Positions 1-47,668 of a stretch of DNA of 47,668 bases are shown here, piece after piece. Numbering within the stretch: the stretch's first letter is position 1; every line of letters begins with the position of its first letter. Made by a program: the position numbers and the translations under genes. This stretch comes from an uncultured Bacteroidales bacterium (GTDB lineage Bacteria; Bacteroidota; Bacteroidia; Bacteroidales; P3): positions 1 to 47,668 of the forward strand of contig ONLW01000022.1 of NCBI GenBank assembly GCA_900318835.1. The letters run 5' to 3'. A model generated the notes under the pieces. The model made no database searches. It was not told the DNA's origin and worked only from the letters and a program-made list of their open reading frames with translations.

Positions 1-93
1 ACAAAACTGTTTCTATTGCTCCCGCACGGCACGCACCTTATAATATCGTTATAGACGGTTTCACAGGAATAACACGGGGAGGGATAAAATACT

Positions 94-1125
94 ATGCGGA
101 TTTTTGAAGGTTTTCAAAAGGGTGTCAACCTGGGCGGCTGGATTTCGCAGTTCGCCGTTTTCGATGAAAAACATTTTAACACGTTTATAACGGAAAACGA
201 TATCCGTACCATCGCAAAGCTCGGTTTTGATCATGTGCGCGTCCCCATTGACTACACAGTGCTGGAAGACGAAGAAGGAAACCTCCGGGAAAGCGGCTTT
301 AATCACCTGTCCGACTGCCGAAGGTGGTGTGAAGCCTGCGGTTTAAATATGCTGATTGATCTGCATGAATGCTACGGTTATTCTTTTGATCCACTCAAGA
401 GTGGAATGGACCGCAAACGTTTCTTCTATGATGAATCTCTTCAAAAGCGCTTTCTGAAGCTGTGGAAGGAAATCGCCGTGCGGTTTGCGCCCTGGCAGGA
501 GCAGGTGGCGTTTGAGCCCCTCAACGAAGTTGTTCTTCCGGAAGTGTCCGATGCCTGGAATGCCCTGGCCGGACGCTACATCCGCATGATGCGCACAATT
601 GTCCCTAAAAGCTATATTGTGGTGGGCGGCGTCCGTTACAACAATGTACTGAGCGTCCCGCTGCTGGATCTGCCGGCGGATGACAGGCTGGTGTACAACT
701 TCCACTGCTATGAGCCGATGATCTTCACACATCAGGGTGCTTACTGGGTAGCCGGCATGCCTTCCGACTTTCGAATCGGCTACCCGAAAACACTGGAAGA
801 ATACAAAGAAGCGGGAAGTCACTTAAACGCCGACCTCGCCGGCGCTGTGTATAAAGAAGGAATCCGGGACATCGGAGAAGGATTTTTTGAGGATATCTTT
901 GCCCCGGCTGTCCGGAAGGCAGTGCACGACAATGTTCCTCTCTACTGCGGCGAATACGGCGTGATCGATCTTGCAGATAACCATGACAAAATCCGCTGGC
1001 TGCGCGACATACACAGCGCTTTCCGAAAATTCGGGATCGGGCATGCCCTCTGGAATTATAAAGAAAAAGACTTCGGTCTGCGAATTTATTGCCATTCTTT
1101 AAAACCAGGCGCTGGTAAATTTTAG
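94..1125 (+). CDS. Glycoside hydrolase family 5 (cellulase-like), C-terminus altered
   Basis: Retaining endo-beta-glucanase-like enzyme of the GH5 clan. What is seen: the start region [11 protein letters not shown], the HECYG strand near residues 91-95, the acid/base pair N144-E145 (EPLNEV) and the nucleophile E287 in YCGEYG. No signal peptide, so probably cytoplasmic action on imported oligosaccharides (inference). The start is supported by a GGGGAGG ribosome site just upstream. The family signature [10 protein letters not shown] near residue 328 is normally followed by a further C-terminal segment; here the reading frame switches to an unrelated tail of about 15 residues and stops. The last approximately 45 bases run into a fragment of a different gene on the other strand, so the 3' end looks lost by deletion or rearrangement. 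It may still fold, since both catalytic Glu are present. Confidence 0.82.
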
Positions 1126-1126
1126 C

Positions 1127-1482
1127 GCGAGCTTTGCGATTGCCGTAAGACTCTGTCCAAATCGTCCGCCGCCGCGGTAAATATGCCTCGTGCCGGCAGC
1201 CGCACCGGCCGGATTGTCCGTCTGTGTCAGATCATACGGCCCGTAATAATCCCAGCACCACTCATTTACGTTTCCGTGCATGTCATAGAGTCCGAACTTA
1301 TTGGCTGGATAGCTTCCCACCGGCACTGTTTTCCCTCTGAACTTCCAGGCCTTGTTTCCAGTGCCGAGGTGTTAAAATAATTCTCTTCGATCTCATACGG
1401 GTAGCTTCCCCAATAGTTTGCTTCCTCAGTGCTGATGGAGTTTTCTGTATTAAACGGCGTTGCCGTGCCCGCCCTGCAAGCC
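1127..1482 (-). pseudogene. Formylglycine-generating enzyme (SUMF1/FGE-sulfatase) domain fragment, frameshifted
   Basis: Two overlapping minus-strand frames carry pieces of one FGE-sulfatase domain. The upstream frame reads CRAGTATPFNTEN...[19 protein letters not shown] and the downstream frame reads [14 protein letters not shown], then [18 protein letters not shown], then [10 protein letters not shown] one-base frameshift near 1,360 separates them. The N-terminal half is missing: homology begins at the CRAGT motif next to the hairpin at 1,471-1,497. The conserved C-terminal end (the segment ending GFR) is also absent. The family modifies Cys/Ser in sulfatases or acts on other substrates; this copy cannot be functional. 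It is tail-to-tail with the truncated GH5 gene. Confidence 0.75.
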
Positions 1483-1497
1483 CTAAACTTGCAGGGC
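1471..1497. repeat. Perfect 10-bp inverted repeat (hairpin)
   Basis: GCCCTGCAAG, a 7-base loop, then CTTGCAGGGC. There is no T-run on either side, so it is unlikely to be a terminator. It sits exactly where the FGE-like fragment loses homology. Such hairpins occur at the ends of IS200/IS605-type elements, but no transposase is present here, so that identification is only inference. Confidence 0.6.
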
Positions 1498-1573
1498 ATT
1501 GCTATATATACACCTCTTATCTCTTCCCGATGTTTCATTCCTGCTGATTTCATTACTTTTTCATAATTTCTTA

Positions 1574-1626
1574 TTGACCATGCGGTCGTTTTATTGTATT
1601 GTATAAATCGACCTTCTGGTCGATTT
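1574..1626 (+). promoter_or_regulatory. Promoter flanked by two TetR-type palindromes
   Basis: A TTGACC box (1,574-1,579), a 17-base spacer and TATTGT (1,597-1,602) form a plausible promoter. It is bracketed by GACC-atgc-GGTC (1,576-1,587) and by a perfect 9-bp inverted repeat AAATCGACC-ttct-GGTCGATTT (1,605-1,626). The shared GACC-n4-GGTC core is the shape bound by many TetR proteins; the likely ligand is the TetR protein encoded at 2,112, downstream of the dead ABC gene. Confidence 0.65.
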
Positions 1627-1673
1627 TAATAATGCAGTGAATTATAAACACAACTTGTGAAAAGGAGTTCTTT

Positions 1674-2091
1674 ATGGCAATACTCGAAGTGAATCATGTA
1701 CAAAAAATCTACAAATCCCGGTGAAGTGCCACCCAGGTTGAGGCGCTTTCAGACCTTAGCTTTAAGGTTGAGGCAGGCGAATATGTCGCGATCATGGGCG
1801 AATCCGGTTCCGGAAAATCCACCTGTCTCAATATCCTGGCAGCTCTCGATAAACCGACCGCCGAATCGGTCCTGCTCAACGGCAAAAATCTCACTGACGA
1901 TCGAGGACAATATCCTTCTCCCGCTGGTTTTACAGCAGAAAAAGCCATCAGAAATGAAAGCTGTCCTGACACCTCTGGTTCGGAAAATCGGGATTGACGC
2001 CCTTCTGAAAAAATATCCCTGCGAGGTTTCCGGCGGTCAGAAACAGCGCACCGCCATTGCCCGCGCCCGGCAATTGCTTCTGATCGCTTAA
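1674..2091 (+). pseudogene. ABC transporter ATP-binding protein, degenerate
   Basis: Starts MAILEVNHVQKIYKSR after a good AAAGGAG site and then meets a TGA where the family has a coding residue. The same frame continues with VEALSDLSFKVEAGEYVAIMGESGSGKST (Walker A GESGSGKST), up to LLNGKNLT. An internal deletion then removes the Q-loop region and shifts the frame: the next homologous piece, TIEDNILLPLVL, is in another frame, followed by VSGGQKQRTAIARA (ABC signature). The Walker B part is lost and the frame stops. Best match in style is the MacB/BceA-type ATPase that serves peptide or lipid exporters. No permease gene follows. Three independent lesions make this a clear pseudogene. Confidence 0.85.
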
Positions 2092-2111
2092 AAATGGAAC
2101 GGAGGAATTTC

Positions 2112-2717
2112 ATGAATCGGGAAGAGAAAAACCAGATTACACGACGGAAAATACTGGACAGCGCTATCGAAGAATTCGCTCAGCACGGACCGGAAGCCGC
2201 ATCTATCAATACCATCTGCCAGAACGGAGGCGTTTCCAAGGGAATCATTTACCATTATTTTGAATCCAAGGACCGTCTCTATCTGGCTTGTCTGGAAGAA
2301 TGCTTTGAGGCACTGACAGATGATCTGAAAAGAAACATCGGCAGCCGGACAGGCTCTGATCTTCCGGACCTGTACTTTCGAAGCCGGCAGATTTTTTTTG
2401 AGCATCATCCGGCATGCGCCCGCATTTTCTGCCATGTGATTCTCTTTCCGCTGGAGCGTCTCCGAACGGAAATTCAGAAGATTCGTAAAAGCTATGATGA
2501 TCTGAACGATCTCTATCTTCATCGTATCCTTGAGCAGAAGGCACTTCGCAGTGATCTGTCGGAGGAGGAAATCCTCCGCTCTTTTCACTGCCTTCAAGAC
2601 TTTCTCAACGCAAGGATCGCGGGTCAGACAGAGAAAAATCCGGACATCGAACATCATGAGGAGGAGAGCCGCCGAATGGTCGATATCTTCCTCTATGGCA
2701 TCCTTGAAAGGAAGTAA
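2112..2717 (+). CDS. TetR/AcrR family transcriptional regulator
   Basis: 201-residue DNA-binding regulator. The N-terminal helix-turn-helix is seen in RRKILDSAIEEFAQHGPEAASINTI followed by GVSKGIIYHYFESKDRLY, a textbook TetR recognition helix. The C-terminal ligand domain is variable and gives no hint of its inducer. The start at 2,112 is chosen because the GGAGG at 2,101-2,105 fits it; an upstream in-frame ATG at 2,094 would put that site inside the gene. It follows the ABC pseudogene closely and precedes an antiporter gene by 6 bases, so it probably shares the promoter with palindromes at 1,574-1,626 and represses it. Confidence 0.92.
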   Translation: MNREEKNQITRRKILDSAIEEFAQHGPEAASINTICQNGGVSKGIIYHYFESKDRLYLACLEECFEALTDDLKRNIGSRTGSDLPDLYFRSRQIFFEHHPACARIFCHVILFPLERLRTEIQKIRKSYDDLNDLYLHRILEQKALRSDLSEEEILRSFHCLQDFLNARIAGQTEKNPDIEHHEEESRRMVDIFLYGILERK

Positions 2718-2723
2718 ATATAA

Positions 2724-3974
2724 ATGAGCAATCTGTTTCAAATCCTCCGCTGGACCGCTGTCCTGCTCCTCGCATGGGGTTCGGGGAAGCTGATCGCAAA
2801 GATAAAAATGCCGGAGATTCTCGGCTGGCTGATTGCAGGAATGTTTCTGGGCCCATACGGTCTCGGCATCCTGTCCGCTCCGACGCTGTCCTCCGGATGG
2901 TATAAGATCACAATTACGTGGATGCAGTGTGCGTTCGGACTGATGCTCGGCACCGAGCTGATCCTGTCACAGCTCAAGAGCTATGGAAAAGCTCTGATCC
3001 TGACTACCCTTTCGCAATCTCTGGGAACCTTTCTTGTCGTCACCATCGCCTTTTCCATCGCTCTGTATGCCACACACCATCCCGTCTGGCTGGCTCCCGC
3101 CTTCGGCGGCATCGCACTCGCGACTGCACCGGCACCCGCGCTGTCCGTTGTTCAGGAATTTCACACCAGGGGCCCCGTAACGGATACCCTTCTCCCCATG
3201 GCTGTTCTCGACGACATTGTCGGAATCGCCGTATTCTTCACCGTAAATTCTTTCATTGCAAGCCGTGTATCCGGCGGAGCAGTACCCCTGTATATGATAC
3301 CGGTGATGATTCTTCTGCCGATCGGAATTGGTATCCTGACAGGACTTCCTGCAGGCCTGCTTCTCCGTAAAAAAACCGGAAAGGCAAAAACGCTGCTTAT
3401 CCTCATTTCCGGGATTACGGTAACCGCCGGTATCGGACTTATCTTTAACCGGTTTATCTTCACGAACATTACCCTGAACTACATGCTGATGGGCGTTTCC
3501 TACTCTGCCGTATTCTCTAACATGATCTCCCCTATGCAGCTTCAGGAAGTTACAGGATGGTTTCATCCCATCCTGGGGATCAGCCTTCTGGCATCCATTG
3601 TGGATCTCGGCGCTCCGCTTGACTTTCACCTGATCCTCGGAGCAGGCTTCTTCACTGTGGTATACATTGTCTCCAGAGGTCTCGGAAAATACTTTGGCGC
3701 AAGAGCCGGGGCAAAGGCAACCCACATGCCAGAAACAGTTCAGAAATACCTGGGCCTTACCCTTCTGCCGCACTCCGGAGTCTCCCTGGTCTTTACCGGG
3801 ATTGTATGCGGCGTACTGGCCGACCCCAGGCCAGAGCTTGCGGCACTCGTAAAGGGTACCATTGCCGCTGCCGCCGTCATCAATGAAATCATCGCCGTCC
3901 TCGCTGCCCGGGAAGGATTCGAGCTCGCCGGAGAAATCGGATCCGGATTGCCGGATCAAAAAACGCCTGGATAA
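2724..3974 (+). CDS. Cation/proton antiporter, CPA2 (Kef) family
   Basis: 416-residue polytopic inner-membrane protein. The start is typical of the sodium/hydrogen exchanger fold: GSGKLIAKIKMPEILGWLIAGMFLGPYGL. About 11-12 hydrophobic segments follow, and ATAPAPALSVVQE resembles the conserved unwound-helix region of CPA2 exchangers. No RCK/TrkA-N regulatory domain is attached, so it is a short-form member. It exchanges Na+ or K+ for H+ (family knowledge); the ion cannot be told from sequence. It starts 6 bases after the TetR gene with AAAGGAAG as ribosome site, so the two are likely one operon. Confidence 0.85.
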   Translation: MSNLFQILRWTAVLLLAWGSGKLIAKIKMPEILGWLIAGMFLGPYGLGILSAPTLSSGWYKITITWMQCAFGLMLGTELILSQLKSYGKALILTTLSQSLGTFLVVTIAFSIALYATHHPVWLAPAFGGIALATAPAPALSVVQEFHTRGPVTDTLLPMAVLDDIVGIAVFFTVNSFIASRVSGGAVPLYMIPVMILLPIGIGILTGLPAGLLLRKKTGKAKTLLILISGITVTAGIGLIFNRFIFTNITLNYMLMGVSYSAVFSNMISPMQLQEVTGWFHPILGISLLASIVDLGAPLDFHLILGAGFFTVVYIVSRGLGKYFGARAGAKATHMPETVQKYLGLTLLPHSGVSLVFTGIVCGVLADPRPELAALVKGTIAAAAVINEIIAVLAAREGFELAGEIGSGLPDQKTPG

Positions 3975-4030
3975 ACATCGGCGTATGCCTGCCGGCACCA
4001 GGCTCCAGGAAGAGGCTCTTCTCATTCTTA

Positions 4031-4058
4031 TGCGTTAAAACATGTGCGTTAAAACATG
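4031..4058. repeat. Tandem duplication of a 14-mer
   Basis: TGCGTTAAAACATG occurs twice head to tail, in the gap between the convergent antiporter and ABC permease genes. The 110-base gap shows no convincing hairpin terminator. Confidence 0.6.
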
Positions 4059-4084
4059 ATTACCATAAAAAAGTGAGTCAGTTC

Positions 4085-5683
4085 TTACAGGTACGAGAAT
4101 GCTTCCGCGCCCTTTGTGTCCAGCCATCTGTGCAATGAATATGCTATGGCAGCAAGCAGAATGCTCCAGCACACCAGATACGATGCTGCTCCGATCCGGT
4201 ACCCAATCAGCAGGTACAGCCCTGCCATGGCAGCAAGGACACCCCAGCTGCCAAAAAGAATAACTGCTACCGCGCCGCTCTGTTTGATCGGTGCAAGTTC
4301 ATTGGTCCAATTCAGAAGCGGCATCCGGATGCCGACAAACATACTGCATACAGCCGCGAATACCACGTAGGTCACGGGCATCACAAATACCATAACTTTC
4401 ACCCCGGCAGATGCCGGGACGATGAACGAGCCGCACCCGGCCGCGAACAGCATGGGGATTTCTGTAAGGATCAGCTGCACCGTCATCTTGGCATGCAGTA
4501 TTTTTTTGGGCTCCACCGGCAGTGACTGCAGAACCCAAAGACTTTTCCCTTCAAGCGATACCGAAGGCACCGTCATATCATTCATGGAAGCAATCATACA
4601 TAATGCCATGCCGGCAAACACTGCGGCGCAGTCCGGTTTTCCGGAGAAAGCTTCCCCGACTGCCTCACAGAGCACGCGTCCTTTGATCAGCAAAAACACA
4701 CCGGCGGCCGGAATCAGAAGAACACCCAGACCGCAGTTCAGCATATAGTTCGCGCTGGATGTAAACCGGCCAAACTCTTTCCCCAGCAGTGCAAAAAATA
4801 CTGACTTCTCCCTGACCGTTTTTTCCACATAGCGGACATGGTCTGTTTTTCCTGTGTCGGTGGCGATGCTAAAGAAGCTCCGGGAAAGAATTCTCCAGAT
4901 AATCACACAAAGAACCGCCGTGGTCATCGCAAAAACGGCAGCAGCCGCAAGGTCACCCTCCCCTATCCTTCCGAACAGATAAAGACCGTAAGCTGTCCCT
5001 TTAAGCTTCTCCCCATATGTCTGTGCATTGAGGAGAATGGTCCTGATCAGATCGCTCGCTTTGAAATAGAAGAAGTAATACCCTCCGATAAACAGAAGGG
5101 AAATGAGCACAGTAGTGAAGCTCTTATTCTTCAGCCGCAGACTGATTTTCGCAACGACCCATCCAAGCAGACAGGACAGAAGCAGCACGATCAATGTCAC
5201 AACCAGATACAGGATGATCCCGCACAGCACTTTTCCAGGAGTGATCCCCGATACAATCCAGTAAACAGCAAGCGTCGGAACGAGGACGACCGTTGCATAC
5301 ATGGTTCCCATCAGCCAGACATTCACGAGGCGGGCGGTAATGATGGTCCTGGCCGGGATCGGCAGTGACAAAAGCAGATCGTTGTCCCTGGACAGATATA
5401 ATCCCGCGTATGTATTGAACACGCTGCCGAACGCTCCCAGAAGGATGGCAATGCCTCCCATCAGCAGAAAATACATCCAGCCAAGTCCTGCCTGCGTAAG
5501 TCCTTCGCATAAGTTTAGCGACAGGACTGTAAACATGCCGCCGAGCATCCCCACCATGATCAGGATAAAGAAAATGATCCATCCGGCAATCGCTATTTTC
5601 GAACGCATCCGGTTCTTCTTCGCGTCATAAAAGTAGCCCTTGAATACCTCCGCCAGCTGCTTCTTCACTAATATCTTCAGCAT
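4085..5683 (-). CDS. ABC-2 type exporter permease (large, 532 aa)
   Basis: Integral membrane subunit of an ABC transporter. Many hydrophobic helices are visible, e.g. IAGWIIFFILIMVGMLGGMF, FLLMGGIAILLGAFGSVFNTY, and LISLLFIGGYYFFYF. The central segment LSRDNDLLLSLPIPARTIITARL is typical of the putative exporter permeases of Firmicutes. Its ATG follows the stop codon of the ATPase gene directly, with the ribosome site lying inside the ATPase 3' end, so the two are translationally coupled. Substrate unknown. It is the last gene of the TetR - ATPase - permease unit. Confidence 0.85.
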   Translation of the reverse strand: MLKILVKKQLAEVFKGYFYDAKKNRMRSKIAIAGWIIFFILIMVGMLGGMFTVLSLNLCEGLTQAGLGWMYFLLMGGIAILLGAFGSVFNTYAGLYLSRDNDLLLSLPIPARTIITARLVNVWLMGTMYATVVLVPTLAVYWIVSGITPGKVLCGIILYLVVTLIVLLLSCLLGWVVAKISLRLKNKSFTTVLISLLFIGGYYFFYFKASDLIRTILLNAQTYGEKLKGTAYGLYLFGRIGEGDLAAAAVFAMTTAVLCVIIWRILSRSFFSIATDTGKTDHVRYVEKTVREKSVFFALLGKEFGRFTSSANYMLNCGLGVLLIPAAGVFLLIKGRVLCEAVGEAFSGKPDCAAVFAGMALCMIASMNDMTVPSVSLEGKSLWVLQSLPVEPKKILHAKMTVQLILTEIPMLFAAGCGSFIVPASAGVKVMVFVMPVTYVVFAAVCSMFVGIRMPLLNWTNELAPIKQSGAVAVILFGSWGVLAAMAGLYLLIGYRIGAASYLVCWSILLAAIAYSLHRWLDTKGAEAFSYL

Positions 5684-6391
5684 TTACTCCGCCTCCAGTT
5701 CCAGGAATACCTTTTCCAGGCTCTCATCACCCCTCACTTCTTCCATTGTCCCTTCTTTGATCAGCTTTCCCTGCTTGATAATTCCCACTTTGTCGCATAG
5801 CTTTTCGGCCACCTCCAGCACGTGGGTAGAGAAGAAGATTGCTCCGCCATTGTCGCAATGCTCCCGCATCATTTCCTTTAGAAGATGGGACGCCGCCGGG
5901 TCAAGGCCGACGAAAGGCTCATCCATGACGATCAGCTTCGGTTCATGAAGCCAGGCTGAGATCACGGCCAGCTTCTGCTTCATACCATGGGAATAAGCGG
6001 AAACCGGCTGCCCGAGATCCTGAGTCAGTTCAAACAGATCCGCATACTTCCTGATTTTCTCCTGCCGCTCATCCGCCGGGATGGCAAATATATCTGCAAT
6101 GAAGTTCAGGTACTGAATGCCGCTCATAAACTCGTACAAGTCCGGATTGTCCGGAATGTAAGCCAGATCCCGCTTGCAGCCCACGGGGTCATCCTTGATA
6201 TTCTTCCCGCAGACCGTGATCGTCCCCTCTTCAAACTTCAGGATACCGACCGTGCTTTTGATGGTTGTGCTCTTTCCGGCACCGTTATGACCGATAAAAC
6301 CGAAGATTTCTCCCGGAAAAATATGAAGCGACAAATCGTCCACTGCCTTTTTCTCACCATAGATTTTCGTTAAATGTTCTATTTTTAACAT
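5684..6391 (-). CDS. ABC transporter ATP-binding protein
   Basis: 235-residue nucleotide-binding subunit. Walker A GHNGAGKST is at residues 34-42, an SHGMKQKL signature near 136-143, and Walker B LIVMDEPF near 155-162, followed by the switch His in FFSTHVLE. All parts are intact. The ribosome site GAGGAA precedes ATG by 6 bases. Together with the adjacent permease it forms a complete ABC-2 exporter. It is read from the same strand as the TetR gene 141 bases upstream. Confidence 0.93.
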   Translation of the reverse strand: MLKIEHLTKIYGEKKAVDDLSLHIFPGEIFGFIGHNGAGKSTTIKSTVGILKFEEGTITVCGKNIKDDPVGCKRDLAYIPDNPDLYEFMSGIQYLNFIADIFAIPADERQEKIRKYADLFELTQDLGQPVSAYSHGMKQKLAVISAWLHEPKLIVMDEPFVGLDPAASHLLKEMMREHCDNGGAIFFSTHVLEVAEKLCDKVGIIKQGKLIKEGTMEEVRGDESLEKVFLELEAE

Positions 6392-6532
6392 ACCAATTCC
6401 TCACTCCGTTATTCTGAATCCAGGTATACAGAGTCCTTCTTTCCCGATCACGGCAATTTCCGGCAATTCCACAATATGCATATTCACCTGCATTCTCCCC
6501 GCGTCATTCATTTTTTCCTATCTGGATTCTTA

Positions 6533-7126
6533 TCATTTATTGGCATATTCCGCAGTAAAATGGCCAACAAATGCTTTCAGCTTTTCCATCGCCTCAGGCT
6601 CTCTTGCAGGATCACGGTCACAAAGATGAACAAGCGCCGTAATGGGCGAAGTATAGGAAAAGGCCAGTATGGCCGGATCGCATCTCCTGATAATTCCCTT
6701 CTCCATCATCCCGGAAAAGATTTTTGTAAATATCGATTCTGTTCCATAGAGAAAATAGTGATTTGCCAGATCGCGGGCTCTTTCATTATGAAACTGCTCC
6801 GCCAGCAGAAGTTTCCTGCTTTGGACTATTCTTTCATCGTGAACGGTAAAGTTCACCATCCTCATCGTAAGCTGCTTCAGCTCCTCCATGCTGTCCGGTA
6901 CAGGCGGCATCCTCCTGGAGGAGCCCATATTCTCTTCGTAGTAGGAAGCCATCATTTCCATGACCGCATCAAAAACCTCTTCTTTACTGTTGAAATGGCG
7001 GTAAAATGCCGATTTCACAATACCTACCGCCTCTGAAATATCTTTGATATTCGTTGCCGCATATCCGTTCCTTGCAAATAACGCAAGTGCCGCTTCCAGA
7101 ATTCTGTCTTTCGTGTTCCTTGCCAT
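6533..7126 (-). CDS. TetR family repressor of the ABC exporter operon
   Basis: 197 residues. The DNA-binding half has KDRILEAALALFARNGYAATNIKDI and VKSAFYRHFNSKEEVFDAV, the TetR helix-turn-helix. The start MARNTK is preferred over an upstream in-frame codon because the AAGGAG at about 6-11 bases upstream fits it. It is the first gene of the operon with the ABC ATPase and permease, and the promoter upstream carries an extended palindrome, so autoregulation and drug-responsive control are likely (inference). Confidence 0.93.
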   Translation of the reverse strand: MARNTKDRILEAALALFARNGYAATNIKDISEAVGIVKSAFYRHFNSKEEVFDAVMEMMASYYEENMGSSRRMPPVPDSMEELKQLTMRMVNFTVHDERIVQSRKLLLAEQFHNERARDLANHYFLYGTESIFTKIFSGMMEKGIIRRCDPAILAFSYTSPITALVHLCDRDPAREPEAMEKLKAFVGHFTAEYANK

Positions 7127-7150
7127 GTCTGCTCCTTCTTCCGGCACAAA

Positions 7151-7200
7151 AGTGACCCAAAATTCACTACTATTATAGTGAACTCTGGGTCACTTAACAA
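7151..7200 (-). promoter_or_regulatory. Promoter with 44-bp nested palindromic operator
   Basis: Read on the minus strand, TTGTTA (7,195-7,200), a 17-base spacer and TATAAT (7,172-7,177) form a near-consensus promoter for the TetR-ABC operon. Positions 7,151-7,194 form one long dyad: AGTGACCCA (outer arm), TTCACTA (inner arm), a 6-base centre, then TAGTGAA and TGGGTCACT. Both arms are perfect. The dyad covers the spacer, the -10 and the start site, so a bound repressor would block polymerase. Confidence 0.85.
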
Positions 7201-7425
7201 GCACAAATCTGTTTTTCTTTCCCAAAGCACTCCGTATCCCTGGTGCTTTTATACATTGTATGCCGGCCTTTATTCTCTTGTATTCTTCTTAGCCAGGAGA
7301 AAACTGTATCACCTCTTCCATTTACTGTGATGATTACAGCCTCATTATTCTCACGGCACTGTTTTGATACTTCATTGTAATGGTTCCTGAGATCCGCTGA
7401 TGGGCGAATTGTTTCTTGCAGTGCA
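7190..7425 (-). pseudogene. Phd/YefM-type antitoxin remnant
   Basis: The minus-strand frame reads IRPSADLRNHYNEVSK then ENNEAVIITVNGRGDTV, the core of Phd-family antitoxins of type II toxin-antitoxin pairs. The expected continuation EEYKRIKAGI is in another frame, so a frameshift breaks the gene, and no clear start codon remains in front of IRPS. No RelE/ParE toxin gene is next to it. Its tail runs into the operator region of the TetR operon. Confidence 0.7.
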
Positions 7426-7462
7426 TACCCCATCATCCCATGCATCGGCATCCAATACCTGT

Positions 7463-7530
7463 ATGACACCGCCTGCCGGAGAAATGACCACGAAGAGAAA
7501 AATGCTTACGAACAGGACGCTGTACGTCAC
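7463..7530 (-). pseudogene. Fragment of an ACR3 arsenite exporter gene
   Basis: About 68 bases translate on the minus strand to VTYSVLFVSIFLFVV followed by PAGGVI, nearly the same as VPYSTLFVSIFLFVV and PLAGGVI in the larger ACR3 gene at 10,955. The two DNA stretches look about 80% identical by eye. The fragment begins at the stop codon of the thioredoxin-like gene, so an acr3 gene probably once followed it in the operon. Confidence 0.7.
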
Positions 7531-7865
7531 GAAAGGCCCAGCTTATTCAGCAGTTTCTGTATATCCGTGGTTTTCAGAACTTTCCCCATAGAAACAACCT
7601 GCTCTCCCACCACCAGAGCGGGCATGCTCATCACACCATACTTTGCGATTTCCTTCATATCCGTGATGTACTCGATCTCTGCCGGAAGGCTCATTGCAGA
7701 TACGGCATCCCTGGTATTCTGCAGAAGTGTCTGGCAATTTTTGCAGCCGGAACCCAGGATCTTGATTGTAAAAGCATCGCCTGTCTTTGCAGATCTATCA
7801 CCTAAGGAGCACTTTGGCTCCACTGCTTCCTCTTTGTTTTCTTTCTTCTTGCCAAATAATCCCAT
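7527..7865 (-). CDS. Thioredoxin-like small redox-active disulfide protein
   Basis: 112 residues with a lysine-rich start, then a glutaredoxin/thioredoxin-like fold. The core is FTIKILGSGCKNCQTLL (active-site Cys 41 and 44 as CKNC) and a cis-Pro segment GVMSMPALVV. This matches the archaeal/bacterial 'redox-active disulfide protein 2' group that commonly accompanies ArsP-type permeases. The start MGLFGKK is chosen over an upstream TTG because the GGGAG site is better spaced. It is the fourth gene of the ArsR - permease - ferredoxin unit and probably supplies electrons or thiols for metalloid handling (inference). Confidence 0.85.
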   Translation of the reverse strand: MGLFGKKKENKEEAVEPKCSLGDRSAKTGDAFTIKILGSGCKNCQTLLQNTRDAVSAMSLPAEIEYITDMKEIAKYGVMSMPALVVGEQVVSMGKVLKTTDIQKLLNKLGLS

Positions 7866-7886
7866 TTTCAATTTCTCCCTGCGCTA

Positions 7887-8207
7887 CTAATCATTGCCGC
7901 ATCCGCAGCCACAGTTCTTCTTATCCATCGCTGCCGTCGCTCCGCCGCAGCCGCCGCCTGCTGTCTCCATGGTTTTCCCCTGTCTTGCCGGAGGAACCCA
8001 TCCCGTATCATCACCCACATAGGTAATCGCTCCATCCGGGCACTTGTTGCCGCAGCCATGACAATGATCAATACAGTTCTCCGGGTGAATCACCCGCGGA
8101 GTCGGTGCAGCTGTCAAATCATATACGCCATGTGCGCACATTCCGCTGCAGGCGCCGCACTCCTCACAAAGCATGTAGTCAATAACCGGATACCAGGTCT
8201 TAGCCAT
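7887..8207 (-). CDS. Ferredoxin-like 2[4Fe-4S] protein with Cys-rich tail
   Basis: 106 residues. Two cluster motifs are visible: CEECGACSGMC near residues 14-24 and CIDHCHGCGNKCP in the middle. The C-terminus ends in GGGCGG and then CGCGCG, a compact Cys-rich tail that could bind a metal or metalloid. The start MAKTWYP has GGAGGA upstream; a longer in-frame upstream opening overlaps the permease gene and has no site. It sits between the permease and the thioredoxin-like gene, so a redox role in the same metalloid pathway is likely. Confidence 0.85.
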   Translation of the reverse strand: MAKTWYPVIDYMLCEECGACSGMCAHGVYDLTAAPTPRVIHPENCIDHCHGCGNKCPDGAITYVGDDTGWVPPARQGKTMETAGGGCGGATAAMDKKNCGCGCGND

Positions 8208-8220
8208 AACAATTCCTCCT

Positions 8221-9222
8221 TCAAATGATGTAAGGCTGTATAAAGTTAAAGAAGTAACCCACGATGATAATACCAACAGTACAGATCACAATGAACATTC
8301 CCAGCAGCTTCGGCTTCACAGCTTTCCGCAGCATAATCAGTGACGGGAGTGAAAGCGTTGTCACTGCCATCATAAACGAAAGCACAACGCCGAGAAGAGC
8401 TCCTTTTGACAGCAGCGCCTCTGCAATCGGAATCGTTCCAAAGATATCCGCATACATGGGAATTCCGATGACGGTGGCCAATATCACGCCCAGCGGATTT
8501 CCATTGCCAAGAATTTTTTCCACCACGCTCTCCGGAATCCAGTTATGAATTACCGCGCCGATGCCGACGCCGATCAGGATATAGGGAAATACTTTCTTAA
8601 ATGTTGAAACAACCTGATCTCTTGCATAGATAAGCCGATCCTTAAAGGACAGCTGCGGTGATTCAATATTTACACTGCTATTGCTTTGATAGATAAAATC
8701 TTCAACATATCTATCCATATGCAGGTGCTCGATCAGCGTGCCGCCCGCGACCGCGATAACAAGGCCCAAAATGACATAGATTACGGCCACCTTCGTTCCG
8801 AAAATACTCATCAGAAGGAGCAGACTTCCCAGATCCACCATCGGCGACGAAATCAGAAAAGAAAAGGTCACGCCAGGAGGAAGTCCCGCACTTGTGAAGC
8901 CAATAAAAAGCGGAATGGATGAGCAGGAACAAAAGGGCGTTACTGTGCCGAGCAGCGCGCCGATGCAGTTGGCCCATATTCCATGAAATCGGCCCAGAAT
9001 CTTACGGCTTCTCTCCGGCGGAAAATAGCTCTGGATATAGCTGATCAGGAAGATCAGGACACAGAGCAGAATCGTGATCTTTAATACGTCATAGATGAAA
9101 AACAGGATACTTCCACCGATGCGGGTATTCGTATCAAGTCCAAGTCTTGTCAGCGCGAATCCGATCAGAAAATTCAGCCATTTCATGCCCAGTACCTGAT
9201 TTTGAATAAAGCTCCATATCAT
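8221..9222 (-). CDS. ArsP-type permease (PF03773 family)
   Basis: 333-residue inner-membrane permease with about 8-9 helices. The family hallmark TPFCSCSSIPLF (Cys 98 and Cys 100) and the later STFKKVFPYILIGVGIGAVIHNWIPE repeat are both present. Some members export organoarsenicals (ArsP); others are only 'predicted permeases'. Its ATG overlaps the stop of the ArsR gene by four bases, showing translational coupling. Substrate is most likely a metalloid or its methylated form, from the regulator and redox neighbours. Confidence 0.87.
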   Translation of the reverse strand: MIWSFIQNQVLGMKWLNFLIGFALTRLGLDTNTRIGGSILFFIYDVLKITILLCVLIFLISYIQSYFPPERSRKILGRFHGIWANCIGALLGTVTPFCSCSSIPLFIGFTSAGLPPGVTFSFLISSPMVDLGSLLLLMSIFGTKVAVIYVILGLVIAVAGGTLIEHLHMDRYVEDFIYQSNSSVNIESPQLSFKDRLIYARDQVVSTFKKVFPYILIGVGIGAVIHNWIPESVVEKILGNGNPLGVILATVIGIPMYADIFGTIPIAEALLSKGALLGVVLSFMMAVTTLSLPSLIMLRKAVKPKLLGMFIVICTVGIIIVGYFFNFIQPYII

Positions 9223-9530
9223 TGGCAGTCACACTTTCCATCCGAATACCCGGGGTTTTTCTCACAATCCAGTGCGCCGATAAAGTGTTGGAAATCCCGC
9301 AAGGTTTCGCAGTTCAAAGAATAGTGGCTCCATTTTCCCTCTTTCCGGACATTGACCAGCCCGCAGTCACATAAAATCTTCATGTGATGAGAAAGCGTCG
9401 GCTGTGTAATATCAAACGCCTGAAGGATCACGCAGGCACACTTTTCACAGCCGGAAATCATATTCACAATTCGAAGTCTGTTCGGATCTCCCAGCGCCTT
9501 ACAGATGGCGGAAACCTGATCTTCTGTCAT
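9219..9530 (-). CDS. ArsR/SmtB family metalloregulator
   Basis: 103-residue winged-helix repressor. Recognition region ITQPTLSHHMKIL and the wing RKEGKWSHYSL are clear. A possible metalloid site is formed by Cys 28, 31 and 33 (GCEKCAC) just before the recognition helix, similar in place to the ELCVCD motif of ArsR. The start MTEDQ at 9,530 is preferred; a TTG four codons upstream is also open. It heads the permease - ferredoxin - thioredoxin operon and probably represses it until metalloid binds. Confidence 0.92.
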   Translation of the reverse strand: MTEDQVSAICKALGDPNRLRIVNMISGCEKCACVILQAFDITQPTLSHHMKILCDCGLVNVRKEGKWSHYSLNCETLRDFQHFIGALDCEKNPGYSDGKCDCQ

Positions 9531-9565
9531 AATAAAACCCAACTTTCTTCTAAAACATTGATGGT

Positions 9566-9606
9566 TATCTATGTTTTATGCTATCGCATACATAGATATA
9601 TGTCAA
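9566..9606 (-). promoter_or_regulatory. Promoter/operator of the ArsR operon
   Basis: On the minus strand TTGACA (9,601-9,606), a 17-base spacer and TAGCAT (9,578-9,583). An inverted repeat TATCTATGT (9,566-9,574) and ACATAGATA (9,590-9,598) overlaps spacer and -10, as expected for an ArsR operator. Confidence 0.75.
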
Positions 9607-9740
9607 TATATTTATGTAAAAAAATAAAGCGCAGCCTCCTCAGCCATACATGAGGTCTTTCGCTTCTTCTGCGACGAAACAATAATATGTGCAATATCTC
9701 AATATATTCCCGTAGTACTTATGGATGAAGGCGTCGAAAG

Positions 9741-10046
9741 GTGTACGATGCCGCCGTCAAGGAGGCTGAAGCGCAGAAGACGCGTGACAACGACAGTGCG
9801 GTTGTCGATGCTGAAGCGAAGAAAGCTCAGGCTGAAGAAGAGGCGAGGGCTGCGCAGAAGGCCGTTGACGAGGCTCAGACCAATGTCAATGCTTCCGCGA
9901 CTGAGGTGACGAATGCGGAGATCGCTGAGGCTGAGGCACAGAAGAAGACTGCGGATGCAGAAGAAGCAGAGCAGATTGCTGAGAATGTCGTGGATAAGTG
10001 CCAGAAAGATCTGGATGCGGCAAACGAAGCGCTTGATAAAAAGTGA
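9741..10046 (+). pseudogene. Alanine/glutamate-rich coiled-coil fragment
   Basis: About 100 residues of regular A/E/K/Q heptads (e.g. AEAKKAQAEEEARAAQKAVDEAQ). The frame is closed just upstream and opens with GTG without a ribosome site, so this is probably an internal piece of a long surface or tail protein of the kind found in Firmicute cell-wall proteins. No anchor motif follows. The flanking 9,610-9,740 stretch shows no gene. Confidence 0.5.
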
Positions 10047-10123
10047 AGGACATCCGATTATTATCCTTGAAGATGCGTTCGTTACGTCAGATTGTTTTCT
10101 GAACAAGTGAAAAATAGTAATGG

Positions 10124-10151
10124 AAAAGTGCCGTTTCCCGCGGCACTTTTT
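10124..10151. terminator. Rho-independent terminator
   Basis: AAAAGTGCCG, a 7-base loop, CGGCACTTTT and a T-run. A-runs on the 5' side make it able to work in both directions. Confidence 0.8.
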
Positions 10152-10182
10152 GATTTGCACCGCCTTCCGCCGCCCAAATAGC

Positions 10183-10423
10183 CTGTGGCGGGCAACATAC
10201 GAATCAACCTCAGTATCTTCTGGAACGGTTTGCAAAAGCTGTAGGCCGTGCGGAAGAGCAGGCCTTTATCGCTGGGACAGGAAGTAAAATGCCGACAGGT
10301 ATCGTTTCACCGGACAAAGATGCGGAGGTTGCGTTCACAGTTAAGGAACTTGGATGGGACGAAATAACGAAGCTTTATTTTTCCTTATCGTCCAGCGTAT
10401 CCGTCAGGGAAGACGCAGGATGA
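10183..10423 (+). pseudogene. HK97-type phage major capsid protein remnant
   Basis: From 10,211 the frame reads QYLLERFAKAVGRAEEQAF followed by IAGTGSKMPTGI, the conserved 'AxGRAEExAFxxGxG' block of HK97-fold capsid proteins. Just upstream, in another frame, NIRINL fits the preceding strand, so a frameshift lies near 10,205. Nothing before or after is recognisable, so about 70 residues of a roughly 300-400 residue protein survive. This marks a decayed prophage or satellite. Confidence 0.7.
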
Positions 10424-10470
10424 TGCAGATCCGCTTGACAATATATATCTAAAAGGTAGTATTTCCCTTT

Positions 10471-10507
10471 CCAAAGCACCATGAACGCATGCGTTTTGGT
10501 GCTTTGG
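10471..10507. repeat. 11-bp perfect inverted repeat
   Basis: CCAAAGCACCA and TGGTGCTTTGG around a 15-base loop; the right arm is followed by a partial extra copy (TGCTTTG). Terminator-like in shape but without a T-run. The region 10,424-10,581 has no gene. Confidence 0.6.
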
Positions 10508-10581
10508 TGCTTTGAGTTGTCCTGTCAGCGCACTTTGGAGCGCCTGAAAATACAGGCGCAAATACAGACGTATATCGCTCC

Positions 10582-10965
10582 TTACCCAAATCTTCTCTTT
10601 AGTTGTTCCTGTATTTGGCCGATCACCTTCAGATATTCCTCATCCGGTTTTCCGGTCGGATCCTCAAGTCCCCAGTCATCATCAAAATCTCTCCCGATGA
10701 AAGGACATTTTACCCCGCATCCCATGGATATGGCGATGTCCGGAGCGGGAATATCCCGGATTGTCTTCGGATACTGAGAACGCATGTCTATTTTGAACTT
10801 TTCTTTCAGGATGCGGACTGCATCCTGGTCGATTTGTTCTTTCGGAACTGACCCCGCGGAGTAGAATTGATATCCTTGATATCCGGCACGCTTAGCCAAT
10901 GCCTCAGCCATCTGACTCCGGCAGGAATTATGCGTACAGATGAATGCTACCGTTTTATCTGCCAT
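10582..10965 (-). CDS. arsC: Arsenate reductase, thioredoxin-coupled (LMW phosphatase type)
   Basis: 127-residue cytoplasmic enzyme reducing arsenate to arsenite. The P-loop CTHNSCR (Cys 10 to Arg 16) and the two resolving Cys in MGCGVKCPF (83 and 87) match the thioredoxin-linked ArsC type. DWGLEDPTGKPDEEYL is the conserved C-terminal loop with the catalytic Asp. The start MADKTV has a GGATGG site; it overlaps the 3' end of the ACR3 gene by 11 bases, so the two are one operon: arsenate is reduced and arsenite exported. Confidence 0.93.
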   Translation of the reverse strand: MADKTVAFICTHNSCRSQMAEALAKRAGYQGYQFYSAGSVPKEQIDQDAVRILKEKFKIDMRSQYPKTIRDIPAPDIAISMGCGVKCPFIGRDFDDDWGLEDPTGKPDEEYLKVIGQIQEQLKRRFG

Positions 10966-11878
10966 CAGAAAACCATCCTTTTGTCTTATTTGCAATTTTT
11001 ACGAGTGTCAGCATGACCGGAACCTCTGTCAGTACACCGACCGTCGTCGCAAGTGCTGCAGGGCTCGTAGTTCCAAACAAGGCAATCGCAACCGCGACAG
11101 CCAGCTCAAAGAAGTTCGACGCACCGATCATGCCGGCGGGGGCCGCGATTTCAAACGGCAGCCGGATTAGTTTTCCCGCTCCATAGGCAAGGAAGAAAAT
11201 CACAAACGTCTGGATGATGAGCGGTACCGCGATCAACACGATGTGAAGCGGGTTGCCGAGAATCACTTCCGCCTGTGAGCTGAAGATGATGACCAGCGTC
11301 AAAAGGAGTCCGACCGTCGTGGCGTTGTCAAACTTATGAACAAATTCACTCTCCAGATAGTCTTTCCCTCTCCTGTTTATGACCGCAATGCGGGTAATGA
11401 CTCCTCCTGCCAGCGGAATGACTACGAAGAGAAAAATGCTCACGAAAAGTGTACTGTACGGCACAGATACGTTGGAGACACCCAGCAGGAACTTCACAAT
11501 CGGCACAAAGGCGATCAGAATGATCAGATCATTGGTTGCCACCTGCACCACGGTATAGGCAGGATTTCCGTTCACCAGGGTGCTCCAGACAAAAACCATC
11601 GCTGTACAGGGAGCCGCTCCAAGAAGCACCGCGCCAGCCAGATACTGTGTTGCCAGATCCGGCGAAATGAAATTTCTAAACATTCCAAAAAGAAATAGCG
11701 AGGCAAGCCCATACATCGTAAACGGCTTGATCGCCCAGTTGACGATCCAGGTCAGAAAAAGCCCCTTGGGATTTTTCCCGACTTCCTTTACACTCCGGAA
11801 ATCCACCTTAATCATCATCGGGTAAATCATAATCCAGATCAGAATTGCAATCGGCATAGAGATGCCGGCAAATTCCAT
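10955..11878 (-). CDS. ACR3-family arsenite exporter, N-terminus cut at the contig join
   Basis: Ten-helix arsenite/H+ antiporter of the ACR3 (BART) family. Seen from EFAGISMPIAILIWIMIYPMM through GAAPCTAMVFVWS (with the catalytic Cys) to GTTSPAALATTVGVLTEVPVML. About 40 N-terminal residues that should precede EFAGIS are missing. Upstream of about 11,878 the open frame continues only as the reverse complement of an acetyltransferase gene, so no genuine start codon exists here. The gene is intact up to the join, which suggests assembly error rather than decay. Confidence 0.88.
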   Translation of the reverse strand: MEFAGISMPIAILIWIMIYPMMIKVDFRSVKEVGKNPKGLFLTWIVNWAIKPFTMYGLASLFLFGMFRNFISPDLATQYLAGAVLLGAAPCTAMVFVWSTLVNGNPAYTVVQVATNDLIILIAFVPIVKFLLGVSNVSVPYSTLFVSIFLFVVIPLAGGVITRIAVINRRGKDYLESEFVHKFDNATTVGLLLTLVIIFSSQAEVILGNPLHIVLIAVPLIIQTFVIFFLAYGAGKLIRLPFEIAAPAGMIGASNFFELAVAVAIALFGTTSPAALATTVGVLTEVPVMLTLVKIANKTKGWFSDGR

Positions 11879-11885
11879 TTCCTCG
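11865..11885. other. Probable chimeric join between Firmicute and Bacteroidales sequence
   Basis: Two opposed genes, ACR3 (minus) and a GNAT protein (plus), both lose their N-termini here. Promoter style, ribosome sites and gene families change at the same point. The short shared stretch around AAATTCCATTT fits both protein frames and could be the microhomology at which the join happened. Confidence 0.8.
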
Positions 11886-12274
11886 TAGCCGAAAACGGCG
11901 ACGACCCGGTGGGTCTCCTTACCTACTGGACTTTCGAAGACCTTATTTACATTGAACATTTCGCCATTGACGAGGCACTCCGCAATCAGGGCCTCGGAAA
12001 GGCGACCTTCCTCAATTTCCTTTCGCAACAGCAGGAGCAGGTGGTGCTCGAGGTGGAAGTGCCCAACAACGAGGTGGCCGACCATCGTGTGGAATTCTAC
12101 GCCAGCATGGGCTTCTACCAGAACCCCCAAACCTATTTCCAGCCCCCCTATCGCGAAGGTGGCCAGGAAGTGCCCATGATTTTAATGTCGAAATACGAAC
12201 TCGATGACGATGAATTTTTCGAAATTCGAAACCTTTTATACCGCGAAGTGTACGGAAAAAAACAAGAGAAATAA
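11882..12274 (+). CDS. GNAT family N-acetyltransferase, 5' truncated
   Basis: The frame reads LVAENGDDPVGLLTYWTFEDL, then IYIEHFAIDEALRNQGLGKA (motif A, the acetyl-CoA loop NQGLGK), then HRVEFYASMGFYQNPQTYF (motif B). Such proteins are usually about 160-175 residues; some 40 N-terminal residues are missing because of the join just upstream. The strand and style belong to the Bacteroidales side. Substrate unknown. Confidence 0.85.
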   Translation, partial: LVAENGDDPVGLLTYWTFEDLIYIEHFAIDEALRNQGLGKATFLNFLSQQQEQVVLEVEVPNNEVADHRVEFYASMGFYQNPQTYFQPPYREGGQEVPMILMSKYELDDDEFFEIRNLLYREVYGKKQEK

Positions 12275-12379
12275 AAAAATGCAAATATTTTTTCACGTGC
12301 AGCTTGTTGATTAACAAATAAATATTTTTCTCACAAAAAAATTATTAAAAAAAAATTTGGCCAGTATCTAAAAAGTTCG

Positions 12380-12387
12380 TACTTTTG
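12380..12387 (+). promoter_or_regulatory. Bacteroidetes promoter of tRNA-Arg
   Basis: TACTTTTG fits the -7 consensus TAnnTTTG, with TTTGG about 21 bases upstream as the -33 part. Position fits transcription of the tRNA at 12,428. Confidence 0.75.
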
Positions 12388-12427
12388 CACTCGCTTTCGG
12401 AAAGAGAAATGACCGAAATCCAAAGAT

Positions 12428-12501
12428 GGCTCCTTAGCTCAACTGAATAGAGCATCTGACTACGGATCAGAAGGTTGCAGGTTTGAATCCTGCAGGAGTC
12501 A
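12428..12501 (+). tRNA. tRNA-Arg (anticodon ACG)
   Basis: A full cloverleaf can be drawn: acceptor GGCTCCT with AGGAGTC, D-stem GCTC/GAGC, anticodon stem TCTGA/TCAGA around loop CTACGGA (anticodon ACG), and T-arm GCAGG-TTTGAAT-CCTGC. CCA is not encoded. 74 bases. It reads CGU and, after A-to-I editing, other CGN codons. Confidence 0.96.
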
Positions 12502-12506
12502 CACAG

Positions 12507-12538
12507 AAGAGAGAACAGGAATGTTCTCTCTTTTTTTT
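12507..12538 (+). terminator. Rho-independent terminator after tRNA-Arg
   Basis: An 11-bp perfect stem (AAGAGAGAACA with TGTTCTCTCTT) around GGAA, followed by a run of T. It ends the tRNA transcript. Confidence 0.93.
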
Positions 12539-12600
12539 GTATTCGTCCGTCACCCTCTTGACTCCTCACTCCCACCCCATCGCCACCCACCAGACAAAAA

Positions 12601-12685
12601 CACCCTACCATACCCTTACCAACCCCCTACCAACTCCTACTATGGTAGGAGTTGGTTAGGAGTTGATAAGGTGTTCATAGGTGGT
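12601..12685. repeat. CCTACCAA-type inverted repeat element, copy 1
   Basis: A long imperfect dyad built from CCTACCAA/CCAACTCCTA units. The perfect core is CCAACTCCTAC-tatg-GTAGGAGTTGG (12,630-12,655). The flanking 12,539-12,752 contains no gene. A sister element lies at 27,281-27,362, also directly before a promoter. Confidence 0.75.
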
Positions 12686-12752
12686 TATCAGTTAGTTGGT
12701 ATTAATAGGGAAATGGGACGTTTTTTTTCGTTTTCGATATAAAAAAAATGCG

Positions 12753-12760
12753 TATCTTTG
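12753..12760 (+). promoter_or_regulatory. Bacteroidetes promoter of the T9SS protein gene
   Basis: TATCTTTG followed by CA, the TAnnTTTG consensus, 28 bases before the start codon at 12,788. Confidence 0.75.
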
Positions 12761-12787
12761 CATTTGTATTTTATATATATATACACT

Positions 12788-15700
12788 ATGAAAAACAGGT
12801 GTTTTCTTCTGGACATGATGCTGGTTGTCTGTCTGACGGCGTGGGGGCGTAATGAGCGCGACACGCTGTGGGCAGGCACGATGGTGCACTTCGTGGAGAA
12901 TGCAGGCCAGTGGGATGCGCGGGTGAGATTTGAGGCACAGGTGAAGGATGCAGCAGTGTTCATGGAGGCCGACGGCATCATGGTGGTGCTGAGGGAGCAT
13001 CAGGGACATCCCATGCCAAACGAGAAAAAAAATAGTTCCGGACGGAAATGCCACGCATACAAGATGCGGTTTGCGGGGTGCACCCCTGCCCTGCCGATGG
13101 GTTATGACCGCGAGGAGGGCTACAACAACTATTTCCTTGGCGACGACCCATCGCGGTGGCGCTCAAAGGTGGGCAACTACGCCACAGTGCGCTATGACGG
13201 TCTCTATCCCGGAGTGGCACTAGAGGTTTATGGCGGCGCTAAGATGCTGAAATACAACTTTATCGTAAATGCCATGGCTGACGCGTCGAAGATTGTAATG
13301 GAGTATGAGGGCGTGGACGGAGTGAGCGTGAGCCGCGAAGGCAACCTGGTGGTGCGAACTTCGGTAAGAGATGTGGTGGAACTAAAGCCATATGTGTATC
13401 AAGGAAATACGGAGGTGACTGGAAAATGGAAAGTGGAGAGGGGAAAGAATGGATGGAAGGTGTGGATTGAGCTGGGAGAATATGACCGCGGGAAGGAACT
13501 CGTGATTGACCCAGTGCTGATTTTCAGCACTTATACCGGCTCACGGGCCGACAACTGGGGCACCACGGCAGCCTACGATTCGGAGAAGAATGTCTACACT
13601 GCGGGGTTGGCGTTCAACGTGGGATATCCCACCACAACAGGCGCCTATATGGAAAGACCCGGGGGAGGCACCGATGTGGGCATTTTCAAGTTCGACAGCC
13701 TAGGGCAGCAACGAATCTACGCCACTTACCTGGGTGGCGGCTCGACGGACATGCCGCACAGCATGTTTGTCAACTCGTTCGACGAACTGATAGTTTTTGG
13801 CACCACGGGATCAATTGATTTCCCGACAACAACGGGTGCCTACCAACGGCAGCACGGCGGTGGCGACAGTGTCACATACGAGAATACCTCGTCACTGACC
13901 TACCCTCACGGCAGCGACATCTTCGTGAGCCGACTGAGCGCCGACGGCAGTCAGTTGCGGGCCTCGACCTATGTAGGTGGCAGCGGCAACGACGGACTGA
14001 ATTACCGCCAGAACCTGAACAGTAGCTCCTCACTCATCATGGCCGGCAACGATTCGCTCTACTACAACTATGGCGACGGTGCCCGCGGCGAGATTATCAC
14101 CGACAACCTGAACAACGTCTATGTCGGTAGCACCACCATGAGTAATAATTTCCCAACCACCTCCTCTGCCCTGCAACCCACTCACCGTGGACGGCAGGAC
14201 GGGGTAGTCTTCAAGCTCGACCACAACCTGCGCACCCTGCTATGGAGCACCTATCTGGGAGGAAACCAGGATGATGCCGTCTATTCCATCGATGTCGACT
14301 CGGCCTACAACCTGCTGATTTGCGGCGGTACCAACAGTCCCAATTTCCCCACTACCGAGGGAGCCTGGCAGACCACCTACGGCGGTGGCTCGGCTGACGG
14401 CTTTGTGAGCAAGATATCCTACAACGGCGACCGTCTGATGGCGTCGACTTTTGTGGGAAGACGATTCTATGACCAACTCTATTTCGTGCGTGCCGGGCGA
14501 CGGAACGAAGTCTTCCTCTTCGGACAAACCAAACCGATGGGCACTAGCACATTCATCTACAATGCCGGTTACAGCGTCTACAACAGTGGCATGCTGCTCA
14601 TGCGCATGCAGCCAGACTTGAGCGACCGGGTGTGGAGCACCCTCTTTGGCACTCCCGGACGCATCAACCTCTCCCCCACCGCCTTCGCTGCCGACATCTG
14701 CAACCGGATTTATCTTGCCGGCTGGGGGCGCGACTTTGTGACCTACAATGATGTACAGTGGTACACAGGCGGCACCACCGGCATGGAGACCACGGCCGAT
14801 GCCTATAGCGACACCACTGACGGTCAGGATTTCTATATCATGAGTATCGACGCTGACGCCAACAACCTCGTATATGCCTCGTTTTTTGGCGAATTGCACG
14901 ACACTGTCCGGTGGGTTGGCGGTGGCGATCATGTAGATGGCGGAACAAGCCGCTTCGACCGTCTGGCGACACTTTATCAGTCGGTGTGTGCTTCGTGCCA
15001 TGGTACCCAGGGATTTCCCCACACCGCTGATGCCTGGAGCGACAGCAACCGTGCCGGCAACTGCAACAACGCACTATTCCGCTTCAGTGTCAGTGACGAT
15101 TTCCCGGTAGCGGAATTTGTTCCACCGACAGCGGGGTGTGCCCCTTATAGTGTTACCTTCCGGAATACGGGTCGCGGGACATCGTTTGTATGGGACTTTG
15201 GTGATGGCGGCACCTCGACAGAGCGCAATCCTTCGCATACCTACGCCACGGGTGGCATCTACACAATCACTCTCATAGCCCGAATGCCAGGAGGCTGCTC
15301 AGAAGCAGATACTCAGCGGTATGCACTGCATGTGATAGGTAATGGCGGGGATTGTTTTGACCCTTATATCTCTTGTGCCGGTGAAAGAATACAGATAGGC
15401 ATGCAGCCACAAATTGGTGTCACCTATCAGTGGTTGACCGACGGAGTGAGCGACGCCACGGTGGCCAATCCTTGGGTAGACACGGCAGGAACCTATCTGC
15501 TCCGGGTATCCGCCTTGGGATGCAGCGAGATGGACACTTTCAAAGTACAAACCTATACGCTGATTGACCTTTGGAATACCACAGCCATCAGTTGCCACGA
15601 CTCATCCGACGGAAGTTTGGCCTTTAGGCTGGGACCGGGAATAAACCCCGATTCGGTGAGGCTGACCATGACACCTGCCGCTGATTCCTCGTTCAGCGGA

Positions 15701-16552
15701 CGCACATACACCTTCACTGGCCTTGCCGCTGGTATCTATCATGTCACTGCCACAGGCTACGGATGTGAATGGGAACAGGATGTCACCCTTGCCAACCCGC
15801 CTCTGCCCTATTATGAGAAAAGAACCTCGTCGATACTATGCAACGACAGCTGTACCGGATGGATTAATATACGATACAACCTCAGTGTCATTCCTGAGAT
15901 TTCAGCAAAAGACACCCTTATCAACGGGCTTTGTGAGGGCACTTATATCACAGAACTAACCTCGCTGGGATGTCCTTTGACAGACACCACCGTCATTTCC
16001 CGTAGCCACATGCTCGACAGCCTTCATGTATGGGCCGACAGCTACCATGTGTTCGTTGGTGAAAATGTACAATTGCATACCGATCTGGGCCATGAGGTAA
16101 GTGGTATCACCTATCTTTGGACTCCTACCACCGACCTCAACCGACCCGATATACCCAACCCTACAGCCACCATTTCCGACACTTCTGTATGCTACACCGT
16201 CACTGTCACCACTACAGACGGATGCACCGCCACGGACTCCGTTTGTATCAAGGGTACAAACCTAATCTGCGGAGCTCCAGAGTATGTGATACCCAATGCT
16301 TTTACTCCCAATGGTGACGGTATAAACGATGTGGTGGATTTCTCGAGCATCATTTTGACCGAGATTCATGTGGCAGTCTTCAACCGTTGGGGCGAGTGTG
16401 TTTTCGAGAGCGAAGACCTGAACAATTGCCGTTGGGATGGCACATACAAGAACACACGCTGCCTGCCAGGAGTCTATACCTACACTTGCCGCATTCGTTG
16501 CCACAACCAAGTGGAGACCGAACTTAAAGGTGACATTACTTTAATACTCTAA
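12788..16552 (+). CDS. Large secreted protein with SBBP repeats, PKD domain and T9SS type-B sorting domain
   Basis: 1,254-residue secreted protein. Order of parts: a signal peptide (MKNRCFLLDMMLVVCLTAWG); an N-terminal beta domain starting FVENAGQWDARVRF; several SBBP beta-propeller repeats (pattern STYLGGNQDDAVYSI, FPTTTGAY); a PKD domain near residues 770-850 (SFVWDFGDGGTS, NPSHTY); Ig-like Cys-containing modules; and a C-terminal gliding-motility/CHU_C type domain beginning PNAFTPNGDGINDV. That last domain is the signal for export by the type IX system and attachment to the surface. The start at 12,788 is chosen because the longer frame begins within the leader, before a signal peptide. 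No T9SS machinery gene is in the window. Role may be adhesion or matrix. Confidence 0.85.
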   Translation: MKNRCFLLDMMLVVCLTAWGRNERDTLWAGTMVHFVENAGQWDARVRFEAQVKDAAVFMEADGIMVVLREHQGHPMPNEKKNSSGRKCHAYKMRFAGCTPALPMGYDREEGYNNYFLGDDPSRWRSKVGNYATVRYDGLYPGVALEVYGGAKMLKYNFIVNAMADASKIVMEYEGVDGVSVSREGNLVVRTSVRDVVELKPYVYQGNTEVTGKWKVERGKNGWKVWIELGEYDRGKELVIDPVLIFSTYTGSRADNWGTTAAYDSEKNVYTAGLAFNVGYPTTTGAYMERPGGGTDVGIFKFDSLGQQRIYATYLGGGSTDMPHSMFVNSFDELIVFGTTGSIDFPTTTGAYQRQHGGGDSVTYENTSSLTYPHGSDIFVSRLSADGSQLRASTYVGGSGNDGLNYRQNLNSSSSLIMAGNDSLYYNYGDGARGEIITDNLNNVYVGSTTMSNNFPTTSSALQPTHRGRQDGVVFKLDHNLRTLLWSTYLGGNQDDAVYSIDVDSAYNLLICGGTNSPNFPTTEGAWQTTYGGGSADGFVSKISYNGDRLMASTFVGRRFYDQLYFVRAGRRNEVFLFGQTKPMGTSTFIYNAGYSVYNSGMLLMRMQPDLSDRVWSTLFGTPGRINLSPTAFAADICNRIYLAGWGRDFVTYNDVQWYTGGTTGMETTADAYSDTTDGQDFYIMSIDADANNLVYASFFGELHDTVRWVGGGDHVDGGTSRFDRLATLYQSVCASCHGTQGFPHTADAWSDSNRAGNCNNALFRFSVSDDFPVAEFVPPTAGCAPYSVTFRNTGRGTSFVWDFGDGGTSTERNPSHTYATGGIYTITLIARMPGGCSEADTQRYALHVIGNGGDCFDPYISCAGERIQIGMQPQIGVTYQWLTDGVSDATVANPWVDTAGTYLLRVSALGCSEMDTFKVQTYTLIDLWNTTAISCHDSSDGSLAFRLGPGINPDSVRLTMTPAADSSFSGRTYTFTGLAAGIYHVTATGYGCEWEQDVTLANPPLPYYEKRTSSILCNDSCTGWINIRYNLSVIPEISAKDTLINGLCEGTYITELTSLGCPLTDTTVISRSHMLDSLHVWADSYHVFVGENVQLHTDLGHEVSGITYLWTPTTDLNRPDIPNPTATISDTSVCYTVTVTTTDGCTATDSVCIKGTNLICGAPEYVIPNAFTPNGDGINDVVDFSSIILTEIHVAVFNRWGECVFESEDLNNCRWDGTYKNTRCLPGVYTYTCRIRCHNQVETELKGDITLIL

Positions 16553-16555
16553 CTC

Positions 16556-17356
16556 ATGTCCACACCGCAAAAACAGAAGAAAGACCAGTTTGTGGCTTTG
16601 TGTGCCGACTGCCGTGAAGATGCCGAGCATCTACTTCCGACAGTTAAATTGTTGGCCAACAGTCTTCGCAAGGGCATCATCCTTTTTACAACCGCCAAAG
16701 ACGGCGACAGCTGGGTGGAAGGATTTGGCGTGACTTATGCGGCACTGAAGAGCGACTGGCCAACCGTGGTGGAAGCCATGCCCACAGTTTTCAACGTGGT
16801 GTTGGCGGTAACCTTGGCCGACCATAAAGCTCCGCGTGGTAGTTCTGCCCATCCACGACAATTGCTGAAGAATTTCAGACAGGCCAAGATAGCCTATCTG
16901 GTTATATCGGCAGACTCCACCCCTCCCTTCACGACAGAAAGCGTGGCTTTGACCCTCGACCACCAGAGGGAGAGCAAGGAGAAGCTTTTGTGGGCCACCT
17001 ATTTCAAACGTTTTTGTGGAAGTGAAGTAGTTGTGTATCATCACCCCTATACCGACCTTGCCTTTCGGCAACGACTTGACAACAATGTCCGCTATTTGGA
17101 AAAAGTATTCTCTTCGCTGAACCTCACCTATCGCCTACAGGTCCTTCCCGCCGGCAATCAATTTGCAAATCCTGACATCAAGGCCGTTGACCAGCCTGAC
17201 GTCGACTTGTTTATTTCCCTTGTTCCAGATGACCGCGATCGCGACCTATTCGATATCTTCTCGCCACCGCAGGCGCTTCGTCTGTTAAAACATGCAGCTC
17301 CAATTCCCATCCTCTTTTTGAACCAACGGGACAATTTGTATATCTTGTGTGACTAA
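16556..17356 (+). CDS. Conserved hypothetical, possible universal-stress-like (HUP) fold
   Basis: 266 residues, no signal peptide, starting 3 bases after the T9SS gene and so probably co-transcribed. The N-terminal segment FVALCADCREDAEHLLPTVKLLANSLRKGIILF alternates strand and helix as in UspA-type proteins, and the end AAPIPILFLNQRDNLYILCD resembles the last strand of such folds. No ATP-binding motif is evident. I do not recognise a named family; the fold assignment is inference. Confidence 0.6.
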   Translation: MSTPQKQKKDQFVALCADCREDAEHLLPTVKLLANSLRKGIILFTTAKDGDSWVEGFGVTYAALKSDWPTVVEAMPTVFNVVLAVTLADHKAPRGSSAHPRQLLKNFRQAKIAYLVISADSTPPFTTESVALTLDHQRESKEKLLWATYFKRFCGSEVVVYHHPYTDLAFRQRLDNNVRYLEKVFSSLNLTYRLQVLPAGNQFANPDIKAVDQPDVDLFISLVPDDRDRDLFDIFSPPQALRLLKHAAPIPILFLNQRDNLYILCD

Positions 17357-17404
17357 AAAAATATCTGGTTTTTCGGATAATTTGTTTGTTATTAGATATT
17401 TTTG

Positions 17405-17412
17405 TATATTTG
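17405..17412 (+). promoter_or_regulatory. Bacteroidetes promoter of the lipoprotein gene
   Basis: TATATTTG followed by CA, with TTTG about 20 bases upstream. It lies 67 bases before the lipoprotein start at 17,479. Confidence 0.7.
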
Positions 17413-17478
17413 CAAATAATATATATATTATCCGGAAAATATAACAAACTGAAATATAAACAATAAAAGTAGAATACC

Positions 17479-18789
17479 ATGAGAAAAATTATGCTTTTTG
17501 CAGCCGCACTCTTTATCGCTGGTGCGATGACATCATGTCTTCGTGGCGACGATTTGGAGATGTTCCGCCATCCGATACATGTTACCGGAACCGTCAATCC
17601 CCAGTACGGCATCCCCGTGGCCTCTGGCGAGTTGAACATCAACGACTTGCTCTCCAGTTTCAGCTCCGACTACTCTGGAATGATAACCGACGATGAGATT
17701 ATCACTGTGACATACGACACCTCTCTGAGCGACACCATCAGGGCATTGAGTAATGTGTCTTTCAAAAACAGTCGTAAAATCAAACCCCGTATTGATCAGG
17801 CCAAAGAAATGTGGCTGACGAAGGACACCACTCTGATGGACACTATCGATATCGACTTCTTCAATGATGTCGACTATGCAGGACAAATCGACATTGACCA
17901 TATATGGCTCACCCTCAAGGTGGGTGCTTATGGCAAGGGAGCACGCGATTTCATTGGCAACAACGTAAGAGCCCGATTCCTTGATCTACAAATTTCCTAT
18001 GAGGATCACAACGGCGTGCTTAGAAATTTTGGAGGAATGCCCAGTGCTTATGCCGAAATCAACAACATCTTCGATGGTTTCAACAAGCACTTCGATAGTG
18101 TTGACATTGCCGATATTGTCAACGACATGCCGCGTCGCATCATCACGGCTTACACCTTCCGTTTCCAGGTCAGCTCCAGCCTTATGACAAGCAACATCAT
18201 GTCCATGCCCTACGCCCAAATCCTCGATAGCATCCAGATGACCGAACTTATCTACTCGGCCGACCTGCATATTTCCCTTCCCCTCAGTGTCGAGTTCCAC
18301 AACATGAAATACAACTTCCCGGTCGACCTTGGCGATGGCCTTTCCTCAGTTAACCTTGACTCTATCGTTGCCTCCATCTCGTCGGACATCAATTTTGACA
18401 TCGACAGTGCCCGTTTCCGTTTAACCCTGCTTAACGGCATACCTTTGACCCTCTCCCTGACCGCCACTATGCAGGATGCCTATGGTAATAATCTGATACG
18501 CCTGTTTAACAACAAAACCATTGCAGCTGCCGAGTTGGCACCTAACCCCAGCAACCCCAGCCAGTGGGAGGCTGCCAGCGAGAAAGAGACCATCATTGAA
18601 GCTCCCCTTTCGGCAGTCGACATAGACAACTTGAAAAATGCCAAAACACTGATGATCACCTTCAAGGTTGATAGTCAAAGCAAACACGTCTGTATCCGCC
18701 GTTCCGACTCTTTGAAGTTGAAAGGATTCCTTATTTTGAGTCCGTCTCTGGGTGTGGATATTCCTGTAACCAACAATGGTATTCTTTAA
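17479..18789 (+). CDS. Hypothetical envelope lipoprotein
   Basis: 436 residues. A lipoprotein signal peptide is clear: MRKIMLFAAALFIAGAMTSC, with the lipid-bearing Cys at residue 20. The rest is rich in beta-strand-like segments with many Asp/Asn and no Cys apart from one near the end. I do not recognise the family. It precedes a barrel protein gene by 22 bases and probably works with it at the outer membrane (inference from neighbourhood). Confidence 0.75.
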   Translation: MRKIMLFAAALFIAGAMTSCLRGDDLEMFRHPIHVTGTVNPQYGIPVASGELNINDLLSSFSSDYSGMITDDEIITVTYDTSLSDTIRALSNVSFKNSRKIKPRIDQAKEMWLTKDTTLMDTIDIDFFNDVDYAGQIDIDHIWLTLKVGAYGKGARDFIGNNVRARFLDLQISYEDHNGVLRNFGGMPSAYAEINNIFDGFNKHFDSVDIADIVNDMPRRIITAYTFRFQVSSSLMTSNIMSMPYAQILDSIQMTELIYSADLHISLPLSVEFHNMKYNFPVDLGDGLSSVNLDSIVASISSDINFDIDSARFRLTLLNGIPLTLSLTATMQDAYGNNLIRLFNNKTIAAAELAPNPSNPSQWEAASEKETIIEAPLSAVDIDNLKNAKTLMITFKVDSQSKHVCIRRSDSLKLKGFLILSPSLGVDIPVTNNGIL

Positions 18790-18811
18790 CATAAAATGAG
18801 GAGGAAAAAAT

Positions 18812-20257
18812 ATGAATAAGAAAATATTATTTTTTGTCCTGGTCGTTGCTTTCAGTATTCCAATGAACGCCCAGTTCGGCTATAGTGAGACCAACAATCT
18901 CTTCTACCATACGCTCCGCACCCCGCAATCAAACATCGACAACCCAGCCTTCTTCCCCACTAATAATACATTCTATTTGATGCTCCCTGGAGCTGATATC
19001 CAGTTCGGCAGTCCCATCGCGTTCAAGAATGTCATTTATTATGACAATGCGTCCCAGCGCACACTTATCAATCTCGATACCATTTTCAAAAACATAGATG
19101 GTCAGTTCCGCATGGGCGCCAATGTCAACCTTCTGGGCTTCGGCTTCAAGGTCAAGAACATGTTCTTTAACTTCAACACACGCCTTGTCAATAATATCAA
19201 TGCTGGTCTTTCCAAATCCACCATCGACGCCCTCCTTCAAGGTAACATGGACGGCAATGGAAACCTCATTCCCAGAGTTGAACTTTTGAACAGTGATATT
19301 ATCAACCTCACCTCCTATCTGGAGAGTGGACTCGGTTTTGCTTATGAGATTGAACCCATTAACCTCACCGTCGGTGTCCGTGCCAAACTGCTTTTCGGTG
19401 TTGCCAATATGCAGACTGACAACACCAAGATTGTCTTCAACTCTACCAATGATTCTCTCCACGCCAACCTCTACTACGAAATCCAGACCTCCACATGTGT
19501 CCCCTATGACACAAACCAGAAGAAATTCATCTTCAACATGGGAGACATTCTCAGTAATCGAAATACAGGTGTTTCTTTCGACATCGGTGCCAAATACAAC
19601 TTCGGCCCCTTCACATTCTCTTTCTCCATCATCGACCTCACTGCTGGCATCCATTGGAAAAACAATGTTACCACTTGGCGACCCTCTGGTGGACAAGGTA
19701 CCATCACCTTCAATGGTATGGATGTCTCCACTATGCTCAATGGCGGTAACTTCAATATCGACTCTCTTACCACCTATCTGCGCAACCAGTTCTCCGACAT
19801 GACACCCACGCAGGACAATGCCGGTGAATATTGGTTCTCCATCCCCACCAAAATCAACCTTGGTGCCAGCTACAGTTTCGCCAAGATTCTTCGTGCAGGC
19901 CTTCTTTTCCATGGCCAGTTCGACCGTGGTCTTCTCTCCAAAAGTACCTTGAAATCCGGATCTGGTGCCGATGTTTCCAATACCTTCCGTTTCAACACCA
20001 CCCTCTCGCTTGGCGTCAACCTCTACAACTGGGCAGAAATCATCGTGGGCAACTCACTGGTCTTCGACAGCAAGAAAGCTGACTTCTTCAACCCTGGTGT
20101 CGGACTCGTCTTCACACCTTTCACCGTCTTCCAACTCTATTTTATGGCCGACTATATCAGCGACTTCTACCTTGTCGAATCCAAGGCATTCAATATTCGT
20201 CTTGGTCTCAACCTGCTCTTTGGCAAAGGTGGTCGCTCTGTAGTCACAGCCGAATAA
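18812..20257 (+). CDS. Outer-membrane beta-barrel protein, DUF5723-like
   Basis: 481 residues with signal peptide MNKKILFFVLVVAFSIPMNAQ. The start of the mature part, with NPAFFPTNNTFYLMLPGADIQFGSP, is typical of DUF5723 proteins, followed by many amphipathic strands ending in aromatic residues (FTFSFSIIDL, VFQLYFMADYISDFYL). Predicted barrel of unknown cargo. A GGAGG ribosome site is present, unusual for this genome. Likely in an operon with the lipoprotein upstream. Confidence 0.75.
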   Translation: MNKKILFFVLVVAFSIPMNAQFGYSETNNLFYHTLRTPQSNIDNPAFFPTNNTFYLMLPGADIQFGSPIAFKNVIYYDNASQRTLINLDTIFKNIDGQFRMGANVNLLGFGFKVKNMFFNFNTRLVNNINAGLSKSTIDALLQGNMDGNGNLIPRVELLNSDIINLTSYLESGLGFAYEIEPINLTVGVRAKLLFGVANMQTDNTKIVFNSTNDSLHANLYYEIQTSTCVPYDTNQKKFIFNMGDILSNRNTGVSFDIGAKYNFGPFTFSFSIIDLTAGIHWKNNVTTWRPSGGQGTITFNGMDVSTMLNGGNFNIDSLTTYLRNQFSDMTPTQDNAGEYWFSIPTKINLGASYSFAKILRAGLLFHGQFDRGLLSKSTLKSGSGADVSNTFRFNTTLSLGVNLYNWAEIIVGNSLVFDSKKADFFNPGVGLVFTPFTVFQLYFMADYISDFYLVESKAFNIRLGLNLLFGKGGRSVVTAE

Positions 20258-20290
20258 ACAGACACATTAATTCAAAAATACATCAACAAG

Positions 20291-21595
20291 TTGAACATTA
20301 TCGCCATCGTAGGCCGACCGAATGTCGGCAAATCAACACTCTTCAACCGCCTTACCGAGAGCCGCGACGCCATTGTTGACGAGACCGCTGGCGTCACCCG
20401 CGACCGCCAGTACGGCCACTCCGACTGGAACGGCAAACGATTCTCCGTCATTGACACCGGAGGTTATGTCATGGGAGGCGACGACGAATTTGAAGTGGAA
20501 ATCCGCAAGCAAGTCTCCCTGGCTATCGACGAGGCCGATGTCATTCTCTTCCTTGTCGACGCCCGCGAGGGTCTTACTCCCATGGACGAAGATGTTGCCG
20601 AGATGCTGCGCAAATGCCCCAAGCCTGTAGTGTTGGCTGCCAACAAGGTCGACAATAGCGCTCAGATGGATACCCTTGCCGAGTTCTACTCCCTTGGCCT
20701 TGGCGACCCCTACCCCATTGCTGGTGTCACCGGTAGCGGCACGGGCGACCTCCTCGATGCCTTGGTCAAGGACTTTGACTCCGGCGAAGACGATCCCACC
20801 GACGGTCTGCCACGCATTGCCGTGGTGGGACGTCCCAATGTGGGAAAAAGTTCCTTTATTAATATGATTACAGGCAAACACCGCTCCGTTGTAACCCCCA
20901 TCGCGGGCACCACGCGCGACAGCGTCTATTCGCATTACAACCTCTTCGGCTTCGACTTCAACTTTGTCGACACAGCTGGCCTGCGCCGTAAGAGCAAGGT
21001 CTCCGAGGACCTGGAGTTCTACTCCGTCATGCGCTCCATCCGCTCTATCGAAGCCGCAGATGTCTGCATCCTCATGCTCGACGCTTCTCAAGGCCTTGAA
21101 CAGCAGGACCTCAACATCTTCTCCCTCATCCAGCGCAACCACAAGGGTGTGGTCGTCGTGGTTAACAAATGGGATCTCGTACAGAAAGAGACCAACACAC
21201 ACCGCGACTACGAGAAACTGATCAAAGAACGCATCGCCCCCTTCGACGATGTGCCCATTATCTTCACTTCCGTCATCAACAAGCAGCGCATCTTCAAAGT
21301 ACTGGAGACTGCCAAGCAGGTCTACGAGGCCCGCAGCCGCCGCATCTCCACCGCTGAGCTCAACGACACGCTGTTGCCGATAGTCAAAGAGCAGAACCCG
21401 CCGCCCTCAGTTAAAGGCAAATGGGTCAAAATTAAATATATCACCCAGTTACCCACGGCCTACCCGCAGTTCGTCTTTTTCTGCAACCTGCCACAGTATG
21501 TCCGCGATCCCTACAAACGCTTCGTAGAGAACCGCATGCGCGAATTATGGGACTTCCACGGAGTTCCGATGACCATTTATTTCCGAGCAAAATAG
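20291..21595 (+). CDS. der: Ribosome biogenesis GTPase Der (EngA)
   Basis: 434 residues with two tandem GTPase domains and a C-terminal KH-like domain. First P-loop GRPNVGKST near residues 7-15 and second GRPNVGKSS near 179-187; switch motifs ETAGVTRDR and AGTTRDS; NKVD and NKWD for guanine recognition. The C-terminal end [10 protein letters not shown] is typical. It acts in 50S subunit assembly. The start codon is TTG at 20,291; no in-frame ATG is close enough to keep the first P-loop. Confidence 0.96.
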
Positions 21596-21639
21596 CACAC
21601 TCGAACAATCAAGCATTCAAACATCAAACAATAATAACC

Positions 21640-21954
21640 ATGAAAGTCACAGAAGAAAACTTCAACGAAATGATTGCCTCTGGCAAGCCCGTGATGGTAG
21701 ATTTTGGTGCCACCTGGTGCGGCCCCTGCAAAGCCCTCGCCCCTCGCATCGAGGAGATTGAGAAAGAGTACGAAGGCAAAGCCATGATTGGCACCGCTGA
21801 CGTCGACGAATGCAGCGACCTCGCTGCCAAGTTCCGCATCCGCAACGTCCCCACCGTTCTCTTCTTCAAGGCCGGTTCCGACCAGCCCGTCGACAAGAGT
21901 GTGGGACTCGTCGCCAAAGAAACCCTCACCGAGAAACTTAACGCCCTGCTCTAA
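21640..21954 (+). CDS. trxA: Thioredoxin
   Basis: 104-residue cytosolic thioredoxin with the canonical active site W26-C27-G-P-C30 and the cis-Pro segment IRNVPTVLFF. Length is standard. The ATG at 21,640 is chosen; a longer open frame upstream overlaps der. The 44-base leader contains AATCAAGCATTCAAAC octamer repeats like those before mmdA. Confidence 0.94.
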   Translation: MKVTEENFNEMIASGKPVMVDFGATWCGPCKALAPRIEEIEKEYEGKAMIGTADVDECSDLAAKFRIRNVPTVLFFKAGSDQPVDKSVGLVAKETLTEKLNALL

Positions 21955-21984
21955 TGGAGCGCCGACATCTTGTCGGCATTAACA

Positions 21985-22938
21985 ATGGACCAAAGTCAGA
22001 TTTCTCGCTACAAATCGCTGGACTTTTATGCCCGTCAGGTGGTTGAAGGCTTCATCACCGGCAGGCATAAAAGTCCTTTTCATGGATTCTCTGTCGAGTT
22101 CTCCGACTACCGCCAGTACAACACTGGCGAGAGCACCAAGAACATCGACTGGCATCTTTACGGCCGCACCGACCGTCTCTATGTCAAGCAGTTTGAAGAG
22201 GAGACCAATCTGCGCTGCCAACTGGTGATTGACCAGAGTGGATCCATGCTCTTCCCCACCGAGTGTCACGGTGATATCGGGCACCCTAACAAACTCACAT
22301 TCTCCGTCTATGCCGCCGCCGTGCTGATAGAGATTCTACACCGTCAGCGCGACGCCTTCGGCCTCAGCCTCTTCAGCGGACAAATCGACCAGCAGACGCC
22401 TTGCCGCTCCAGCAGTGTCCACCAGCAATACCTGCTGGGATTGCTCGATGGCTTGTTGCAACCTGTCAACAAAGATACCCATCGCGAGACATCGCTGGCA
22501 GAGACCATCCACCTCACCGCCGAGCAACTCCACAAGCGCTCCCTCGTCGTCCTCTTCACCGACGCCTTCACCCATCCTGATAACTCAGGCAATCAAGCAA
22601 TCAAGCAATCAAGCAATCAGGAGGCCCTCTTCGACGCCCTGCGTCACCTCCGACACAATAAGCACGAAGTCATCATCTTCCACACCTACGACTTCGCCCA
22701 CGAGGTCAACCTCGACTACGACTCGCGGCCTCATCTCTTCATCGACCTCGAGAGTGGCCGCCAGTTGAAGGTTCAGCCCGAGGAGGTTGCCGATGCCTAT
22801 CGCAGCCAGATGACGGAACTCTTCGCCACCCTGCGCCAACGCGCCATGCAGTACCGCATCGACTACGTCCCCGTCGACATCGCCCAGGGTTTCCATCAGA
22901 TACTTCTTCCATTTCTCCTCAAACGTAGTAAGATATGA
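21985..22938 (+). CDS. DUF58 domain protein (MoxR-associated type)
   Basis: 317 residues. DUF58 hallmark near the start: SPFHGFSVEFSDYRQYNTGE followed by KNIDWHLYGRTDRLYVKQFEEE, then a vWA-like core QLVIDQSGSM (metal-site DxSxS). Usually paired with a MoxR AAA ATPase for metal insertion or envelope assembly; no MoxR gene is in the window. The ATG at 21,985 is chosen over a TTG 15 bases upstream that falls in a hairpin GCCGACA-tc-TTGTCGGC. Odd feature: residues about 201-213 (NQAIKQSSNQ) come from an octamer DNA repeat inserted in frame between two conserved blocks. Confidence 0.85.
   Translation: MDQSQISRYKSLDFYARQVVEGFITGRHKSPFHGFSVEFSDYRQYNTGESTKNIDWHLYGRTDRLYVKQFEEETNLRCQLVIDQSGSMLFPTECHGDIGHPNKLTFSVYAAAVLIEILHRQRDAFGLSLFSGQIDQQTPCRSSSVHQQYLLGLLDGLLQPVNKDTHRETSLAETIHLTAEQLHKRSLVVLFTDAFTHPDNSGNQAIKQSSNQEALFDALRHLRHNKHEVIIFHTYDFAHEVNLDYDSRPHLFIDLESGRQLKVQPEEVADAYRSQMTELFATLRQRAMQYRIDYVPVDIAQGFHQILLPFLLKRSKI
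22588..22620 (+). repeat. In-frame AATCAAGC octamer array within the DUF58 gene
   Basis: AATCAAGC is repeated about four times in tandem. The same octamer family forms intergenic arrays near 21,604 and at 46,629-46,753. Confidence 0.85.
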
Positions 22939-23549
22939 ACTACGCTCCCTACGCCTTTATGCCCAAGGAAAAGCCCTACGCGCTCTATGTCCACGGCATG
23001 GGCAGCGGAGCCAAGAGCGGCACCAAGTCGTCGCGGGGCCATTACCTCGACGGCTACGAATGGCTCTCGCCCGAACTGCCGGTGGAATCCGAGGAGGCCA
23101 TGGCCATCCTGGAGAATTATGTCAACGTTTTATCCCCTGCCCTCATCGAAGGCACCTCGCGCGGCGGACTTTACCTTCTGTATCTCGACGCCTCCGAGGC
23201 CGTCAAGATGGCCATCAACCCCACCTATAACATCGAGACCACCCTGCACTGCAAGCACCCCTACCACTGCGAACGTGAGGACGGCGCCACCGAATACACC
23301 ATCAACGAACCCCTGGTCAAACGCTACGTGGCCGTGCGCGACCAGGGCATCCCGCGTGCCGCGAAACGCATGGTGGCACTCTTCTCCACCGACGACGAGC
23401 TGGTGGGCCGCGAACCCGCCAAGCAGAACGCGGCCGCACTACAACATCTTGGCTACGAGATTCTTTGGTGCGACAAGTTCGGCCACCGCCTCAACCAGCC
23501 CGCCGCCAAGCTCCTCTCAAAAATCCTCCTCGAAAACGATAATCAATAA
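22935..23549 (+). CDS. YqiA/YcfP-type alpha/beta-hydrolase, copy 1
   Basis: 204-residue small esterase-like protein. Oxyanion/nucleophile region GTSRGGLYLLYL (Ser 75), acid region LFSTDDELVG and His in DKFGHRLNQPA complete the triad. ATG overlaps the DUF58 stop (ATGA). It is a close paralogue of the gene at 26,563. Differences: GTSRGG instead of GTSLGG at the elbow, and a shorter loop (TLHCKHPYHCE versus TLRRIGYGKHPYHCE). The UPF0227 family has acyl-ester hydrolase activity in vitro; the substrate here is unknown. Confidence 0.85.
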   Translation: MNYAPYAFMPKEKPYALYVHGMGSGAKSGTKSSRGHYLDGYEWLSPELPVESEEAMAILENYVNVLSPALIEGTSRGGLYLLYLDASEAVKMAINPTYNIETTLHCKHPYHCEREDGATEYTINEPLVKRYVAVRDQGIPRAAKRMVALFSTDDELVGREPAKQNAAALQHLGYEILWCDKFGHRLNQPAAKLLSKILLENDNQ

Positions 23550-24604
23550 TGATGGGAATCATTGGGAAATTTTTGTCAATATTGTTTCGGCTCTTCCTCA
23601 TCGTCGCCGGTGGGGGCTTGACCTACGCCGCCTATCATGGTATTGAACTAATCATCAAGAATGGGCAGTTTCAATGGGAAGAGATTTTGACCATGGGCAT
23701 TTGTGGAGGTTGCATGTGTCTGGGTGTTTGCGGTGTCATCATCGGCATCTGGTACAGAAAAATCATGGATAAGTCGTACGAGCAGGAAGCCGCGAAGGAG
23801 CGGAAACGCAAAATAAAGGAGCGCGAGCGTTCACGCGAAGAGCGTCTGCGTCGCGATCGCCGTGGAGAAATTGCCGGGGTGCTGCTGGCCTTCGGATTGG
23901 CGGCTGTCGTCCTCTACTTTTTCTATCCCAAAAATGAAGACGAAATCGACTCCGGGCAGATTGCCTTCGGCATCGGCTTGGTGGGCTATTTCATTTACTT
24001 AGGCTACAGCCCGCTAAAACACCTCATAGCCACCCGCAAAGATTGGAAGACCGCCTCGGCCGACGATTTCGAGATGAAAACCTTGCAGAAGATTGAGAGG
24101 CTGAAATCGTGGCACCTGTCCGACGACATACTGATTACCGCCACCGAGGACGGCGACATCCGCGATGCCCTCGAGGATTATGTCGAGTACGATGTGACCA
24201 ACTACGTCAACGGCGCAGCGCAACTCTGGCAGCTAGAGAAGAAACGCTACGCCATCACCTTCCCCTGCGGTGTGAACCGCCTGCAACTGATGCAGATGAT
24301 GTGTGAACTATGCAACCAGTGCAGCGACATACGTCTCTGGATGCCGTCGCGTGTCACCAAGCGCACCACGGGGCAATGGACCCTGGCCATATTCGATGAC
24401 GAGGGCTACCTCGTGGCCGCCAGCGACGACGGTCGCCAGTGGAGAGTGGCCGATGATGACTACTACGACCTCCTTTTCATCCCTTCCAACTCCTACCACC
24501 TCACCTTCCAGCCCCGCCCCAACATCGACTTCTCCTCCGCCCAAAAGAAAGCCCTGTATTATCAAAATGAAATTTACATAAAGATTGAAAATATTGAAGA
24601 ATGA
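23549..24604 (+). CDS. Hypothetical membrane protein with charged linker
   Basis: 351 residues. Two N-terminal hydrophobic segments (LSILFRLFLIVAGGGLTYAA and MGICGGCMCLGVCGVIIGIW), a very basic stretch (ERKRKIKERERSREERLRRDRR), a second pair of hydrophobic segments (IAGVLLAFGLAAVVLYFFY, FGIGLVGYFIYLGYS), then about 200 soluble residues. I do not recognise the family. The start overlaps the previous stop by one base and the end overlaps the next start, so it is inside an operon. Confidence 0.7.
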   Translation: MMGIIGKFLSILFRLFLIVAGGGLTYAAYHGIELIIKNGQFQWEEILTMGICGGCMCLGVCGVIIGIWYRKIMDKSYEQEAAKERKRKIKERERSREERLRRDRRGEIAGVLLAFGLAAVVLYFFYPKNEDEIDSGQIAFGIGLVGYFIYLGYSPLKHLIATRKDWKTASADDFEMKTLQKIERLKSWHLSDDILITATEDGDIRDALEDYVEYDVTNYVNGAAQLWQLEKKRYAITFPCGVNRLQLMQMMCELCNQCSDIRLWMPSRVTKRTTGQWTLAIFDDEGYLVAASDDGRQWRVADDDYYDLLFIPSNSYHLTFQPRPNIDFSSAQKKALYYQNEIYIKIENIEE

Positions 24605-25281
24605 AACAAACGCTAATGAAACTTTCAATGCTTGTCGCACTGGTGGCCATTGGCGGCCACGCCACAGCTCAATGGTCTGTAGGCCTGCGCGGCGGGTGGA
24701 CAACCACCACGATCAGCCGTTACAACGCCGGGCGCATCGACGAGTCCTACGCGCTTCTCCCCGGCCATGAAGCAGGTATTCAAGGCAGTTATACCTTTAA
24801 CAACTGGTTCGCCCTCTGCGCCAACCTCAGCGTTATGCATCGCTCTCACCGCATGGACCGCAATCTCAACTACCTCAACCCCGTCTACACCGAGCATCAC
24901 AACACCTACCTCATGATGCCCGTGATGGCCGACTTCATGTTCGGTGGCAAACGCTTTATGGGGCATATACTGGCCGGTGGCTATGCCGGCTACTGGCTCA
25001 AGGAGCGACGCAACGGTACAACCTACTGGATGACAGACTACAACGTATACTTCGAATCCTTTGACGAGACTCGCGATTTCACCGACGAGGATCTTCGCTT
25101 CAACGCAGGCCTCCTCCTCGGCTTAGGGCTCTCCTACCCCCTTGACAACCACTGGAAAGTGGGTATCGATGCACGCTACTACTACGACCTCACCTCGCAC
25201 CACCGCGGTGACGAACACCTTGCCGACCCACGCTACCTGAACACTGTGGCAATCAACCTTAATATCAACTATGACCTTTAA
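24601..25281 (+). CDS. Outer-membrane beta-barrel (porin-like) protein
   Basis: 226 residues with signal peptide MKQTLMKLSMLVALVAIGGHATAQ, then WSVGLRGGWTTTTISRYNA, typical of the small eight-stranded barrels (PorT/OmpA-barrel-like) of Bacteroidetes. Alternating strands end in IAINLNINYDL-type C-terminal strands. Overlaps the preceding gene by four bases (ATGA). Function unknown; probably an envelope structural or transport protein. Confidence 0.75.
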   Translation: MKQTLMKLSMLVALVAIGGHATAQWSVGLRGGWTTTTISRYNAGRIDESYALLPGHEAGIQGSYTFNNWFALCANLSVMHRSHRMDRNLNYLNPVYTEHHNTYLMMPVMADFMFGGKRFMGHILAGGYAGYWLKERRNGTTYWMTDYNVYFESFDETRDFTDEDLRFNAGLLLGLGLSYPLDNHWKVGIDARYYYDLTSHHRGDEHLADPRYLNTVAINLNINYDL

Positions 25282-25284
25282 GCC

Positions 25285-26559
25285 ATGAAAAAGTACATAT
25301 TAATAATATCTGTCTCAACACTCCTCGTGGTCTCCTGCCGCAAAGAGGCAGACTACATACCCTACGTGGGCGAGTCGCCCAAGTTGGCCTACAATACTTA
25401 TGCCGAGCAGTTTGAATACCTCTGGAAAGTCATGAGCACGGCCTACGTCTTCTGGGACATCGACACTGTCGACTGGGACGCCATCTACGACCGCCTGCTG
25501 CCGCAATTCAAAGACCTCGACGGGAAATACCAAGACAGCGGATTCGTACGCAATTCTGACTTCGAACCCCTTTACGCCAGCATGTTCGGCTCATTGATAG
25601 ACCACCACATGAGAGTCTATGTCGAGAACCTACATCCCCACCCCTCTGAGACCTACCCCAGCATCATCTACATCAATCCAGCAAACATCGAAGTTCCCAC
25701 CCGTCCATACTATTTCGAGGACCGTAACACCGAGCAGGACGGCATCAAGGCATTCCTCAAGACCATTGAGTCGAACTACACCGTGGCGGTCCACGACTCG
25801 GGTACCTTCGCCTTCGACGATGCAGGCATGAGCGCCACCGTCACCCTACACTACTGCCTCTTCCGCCTCTCCGACGGCCGTGTGGTGCCCTACCTTTGGC
25901 AATCAATGGCAGCCCTCACTCCTTTGATGAAGGGCAAAGGCACTCCTGCTGGCAAAGTACTGATTGAGAAATGGCTGCACACCATCTGCGACAGCGCCAA
26001 CCTTGCCGGCATCATCCTCGACAACCGCGCCAACCGCGGCGGCTACCAAGACGACCTCGACTACCTCGTCGGCACCTTCCTCAACGCCCGCGCCACCATC
26101 TTTGAAACCTGCTACAAGGAGGGTCCTGGCCGCCTCGAGTACTCCGCCTGGTGTCCCTACTATCAGGATCCCAACCCCACCTTCCACCGCGACATCACCG
26201 CCGAGGACATCCCCTATGTTATCCTCACCAGCGTCAACAGCGTGAGTATGGGTGAGCTAGAACCCCTTACTGCCAGAGCTGTCCTCCCCACCACCCACAT
26301 CATGGGCGAGCGCACGTGGGGCGGCACCTGTCCCTTACAGCCCGATTGCGAGAACCTCAACTATAACGCCCCCTTCGGTGACAGTTATGACCACCGCGGC
26401 CACTATATCTACTCCTCCACCTTCGCCACCCGCATTGGCGGCCGCCGCCTCGAGAGCATCGGCTGCGAACCCGACGAGGTCTTCAACCGCAAGGACGCCC
26501 CCTCCCAAAGCTTCAAACCTCTCCTTGATGCCGCCCTCAACTACATTCAAAGCCACTAA
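25285..26559 (+). CDS. S41 family peptidase, lipoprotein
   Basis: 424 residues. Lipobox in MKKYILIISVSTLLVVSC, so it is membrane-anchored. An N-terminal helical domain (YAEQFEYLWKVMSTAYVFWDI) is typical of tricorn/CtpA-type S41 proteases of Bacteroidetes. The catalytic core has LAGIILDNRANRGGYQDDL and the serine region TSVNSVSMGELEPL, where the family has the nucleophile Ser. Starts 3 bases after the barrel gene. Likely acts on peptides at the envelope. Confidence 0.82.
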   Translation: MKKYILIISVSTLLVVSCRKEADYIPYVGESPKLAYNTYAEQFEYLWKVMSTAYVFWDIDTVDWDAIYDRLLPQFKDLDGKYQDSGFVRNSDFEPLYASMFGSLIDHHMRVYVENLHPHPSETYPSIIYINPANIEVPTRPYYFEDRNTEQDGIKAFLKTIESNYTVAVHDSGTFAFDDAGMSATVTLHYCLFRLSDGRVVPYLWQSMAALTPLMKGKGTPAGKVLIEKWLHTICDSANLAGIILDNRANRGGYQDDLDYLVGTFLNARATIFETCYKEGPGRLEYSAWCPYYQDPNPTFHRDITAEDIPYVILTSVNSVSMGELEPLTARAVLPTTHIMGERTWGGTCPLQPDCENLNYNAPFGDSYDHRGHYIYSSTFATRIGGRRLESIGCEPDEVFNRKDAPSQSFKPLLDAALNYIQSH

Positions 26560-26562
26560 GTT

Positions 26563-27171
26563 ATGAACTACTCCTACACCAACGAGCCACTGCCCTACGC
26601 GCTCTACATCCACGGGATGGGCAGCGGGGCCAAAAGCGGCACCAAGTCGTCGCTCGGCCATTACCTCGACGGCTACGAATGGCTCTCTCCCGAACTGCCG
26701 GTGGAACCCGAAGAAGCCATGGCAATACTGGAGGATTACGTGAAAGTGTTCTCCCCAGCCCTCATCGCAGGCACCTCGCTTGGAGGACTTTACCTGTTGT
26801 ATCTCGACGCCCCGGAAGCCGTGAAGGTAGCCATCAACCCTACCTATAATATTGAGACCACGCTACGCCGCATCGGCTACGGCAAGCACCCTTATCACTG
26901 TGAACGTGAGGATAATGCAACGGAATACACTATCGACGAGCCGTTGGTGAAACGTTACATGGCCGTGCGCGACCAGCGCACCCCACGAGCAGCGAAACGC
27001 ATGGTGGCCCTCTTCTCCACCGACGACGAACTGGTGGGCCGCGAGCCCGCCAAGCAGAACGCCGCTGCCCTGCAAAAGTTCGGCTACGAGATCCACTGGT
27101 GCGACAAGTTTGGCCACCGCCTCAACCAGCCCGCCGCCAAGCTCCTTGCCAAAATACTTTCCGAGAATTGA
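26563..27171 (+). CDS. YqiA/YcfP-type alpha/beta-hydrolase, copy 2
   Basis: 202 residues. Nucleophile Ser 72 in GTSLGG, acid region LFSTDDELVG, His in DKFGHRLNQPA. Long stretches are identical at protein level to copy 1 at 22,935, e.g. YLDGYEWLSPELPVE and AKQNAAALQ. This copy keeps the longer loop RRIGYG and the standard elbow sequence, so it may be the ancestral form. It closes the operon; a terminator follows at 27,221. Confidence 0.87.
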   Translation: MNYSYTNEPLPYALYIHGMGSGAKSGTKSSLGHYLDGYEWLSPELPVEPEEAMAILEDYVKVFSPALIAGTSLGGLYLLYLDAPEAVKVAINPTYNIETTLRRIGYGKHPYHCEREDNATEYTIDEPLVKRYMAVRDQRTPRAAKRMVALFSTDDELVGREPAKQNAAALQKFGYEIHWCDKFGHRLNQPAAKLLAKILSEN

Positions 27172-27220
27172 ATTTTAACTTAAAAATTATTAAAAGGCAA
27201 CCTCCTATACCCTTTCAGGC

Positions 27221-27248
27221 GCCCGACAGATGTCGGGCACCTTTTTTT
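27221..27248 (+). terminator. Rho-independent terminator
   Basis: GCCCGACA-ga-TGTCGGGC followed by a T7 run. It ends the operon of the hydrolase copies. Confidence 0.93.
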
Positions 27249-27280
27249 ATGCATAACACCTACTACCTCAGAGGTATAAA

Positions 27281-27362
27281 CCACCTACCAACACCCTACC
27301 AACTCCTAACCAACTCCTACCACGGTAGGACTTGATAGGGTGTTGGTAGGGACTTCGTAGGT
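27281..27362. repeat. CCTACCAA-type inverted repeat element, copy 2
   Basis: Outer 15-bp perfect arms CCTACCAACACCCTA (27,284-27,298) and TAGGGTGTTGGTAGG (27,336-27,350), inner arms TCCTACC/GGTAGGA. Same units as the element at 12,601. It lies between the terminator and the priA promoter. Confidence 0.85.
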
Positions 27363-27395
27363 ATTTTCAATCTATTATTATCTAATTTTTTTTCG

Positions 27396-27403
27396 TATCT
27401 TTG
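27396..27403 (+). promoter_or_regulatory. Bacteroidetes promoter of priA
   Basis: TATCTTTG followed by CA. With the usual distance to the start site, the priA mRNA would have almost no leader (ATG at 27,413). Confidence 0.78.
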
Positions 27404-27412
27404 CAGATTGAA

Positions 27413-29869
27413 ATGGACGAGACCGCGGTATATTTTGTCGATGTGCTACTGCCGCTGCATCTTCCTGGCACCTACACTTATAGGGTGCCGCAAGAGTACA
27501 ACGGACAGGTGCAGGTGGGAGCCCGCGTGGTGGTGCAGTTCGGTGCCAAAAGCGCGCGGATGTACTCCGCCGTGGTGCGCCGCATCCATCAGGAGGCCCC
27601 TCTGTTGAAATCGAAATATATCATGGCGATACTCGACACCGAACCCGTGGTCACCGAGCGCCAGATGGAGTTCTGGGAGTGGATGGGCCGCTACTACATG
27701 TGCTCGCCTGGCGACGTGATGGCCGTAGCCCTACCCTCGGGCCTCAAGCTAGCCAGCGAGAGTGCTGTGGCGATACACCCCGACTTCAGCGGCGAACTCT
27801 CCAGCCTTTCCAAATATGAGCGTATGGTGGTCGACCTGTTGAGCGAGCACCCCGTGATGCGCGTGCTCGACATCAGCCGGGCCATTGGTCTCCAGAAGAT
27901 TATGCCGCTCATCCGCGGTATGATCGAGCGCGAAATTGTGATGATGGACGAGGAGCTGCGGCAGCGCTTCGTTCCGAAGAAGGCGCCTTATATATTATTG
28001 TCGGACAACTACAAAGAAGAGGCCGCGCAGAAGGCACTCTTCGACGAGTTGGAGCGCAAAAAACGCGTGAAACAGGTGGAACTGATGATGCAGTTCCTGC
28101 AACTGTCACACTTCGGCAAGGAAGCTGTAGCCAAGCGTGAGCTACCGCAAAGTTCTGCATTGCAGACGCTTATCAAAAACGGTGTGCTCACCGTCGAGGA
28201 ACGCATCGAGAGCCGTCTGAAGGACTACAGCGATGCTGAACTGGTTGATCCATCATCGATTATACTGAACGAGGAACAGCAGGCAGCATTCGACTACTTG
28301 AAGTCTGACCGTTTCAACACATTCCTCCTCCACGGCGTCACATCCAGCGGCAAAACTGAGGTGTATATCAAACTGATAGACGAGGTAGTGAGGTCTGGCG
28401 GACAGGCGCTGTTCCTGCTTCCGGAGATTGCGCTGACGGCACAGATCATCAACCGCCTGAGAAAATATTTCGGTGGCAAGGTGGGTGTCTACCATTCGCG
28501 CTTCAGCGCCAGCGAGCGCACCGAAGTGTGGCATCGCACCCTCAGTGGCGAATATCAAGTGTTACTTGGAGCCAGGAGTGCCATCTTCCTGCCATTCAAA
28601 GATTTGAAACTTATCATTGTCGACGAAGAGCACGACAGTTCCTACAAGCAGTTCGAGCCCTCACCTCGCTATCATGCCCGCGACGCGGCACTCTACCTGG
28701 CGCGCCTTTGGAACGCCCGCACCGTCCTCGGTAGCGCCACTCCCAGCGTGGAGACCTACTTCAACGCCCTCGAGGGGAAGTATGGACTCGCCACAATGAC
28801 AAAGCGTTATGGCGGCTTCGAGTTGCCCGAGGTAACTTGTGTCGACATGAAAGAGGCACACCGTCAAGGACTGGTCAAGGGCCATTTCTCGGTGACGCTG
28901 CTGCAGGCTATCGAGGACGCACTCTCCAAGAAACAGCAGGTCATCCTCTTCCAGAACCGTCGCGGTTTCTCGCTGCGGCTGGAGTGCGACGACTGCCACG
29001 AGGTGCCCCATTGCGTCCACTGCGATGTGTCATTGGTCTACCACAAGGCCACCAACTCGTTGCGCTGCCACTACTGCGGCTTCTCCATCCCCGTGCCGTC
29101 GGAATGTCCGGCATGCCACTCCACACACCTGAAAATGACCGGTGTGGGCACCGAGCGCATCGAGGAGGACCTCCAGATACTCTTCCCCGAAGCCAACGTG
29201 GCACGCATGGACCTCGACAGCACCCTGCAGAAGAACCAGTACCTCGAGATACTCTCCGACTTTGAGCATCGCCGCATCGACATCCTCGTGGGTACCCAGA
29301 TGGTTACCAAAGGCCTTGACTTCGAGCATGTCAGCGTGGTGGGCATCATCAATGCCGACAACATCATCAACTACCCCTCGTTCCGCTCCTACGAGCGCGC
29401 CTTCCAGCAGATGACGCAGGTCAGTGGCCGCGCCGGTCGCCACAATGGCGGAGGCAAAGTCATCATTCAGACCTACAACCCTTACCATCAGGTCATTGCC
29501 AACGTGATGGACAACGACTACCAAGGCCTCTACAATGAGCAGATTCAGGAGCGGCGCGTCTTCCGCTACCCACCCTACTACCGCCTGATAGAGATTACTT
29601 TAAAGCATCGCGATGCCAACGTCCTCAACGTTGCTGCCGACTGGATGGCCTTCCAGTTGCGAGGTGCTTTCGATACACGTGTTCTCGGACCGGAATATCC
29701 TTTGGTGAGTCGCATCCGTGGCCTGTACCTCAAGCAGATAACCCTCCGTTTCGAGCGCTCTGAGCCCATTGCCGACGCCAAACGCGTCATCCGTCAGGTG
29801 GGCGACGACCTCACCAAGCAGGAGGGTTGGAGCGGCGTCAGCATCATCTACGACGTCGACCCCGCCTAA
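27413..29869 (+). CDS. priA: Primosomal protein N' (replication restart helicase PriA)
   Basis: 818-residue helicase that restarts stalled forks. The N-terminal DNA-binding domain begins VYFVDVLLPLHLPGTYTYRVP. Walker A is GVTSSGKTEVY near residue 307, Walker B IIVDEEHD, and the zinc-binding insertion holds eight Cys (CDDC, CVHC, CHYC, CPAC) between about residues 524 and 568. Helicase motifs SGRAGRHNGGGKVIIQT are present. The ATG at 27,413 is chosen because the promoter overlaps the earlier in-frame TTG-like opening. Confidence 0.96.
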   Translation: MDETAVYFVDVLLPLHLPGTYTYRVPQEYNGQVQVGARVVVQFGAKSARMYSAVVRRIHQEAPLLKSKYIMAILDTEPVVTERQMEFWEWMGRYYMCSPGDVMAVALPSGLKLASESAVAIHPDFSGELSSLSKYERMVVDLLSEHPVMRVLDISRAIGLQKIMPLIRGMIEREIVMMDEELRQRFVPKKAPYILLSDNYKEEAAQKALFDELERKKRVKQVELMMQFLQLSHFGKEAVAKRELPQSSALQTLIKNGVLTVEERIESRLKDYSDAELVDPSSIILNEEQQAAFDYLKSDRFNTFLLHGVTSSGKTEVYIKLIDEVVRSGGQALFLLPEIALTAQIINRLRKYFGGKVGVYHSRFSASERTEVWHRTLSGEYQVLLGARSAIFLPFKDLKLIIVDEEHDSSYKQFEPSPRYHARDAALYLARLWNARTVLGSATPSVETYFNALEGKYGLATMTKRYGGFELPEVTCVDMKEAHRQGLVKGHFSVTLLQAIEDALSKKQQVILFQNRRGFSLRLECDDCHEVPHCVHCDVSLVYHKATNSLRCHYCGFSIPVPSECPACHSTHLKMTGVGTERIEEDLQILFPEANVARMDLDSTLQKNQYLEILSDFEHRRIDILVGTQMVTKGLDFEHVSVVGIINADNIINYPSFRSYERAFQQMTQVSGRAGRHNGGGKVIIQTYNPYHQVIANVMDNDYQGLYNEQIQERRVFRYPPYYRLIEITLKHRDANVLNVAADWMAFQLRGAFDTRVLGPEYPLVSRIRGLYLKQITLRFERSEPIADAKRVIRQVGDDLTKQEGWSGVSIIYDVDPA

Positions 29870-29901
29870 AAATATTATTTGGCCATTCCATAGATTATTT
29901 G

Positions 29902-29909
29902 TACCTTTG
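29902..29909 (+). promoter_or_regulatory. Bacteroidetes promoter of the Nfn-like gene
   Basis: TACCTTTG followed by CA, 20 bases before the start at 29,930. Confidence 0.78.
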
Positions 29910-29929
29910 CAAAAAATTTAACCCACTAC

Positions 29930-32185
29930 ATGTACGAAATCATCAGCAAGCGGCTGCTCAACAGCCACGAGATCTACCGGATGGAGATCCACGCCCCATG
30001 GATATCGCTCAGCGGCAAGCCGGGCCAGTTTGTCATTGTCATTCCTCACGAGAACGGCGAGCGCATCCCGCTCACCATCAGCGACATCGTATACCAACGC
30101 CAGTCGGTGGTCATCGTCTTCCAGGTGGTTGGTGAAACCACGCGCCAGCTGGCCGAGATGAAGGAGGGCGACGACCTCTATACCATCGTGGGCCCTCTGG
30201 GACGGCCGAGCGAGCTGATAGAGAAGCATGAGAAAGGCGAGCTAAAACGGCTGCTCTTCGTGGCCGGCGGTGTGGGTATCGCACCGGTGTTCCCGCAGGT
30301 GAAATGGGCTTTCCGTCAGGGCATCCCCACCGACGTCATCATTGGCGCACGCTCCAAGGACCTCCTCTTCTATGAGGACGAGCTACGTGCCGTGTGCCAC
30401 AACCTGCACATCATGACCGACGACGGAAGCTACGGCGAGCAGGGCTTGGTCACCGCAAAAGTGGATCAACTCTGTCAGAGTGGCGCCGACTACAGCCATT
30501 GTGTGGCTATCGGTCCCCTGCCGATGATGAAGTTCGTCAGCCTCACCACTAAGAAACACGACCTGCCCACCATCGTGAGCCTCAACTGCATGATGGTCGA
30601 CGGTACCGGCATGTGTGGTGCCTGTCGCGTACGTGTGGGTGACGAGGTGAAGTTCTGCTGTGTCGACGGCCCTGAATTCGACGGCCACCTGGTGGACTTC
30701 GACGAGGCCGCACGCAAGCTGAAGACTCCCGATGCCCGCCGCTACCGTATCGCCACCGCCTCCGAAGGTCACAACTGCAATCTGGCACCTGCCGTAGAGA
30801 GTGCAATGGCTGAGGCAAAAAAGCGCCAAAAACCCCGCGAGCAAGACCCCAAAGTCCGTGCCCGCAATTTCGACGAGGTCTCTTTCGGCCTCACCGAGCA
30901 TCAGGCCCTCGCCGAGGCCAGCCGTTGCTTGCAGTGCAAGAAGCCGCGTTGCGTCGAAGCCTGCCCCGTGGGCATCAACATCCCGCTTTTTATCCAGAAT
31001 ATCAAGGAAGAGAACTTCAACCAGGCCTATATCACCATCTCTCACGACTCTGCCCTACCCGCCGTCTGCGGCCGTGTTTGCCCGCAGGAGACACAATGCG
31101 AGGGCAGCTGCGTGATGGGCGTGAAGGCCGAACCCATCGCCATCGGAGCCCTCGAGCGCTTCGTGGCCGACAACCATCGCGCCAAGTCCAAACCCCAGAG
31201 CCCCTGCTACCCTGCCGGCCGCAAAGTGGCAGTCATCGGCAGCGGTCCTAGCGGCCTCACCTGCGCCGGCGACCTCGCCAAGCACGGCTATCAGGTCACC
31301 GTCTTCGAGGCTCTGCACCATGCCGGCGGTGTGCTCGTCTATGGTATTCCCGAGTTCCGCCTGCCCAAACAGCGCGTCGTGGAACCCGAAATTGAGAACC
31401 TTCGCCGTCTGGGCGTCGAGATACGCACCAACGTCATCATCGGCAAGAGCATCACCATCGACCAGCTCTTCGAGGACATGGAATACGACGCCGTCTACAT
31501 CGCTTCGGGTGCCGGCCTGCCCAAGTTCATGGGTGTCAAAGGCGAGACCCTCATCGGTGTCATCAGCGCCAACGAGCTCCTCACCCGCACCAATCTCATG
31601 CACGGCTACGATGAGCAATACGACACGCCCATCTATCTCGGCAAGAAGGTGATAGTGGTGGGTGGAGGTAATGTGGCTATGGATGCCGCCCGCACCGCCC
31701 TGCGACTGGGCAGCGAGGTCACCGTCGTCTACCGCCGCGGACAGGAGGATATGCCCGCCCGCCGCGAGGAGGTGCACCACGCGATGGAGGAGGGCGTCCG
31801 GTTCATGTTCCAGACGGCCCCCGTGGAGATCCTCGGCAACGAGGACGGCACCGTGCGCGCCCTGCGCTGCGTGAAGATGGCTATGGGCGAGCCCGACGAG
31901 AAAGGCCGTCGCAAATTCAGCCCCATCGAGAACAGCGAGTGCGATGTGGATGCCGACACCATCGTCGCCGCCCTCGGCACCAGCCCCAACCCCCTCATCC
32001 GCACCACCACGCCCGGCCTCGAATGCGAGACCTGGGGTGGCATCAAAGCCGACGAGAACGGCCAGACGAGCCGCAAACTCATCTTCGCCGGCGGCGACGC
32101 CGTGAGCGGTGCCGCAACGGTAATCCTCGCTATGGGTGCCGGCCGCAAAGCAGCCAAAGCCATCATGGAAGCCTTGGAGAAATAA
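29930..32185 (+). CDS. Fused NfnA-NfnB-like oxidoreductase (ferredoxin-NADP reductase / GltD fusion)
   Basis: 751-residue fusion. Residues 1 to about 280 are a PyrK/NfnA-like FAD and NAD(P) module (GKPGQFVIV, GERIPLTISD, VAGGVGIAPVFP) with a [2Fe-2S] Cys cluster around residues 220-245 (MCGACRVRVG, KFCCVDGPEF). From about residue 325 a GltD/NfnB module follows: cluster motifs CLQCKKPRCVEACPVGI and CGRVCPQETQCEGSC, dinucleotide folds GSGPSGL and VGGGNVAMD. In Clostridia NfnA and NfnB are separate subunits doing electron bifurcation between NADH, ferredoxin and NADPH; fusion forms are annotated in Bacteroidetes. No glutamate synthase large subunit is next to it, which favours the Nfn reading. 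Confidence 0.88.
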   Translation: MYEIISKRLLNSHEIYRMEIHAPWISLSGKPGQFVIVIPHENGERIPLTISDIVYQRQSVVIVFQVVGETTRQLAEMKEGDDLYTIVGPLGRPSELIEKHEKGELKRLLFVAGGVGIAPVFPQVKWAFRQGIPTDVIIGARSKDLLFYEDELRAVCHNLHIMTDDGSYGEQGLVTAKVDQLCQSGADYSHCVAIGPLPMMKFVSLTTKKHDLPTIVSLNCMMVDGTGMCGACRVRVGDEVKFCCVDGPEFDGHLVDFDEAARKLKTPDARRYRIATASEGHNCNLAPAVESAMAEAKKRQKPREQDPKVRARNFDEVSFGLTEHQALAEASRCLQCKKPRCVEACPVGINIPLFIQNIKEENFNQAYITISHDSALPAVCGRVCPQETQCEGSCVMGVKAEPIAIGALERFVADNHRAKSKPQSPCYPAGRKVAVIGSGPSGLTCAGDLAKHGYQVTVFEALHHAGGVLVYGIPEFRLPKQRVVEPEIENLRRLGVEIRTNVIIGKSITIDQLFEDMEYDAVYIASGAGLPKFMGVKGETLIGVISANELLTRTNLMHGYDEQYDTPIYLGKKVIVVGGGNVAMDAARTALRLGSEVTVVYRRGQEDMPARREEVHHAMEEGVRFMFQTAPVEILGNEDGTVRALRCVKMAMGEPDEKGRRKFSPIENSECDVDADTIVAALGTSPNPLIRTTTPGLECETWGGIKADENGQTSRKLIFAGGDAVSGAATVILAMGAGRKAAKAIMEALEK

Positions 32186-32194
32186 AAAAGAAAC

Positions 32195-32901
32195 ATGAAG
32201 AAATACATCTTAACCCTCATCTTATGCTGCTTCTGCCTGACCGTCGCGGCTCAGGACCCGCTGATTTTCAAGGAGCAGATGCCCAACGCCGTAGACTTCC
32301 TTCCTGCACCGCCCGACACCTCCAGCGCAGCCTTCAAATACGATAAAGCACAGTATTTCTGGGGACTGGAACAGCGTAAAGACCCCGAACGTCGCGACAT
32401 CGCCATAAGCGACGCCGTGTGGAGCGTGGAGAATACATGCACCATCTTTAGCGAGGTGCTGGGTATCAAAATCACTCCCGAGAACACGCCCGCCATCTAC
32501 AAGATGCTGGGTGTCGGCGTTATGACTGCCGACCAGGCAGGCATCATCCCCAAAGAACACTTCATGCGCACGCGTCCCTACATCTTCTTCGGCGAGCCCA
32601 CCCTCGTGCCCGAAGACGAGGAGGAGCTGAGCCACAACGGCTCCTACCCTTCCGGCCACACCATCCTCGGATGGAGCGCCGCCCTGCTGCTTACCGAAGT
32701 TGCCCCCGAAATGGCCGACAAAATACTTGCCGTGGGATACCGCTACGGCGAAAGCCGCGTCATCGCCGGTTTCCACTGGCAGAGCGACGTCAACGCAGGC
32801 TACCTCGTGGCAAGTGCCGCAGTGGCACGCCTGCATGCCGACAAGGAATTCCTGCAGTTGATAGAAGCTGCCAAAAAGGAGTTTGAGAAACTGATCAGAT
32901 A

Positions 32902-32902
<1 letters not shown>
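32195..32902 (+). CDS. PAP2 family (class A acid) phosphatase
   Basis: 235 residues with signal peptide MKKYILTLILCCFCLTVAAQ. The three phosphatase motifs are seen: KEHFMRTRP, YPSGHT and SRVIAGFHWQSD. This is the PhoN/PAP2 non-specific acid phosphatase arrangement, active in the periplasm. Its stop codon overlaps the start of the ABC-F gene by one base. Confidence 0.9.
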
Positions 32903-34773
<1,871 letters not shown>

Positions 34774-34795
34774 AAACGCTATATTTTTTTTCGTC

Positions 34796-34824
34796 GGGAC
34801 AGGTACCTGTTCCCTGTCTTTTTT
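34796..34824 (+). terminator. Terminator built from a GGGACAGG palindrome
   Basis: GGGACAGGT-ACCTGTtCCC followed by TGTCTTTTTT. It lies just after the ABC-F stop. A related sequence sits at 35,227-35,250. Confidence 0.75.
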
Positions 34825-35133
34825 GATTTGTCTCTCAGTTGTGTCAAAAGGCGCGCTGCCGATGGATGGGGTCCCTGCGGGCTGGCAGTAGGAGGTGCCG
34901 CGGGGCATATATTGGGGTGGTTTGTGTTCGAGCTGCTATCTGTGCTTTCTGTGTGCCGTTTCAATGTCAGACCTAAGTTAGAGTTATGTTAGAGTTACAT
35001 TAGACTTAGATCTCAGTCACTTGCGCCTTGCCGCTCGCACAAAACGACAATGCAAAAATACGACCGTGGGATTGCGGTCTACGAATTTTCCCGAAAAAAA
35101 ATTAATGCGCCACAGTGCATTATAACAGTTGCG
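34825..35133. other. Intergenic stretch without genes
   Basis: No supported reading frame. It holds short GTTAGAGTTA-type direct repeats near 34,978-35,010 and an inverted repeat CAGTTGC-gctacagt-GCAACTG near 35,128-35,149. Confidence 0.6.
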
Positions 35134-35439
35134 CTACAGTGCAACTGTGCTACAGTCCGAAAACGAGCAATCACCCTTGGTGTCGATCGGAAGTTTGTGT
35201 GCGGGTGCAACTATAAGTGTTTGACTGGACAGGTGCCAGTCCCCTGTTCCATGCTGTTGCAGCGACTCTATCTCCTCCTGCTGTCGTTTATTATCCGCAA
35301 TCACCTCATCGATACCATCCAGCAGTTTCTTGTAATCCTCCATCTGAGCCAATTTTGTCATCAGCCTATCACTCTCATTTTCAACTCAATACAGTGCATT
35401 CTGCGCCATCTCCATGTAGTCAATAATATTCCCCTTCAT
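35134..35439 (-). pseudogene. Small coiled-coil protein, disrupted
   Basis: The minus-strand frame starts MKGNIIDYMEMAQNALY, then TGA, then continues in the same frame with VENESDRLMTKLAQMEDYKKL and a heptad-rich helix ending KRQQEEIESLQQ. The following residues (HGTGDWHLSSQ) are encoded by the repeat at 35,227-35,250, so the natural C-terminus has been replaced. No family recognised. Downstream restart at 35,361 is possible. Confidence 0.6.
35227..35250. repeat. GGACAGGTGCC-type repeat
   Basis: GGACAGGTGCCAGTCCCCTG resembles the palindrome at 34,796 (GGGACAGGTACCTGTTCCC). It interrupts the small coiled-coil gene. Confidence 0.55.
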
Positions 35440-35701
35440 ATCTTTTTTGTGTTTTTATAGTGTGACAAATCGCATAAGACATTGAAAATGCCTATGCTTA
35501 GAAATAAATTTTATATTGCTTTTCAACTCCAAAGGTACGGACTTTTCCCCACCCACCCGAAGGTAAGTTTTCAACACATATAGTTACGGAGACAACCGCC
35601 ACCTCCAAACCATTACCAAATAACACATTTCCCTGTCGAAAAAATAATTTCACGAAAAGTTATCCACACATGAATAATACCGTATTAGAGATGTAAAAGT
35701 C

Positions 35702-35748
35702 TTGCATTTTATCGTATTATTTGAGATAATATTTTGCATTTTATCGTA
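35702..35748 (+). promoter_or_regulatory. 15-bp direct repeats upstream of the ATPase promoter
   Basis: TTGCATTTTATCGTA at 35,702-35,716 and again at 35,734-35,748, 32 bases apart (about three helix turns). The second copy overlaps where the -33 element should be. Between them lies TTAT-ttgag-ATAA. Likely binding sites of a regulator. Confidence 0.6.
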
Positions 35749-35765
35749 ATTCAGTTTTTTTTTTG

Positions 35766-35773
35766 TATCTTTG
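35766..35773 (+). promoter_or_regulatory. Bacteroidetes promoter of the DUF4143 ATPase gene
   Basis: TATCTTTG followed by CA, 19 bases before the ATG at 35,792. Confidence 0.75.
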
Positions 35774-35791
35774 CACCCAAATTGAAATGCT

Positions 35792-37069
35792 ATGATAGAC
35801 GAGAAAATAATACTCCAGGTACTGGCTGAACAACAGGAGGAAATCAAGAGTTACAAGCCTCAAAAATGGGTAGCACGCAAGGAAGAGTCGCTCTTCGAGT
35901 TCGACACCAAGATGGCACAGGTGGTTATCGGTGTGCGTCGGAGCGGCAAATCCACCATCTGCCACAAAGTGCTGCTGGAGCGTGGCATCCGCTACGGCTA
36001 TGTCAACCTTGACGACGACCGTTTGGCGGATATGAAGACCGAAGACCTCAACACCGTGCTCTCGTGCGTCTATCAGCTCTATGGCAGCGACATTCCCTAT
36101 CTGGTGCTCGACGAGATTCAGGATGTGGACGGATGGTACCTGTTTGTGAACCGCTTGCTGCGCACCGACTTACATATTTTTGTCACGGGCAGCAATGCCA
36201 AACTGCTCAGTGGCGAGCTGGCCACACATCTCACCGGTCGTTACAACGAGATACACCTCTACCCATTCTCTTTCTCGGAATATTGTCAATACCATCAGAT
36301 TGACACTCGGGGCATCACCACCAAAGCCGATGCCGACCGCAAGCGGGCCTTTATGGATTACATCCACGACGGTGGCTTTCCCGAGATGCAAGGACTTCGC
36401 AACAAACGAGCTTATGTGCAGAGCCTTATAGAGGCAATCCTGCGAAAAGATATCCAGAAGCGTTTCAAAATACGCAACATCGAGGCGTTGCGCAAGTTGG
36501 CGCACCACCTTATCAATAATGCCTGCCAAGAGGTCAACTACGACGAGCTGTCAGGCATGTTGGGCATTGCCGACAAGACGGTGAAGAAATATGTGGATTA
36601 CCTCAGTCAGGCTTTCCTGATACAGCTGCTCACGCGCCATTCCTTCAAAAGCAAGGAGCGCATACGCAACCAGAAGGCCTATATGGTCGATACCGGATTG
36701 CAGGGGAACCGCGACAATACGCTGGCTCCCGAAAACCTCGGATGGCGGCTGGAGAACGTCGTCTATATAGAACTCCTAAGACGCTGCGCCCACGATTTCT
36801 TGGATGTCTACTACCTCAAACCCGCTCCCAGAGCCAAGGAGGTCGATTTTGTCGTCTGCGACCAGAACAAAACGGTGGAACTGATACAGGTGGCATACGA
36901 GACAGACAGCCCTAAGGCCTACGACCGCGAGACCTTATCGCTTGTAAAGGCATCGGATGCCCTATCGTGCAACCGACTAACCCTTATTGCATTCTCACCC
37001 ACACGCGATGTCGTGATTGACGGAAAAGCCATCCACATTGTTTCGGCATTGGAGTGGCTATTGCAATAA
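35792..37069 (+). CDS. AAA+ ATPase with DUF4143 C-terminal domain
   Basis: 425 residues. Walker A GVRRSGKST at 47-55, Walker B YLVLDEIQ near 103-110 and sensor-1 ITGS-like VTGSNAKLL. The C-terminal DUF4143 part carries the restriction-endonuclease-like fold with AKEVDFVV. These ATPases are common, often mobile, in gut Bacteroidetes; their function is not settled. The next gene set is a restriction-modification system, which may be a coincidence or a small defence island. Confidence 0.87.
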   Translation: MIDEKIILQVLAEQQEEIKSYKPQKWVARKEESLFEFDTKMAQVVIGVRRSGKSTICHKVLLERGIRYGYVNLDDDRLADMKTEDLNTVLSCVYQLYGSDIPYLVLDEIQDVDGWYLFVNRLLRTDLHIFVTGSNAKLLSGELATHLTGRYNEIHLYPFSFSEYCQYHQIDTRGITTKADADRKRAFMDYIHDGGFPEMQGLRNKRAYVQSLIEAILRKDIQKRFKIRNIEALRKLAHHLINNACQEVNYDELSGMLGIADKTVKKYVDYLSQAFLIQLLTRHSFKSKERIRNQKAYMVDTGLQGNRDNTLAPENLGWRLENVVYIELLRRCAHDFLDVYYLKPAPRAKEVDFVVCDQNKTVELIQVAYETDSPKAYDRETLSLVKASDALSCNRLTLIAFSPTRDVVIDGKAIHIVSALEWLLQ

Positions 37070-37096
37070 TCTTTTTGCTATTCCAGAAATAATGCG

Positions 37097-37104
37097 TAAC
37101 TTTG
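37097..37104 (+). promoter_or_regulatory. Bacteroidetes promoter of the RM leader
   Basis: TAACTTTG followed by CA. It would start a transcript about 285 bases ahead of the methyltransferase start, including the structured element. Confidence 0.7.
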
Positions 37105-37208
37105 CAGTTCGAAAATAGTCAGTTAATTATAAACGAAAACAACTTAAAAACAAGAATATATAATTAGATAATAATATTTTAACATAGCGCGAGCGAATTA
37201 TTCGGCAT

Positions 37209-37357
37209 ACCTTGAAACTTAGGAACTTTCAAACGTCCAATGCGAATAAGTCTGCAAGCGTCTGCGTTGGTGCAGGCGAGACTTATCTGTTTGGACGGGC
37301 ATCCTAAGGCCTCAAGGTGCAGAGAATCGAACCTGCACCTTTTGTTTGGATGCCCGT
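37209..37357 (+). ncRNA. Structured, possibly bistable RNA leader of the RM operon
   Basis: Five nested stems can be drawn from 37,209 to 37,318: ACCTTGA/TCAAGGT, CTTAGG/CCTAAG, CGTCCA/TGGACG, ATAAGTCT/AGACTTAT, CGTCTGC/GCAGGCG (loop GTTGGT), 34 base pairs in all. A second hairpin AAGGTGCAG/CTGCACCTT (37,314-37,341) followed by TTTGTTTG looks like a terminator and uses bases of the first stem. A third pairing ACGGGCATCC (37,295-37,304) with GGATGCCCGT (37,348-37,357) competes with two other stems. No known RNA class is recognised. Its minus strand resembles the T-arm end of a tRNA (GGTTCGATTC), so a tRNA relic is an alternative. Confidence 0.6.
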
Positions 37358-37394
37358 ACCGCTGAATGGATCAATCGCCAGCAGACGTAGACGT

Positions 37395-39161
37395 ATGGAC
37401 AGAATCACCATGATACAAACTGTGGGGCAACAATACCTCACTTCCAATATTGAAAACGGGGAATTTAGTTATGCACAAGTTATAGACAGAACTCTTTCCG
37501 GCCACTACAAATTGGATATCCGTTTTTATGACTCAACCAAAAGAATCGCCATTCTCATTGAAACAAAAACGCGTTTCAAGAAGAGTGATGAGGCACAATT
37601 ATTCGACTATGTTACACTCGAAAAAGAATATGCTGTAGCAGACAAGATTATTGCAATTTTAGCTAATACTGCTAACGATAAGTTAAAAGTATGGAAATGT
37701 CTGCCGGATGGAAATGCAGAGTTACTCAACGACACTAAACTAAAAACAATCGCCGAATATGCTGACTATTATCTACCCCAGAATGTGAATGACAGGTCAG
37801 CTGTTCTTGAAAATACTGCCACTCTTAACAAGGAATTGCATGATAACGGCATACCGGAAAATCTAAGGAGTCAATTTGTAGGCACTTGTCTTCTTGCCCT
37901 CAAAAACGGATTGGTATACACAAGCCAAATGTCCACACTACAAATCATTGCAGGCATTAAAGGAATATTAGGTTCTTTGCTGAAGGATAGTATGGATAAG
38001 GCCGTTAAGCTTACCGTATTGCAAGAAAAGGTCTTGGAGAATCAATACGTCCGTGAGATGGATTCTCATAATTTCCATCATCTACTTAAATTTATCAAGG
38101 AAAATATTCTTCCTTACATCAATGACACAAACCACGAAGGACAAGATATATTAAGCTACTTCTTTACCACCTTTAATAAATACGTTGCTCGTGAGGATAA
38201 GAACCAGGCATTTACGCCAAATCACATTGCTCATTTTATGTGCAAAGTCGCAGGTATTTATAAAAACACACAAATATTTGATCCCACGTGTGGTTCTGGA
38301 ACATTTCTTGTCCAAGCAATGACAATGGCGCTAGCTCAATGTGAGACCAATAAAGAGCGTGACGCTGTAAAAGAGAAGCAAATTTTTGGTATTGAGTATG
38401 ACGAGAACGTTTTTGGATTAGCAACAACAAATATGCTAATTCATGGTGACGGTAATTCAAATATCAAAAAAGCCTCATGTTTTGACGAGAAAAGTTGGAT
38501 AGAGCAATCGTTATTACTTACGAAACCAAGGGTTGTATTGATGAATCCTCCATATAATGCATCAAAAAAACAGGTGCCTAAGGCGTTTGCTGATACTTGG
38601 GGGAAATCTAGCACAGATCCATCCAAAGGAATGTATTTTGTGAATTATGTTGCAGAATGCGTTGGTACAGGAAGATTGGTTACTTTACTTCCTATGGCCT
38701 GTGCAATAACAACAAGGGGTGTCATTTCCGACCTTAAACATAAAATGTTAGAGAAAAACACTCTGGATGCGGTGTTCTCTTTCCCTGCCGACATGTTCTA
38801 TCCTGGAGCCAGTGCTGTTGCTTGCTGTATGGTTTTCAATCTGGGAATACCTCACTCATCTGAAAAGAAAACATTCTTCGGATATTTTAAAGACGACGGT
38901 TTCGAGAAACGCAAAGGGATTGGCAGAGTGGATGTACGAAATCGCTGGGATAAAATAGAGGACGAATGGTTGGATATGTATGAGCATCGAGCCACTATGG
39001 CTGGTAAATGTGTGGCACAATCCGTCACAGCTGAGGACGAATGGTGCGCAGAAGCTTATATGGAAACGGATTATAGTACATTATGTGATGCAGATTTTAT
39101 CAATGTAATGAAAAACTATGCTGCATTTTTAGTGCAAAACGGAATGGGAGATAAACTATGA
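37395..39161 (+). CDS. Restriction-modification protein: PD-(D/E)XK nuclease fused to N6-adenine methyltransferase (BcgI A-like)
   Basis: 588 residues from the ATG at 37,395; the frame is open further upstream into the structured leader. N-terminal nuclease-like motif D41...E56-T-K58 (KLDIRF, IAILIETK). A helical part follows, then HsdM-type methyltransferase with motif I FDPTCGSGTFL near residue 295 and catalytic NPPY near 384. Type I HsdM proteins lack the nuclease domain; BcgI-type A subunits (about 640 residues) have exactly this order. The S subunit gene overlaps by four bases and no HsdR gene is near, so a self-contained type IIB-like system is the best reading. Type assignment is inference. 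AT-rich compared with neighbours, suggesting transfer. Confidence 0.82.
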   Translation: MDRITMIQTVGQQYLTSNIENGEFSYAQVIDRTLSGHYKLDIRFYDSTKRIAILIETKTRFKKSDEAQLFDYVTLEKEYAVADKIIAILANTANDKLKVWKCLPDGNAELLNDTKLKTIAEYADYYLPQNVNDRSAVLENTATLNKELHDNGIPENLRSQFVGTCLLALKNGLVYTSQMSTLQIIAGIKGILGSLLKDSMDKAVKLTVLQEKVLENQYVREMDSHNFHHLLKFIKENILPYINDTNHEGQDILSYFFTTFNKYVAREDKNQAFTPNHIAHFMCKVAGIYKNTQIFDPTCGSGTFLVQAMTMALAQCETNKERDAVKEKQIFGIEYDENVFGLATTNMLIHGDGNSNIKKASCFDEKSWIEQSLLLTKPRVVLMNPPYNASKKQVPKAFADTWGKSSTDPSKGMYFVNYVAECVGTGRLVTLLPMACAITTRGVISDLKHKMLEKNTLDAVFSFPADMFYPGASAVACCMVFNLGIPHSSEKKTFFGYFKDDGFEKRKGIGRVDVRNRWDKIEDEWLDMYEHRATMAGKCVAQSVTAEDEWCAEAYMETDYSTLCDADFINVMKNYAAFLVQNGMGDKL

Positions 39162-40267
39162 ATACAGAAGGCTGGAAACGCTTTAAGATGGAGGAACTCT
39201 TCACCTCTTTCGAAAGAGGTAAGGTTCACTCTCAGTATAGCCTACCTGATGGTAATGATTACTTCTACGTTGGAGCAAAGAAGGACAGGTGTGGTGTGAT
39301 GAGACATTGTGGCTATGATGAAGAGCTGATAAGCAAGGGTAATTGTATTGTTTTTATTTGCAACGGAGAAGGTTCTGTCGGTTATTGTAATTATATGGAC
39401 AGAGATTTTATGGCATCTGGGGATCTTATATTGGCGTATGGCGATTTCATTAACCCATATACAGCCCTTTTTATTGTAACACTACTTGACCGAGAAAGAC
39501 CCAAATACTCCTTTGGGCGAAAGTATGGTAAATACGTAGCAAAAACCACCATTCCATTACCTACACAAGAAGACAGAAAAACTCCAGATTGGAAATGGAT
39601 TGAAAAACACACCAAAGAAATCATATTACCTTCGTTACCAAGCAACGCCAGAAAAGTTTGGCTAAAACAATACGACGTTCTGCCAATTTATACAAAAAAG
39701 AAAAATGAGGCAAGAAGGAAACTTCTTACCGATTGTACCTGGGATTACTTTAGATACGATGAAATATTTGATATAAGAAAAGGCTTTTACAATAAGAAAC
39801 CTGATGACATAGAAGGAGGGGATATTCCATTTATTGGTGCGACAGATAGCAATAATGGAGTTACATCAAGGTACAATTATGATGTCGTTGAACAAGCTTC
39901 CAAAACAGGAGATGAACACAACGCTCCGATAGAAGAAAAACTTTTCGCGGGAAAATGTATTACGGTCTCAAATAATGGCTCTGTGGGATATGCGTTTTAT
40001 CAGCCGGTTAGATTTACATGCTCTCACGATGTCAACCCTCTATATATTCATCCCCAGTGGGGAAAGGAGTTAAACCCATATATTGCAGTTTTTATTTGTA
40101 CAATTATTGAGAAGGAAAGATTTCGTTGGGCTTATGGTCGGAAATGGAGGCCCATGAGGATGCCTTCATCAATCATCCGTCTTCCCGTTATTTCTGGGAC
40201 TCGCACCCCCGACTGGCAGTTTATGGAGGACTACATCAAATCATTGCCTTATTCAAAGAACATCTAA
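39158..40267 (+). CDS. Restriction-modification specificity subunit (HsdS / BcgI B-like)
   Basis: 369 residues with two target-recognition halves. Each begins with the same pattern: WKRFKMEELFTSFERGK and, in the second half, WDYFRYDEIFDIRKGF. GSVGYCNY and GSVGYAFY, PYTALFIVTLL and PYIAVFICTII are matching segments of the two halves. It chooses the bipartite DNA target and lets the nuclease-methylase act there. Start overlaps the upstream stop (ATGA). Size is close to BcgI B (about 340). Confidence 0.87.
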   Translation: MNTEGWKRFKMEELFTSFERGKVHSQYSLPDGNDYFYVGAKKDRCGVMRHCGYDEELISKGNCIVFICNGEGSVGYCNYMDRDFMASGDLILAYGDFINPYTALFIVTLLDRERPKYSFGRKYGKYVAKTTIPLPTQEDRKTPDWKWIEKHTKEIILPSLPSNARKVWLKQYDVLPIYTKKKNEARRKLLTDCTWDYFRYDEIFDIRKGFYNKKPDDIEGGDIPFIGATDSNNGVTSRYNYDVVEQASKTGDEHNAPIEEKLFAGKCITVSNNGSVGYAFYQPVRFTCSHDVNPLYIHPQWGKELNPYIAVFICTIIEKERFRWAYGRKWRPMRMPSSIIRLPVISGTRTPDWQFMEDYIKSLPYSKNI

Positions 40268-40269
40268 AC

Positions 40270-40506
40270 ATGTCTTATAAAAAAAACATACTATTTATAT
40301 TACCCTTTGCGCTCCTCTTCCTCTCCTGCGATAACTCTGTTGTCTCACGCGCAGAGTACGACGCATTGCTATCGGAGAAGCAGGAAATGGAAGCACTCAA
40401 CGACTCGCTACAGTTCGAACTATCGAGCCTCAAAATCTACGTCGAATGCCTCGAAGAGGACAACAACGAACTCATCGAAGAACTGAAACGCACACCATGT
40501 GATTAG
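40270..40506 (+). CDS. Small coiled-coil lipoprotein
   Basis: 78 residues. Signal MSYKKNILFILPFALLFLSC with lipobox Cys 20, then an acidic helical stretch with heptad leucines. Starts 2 bases after the S subunit stop, so it is transcribed with the RM genes. No family recognised. Confidence 0.65.
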   Translation: MSYKKNILFILPFALLFLSCDNSVVSRAEYDALLSEKQEMEALNDSLQFELSSLKIYVECLEEDNNELIEELKRTPCD

Positions 40507-40513
40507 CGATAAA

Positions 40514-40630
40514 GGTTTTTCATCCACCCCGCAGGGGAACTGAGCACCTATGAAAATAAATAGATGCAGCGAAAAACCCTATTTTTTAATGTGAAGCGGG
40601 GCGGCCACGAGTTGGCTGTCCCAATTTTTT
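40514..40630. terminator. Structured intergenic region with two hairpins
   Basis: GGTTTTTC (40,514-40,521) pairs with GAAAAACC (40,571-40,578) and is followed by CTATTTTTT. A second dyad, GGGGCGGCCA...TGGCTGTCCC (40,598-40,622), is followed by AATTTTTT. Either can end the RM-lipoprotein transcript. The rest of 40,507-40,860 holds no gene. Confidence 0.55.
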
Positions 40631-40810
40631 ACAAACAAATCTTGCCGGTATCGGCAAAAAATACCGACTATGGAAAAGAACGGAAGATAAGCATGACATT
40701 GGAATGGTATGGAGTTAATAGAATATAAAACTCGTTGATTTATATATTCTTCCAAACAAAAGTATATATAATGCCAGAAAAATATTTTTGCGAGCTATCG
40801 AGAAAAAATG

Positions 40811-40818
40811 TATATTTG
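40811..40818 (+). promoter_or_regulatory. Bacteroidetes promoter
   Basis: TATATTTG followed by CA, 42 bases before the lipoprotein start at 40,861. Confidence 0.72.
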
Positions 40819-40860
40819 CAGATTGTTAATTCAAGACACAATCAATAAAAAATATTCAAA

Positions 40861-41301
40861 ATGAAAAGATTAAGCATTATTCTCGTTTCTTTTGCCACTT
40901 TGGCATTGACCTCGTGCGGCATTTTCAACACTTCGAGCAATTCTGCCGCCCAAGCCCTTGGCCAGACCTGCGGCGCCGCCGTCCTCGGCCTCTACCAGTC
41001 ATACAAGGCCACCGGCTCTCTCAGCCTCACCACGGGCAACAACCTCACCAACGCCCTGACCCTGGCCACCTGCTACACCCAGCTCTCTCAGAACAAGGAC
41101 AACAGCAACTATCGCAAGGCTTTCGCCTCGGGACTTGTCCTCTCCTCGGCCGGCCTCATCACCAACCAGAACTCCGCTGCTTTCATCAATGCCCTCCTCG
41201 GCACCTCGGCTCTAGGCACCGTCAATAGCAACAGCACCTCTGTGCAGGTCAACAAGACCACACCCGCCGTCACCGGCCTCCTCAAAACCCTCGAAAAATG
41301 A
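40861..41301 (+). CDS. Hypothetical Ser/Thr/Asn-rich lipoprotein
   Basis: 146 residues with signal and lipobox MKRLSIILVSFATLALTSC. The mature part is low-charge, rich in Ser, Thr, Asn, Ala (NSAAQALGQTCGAAVLGLYQ). No family recognised. Its stop overlaps the nitroreductase start by four bases (ATGA), so both share the promoter at 40,811. Confidence 0.75.
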   Translation: MKRLSIILVSFATLALTSCGIFNTSSNSAAQALGQTCGAAVLGLYQSYKATGSLSLTTGNNLTNALTLATCYTQLSQNKDNSNYRKAFASGLVLSSAGLITNQNSAAFINALLGTSALGTVNSNSTSVQVNKTTPAVTGLLKTLEK

Positions 41302-41858
41302 ACACACAAGCATTGGAAAATATGAAAGCGCGGCGCAGTTGCCGCGCTTTTTTGCCCGACATGCCCTCGAAAGAACTCATCGCCAAGGTCTGTGAGGCCG
41401 GCACCTGGGCTCCCACGGGCCACGGGAAGCAGAGCCCCCTCATCATCGCCATCACCCGCAAGGAATTGCGCGACCGCCTGTCGGCCATGAACGCCAAGAT
41501 ATGGAACATGCTGAAGGTGCAGCGTGGAGAGAATCCCGGTCCCGACGGGTTCGACCCCTTCTACGGCGCCCCCGTGGTGCTGCTGGTGCTGGCCGACCGC
41601 AAAGTGCCAACCTACCTCTACGACGGCTGCGCCGTGATTACCAACCTCGCCAATGCCGCCCATGCCGTGGGTCTCGCTTCCTGCTGGATACACCGCGCCA
41701 AGGAGGAGTTCGACTCCGAAGAAGGCAAGCAGATTTTGAAAGACCTCGGCATCGAAGGCGACTACGAGGGTATCGACCACCTCGTCCTCGGCTATCCCGC
41801 CAAGACCATCCCCTCTCCCCTGCCCCGCAAGACCGACTACATCCGCTGGGTGGAGTAA
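41298..41858 (+). CDS. Nitroreductase family protein
   Basis: 186-residue FMN-dependent oxidoreductase. MKARRSCRAFLPDMP is the FMN-binding start; GTWAPTGHGKQSP (substrate/flavin loop), NLANAAHAVGLASCWIHRAKEEF and LVLGYPAK are conserved family segments. Usually a dimer reducing nitro groups, quinones or flavins with NAD(P)H. A bidirectional terminator follows. Confidence 0.92.
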   Translation: MNTQALENMKARRSCRAFLPDMPSKELIAKVCEAGTWAPTGHGKQSPLIIAITRKELRDRLSAMNAKIWNMLKVQRGENPGPDGFDPFYGAPVVLLVLADRKVPTYLYDGCAVITNLANAAHAVGLASCWIHRAKEEFDSEEGKQILKDLGIEGDYEGIDHLVLGYPAKTIPSPLPRKTDYIRWVE

Positions 41859-41921
41859 ATGTTAAAGAGGCTGACGCATCATATCACCTTATAAATCCTT
41901 AAAAAGTCTTTAACCATAAGA

Positions 41922-41951
41922 AAAAGCCCGCTGCAAAAGCAACGGGCTTTT
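41922..41951. terminator. Bidirectional terminator between convergent genes
   Basis: AAAAGCCCG and CGGGCTTTT around CTGCAAAAGCAA. It serves the nitroreductase transcript and the oadB operon. Confidence 0.93.
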
Positions 41952-41971
41952 CTCGTTTATAAGCTTCCCGA

Positions 41972-43141
41972 TTAGTGCAGGAAGGCCAGCAGGATACCGG
42001 CAGCCACTGCCGAACCCACCACACCGGCCACATTGGGGCCCATGGCGTGCTGGAGGAGGTAGTTGGTCTTGTCATACTCCAATCCCACGTTGTTCGACAC
42101 GCGGGCGGCATCGGGCACGGCGCTGACGCCGGAGTTGCCGATGAGGGGGTTGATCTTGTTACCCTCCTTGAGGAAGAGGTTCATGATCTTCACGAAGAGC
42201 ACACCGCAGAAGGTGGCCACGATGAAACTGCCGGCACCGAGGCCGAAAATCATCACCGACTTGCCGCTGAGGAACACCGAGGCCTGGGTGGAGGCACCCA
42301 CGGTGATGCCGATGAGCAGCGTGCAGATATTGACGATGGCGTTGGAGGCCACGTCGGAGAGACGCTTGGTGACGCCGCACTCTTTCAGCAGGTTACCGAA
42401 GAAGAGCATACCCAGCAGGGGCAGGCCGCTCGGCACGATGAAGGCGCAGAAGAGGAGGCCAATGATGGGGAAGGTGATCTTCTCGAGCTTGGAGACCTGA
42501 CGCGGCGGTTTCATGCGGATGGTGCGCTCCTTGGGAGTGGTGAGCAGGCGCATGATGGGCGGCTGGATAACGGGGACGAGGGCCATGTAGGAATAGGCCG
42601 ACACGGCGATGGCACCCATCAGTTCGGGAGCCAACTGGCTGGAGATGAAGATGGCCGTGGGACCGTCGGCACCACCGATGATACCAATGGCACCAGCCTC
42701 ATTGGGCATGAAGCCCAAACCAAGAGCACCCATGTAGGCAGCGAAGATACCCACCTGGGCGGCAGCACCGATAAGCATCAGCTTGGGGTTGGAGAGCAAT
42801 GCCGAAAAGTCGGTCATTGCTCCGATACCCAGGAAGATTAGCGGTGGATACCAGCCGTTCTGCACTCCGTGGTATAGGATATTGAGCACCGACCCTTGTT
42901 CGTAGATGCCAATCTTCAATCCGGGATAGAAGGGGATGTTGCCGATGAGCATACCGAATCCGATGGGGACCAGCAGCAGCGGCTCGAATTCGTACTTGAT
43001 GCCCAGGAAGATGAACACCAAGCCTATCAAAATCATTGCGATATGGCCCCAGGTCACGTTGGCGAAGCCGGTATATTCCAGGAACTGGACCAGCTGGGTC
43101 GACATGAAGTCCATGAAGCCACCTGTTGCTAAACTAATCAT
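41972..43141 (-). CDS. oadB: Sodium-pumping decarboxylase beta subunit (Na+ channel)
   Basis: 389-residue integral membrane protein. IGIIGGADGPTAIFISSQLAP and the glycine-rich GVVGSAVAAGILLAFLH end are signatures of OadB/MmdB/GcdB. About nine helices. It uses decarboxylation of the carboxybiotin to expel Na+. Last gene of the operon; with mmdA and the epimerase next to it the substrate is methylmalonyl-CoA, so mmdB would also be a correct name. Confidence 0.94.
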   Translation of the reverse strand: MISLATGGFMDFMSTQLVQFLEYTGFANVTWGHIAMILIGLVFIFLGIKYEFEPLLLVPIGFGMLIGNIPFYPGLKIGIYEQGSVLNILYHGVQNGWYPPLIFLGIGAMTDFSALLSNPKLMLIGAAAQVGIFAAYMGALGLGFMPNEAGAIGIIGGADGPTAIFISSQLAPELMGAIAVSAYSYMALVPVIQPPIMRLLTTPKERTIRMKPPRQVSKLEKITFPIIGLLFCAFIVPSGLPLLGMLFFGNLLKECGVTKRLSDVASNAIVNICTLLIGITVGASTQASVFLSGKSVMIFGLGAGSFIVATFCGVLFVKIMNLFLKEGNKINPLIGNSGVSAVPDAARVSNNVGLEYDKTNYLLQHAMGPNVAGVVGSAVAAGILLAFLH

Positions 43142-43154
43142 AATTCAATCAAAA

Positions 43155-43595
43155 TTAACCAATTACAACCAATACATCGCCCTCGAGGACGCTGTCGCCT
43201 TTGCGGACTTTGACTTCCTTGACGGTGCCGTCGGTGTCGGCCTCGATGTTGTTCTCCATCTTCATGGCCTCGAGGAGGACGACAGTCTGTCCAGCCTTCA
43301 CGGCGTCGCCGACGTTGACGAAGACGTCGAGGATGGTGCCAGGCAGCGGGGTAGTCACTTTGGCGCCTGCGGCTGCGGGGGCGCTGGCCTTCTGCACACC
43401 ACCGGCAGCGGGAGCCACCTGAGCGGCGGGAGCGGCGACGGGTCGGGCCATGGGTTTGGGCTGTTGTTTGATCTCCTGGTCGACGGTGACGACATATTCG
43501 GTGCCGTTGACGTTGAGCTTGATTTCCTGGCCTTCGACCTCGTTGATGTCAACATTATAGTCGTTGCCGTTTATCTTGAGCTTATAATTTTTCAT
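43155..43595 (-). CDS. Biotin carboxyl carrier protein of the decarboxylase
   Basis: 146 residues. An N-terminal beta part, an Ala/Pro linker (residues about 45-80), and a biotinyl domain with EAMKM at 109-113 (biotin on Lys 112). It carries CO2 from MmdA to the membrane beta subunit. Starts soon after the OadG gene (spacing 2 bases). Confidence 0.94.
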   Translation of the reverse strand: MKNYKLKINGNDYNVDINEVEGQEIKLNVNGTEYVVTVDQEIKQQPKPMARPVAAPAAQVAPAAGGVQKASAPAAAGAKVTTPLPGTILDVFVNVGDAVKAGQTVVLLEAMKMENNIEADTDGTVKEVKVRKGDSVLEGDVLVVIG

Positions 43596-43597
43596 TG

Positions 43598-44602
43598 CTA
43601 CTTTCTGTTAATAAAATAATGATTCATATTATAGAACTTGGCGTTCCAGGGCGTCCACTCGCGCTCCACCTTCTGGATGGTGAGGATAGTGTTCTCCTCG
43701 TCGTGGAGCTCGTTGTTGTAGAGGTGGATGGCGGTGGCGATGGCGGCGTAGATCTCGCCCTCCTTGTCGGCTGCCGACGCAGCGGCGGCGATGGCAGCGC
43801 CACCTTTCTTCTTGTCGCCTTTCTTCTTCTTGTCATCCATGCCAGCCATCAGCTTGCCGGAGCCACTGATGATGAGCGAGATGCAGACGAGAGCCAGGAA
43901 CACCACAGCAACGGCAACGGCGGTGAGGCCGATACCCACGGGGTCGGACATCTTGATTTTCTCAGCCTGCTTGGCCACGCGGTAGTGGTGGGTGAGAATC
44001 TCGCCGTTGGCGAAAGCCTCGGGGCCACCATGCAGCGGGATGATGTTGATGTCGTAGCCGTAGGGATTGCGACCCACCACAATCATCGAGCCGTGCTCGA
44101 TATGCATGGCATACATGGGGCTGCTGAAGGTGCGGCGGGCGACGGGCTTGAGGTTCTCGTCCATGAGGGCCACATAGGCCGTGTCGTTGACGGCAGAAGC
44201 CAGAACAACATAATACTTACCCAAGACGCTCACGCTGACAGGACGGATGATGTTCTTCAGGTCGTGACGCTTGTAGGTGTTGTCGGTCTTATAACTGGCC
44301 AGGGTGTCGAGGCCATTCTCGGTCATGCCGATGAGGTGGACCGAGCACTCGACGCTGTCGATAGCCAGGAAGGCACCTGTCTGGGGTGCCAGGCAGATCT
44401 TGACGCTCTGGAACTCGACGGGAGGCACCATGCCGTGCATCATGCAACCCTCGTGGGGTTGTTCCATGCGGGGCTCGGCGGGCTTGGTGGCACCCTCGAC
44501 GACATCGGGAGCCGGACCCTCATGGCAAGGGGGCTGGGCCACTGCCGTCAGCATCGAGAAGCAGAACAGACCTGCAATAAGCAATTTATTGATGGTTTTC
44601 AT
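43598..44602 (-). CDS. OadG-family gamma subunit with long exported N-terminal part
   Basis: 334 residues. A signal peptide (MKTINKLLIAGLFCFSMLTAVAQ), about 190 residues of unknown periplasmic domain rich in Cys/His near the start (PPCHEGP, HEGCMMHGM), one membrane helix near residues 220-245 (GIGLTAVAVAVVFLALVCISL), then a Lys/Ala-rich cytosolic tail. Typical OadG is only about 80-100 residues, so the N-terminal extension is the odd part; extended forms are known in Bacteroidales. Anchors the complex. Confidence 0.85.
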   Translation of the reverse strand: MKTINKLLIAGLFCFSMLTAVAQPPCHEGPAPDVVEGATKPAEPRMEQPHEGCMMHGMVPPVEFQSVKICLAPQTGAFLAIDSVECSVHLIGMTENGLDTLASYKTDNTYKRHDLKNIIRPVSVSVLGKYYVVLASAVNDTAYVALMDENLKPVARRTFSSPMYAMHIEHGSMIVVGRNPYGYDINIIPLHGGPEAFANGEILTHHYRVAKQAEKIKMSDPVGIGLTAVAVAVVFLALVCISLIISGSGKLMAGMDDKKKKGDKKKGGAAIAAAASAADKEGEIYAAIATAIHLYNNELHDEENTILTIQKVEREWTPWNAKFYNMNHYFINRK

Positions 44603-44681
44603 TGTTCTTTGTTAATTGTAACATCAAAAAAGTGAAAATCAATTGTTGCGGCGGCATGGCCGCCGCAACAATATGACTCAG

Positions 44682-45005
44682 TTACTTCTGGCATTTGTGC
44701 TCGCACTCTTTGCCTTCAGCTTTCTTGCAGCAGTCTTTGCCTTCGGCTTTCTGGCATTTGTGCTCGCAAGCTTTCTGGCACTCCTGACCCTCGGCCTTCT
44801 GGCACTTGTGCTCACAGGCCTGGCCTTCGACGGCAGCCATTTCCTCGCAGCAACCCTCATGGGCGGTGGTGTCCATGCAGGGCTTGTCGCACTGCTCAGC
44901 GACAGCGGCGGTGGTGTCTTCGGTAGCCTCAGCGGGCTGGTTGTTGCAAGCGGTCATGGCGAACATGGCCATGGCGGCAAAGGCGGTTAACAGAACTTTC
45001 TTCAT
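44682..45005 (-). CDS. Cys-rich repeat lipoprotein within the decarboxylase operon
   Basis: 107 residues. Lipoprotein signal MKKVLLTAFAAMAMFAMTAC (lipid Cys 20). The mature part has 13 more Cys, arranged in repeats of CEHKCQKAEG, CCKKAEG and related units, with His next to Cys. Such spacing suggests metal binding, e.g. Cu, Zn or heme, but this is inference. It lies between mmdA and oadG on the same strand. Confidence 0.75.
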   Translation of the reverse strand: MKKVLLTAFAAMAMFAMTACNNQPAEATEDTTAAVAEQCDKPCMDTTAHEGCCEEMAAVEGQACEHKCQKAEGQECQKACEHKCQKAEGKDCCKKAEGKECEHKCQK

Positions 45006-45058
45006 TTTTTTGATGTTTTTTAATATTGGTTAATAAAATGATTAATAAATAAAATGAA

Positions 45059-46618
<1,560 letters not shown>

Positions 46619-46628
46619 AGTAACTATT

Positions 46629-46753
46629 GTTTGATTGTTTGATTGCTTGATTGTTTGAATATTTGATCGCATGATTGTTTGATTGCTTGATTGTTTGAGT
46701 ATTTAAGGCGCTAGCCTGTCAAGCATTCACACAATCAAGCATTCAAGCATTCA
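46629..46753. repeat. Intergenic octamer repeat array
   Basis: Many copies of AATCAAAC/AATCAAGC (minus strand), interrupted by a GGCGCTAGCC segment. Same family as the arrays near 21,604 and in the DUF58 gene. It separates mce and mmdA and may hold no promoter. Confidence 0.85.
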
Positions 46754-46757
46754 CTTT

Positions 46758-47165
46758 TTATTTGCAGCAGAACTCGGTGAGAACACCCAGGGTTGATTTG
46801 GGATGCAGGAAGCCGATGTGGAGGCCTTCGGCACCGCCGCGGCTCTGCTGGTCGATGAGACGCACACCTTTCTCCTTGGCCTCATTGAGGGCCTGGTCGG
46901 TGTTCTCCATGGCGAAGGCGATATGGTGCATGCCGCCCTTGCCACCATTCTTCTCGATGAAAGCGGCAATGGTGCTCTCGGGGCAGGTGGGCTCGAGGAG
47001 CTCAATCTTGACGTCGCCGCAACGGAAGAAAGCGGTCTTCACTTTCTGGTCCTTAACTTCTTCGATGGCATAGCATTTCAAACCCATAATGTCCTCCCAA
47101 TAGCGGATGGCCTCGTCGAGGTTGGTCACAGCAATGCCGATGTGTTCAATGTGTGAAGGTGTCAT
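46758..47165 (-). CDS. mce: Methylmalonyl-CoA epimerase
   Basis: 135-residue glyoxalase-fold (VOC) enzyme. HIEHIGIAVTNLDEAIRYWED, KIELLEPTCPES, GGMHHIAFAMEN and LHIGFLHPKSTLGVLTEF carry the metal-binding His and Glu. It converts (R)- to (S)-methylmalonyl-CoA for the decarboxylase encoded next. First gene of the operon, promoter at 47,262. Confidence 0.95.
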   Translation of the reverse strand: MTPSHIEHIGIAVTNLDEAIRYWEDIMGLKCYAIEEVKDQKVKTAFFRCGDVKIELLEPTCPESTIAAFIEKNGGKGGMHHIAFAMENTDQALNEAKEKGVRLIDQQSRGGAEGLHIGFLHPKSTLGVLTEFCCK

Positions 47166-47261
47166 AATTTCTTATAATTTATTATATTATTATTAAATTC
47201 AATGTTCTTTATCACTTAACAATCATGCCATTATACCCACGGCACAAGACATATTAAAATG

Positions 47262-47269
47262 CAAATATA
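47262..47269 (-). promoter_or_regulatory. Bacteroidetes promoter of the mce-mmd operon
   Basis: On the minus strand TATATTTG followed by CA, 97 bases before the mce start codon. Confidence 0.75.
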
Positions 47270-47312
47270 CGAATAATTTCAAATATAGATAGTAAAAAAA
47301 ATACAAAAGCAA

Positions 47313-47338
47313 ACGGCCTCGCAGTACTGCGGGGCCGT
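47313..47338 (-). terminator. Rho-independent terminator of the last gene
   Basis: ACGGCCtCGCAG-ta-CTGCGgGGCCGT; the T-rich run follows on the minus strand. It ends the T9SS-protein gene at 47,356. Confidence 0.85.
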
Positions 47339-47355
47339 CTTGTCTCATTCATAGC

Positions 47356-47668
47356 TCATAATACAACTATTTTCCTTGCCGGTCGGTCGCCAACTTTGAC
47401 CAGATAGACACCTGTCGGCAAGGCGTCGCCGACCACCCTGCGGCCCTCGATGTCGTACACCTGGAGGCTCTCGCCCTCGGCACCCTCGACAACGATGCGG
47501 CCATCCACCGAATAGACACTGACTCCATCCTCCTCAGCATCGTCAATCCCGTTGCAGTCCTCATAGTATTTGTCGGCGAACTGACCCCAATACTCGTCAG
47601 CCAAGTAGGCGCTCAGGCTACCGCAGGGGATGACAATGCTGTCCACCTCTGTATCATACAAGCAGCCA
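47356..47668 (-). CDS. C-terminal end of a T9SS type-A sorted surface protein (partial)
   Basis: The frame is open to the window edge, so only the last approximately 103 residues are here. IVIPCGSLSAYLADEYWGQF resembles the repeat unit before the sorting domain in BspA-like leucine-rich proteins. The end has VYSVDGRIVVEGAEGES, LQVYDIEGRRV, LPTGVYLVKVG and a basic RKIVVL, the standard type-A T9SS signal. A second T9SS client after the type-B protein at 12,788. Confidence 0.85.
   Translation of the reverse strand, partial: GCLYDTEVDSIVIPCGSLSAYLADEYWGQFADKYYEDCNGIDDAEEDGVSVYSVDGRIVVEGAEGESLQVYDIEGRRVVGDALPTGVYLVKVGDRPARKIVVL

Follow-up and report, generated by a model that had tools for sequence, protein, structure and literature searches.

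The restriction-modification (RM) operon in the DNA analysed here is preceded by a structured leader that is best read as a member of a cis-acting switch RNA family spread through the class Bacteroidia. The leader is shared by about ten RM/methyltransferase (MTase) family types, and outside the genus it also stands before non-RM genes. We consider it fairly probable that it works as an attenuation-type RNA switch common to many RM systems and, in other lineages, to non-RM genes. An RNA switch in the leader of this operon had been proposed from its sequence (the original prediction). The underlying observation is confirmed, and its interpretation is supported by homologues, covariation and the RM context, with the correction that RM genes are not the only ones behind the leader.

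Structure of the leader

The window, that is, the whole stretch of 47,668 nt that was analysed, carries the leader on the plus strand, as it does all features given below. It is about 210 nt long, beginning near 37186 and reaching the start codon (37186-37395). The TAnnTTTG box and the ATG at 37395, by which the original prediction had framed it, are both in the sequence. The box (TAACTTTG, 37097-37104) is assigned to the presumed leader promoter, since we take TAnnTTTG to be the Bacteroidetes-type -7 promoter motif; it occurs within 160 nt upstream of the leader at 66 of 96 loci, against 8 expected from dinucleotide shuffles. The 5' part of the leader contains AGCGUUUGCU. The conserved 5' element, AGCGCGAGCG (37186-37195), has the form AGCGTTTGCT in most relatives (exact AGCGTTTGCT in 57 and AGCGCGAGCG in 6 of 100 hits) and could possibly form a short hairpin with a GCGA or GTTT loop.

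The five predicted nested stems are all present (37209-37318) and comprise 36 pairs, one of them G-U, rather than the 34 originally counted. P1 joins ACCTTGA (37209-37215) to TCAAGGT (37312-37318), P2 joins CTTAGGA (37218-37224) to TCCTAAG (37302-37308), and P3, whose sequence varies freely, joins CGTCCAA (37234-37240) to TTGGACG (37291-37297). P4 consists of strands r (ATAAGTCT, 37246-37253) and s (AGACTTAT, 37279-37286), and P5 of strand p (CGTCTGC, 37259-37265) and GCAGGCG (37272-37278). The fold of 37195-37395 had z = -5.7, with none of 200 shuffles equally stable; together with the covariation in 20 and 98 homologues described below, this indicates that the leader fold is not due to chance.

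Several of these strands have a second partner. On the 5' side, s0 (TTATTCG, 37198-37204) can pair with CGAATAA (37243-37249), which takes up the first part of r, and an alternative hairpin TTGAAA/TTTCAA (37212-37232) takes the 5' strand of P1. On the 3' side lies a terminator-like hairpin t:t' (37314-37341; AAGGTGCAG, 37314-37322, with CTGCACCTT, 37333-37341) with the U-tract TTTTGTTT (37340-37347). The 3' strand of P1 shares five bases with t, so the proposed reuse of TCAAGGT by this hairpin stands, whereas the T-run ascribed to it is weak in the window copy, where the longest near the hairpin is 4. Strand q (GGTGCAGG, 37269-37276), on the 3' side of P5, is also the full complement of t' in the form CCTGCACC (37332-37339); both q and t contain GGTGCAG, and t' contains its complement. 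The last alternative pairing of the original prediction, between c (ACGGGCATCC, 37295-37304) and c' (GGATGCCCGT, 37348-37357), is likewise present in the sequence and belongs to the predicted read-through fold, as does that of p with its complement a' (GCAGACG, 37381-37387), 8-14 nt 5' of the start codon. Read on the minus strand, the 37314-37341 hairpin gives GGTTCGATTC, also found in L005. We take this to be like the tRNA T-arm motif; no tRNA is predicted there in the window, and the likeness is probably due to chance.

Homologues and their distribution

When 190 genomes of the family were searched at the DNA level, 101 contained matches, many of which covered only the promoter-side part. 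Twenty leaders reaching into the hairpin were aligned with MAFFT only (alignment A1): that of the window, 18 from its genus, and L027 from another genus. L031, truncated at a contig end, was excluded. The covariance model R1 was built from these 20 leaders, the window included. With 7, 9 or 14 candidates scored per genome, and at E <= 0.01, which is a rough value, R1 matched at least 159 of the 190 genomes of the family and at least 102 of 393 genomes of the order, own genome included in both counts. At the similarly rough E <= 0.001, matches were obtained in at least 17 of 296 genomes of a phylum sample, which may not include other classes; all 17 were the own genome or belonged to the same order or class. 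Among GTDB contigs, 27 stretches, all from Bacteroidia, contain one 23-mer of the 5' part without mismatch. Of these, 23 are titled Bacteroidales and one Bacteroidia, and the others are Colimorpha, Scybalousia, and Marinilabiliaceae, which the NCBI taxonomy places in the same class. All 27 scored 121-177 bits with R1.

The genome of the window has three R1 matches: the only one within the window, L094 before an EcoRI-type methyltransferase gene, and L230 before an MmeI/Eco57I-like pair. Several copies per genome were also found outside the genus (L095, L096, L097, L098, and L109 in G138 and G185; L092, L101, L102, and L237-L239 in G205, G362, and G259). Where readable, the genes behind these copies are secreted-looking or BspA-like, and several of the copies lie near contig ends.

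Conservation of the long hairpin and of the competing folds

The collection of homologous leaders and the covariation test that the original prediction had called for yielded both homologues and covariation. Alignment A2 comprised 98 distinct hits, from 100 hits in 100 chosen sources. Here 95.3% of the cells of P1-P5 and t:t' were paired, 40 of 42 pairs had changes on both sides, and the covariation score was 0.669, compared with 0.245 for shuffled and 0.08-0.12 for slid alignments. Since A2 had been fitted to the P1-P5 structure, the count was repeated on the MAFFT-only alignment A1 of 20 leaders, where 93.3% of cells were paired, 21 of 42 pairs were changed on both sides, and the score was 0.397 against 0.209 for shuffles; further pair types were not above shuffles (58 vs 57.4). 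In A2, P2 had 99.4% of cells paired and all 7 pairs changed on both sides. P3 and loop lengths vary across A1. At two P5 positions of A2, G-U is the commonest pair type, which favours RNA over a DNA cruciform. These alignments show the long hairpin P1-P5 to be real.

The competing pairings, which were outside the model structure, also showed compensatory changes. The 5' fold (s0:r and TGAAA:TTTCA) was paired in 91.3% of cells, with 49 cells changed on both sides against 13.9 and a score of 0.174 against 0.100. Pairing q:t' was found in 95.2% of cells (40 changed on both sides against 8.5) and was more regular than t:t' (89.0%). Strand q resembles t at 71% of positions, compared with 66% (maximum 69%) when loci are shuffled. 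The P1 nucleotide at column 37 and its partners in P1 and the 5' fold are G/C/C at 48 of 97 loci, T/A/A at 10, A/T/T at 7, and mixed at 32; the s0/r/s triplet is A/T/A at 68, G/C/G at 9, and mixed at 20. Pairing s:r2 was less regular (74.7% paired, score 0.208 against 0.152), and a pairing p:t was rejected for want of covariation (0.262 against 0.258 shuffled). In the subclass L081, L085, L084, and L133, P2 is TTTGGCG/CGCCAAA (CGGC in L133), the local t arm is poor, and q is complementary to t'; the terminator of these leaders may be a long-range q/s:r2/t' stem.

Partners were also exchanged between loci in a swap test, separately for the 42 best hits (those with at least 134.6 bits) and the remaining 55, the set of 97 leaving out L100, L104, and L123 as duplicates; own partners were set against the best of 100-300 exchanged sets. 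In the 42, own partners beat all exchanged sets for the hairpin halves (own -36.3 vs exchanged mean -22.5 kcal/mol), q x t' (-12.4 vs -10.1), c x downstream (-23.6 vs -20.4), p x downstream (-11.2 vs -9.7), and p x q, while s0 x r, P1 x mid, s x r2, and s x downstream remained within the range of exchanged sets. In the other 55, every tested pairing beat the exchanged sets except p x downstream, and it was only here that the own partner of s:r2 was favoured. A pairing of the 5' element with the downstream RNA, in the stretch preceding the start codon, was discarded, being within the exchanged range in the 42; in the 55 it just passed (-8.39 vs best exchanged -8.33). By this test, the RNA 3' of the U-run co-evolves with the 3' half of the long hairpin. 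Overall, the predicted competing folds are conserved, with strands that covary with both alternative partners, and the mutually exclusive, strand-sharing helices expected of an attenuator each have compensatory changes among homologues, as the original prediction had supposed, some of the competing pairings being weak or failing.

Predicted minimum-energy folds changed with the length of the RNA. When it ended at the U-run, P2 was present in 41 of the 42 best loci and 52 of the 55 others; when it extended to the start codon, P2 was present in 3 and 23, and c was paired downstream in 39 and 31, respectively. In the 42, c still paired downstream in 58% of trials with exchanged downstream RNA and in 10% with shuffled RNA, so much of the flip is due to shared sequence; the corresponding values in the 55 were 6% and 7%. 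Only 15 of the 42 and 7 of the 55 had the s0:r pairing in their predicted full-length fold. At the U-run, the free energy of the 42 was -60.9 for P1-P5 with t:t' and -57.3 with t' free, and in the 55 the order was reversed (-50.3 and -53.8). Forcing q:t' cost 7.6-11.2 in the 42 (mean -49.7) and gave -44.5 in the 55, its mean pair probability being 0.0 and 0.03, respectively. The terminator-like hairpin and the extended P1 base are in competition there, with mean pair probabilities of 0.56 and 0.35 in the 42, and 0.24 and 0.52 in the 55. The modelled energies favour no one state at the U-run.

Genes downstream of the leader

In the window, the leader is followed by a gene for an N-6 adenine DNA methyltransferase/type IIG-like RM protein (37395-39161), an N6 methyltransferase of the type IIG/type I kind, with matches to N6_Mtase (1.8e-27, frame from 37317) and PADLOC REase_MTase_IIG (3.6e-59, frame from 37350). 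A specificity subunit gene comes next (39158-40267; Methylase_S, 6.9e-22). The RM frame is also open from an in-frame GTG at 37317; the ATG at 37395 fits as the start, since it lies 48 nt past the model end, and the family median is 59 nt. A protein scan of genome contigs with this methyltransferase found no relative. An AAA_14/DUF4143 ATPase gene (35792-37069) lies on the same strand immediately upstream of the operon, and the specificity gene is followed by a 126-aa ORF (40126-40506) with a lipoprotein-like stretch recognized by eye and no Pfam match.

Counted on the longest ATG frame (minimum 60 aa) starting within 400 nt of the model end, the spacing to the start had the above median of 59 nt and was 20-100 nt at 78 of 94 loci. 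The longest open frame in the next 1.5 kb was on the same strand as the leader at 88 of 92 loci and on the opposite strand at 4. Of the 59 loci scoring at least 113.6 bits, 57 were scanned, one protein per locus (the longest frame starting within 800 nt downstream); L078, with 55 nt downstream, and L123, a duplicate of L122, were left out. A DNA methyltransferase or restriction-family gene was found at 45 of the 57. By our own grouping, these were EcoRI-type (7), N6/N4, type III-like (6), D12 (3), Eco57I (8), C5 (5, with L072 below the curated cut-off), N6_Mtase, type I/IIG-like (8), MmeI (1), type ISP-like (2), ResIII helicase domain only (4), and PLD-SNF2/ResIII helicase (1); leaving out the last two groups gives 40 of 57. 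No RM family was found at L115, L065, L060, L119, L070, L073, L074, L075, L121, L122, L108, and L124. At L070, L073, L074, and L122, the leader directly precedes ORFs of 70-97 aa that by eye resemble XRE-type helix-turn-helix (HTH) proteins and possibly encode regulators of their own. The RM gene is the second gene in some leader loci.

Since the loci are related and the model was built from RM leaders, the 45 RM loci are not independent events, and the breadth of RM types, rather than their count, carries weight. A leader specific to BcgI-like systems, as originally suggested, was rejected because the RM types behind it differ, about ten RM/MTase family types sharing it. Among 38 of the 41 weaker hits, 14 RM proteins were counted, on the assumption that each family match belongs to a separate protein, and about 24 were without an RM family; other genes there included BspA-like, secreted, and acyltransferase genes. 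The reverse search, within the family, looked for the leader at the 30 best EcoRI-type and the 30 best N6_Mtase loci. It was present at 7 of the former, with scores of at least 140 bits at five of them and of 73 and 39 at the other two, and at none of the latter, which means that RM systems do not need the leader.

Proposed mechanism and alternatives

RM systems are a danger to the cells that carry them, and their expression has to be controlled. We propose that the element is the 5' leader RNA of the RM operon, with transcription starting near 37,110. Its 5' half would first fold on itself (s0:r and TTGAAA:TTTCAA), and the emerging 3' half would then displace this fold to form the long hairpin P1-P5. 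The base of the hairpin (P1 and its extension) would sequester the 5' arm of the terminator hairpin, and its upper part would hold q, which is likewise complementary to the terminator's 3' arm. P1-P5 and the terminator would thus compete in an attenuator-like manner, with P1-P5 presumably favouring read-through. Once the polymerase had passed the U-run, the 3' half of P1-P5 could re-pair with the new RNA (c:c' and p:a') in a fold partly covering the nucleotides just upstream of the start codon. Most likely, the leader would serve to keep RM expression low and conditional, a cell-wide factor shifting the balance of folds and thereby the fraction of transcripts that extend into the RM genes and are translated into their products. 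Since about ten RM types share the leader, the signal is unlikely to be the product of one RM system, and the leader raises the question of which signal bacteria use to set restriction. More tentatively, the leader may be a general Bacteroidia RNA switch that responds to a single signal common to the whole cell (infection or growth state, for example) and is placed as a portable unit before acquired restriction or surface genes; many different defence systems would then be governed together.

The leader could instead be mainly a translational switch or an mRNA-stability element, in which the U-run does not terminate and expression depends on whether the start region is held in the read-through fold. 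We regard this as rather unlikely. It would agree with the read-through fold being the predicted minimum in 39 of the 42 best loci, with the co-evolution of the c and p strands with downstream RNA, and with the weak U-tract of the window, in which a strict terminator scan found no terminator. Moreover, 21 of the 97 loci, the window included, have no run of five T, which slightly weakens the termination reading and slightly strengthens the translational one. However, a run of at least five T lies near the hairpin at 76 of the 97 loci (33 among the 42 best, 43 among the 55 others), and t:t' (helix 6) has 89.0% of its cells paired in A2. Moreover, the predicted fold pairs no more than about 44% of the last 20 nt upstream of the start codon, so that occlusion of the start region would be partial. 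A small-molecule riboswitch, with a ligand such as SAM bound by the conserved 5' fold, seems improbable to us. DNA methyltransferases use SAM, and there are conserved 5' stretches unpaired in P1-P5, but the same RNA precedes BspA-like and other genes without a SAM link in other lineages, and the alternative pairing explains much of the 5' conservation. In addition, no Rfam family, SAM riboswitches included, matches the leader. The Rfam comparison, also proposed at the outset, placed it in no known family: at the gathering threshold of Rfam 15, there was no family at the leader in the window and none in 20 relatives, and in E-value mode there was no match within 37000-37500 of the window and only one sub-threshold CRISPR repeat, outside the leader, in 11 relatives.

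It is very unlikely that the element is a separate trans-acting small RNA located before RM genes by chance. With its promoter motif, hairpin and terminator-like end it does look like a self-contained unit, but the regular spacing and strand of the next gene and the co-evolution with RNA past the U-run point to cis action. Least credible of all is a DNA-level element, whether a transposon end, a recombination site, or a tRNA relic, in spite of the nested inverted repeats and the copies before different RM modules. The original prediction had named a tRNA-like relic and a mobile-element end as its main alternatives, and neither held up. ARAGORN and RF00005 gave only a tRNA-Arg at 12428-12502 of the window and no tRNA at the leader, where a decayed relic could escape detection, and G-U is the commonest pair at two P5 positions. 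A mobile-element end is at odds with the single R1 match in the window, the co-directional frames at 88 of 92 loci, and the methyltransferase genes behind all three own-genome matches. A phage or plasmid origin was likewise rejected, the leader having no blastn match among phage and plasmid records; its 21-base core (21-mer) is absent from viral contigs. The attenuation-type switch remains the reading that we prefer.

Comparison with known systems

No title on an RNA leader switch of RM operons came up in searches of open-licence literature. The sections considered of PMC2864571, PMC6429828, PMC7366714, and PMC8040213 name no RM-linked RNA motif, and none of the four terms sought occurs in PMC2965389. 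The sections of PMC8040213 include a list of unnamed Bacteroidetes RNA candidates, and an overlap of the leader family with these, not compared by sequence, is possible. The Bacteroidetes motifs Bacteroidales-1, Bacteroides-1, Flavo-1, and Bacteroid-trp, as given in the sections considered of Weinberg 2010, share the host group with the leader; those among them that are included in Rfam 15 do not match it.

In attenuators and riboswitch expression platforms, as here, one strand is common to an upstream hairpin and a terminator-like hairpin with a T-run, and an earlier 5' fold competes. The leader described here differs in adding a third, read-through fold that would re-pair the same strand beyond the U-run, and in the genes behind it, which are RM systems of many types. 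Reviews of RM regulation (PMC3874152, PMC12707154) never mention riboswitches, and attenuat- and leader occur once each in the former and never in the latter. Their sections considered here cover controller (C) proteins and MTase autorepression. C-protein control also acts on RM expression, but through a protein transcription factor rather than RNA structure; some of the leaders precede small HTH genes. The same sections describe control of RM systems by RNA, namely the antisense RNAs of EcoRI and Eco29kI and hairpins that limit starts of restriction endonuclease (REase) translation (PMC3874152, PMC12707154). As described there, these also limit RM expression at the RNA level, but in single systems, whereas here one cis-acting leader family extends across about ten RM/MTase types. 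This would add a new mode of joint control of defence genes.
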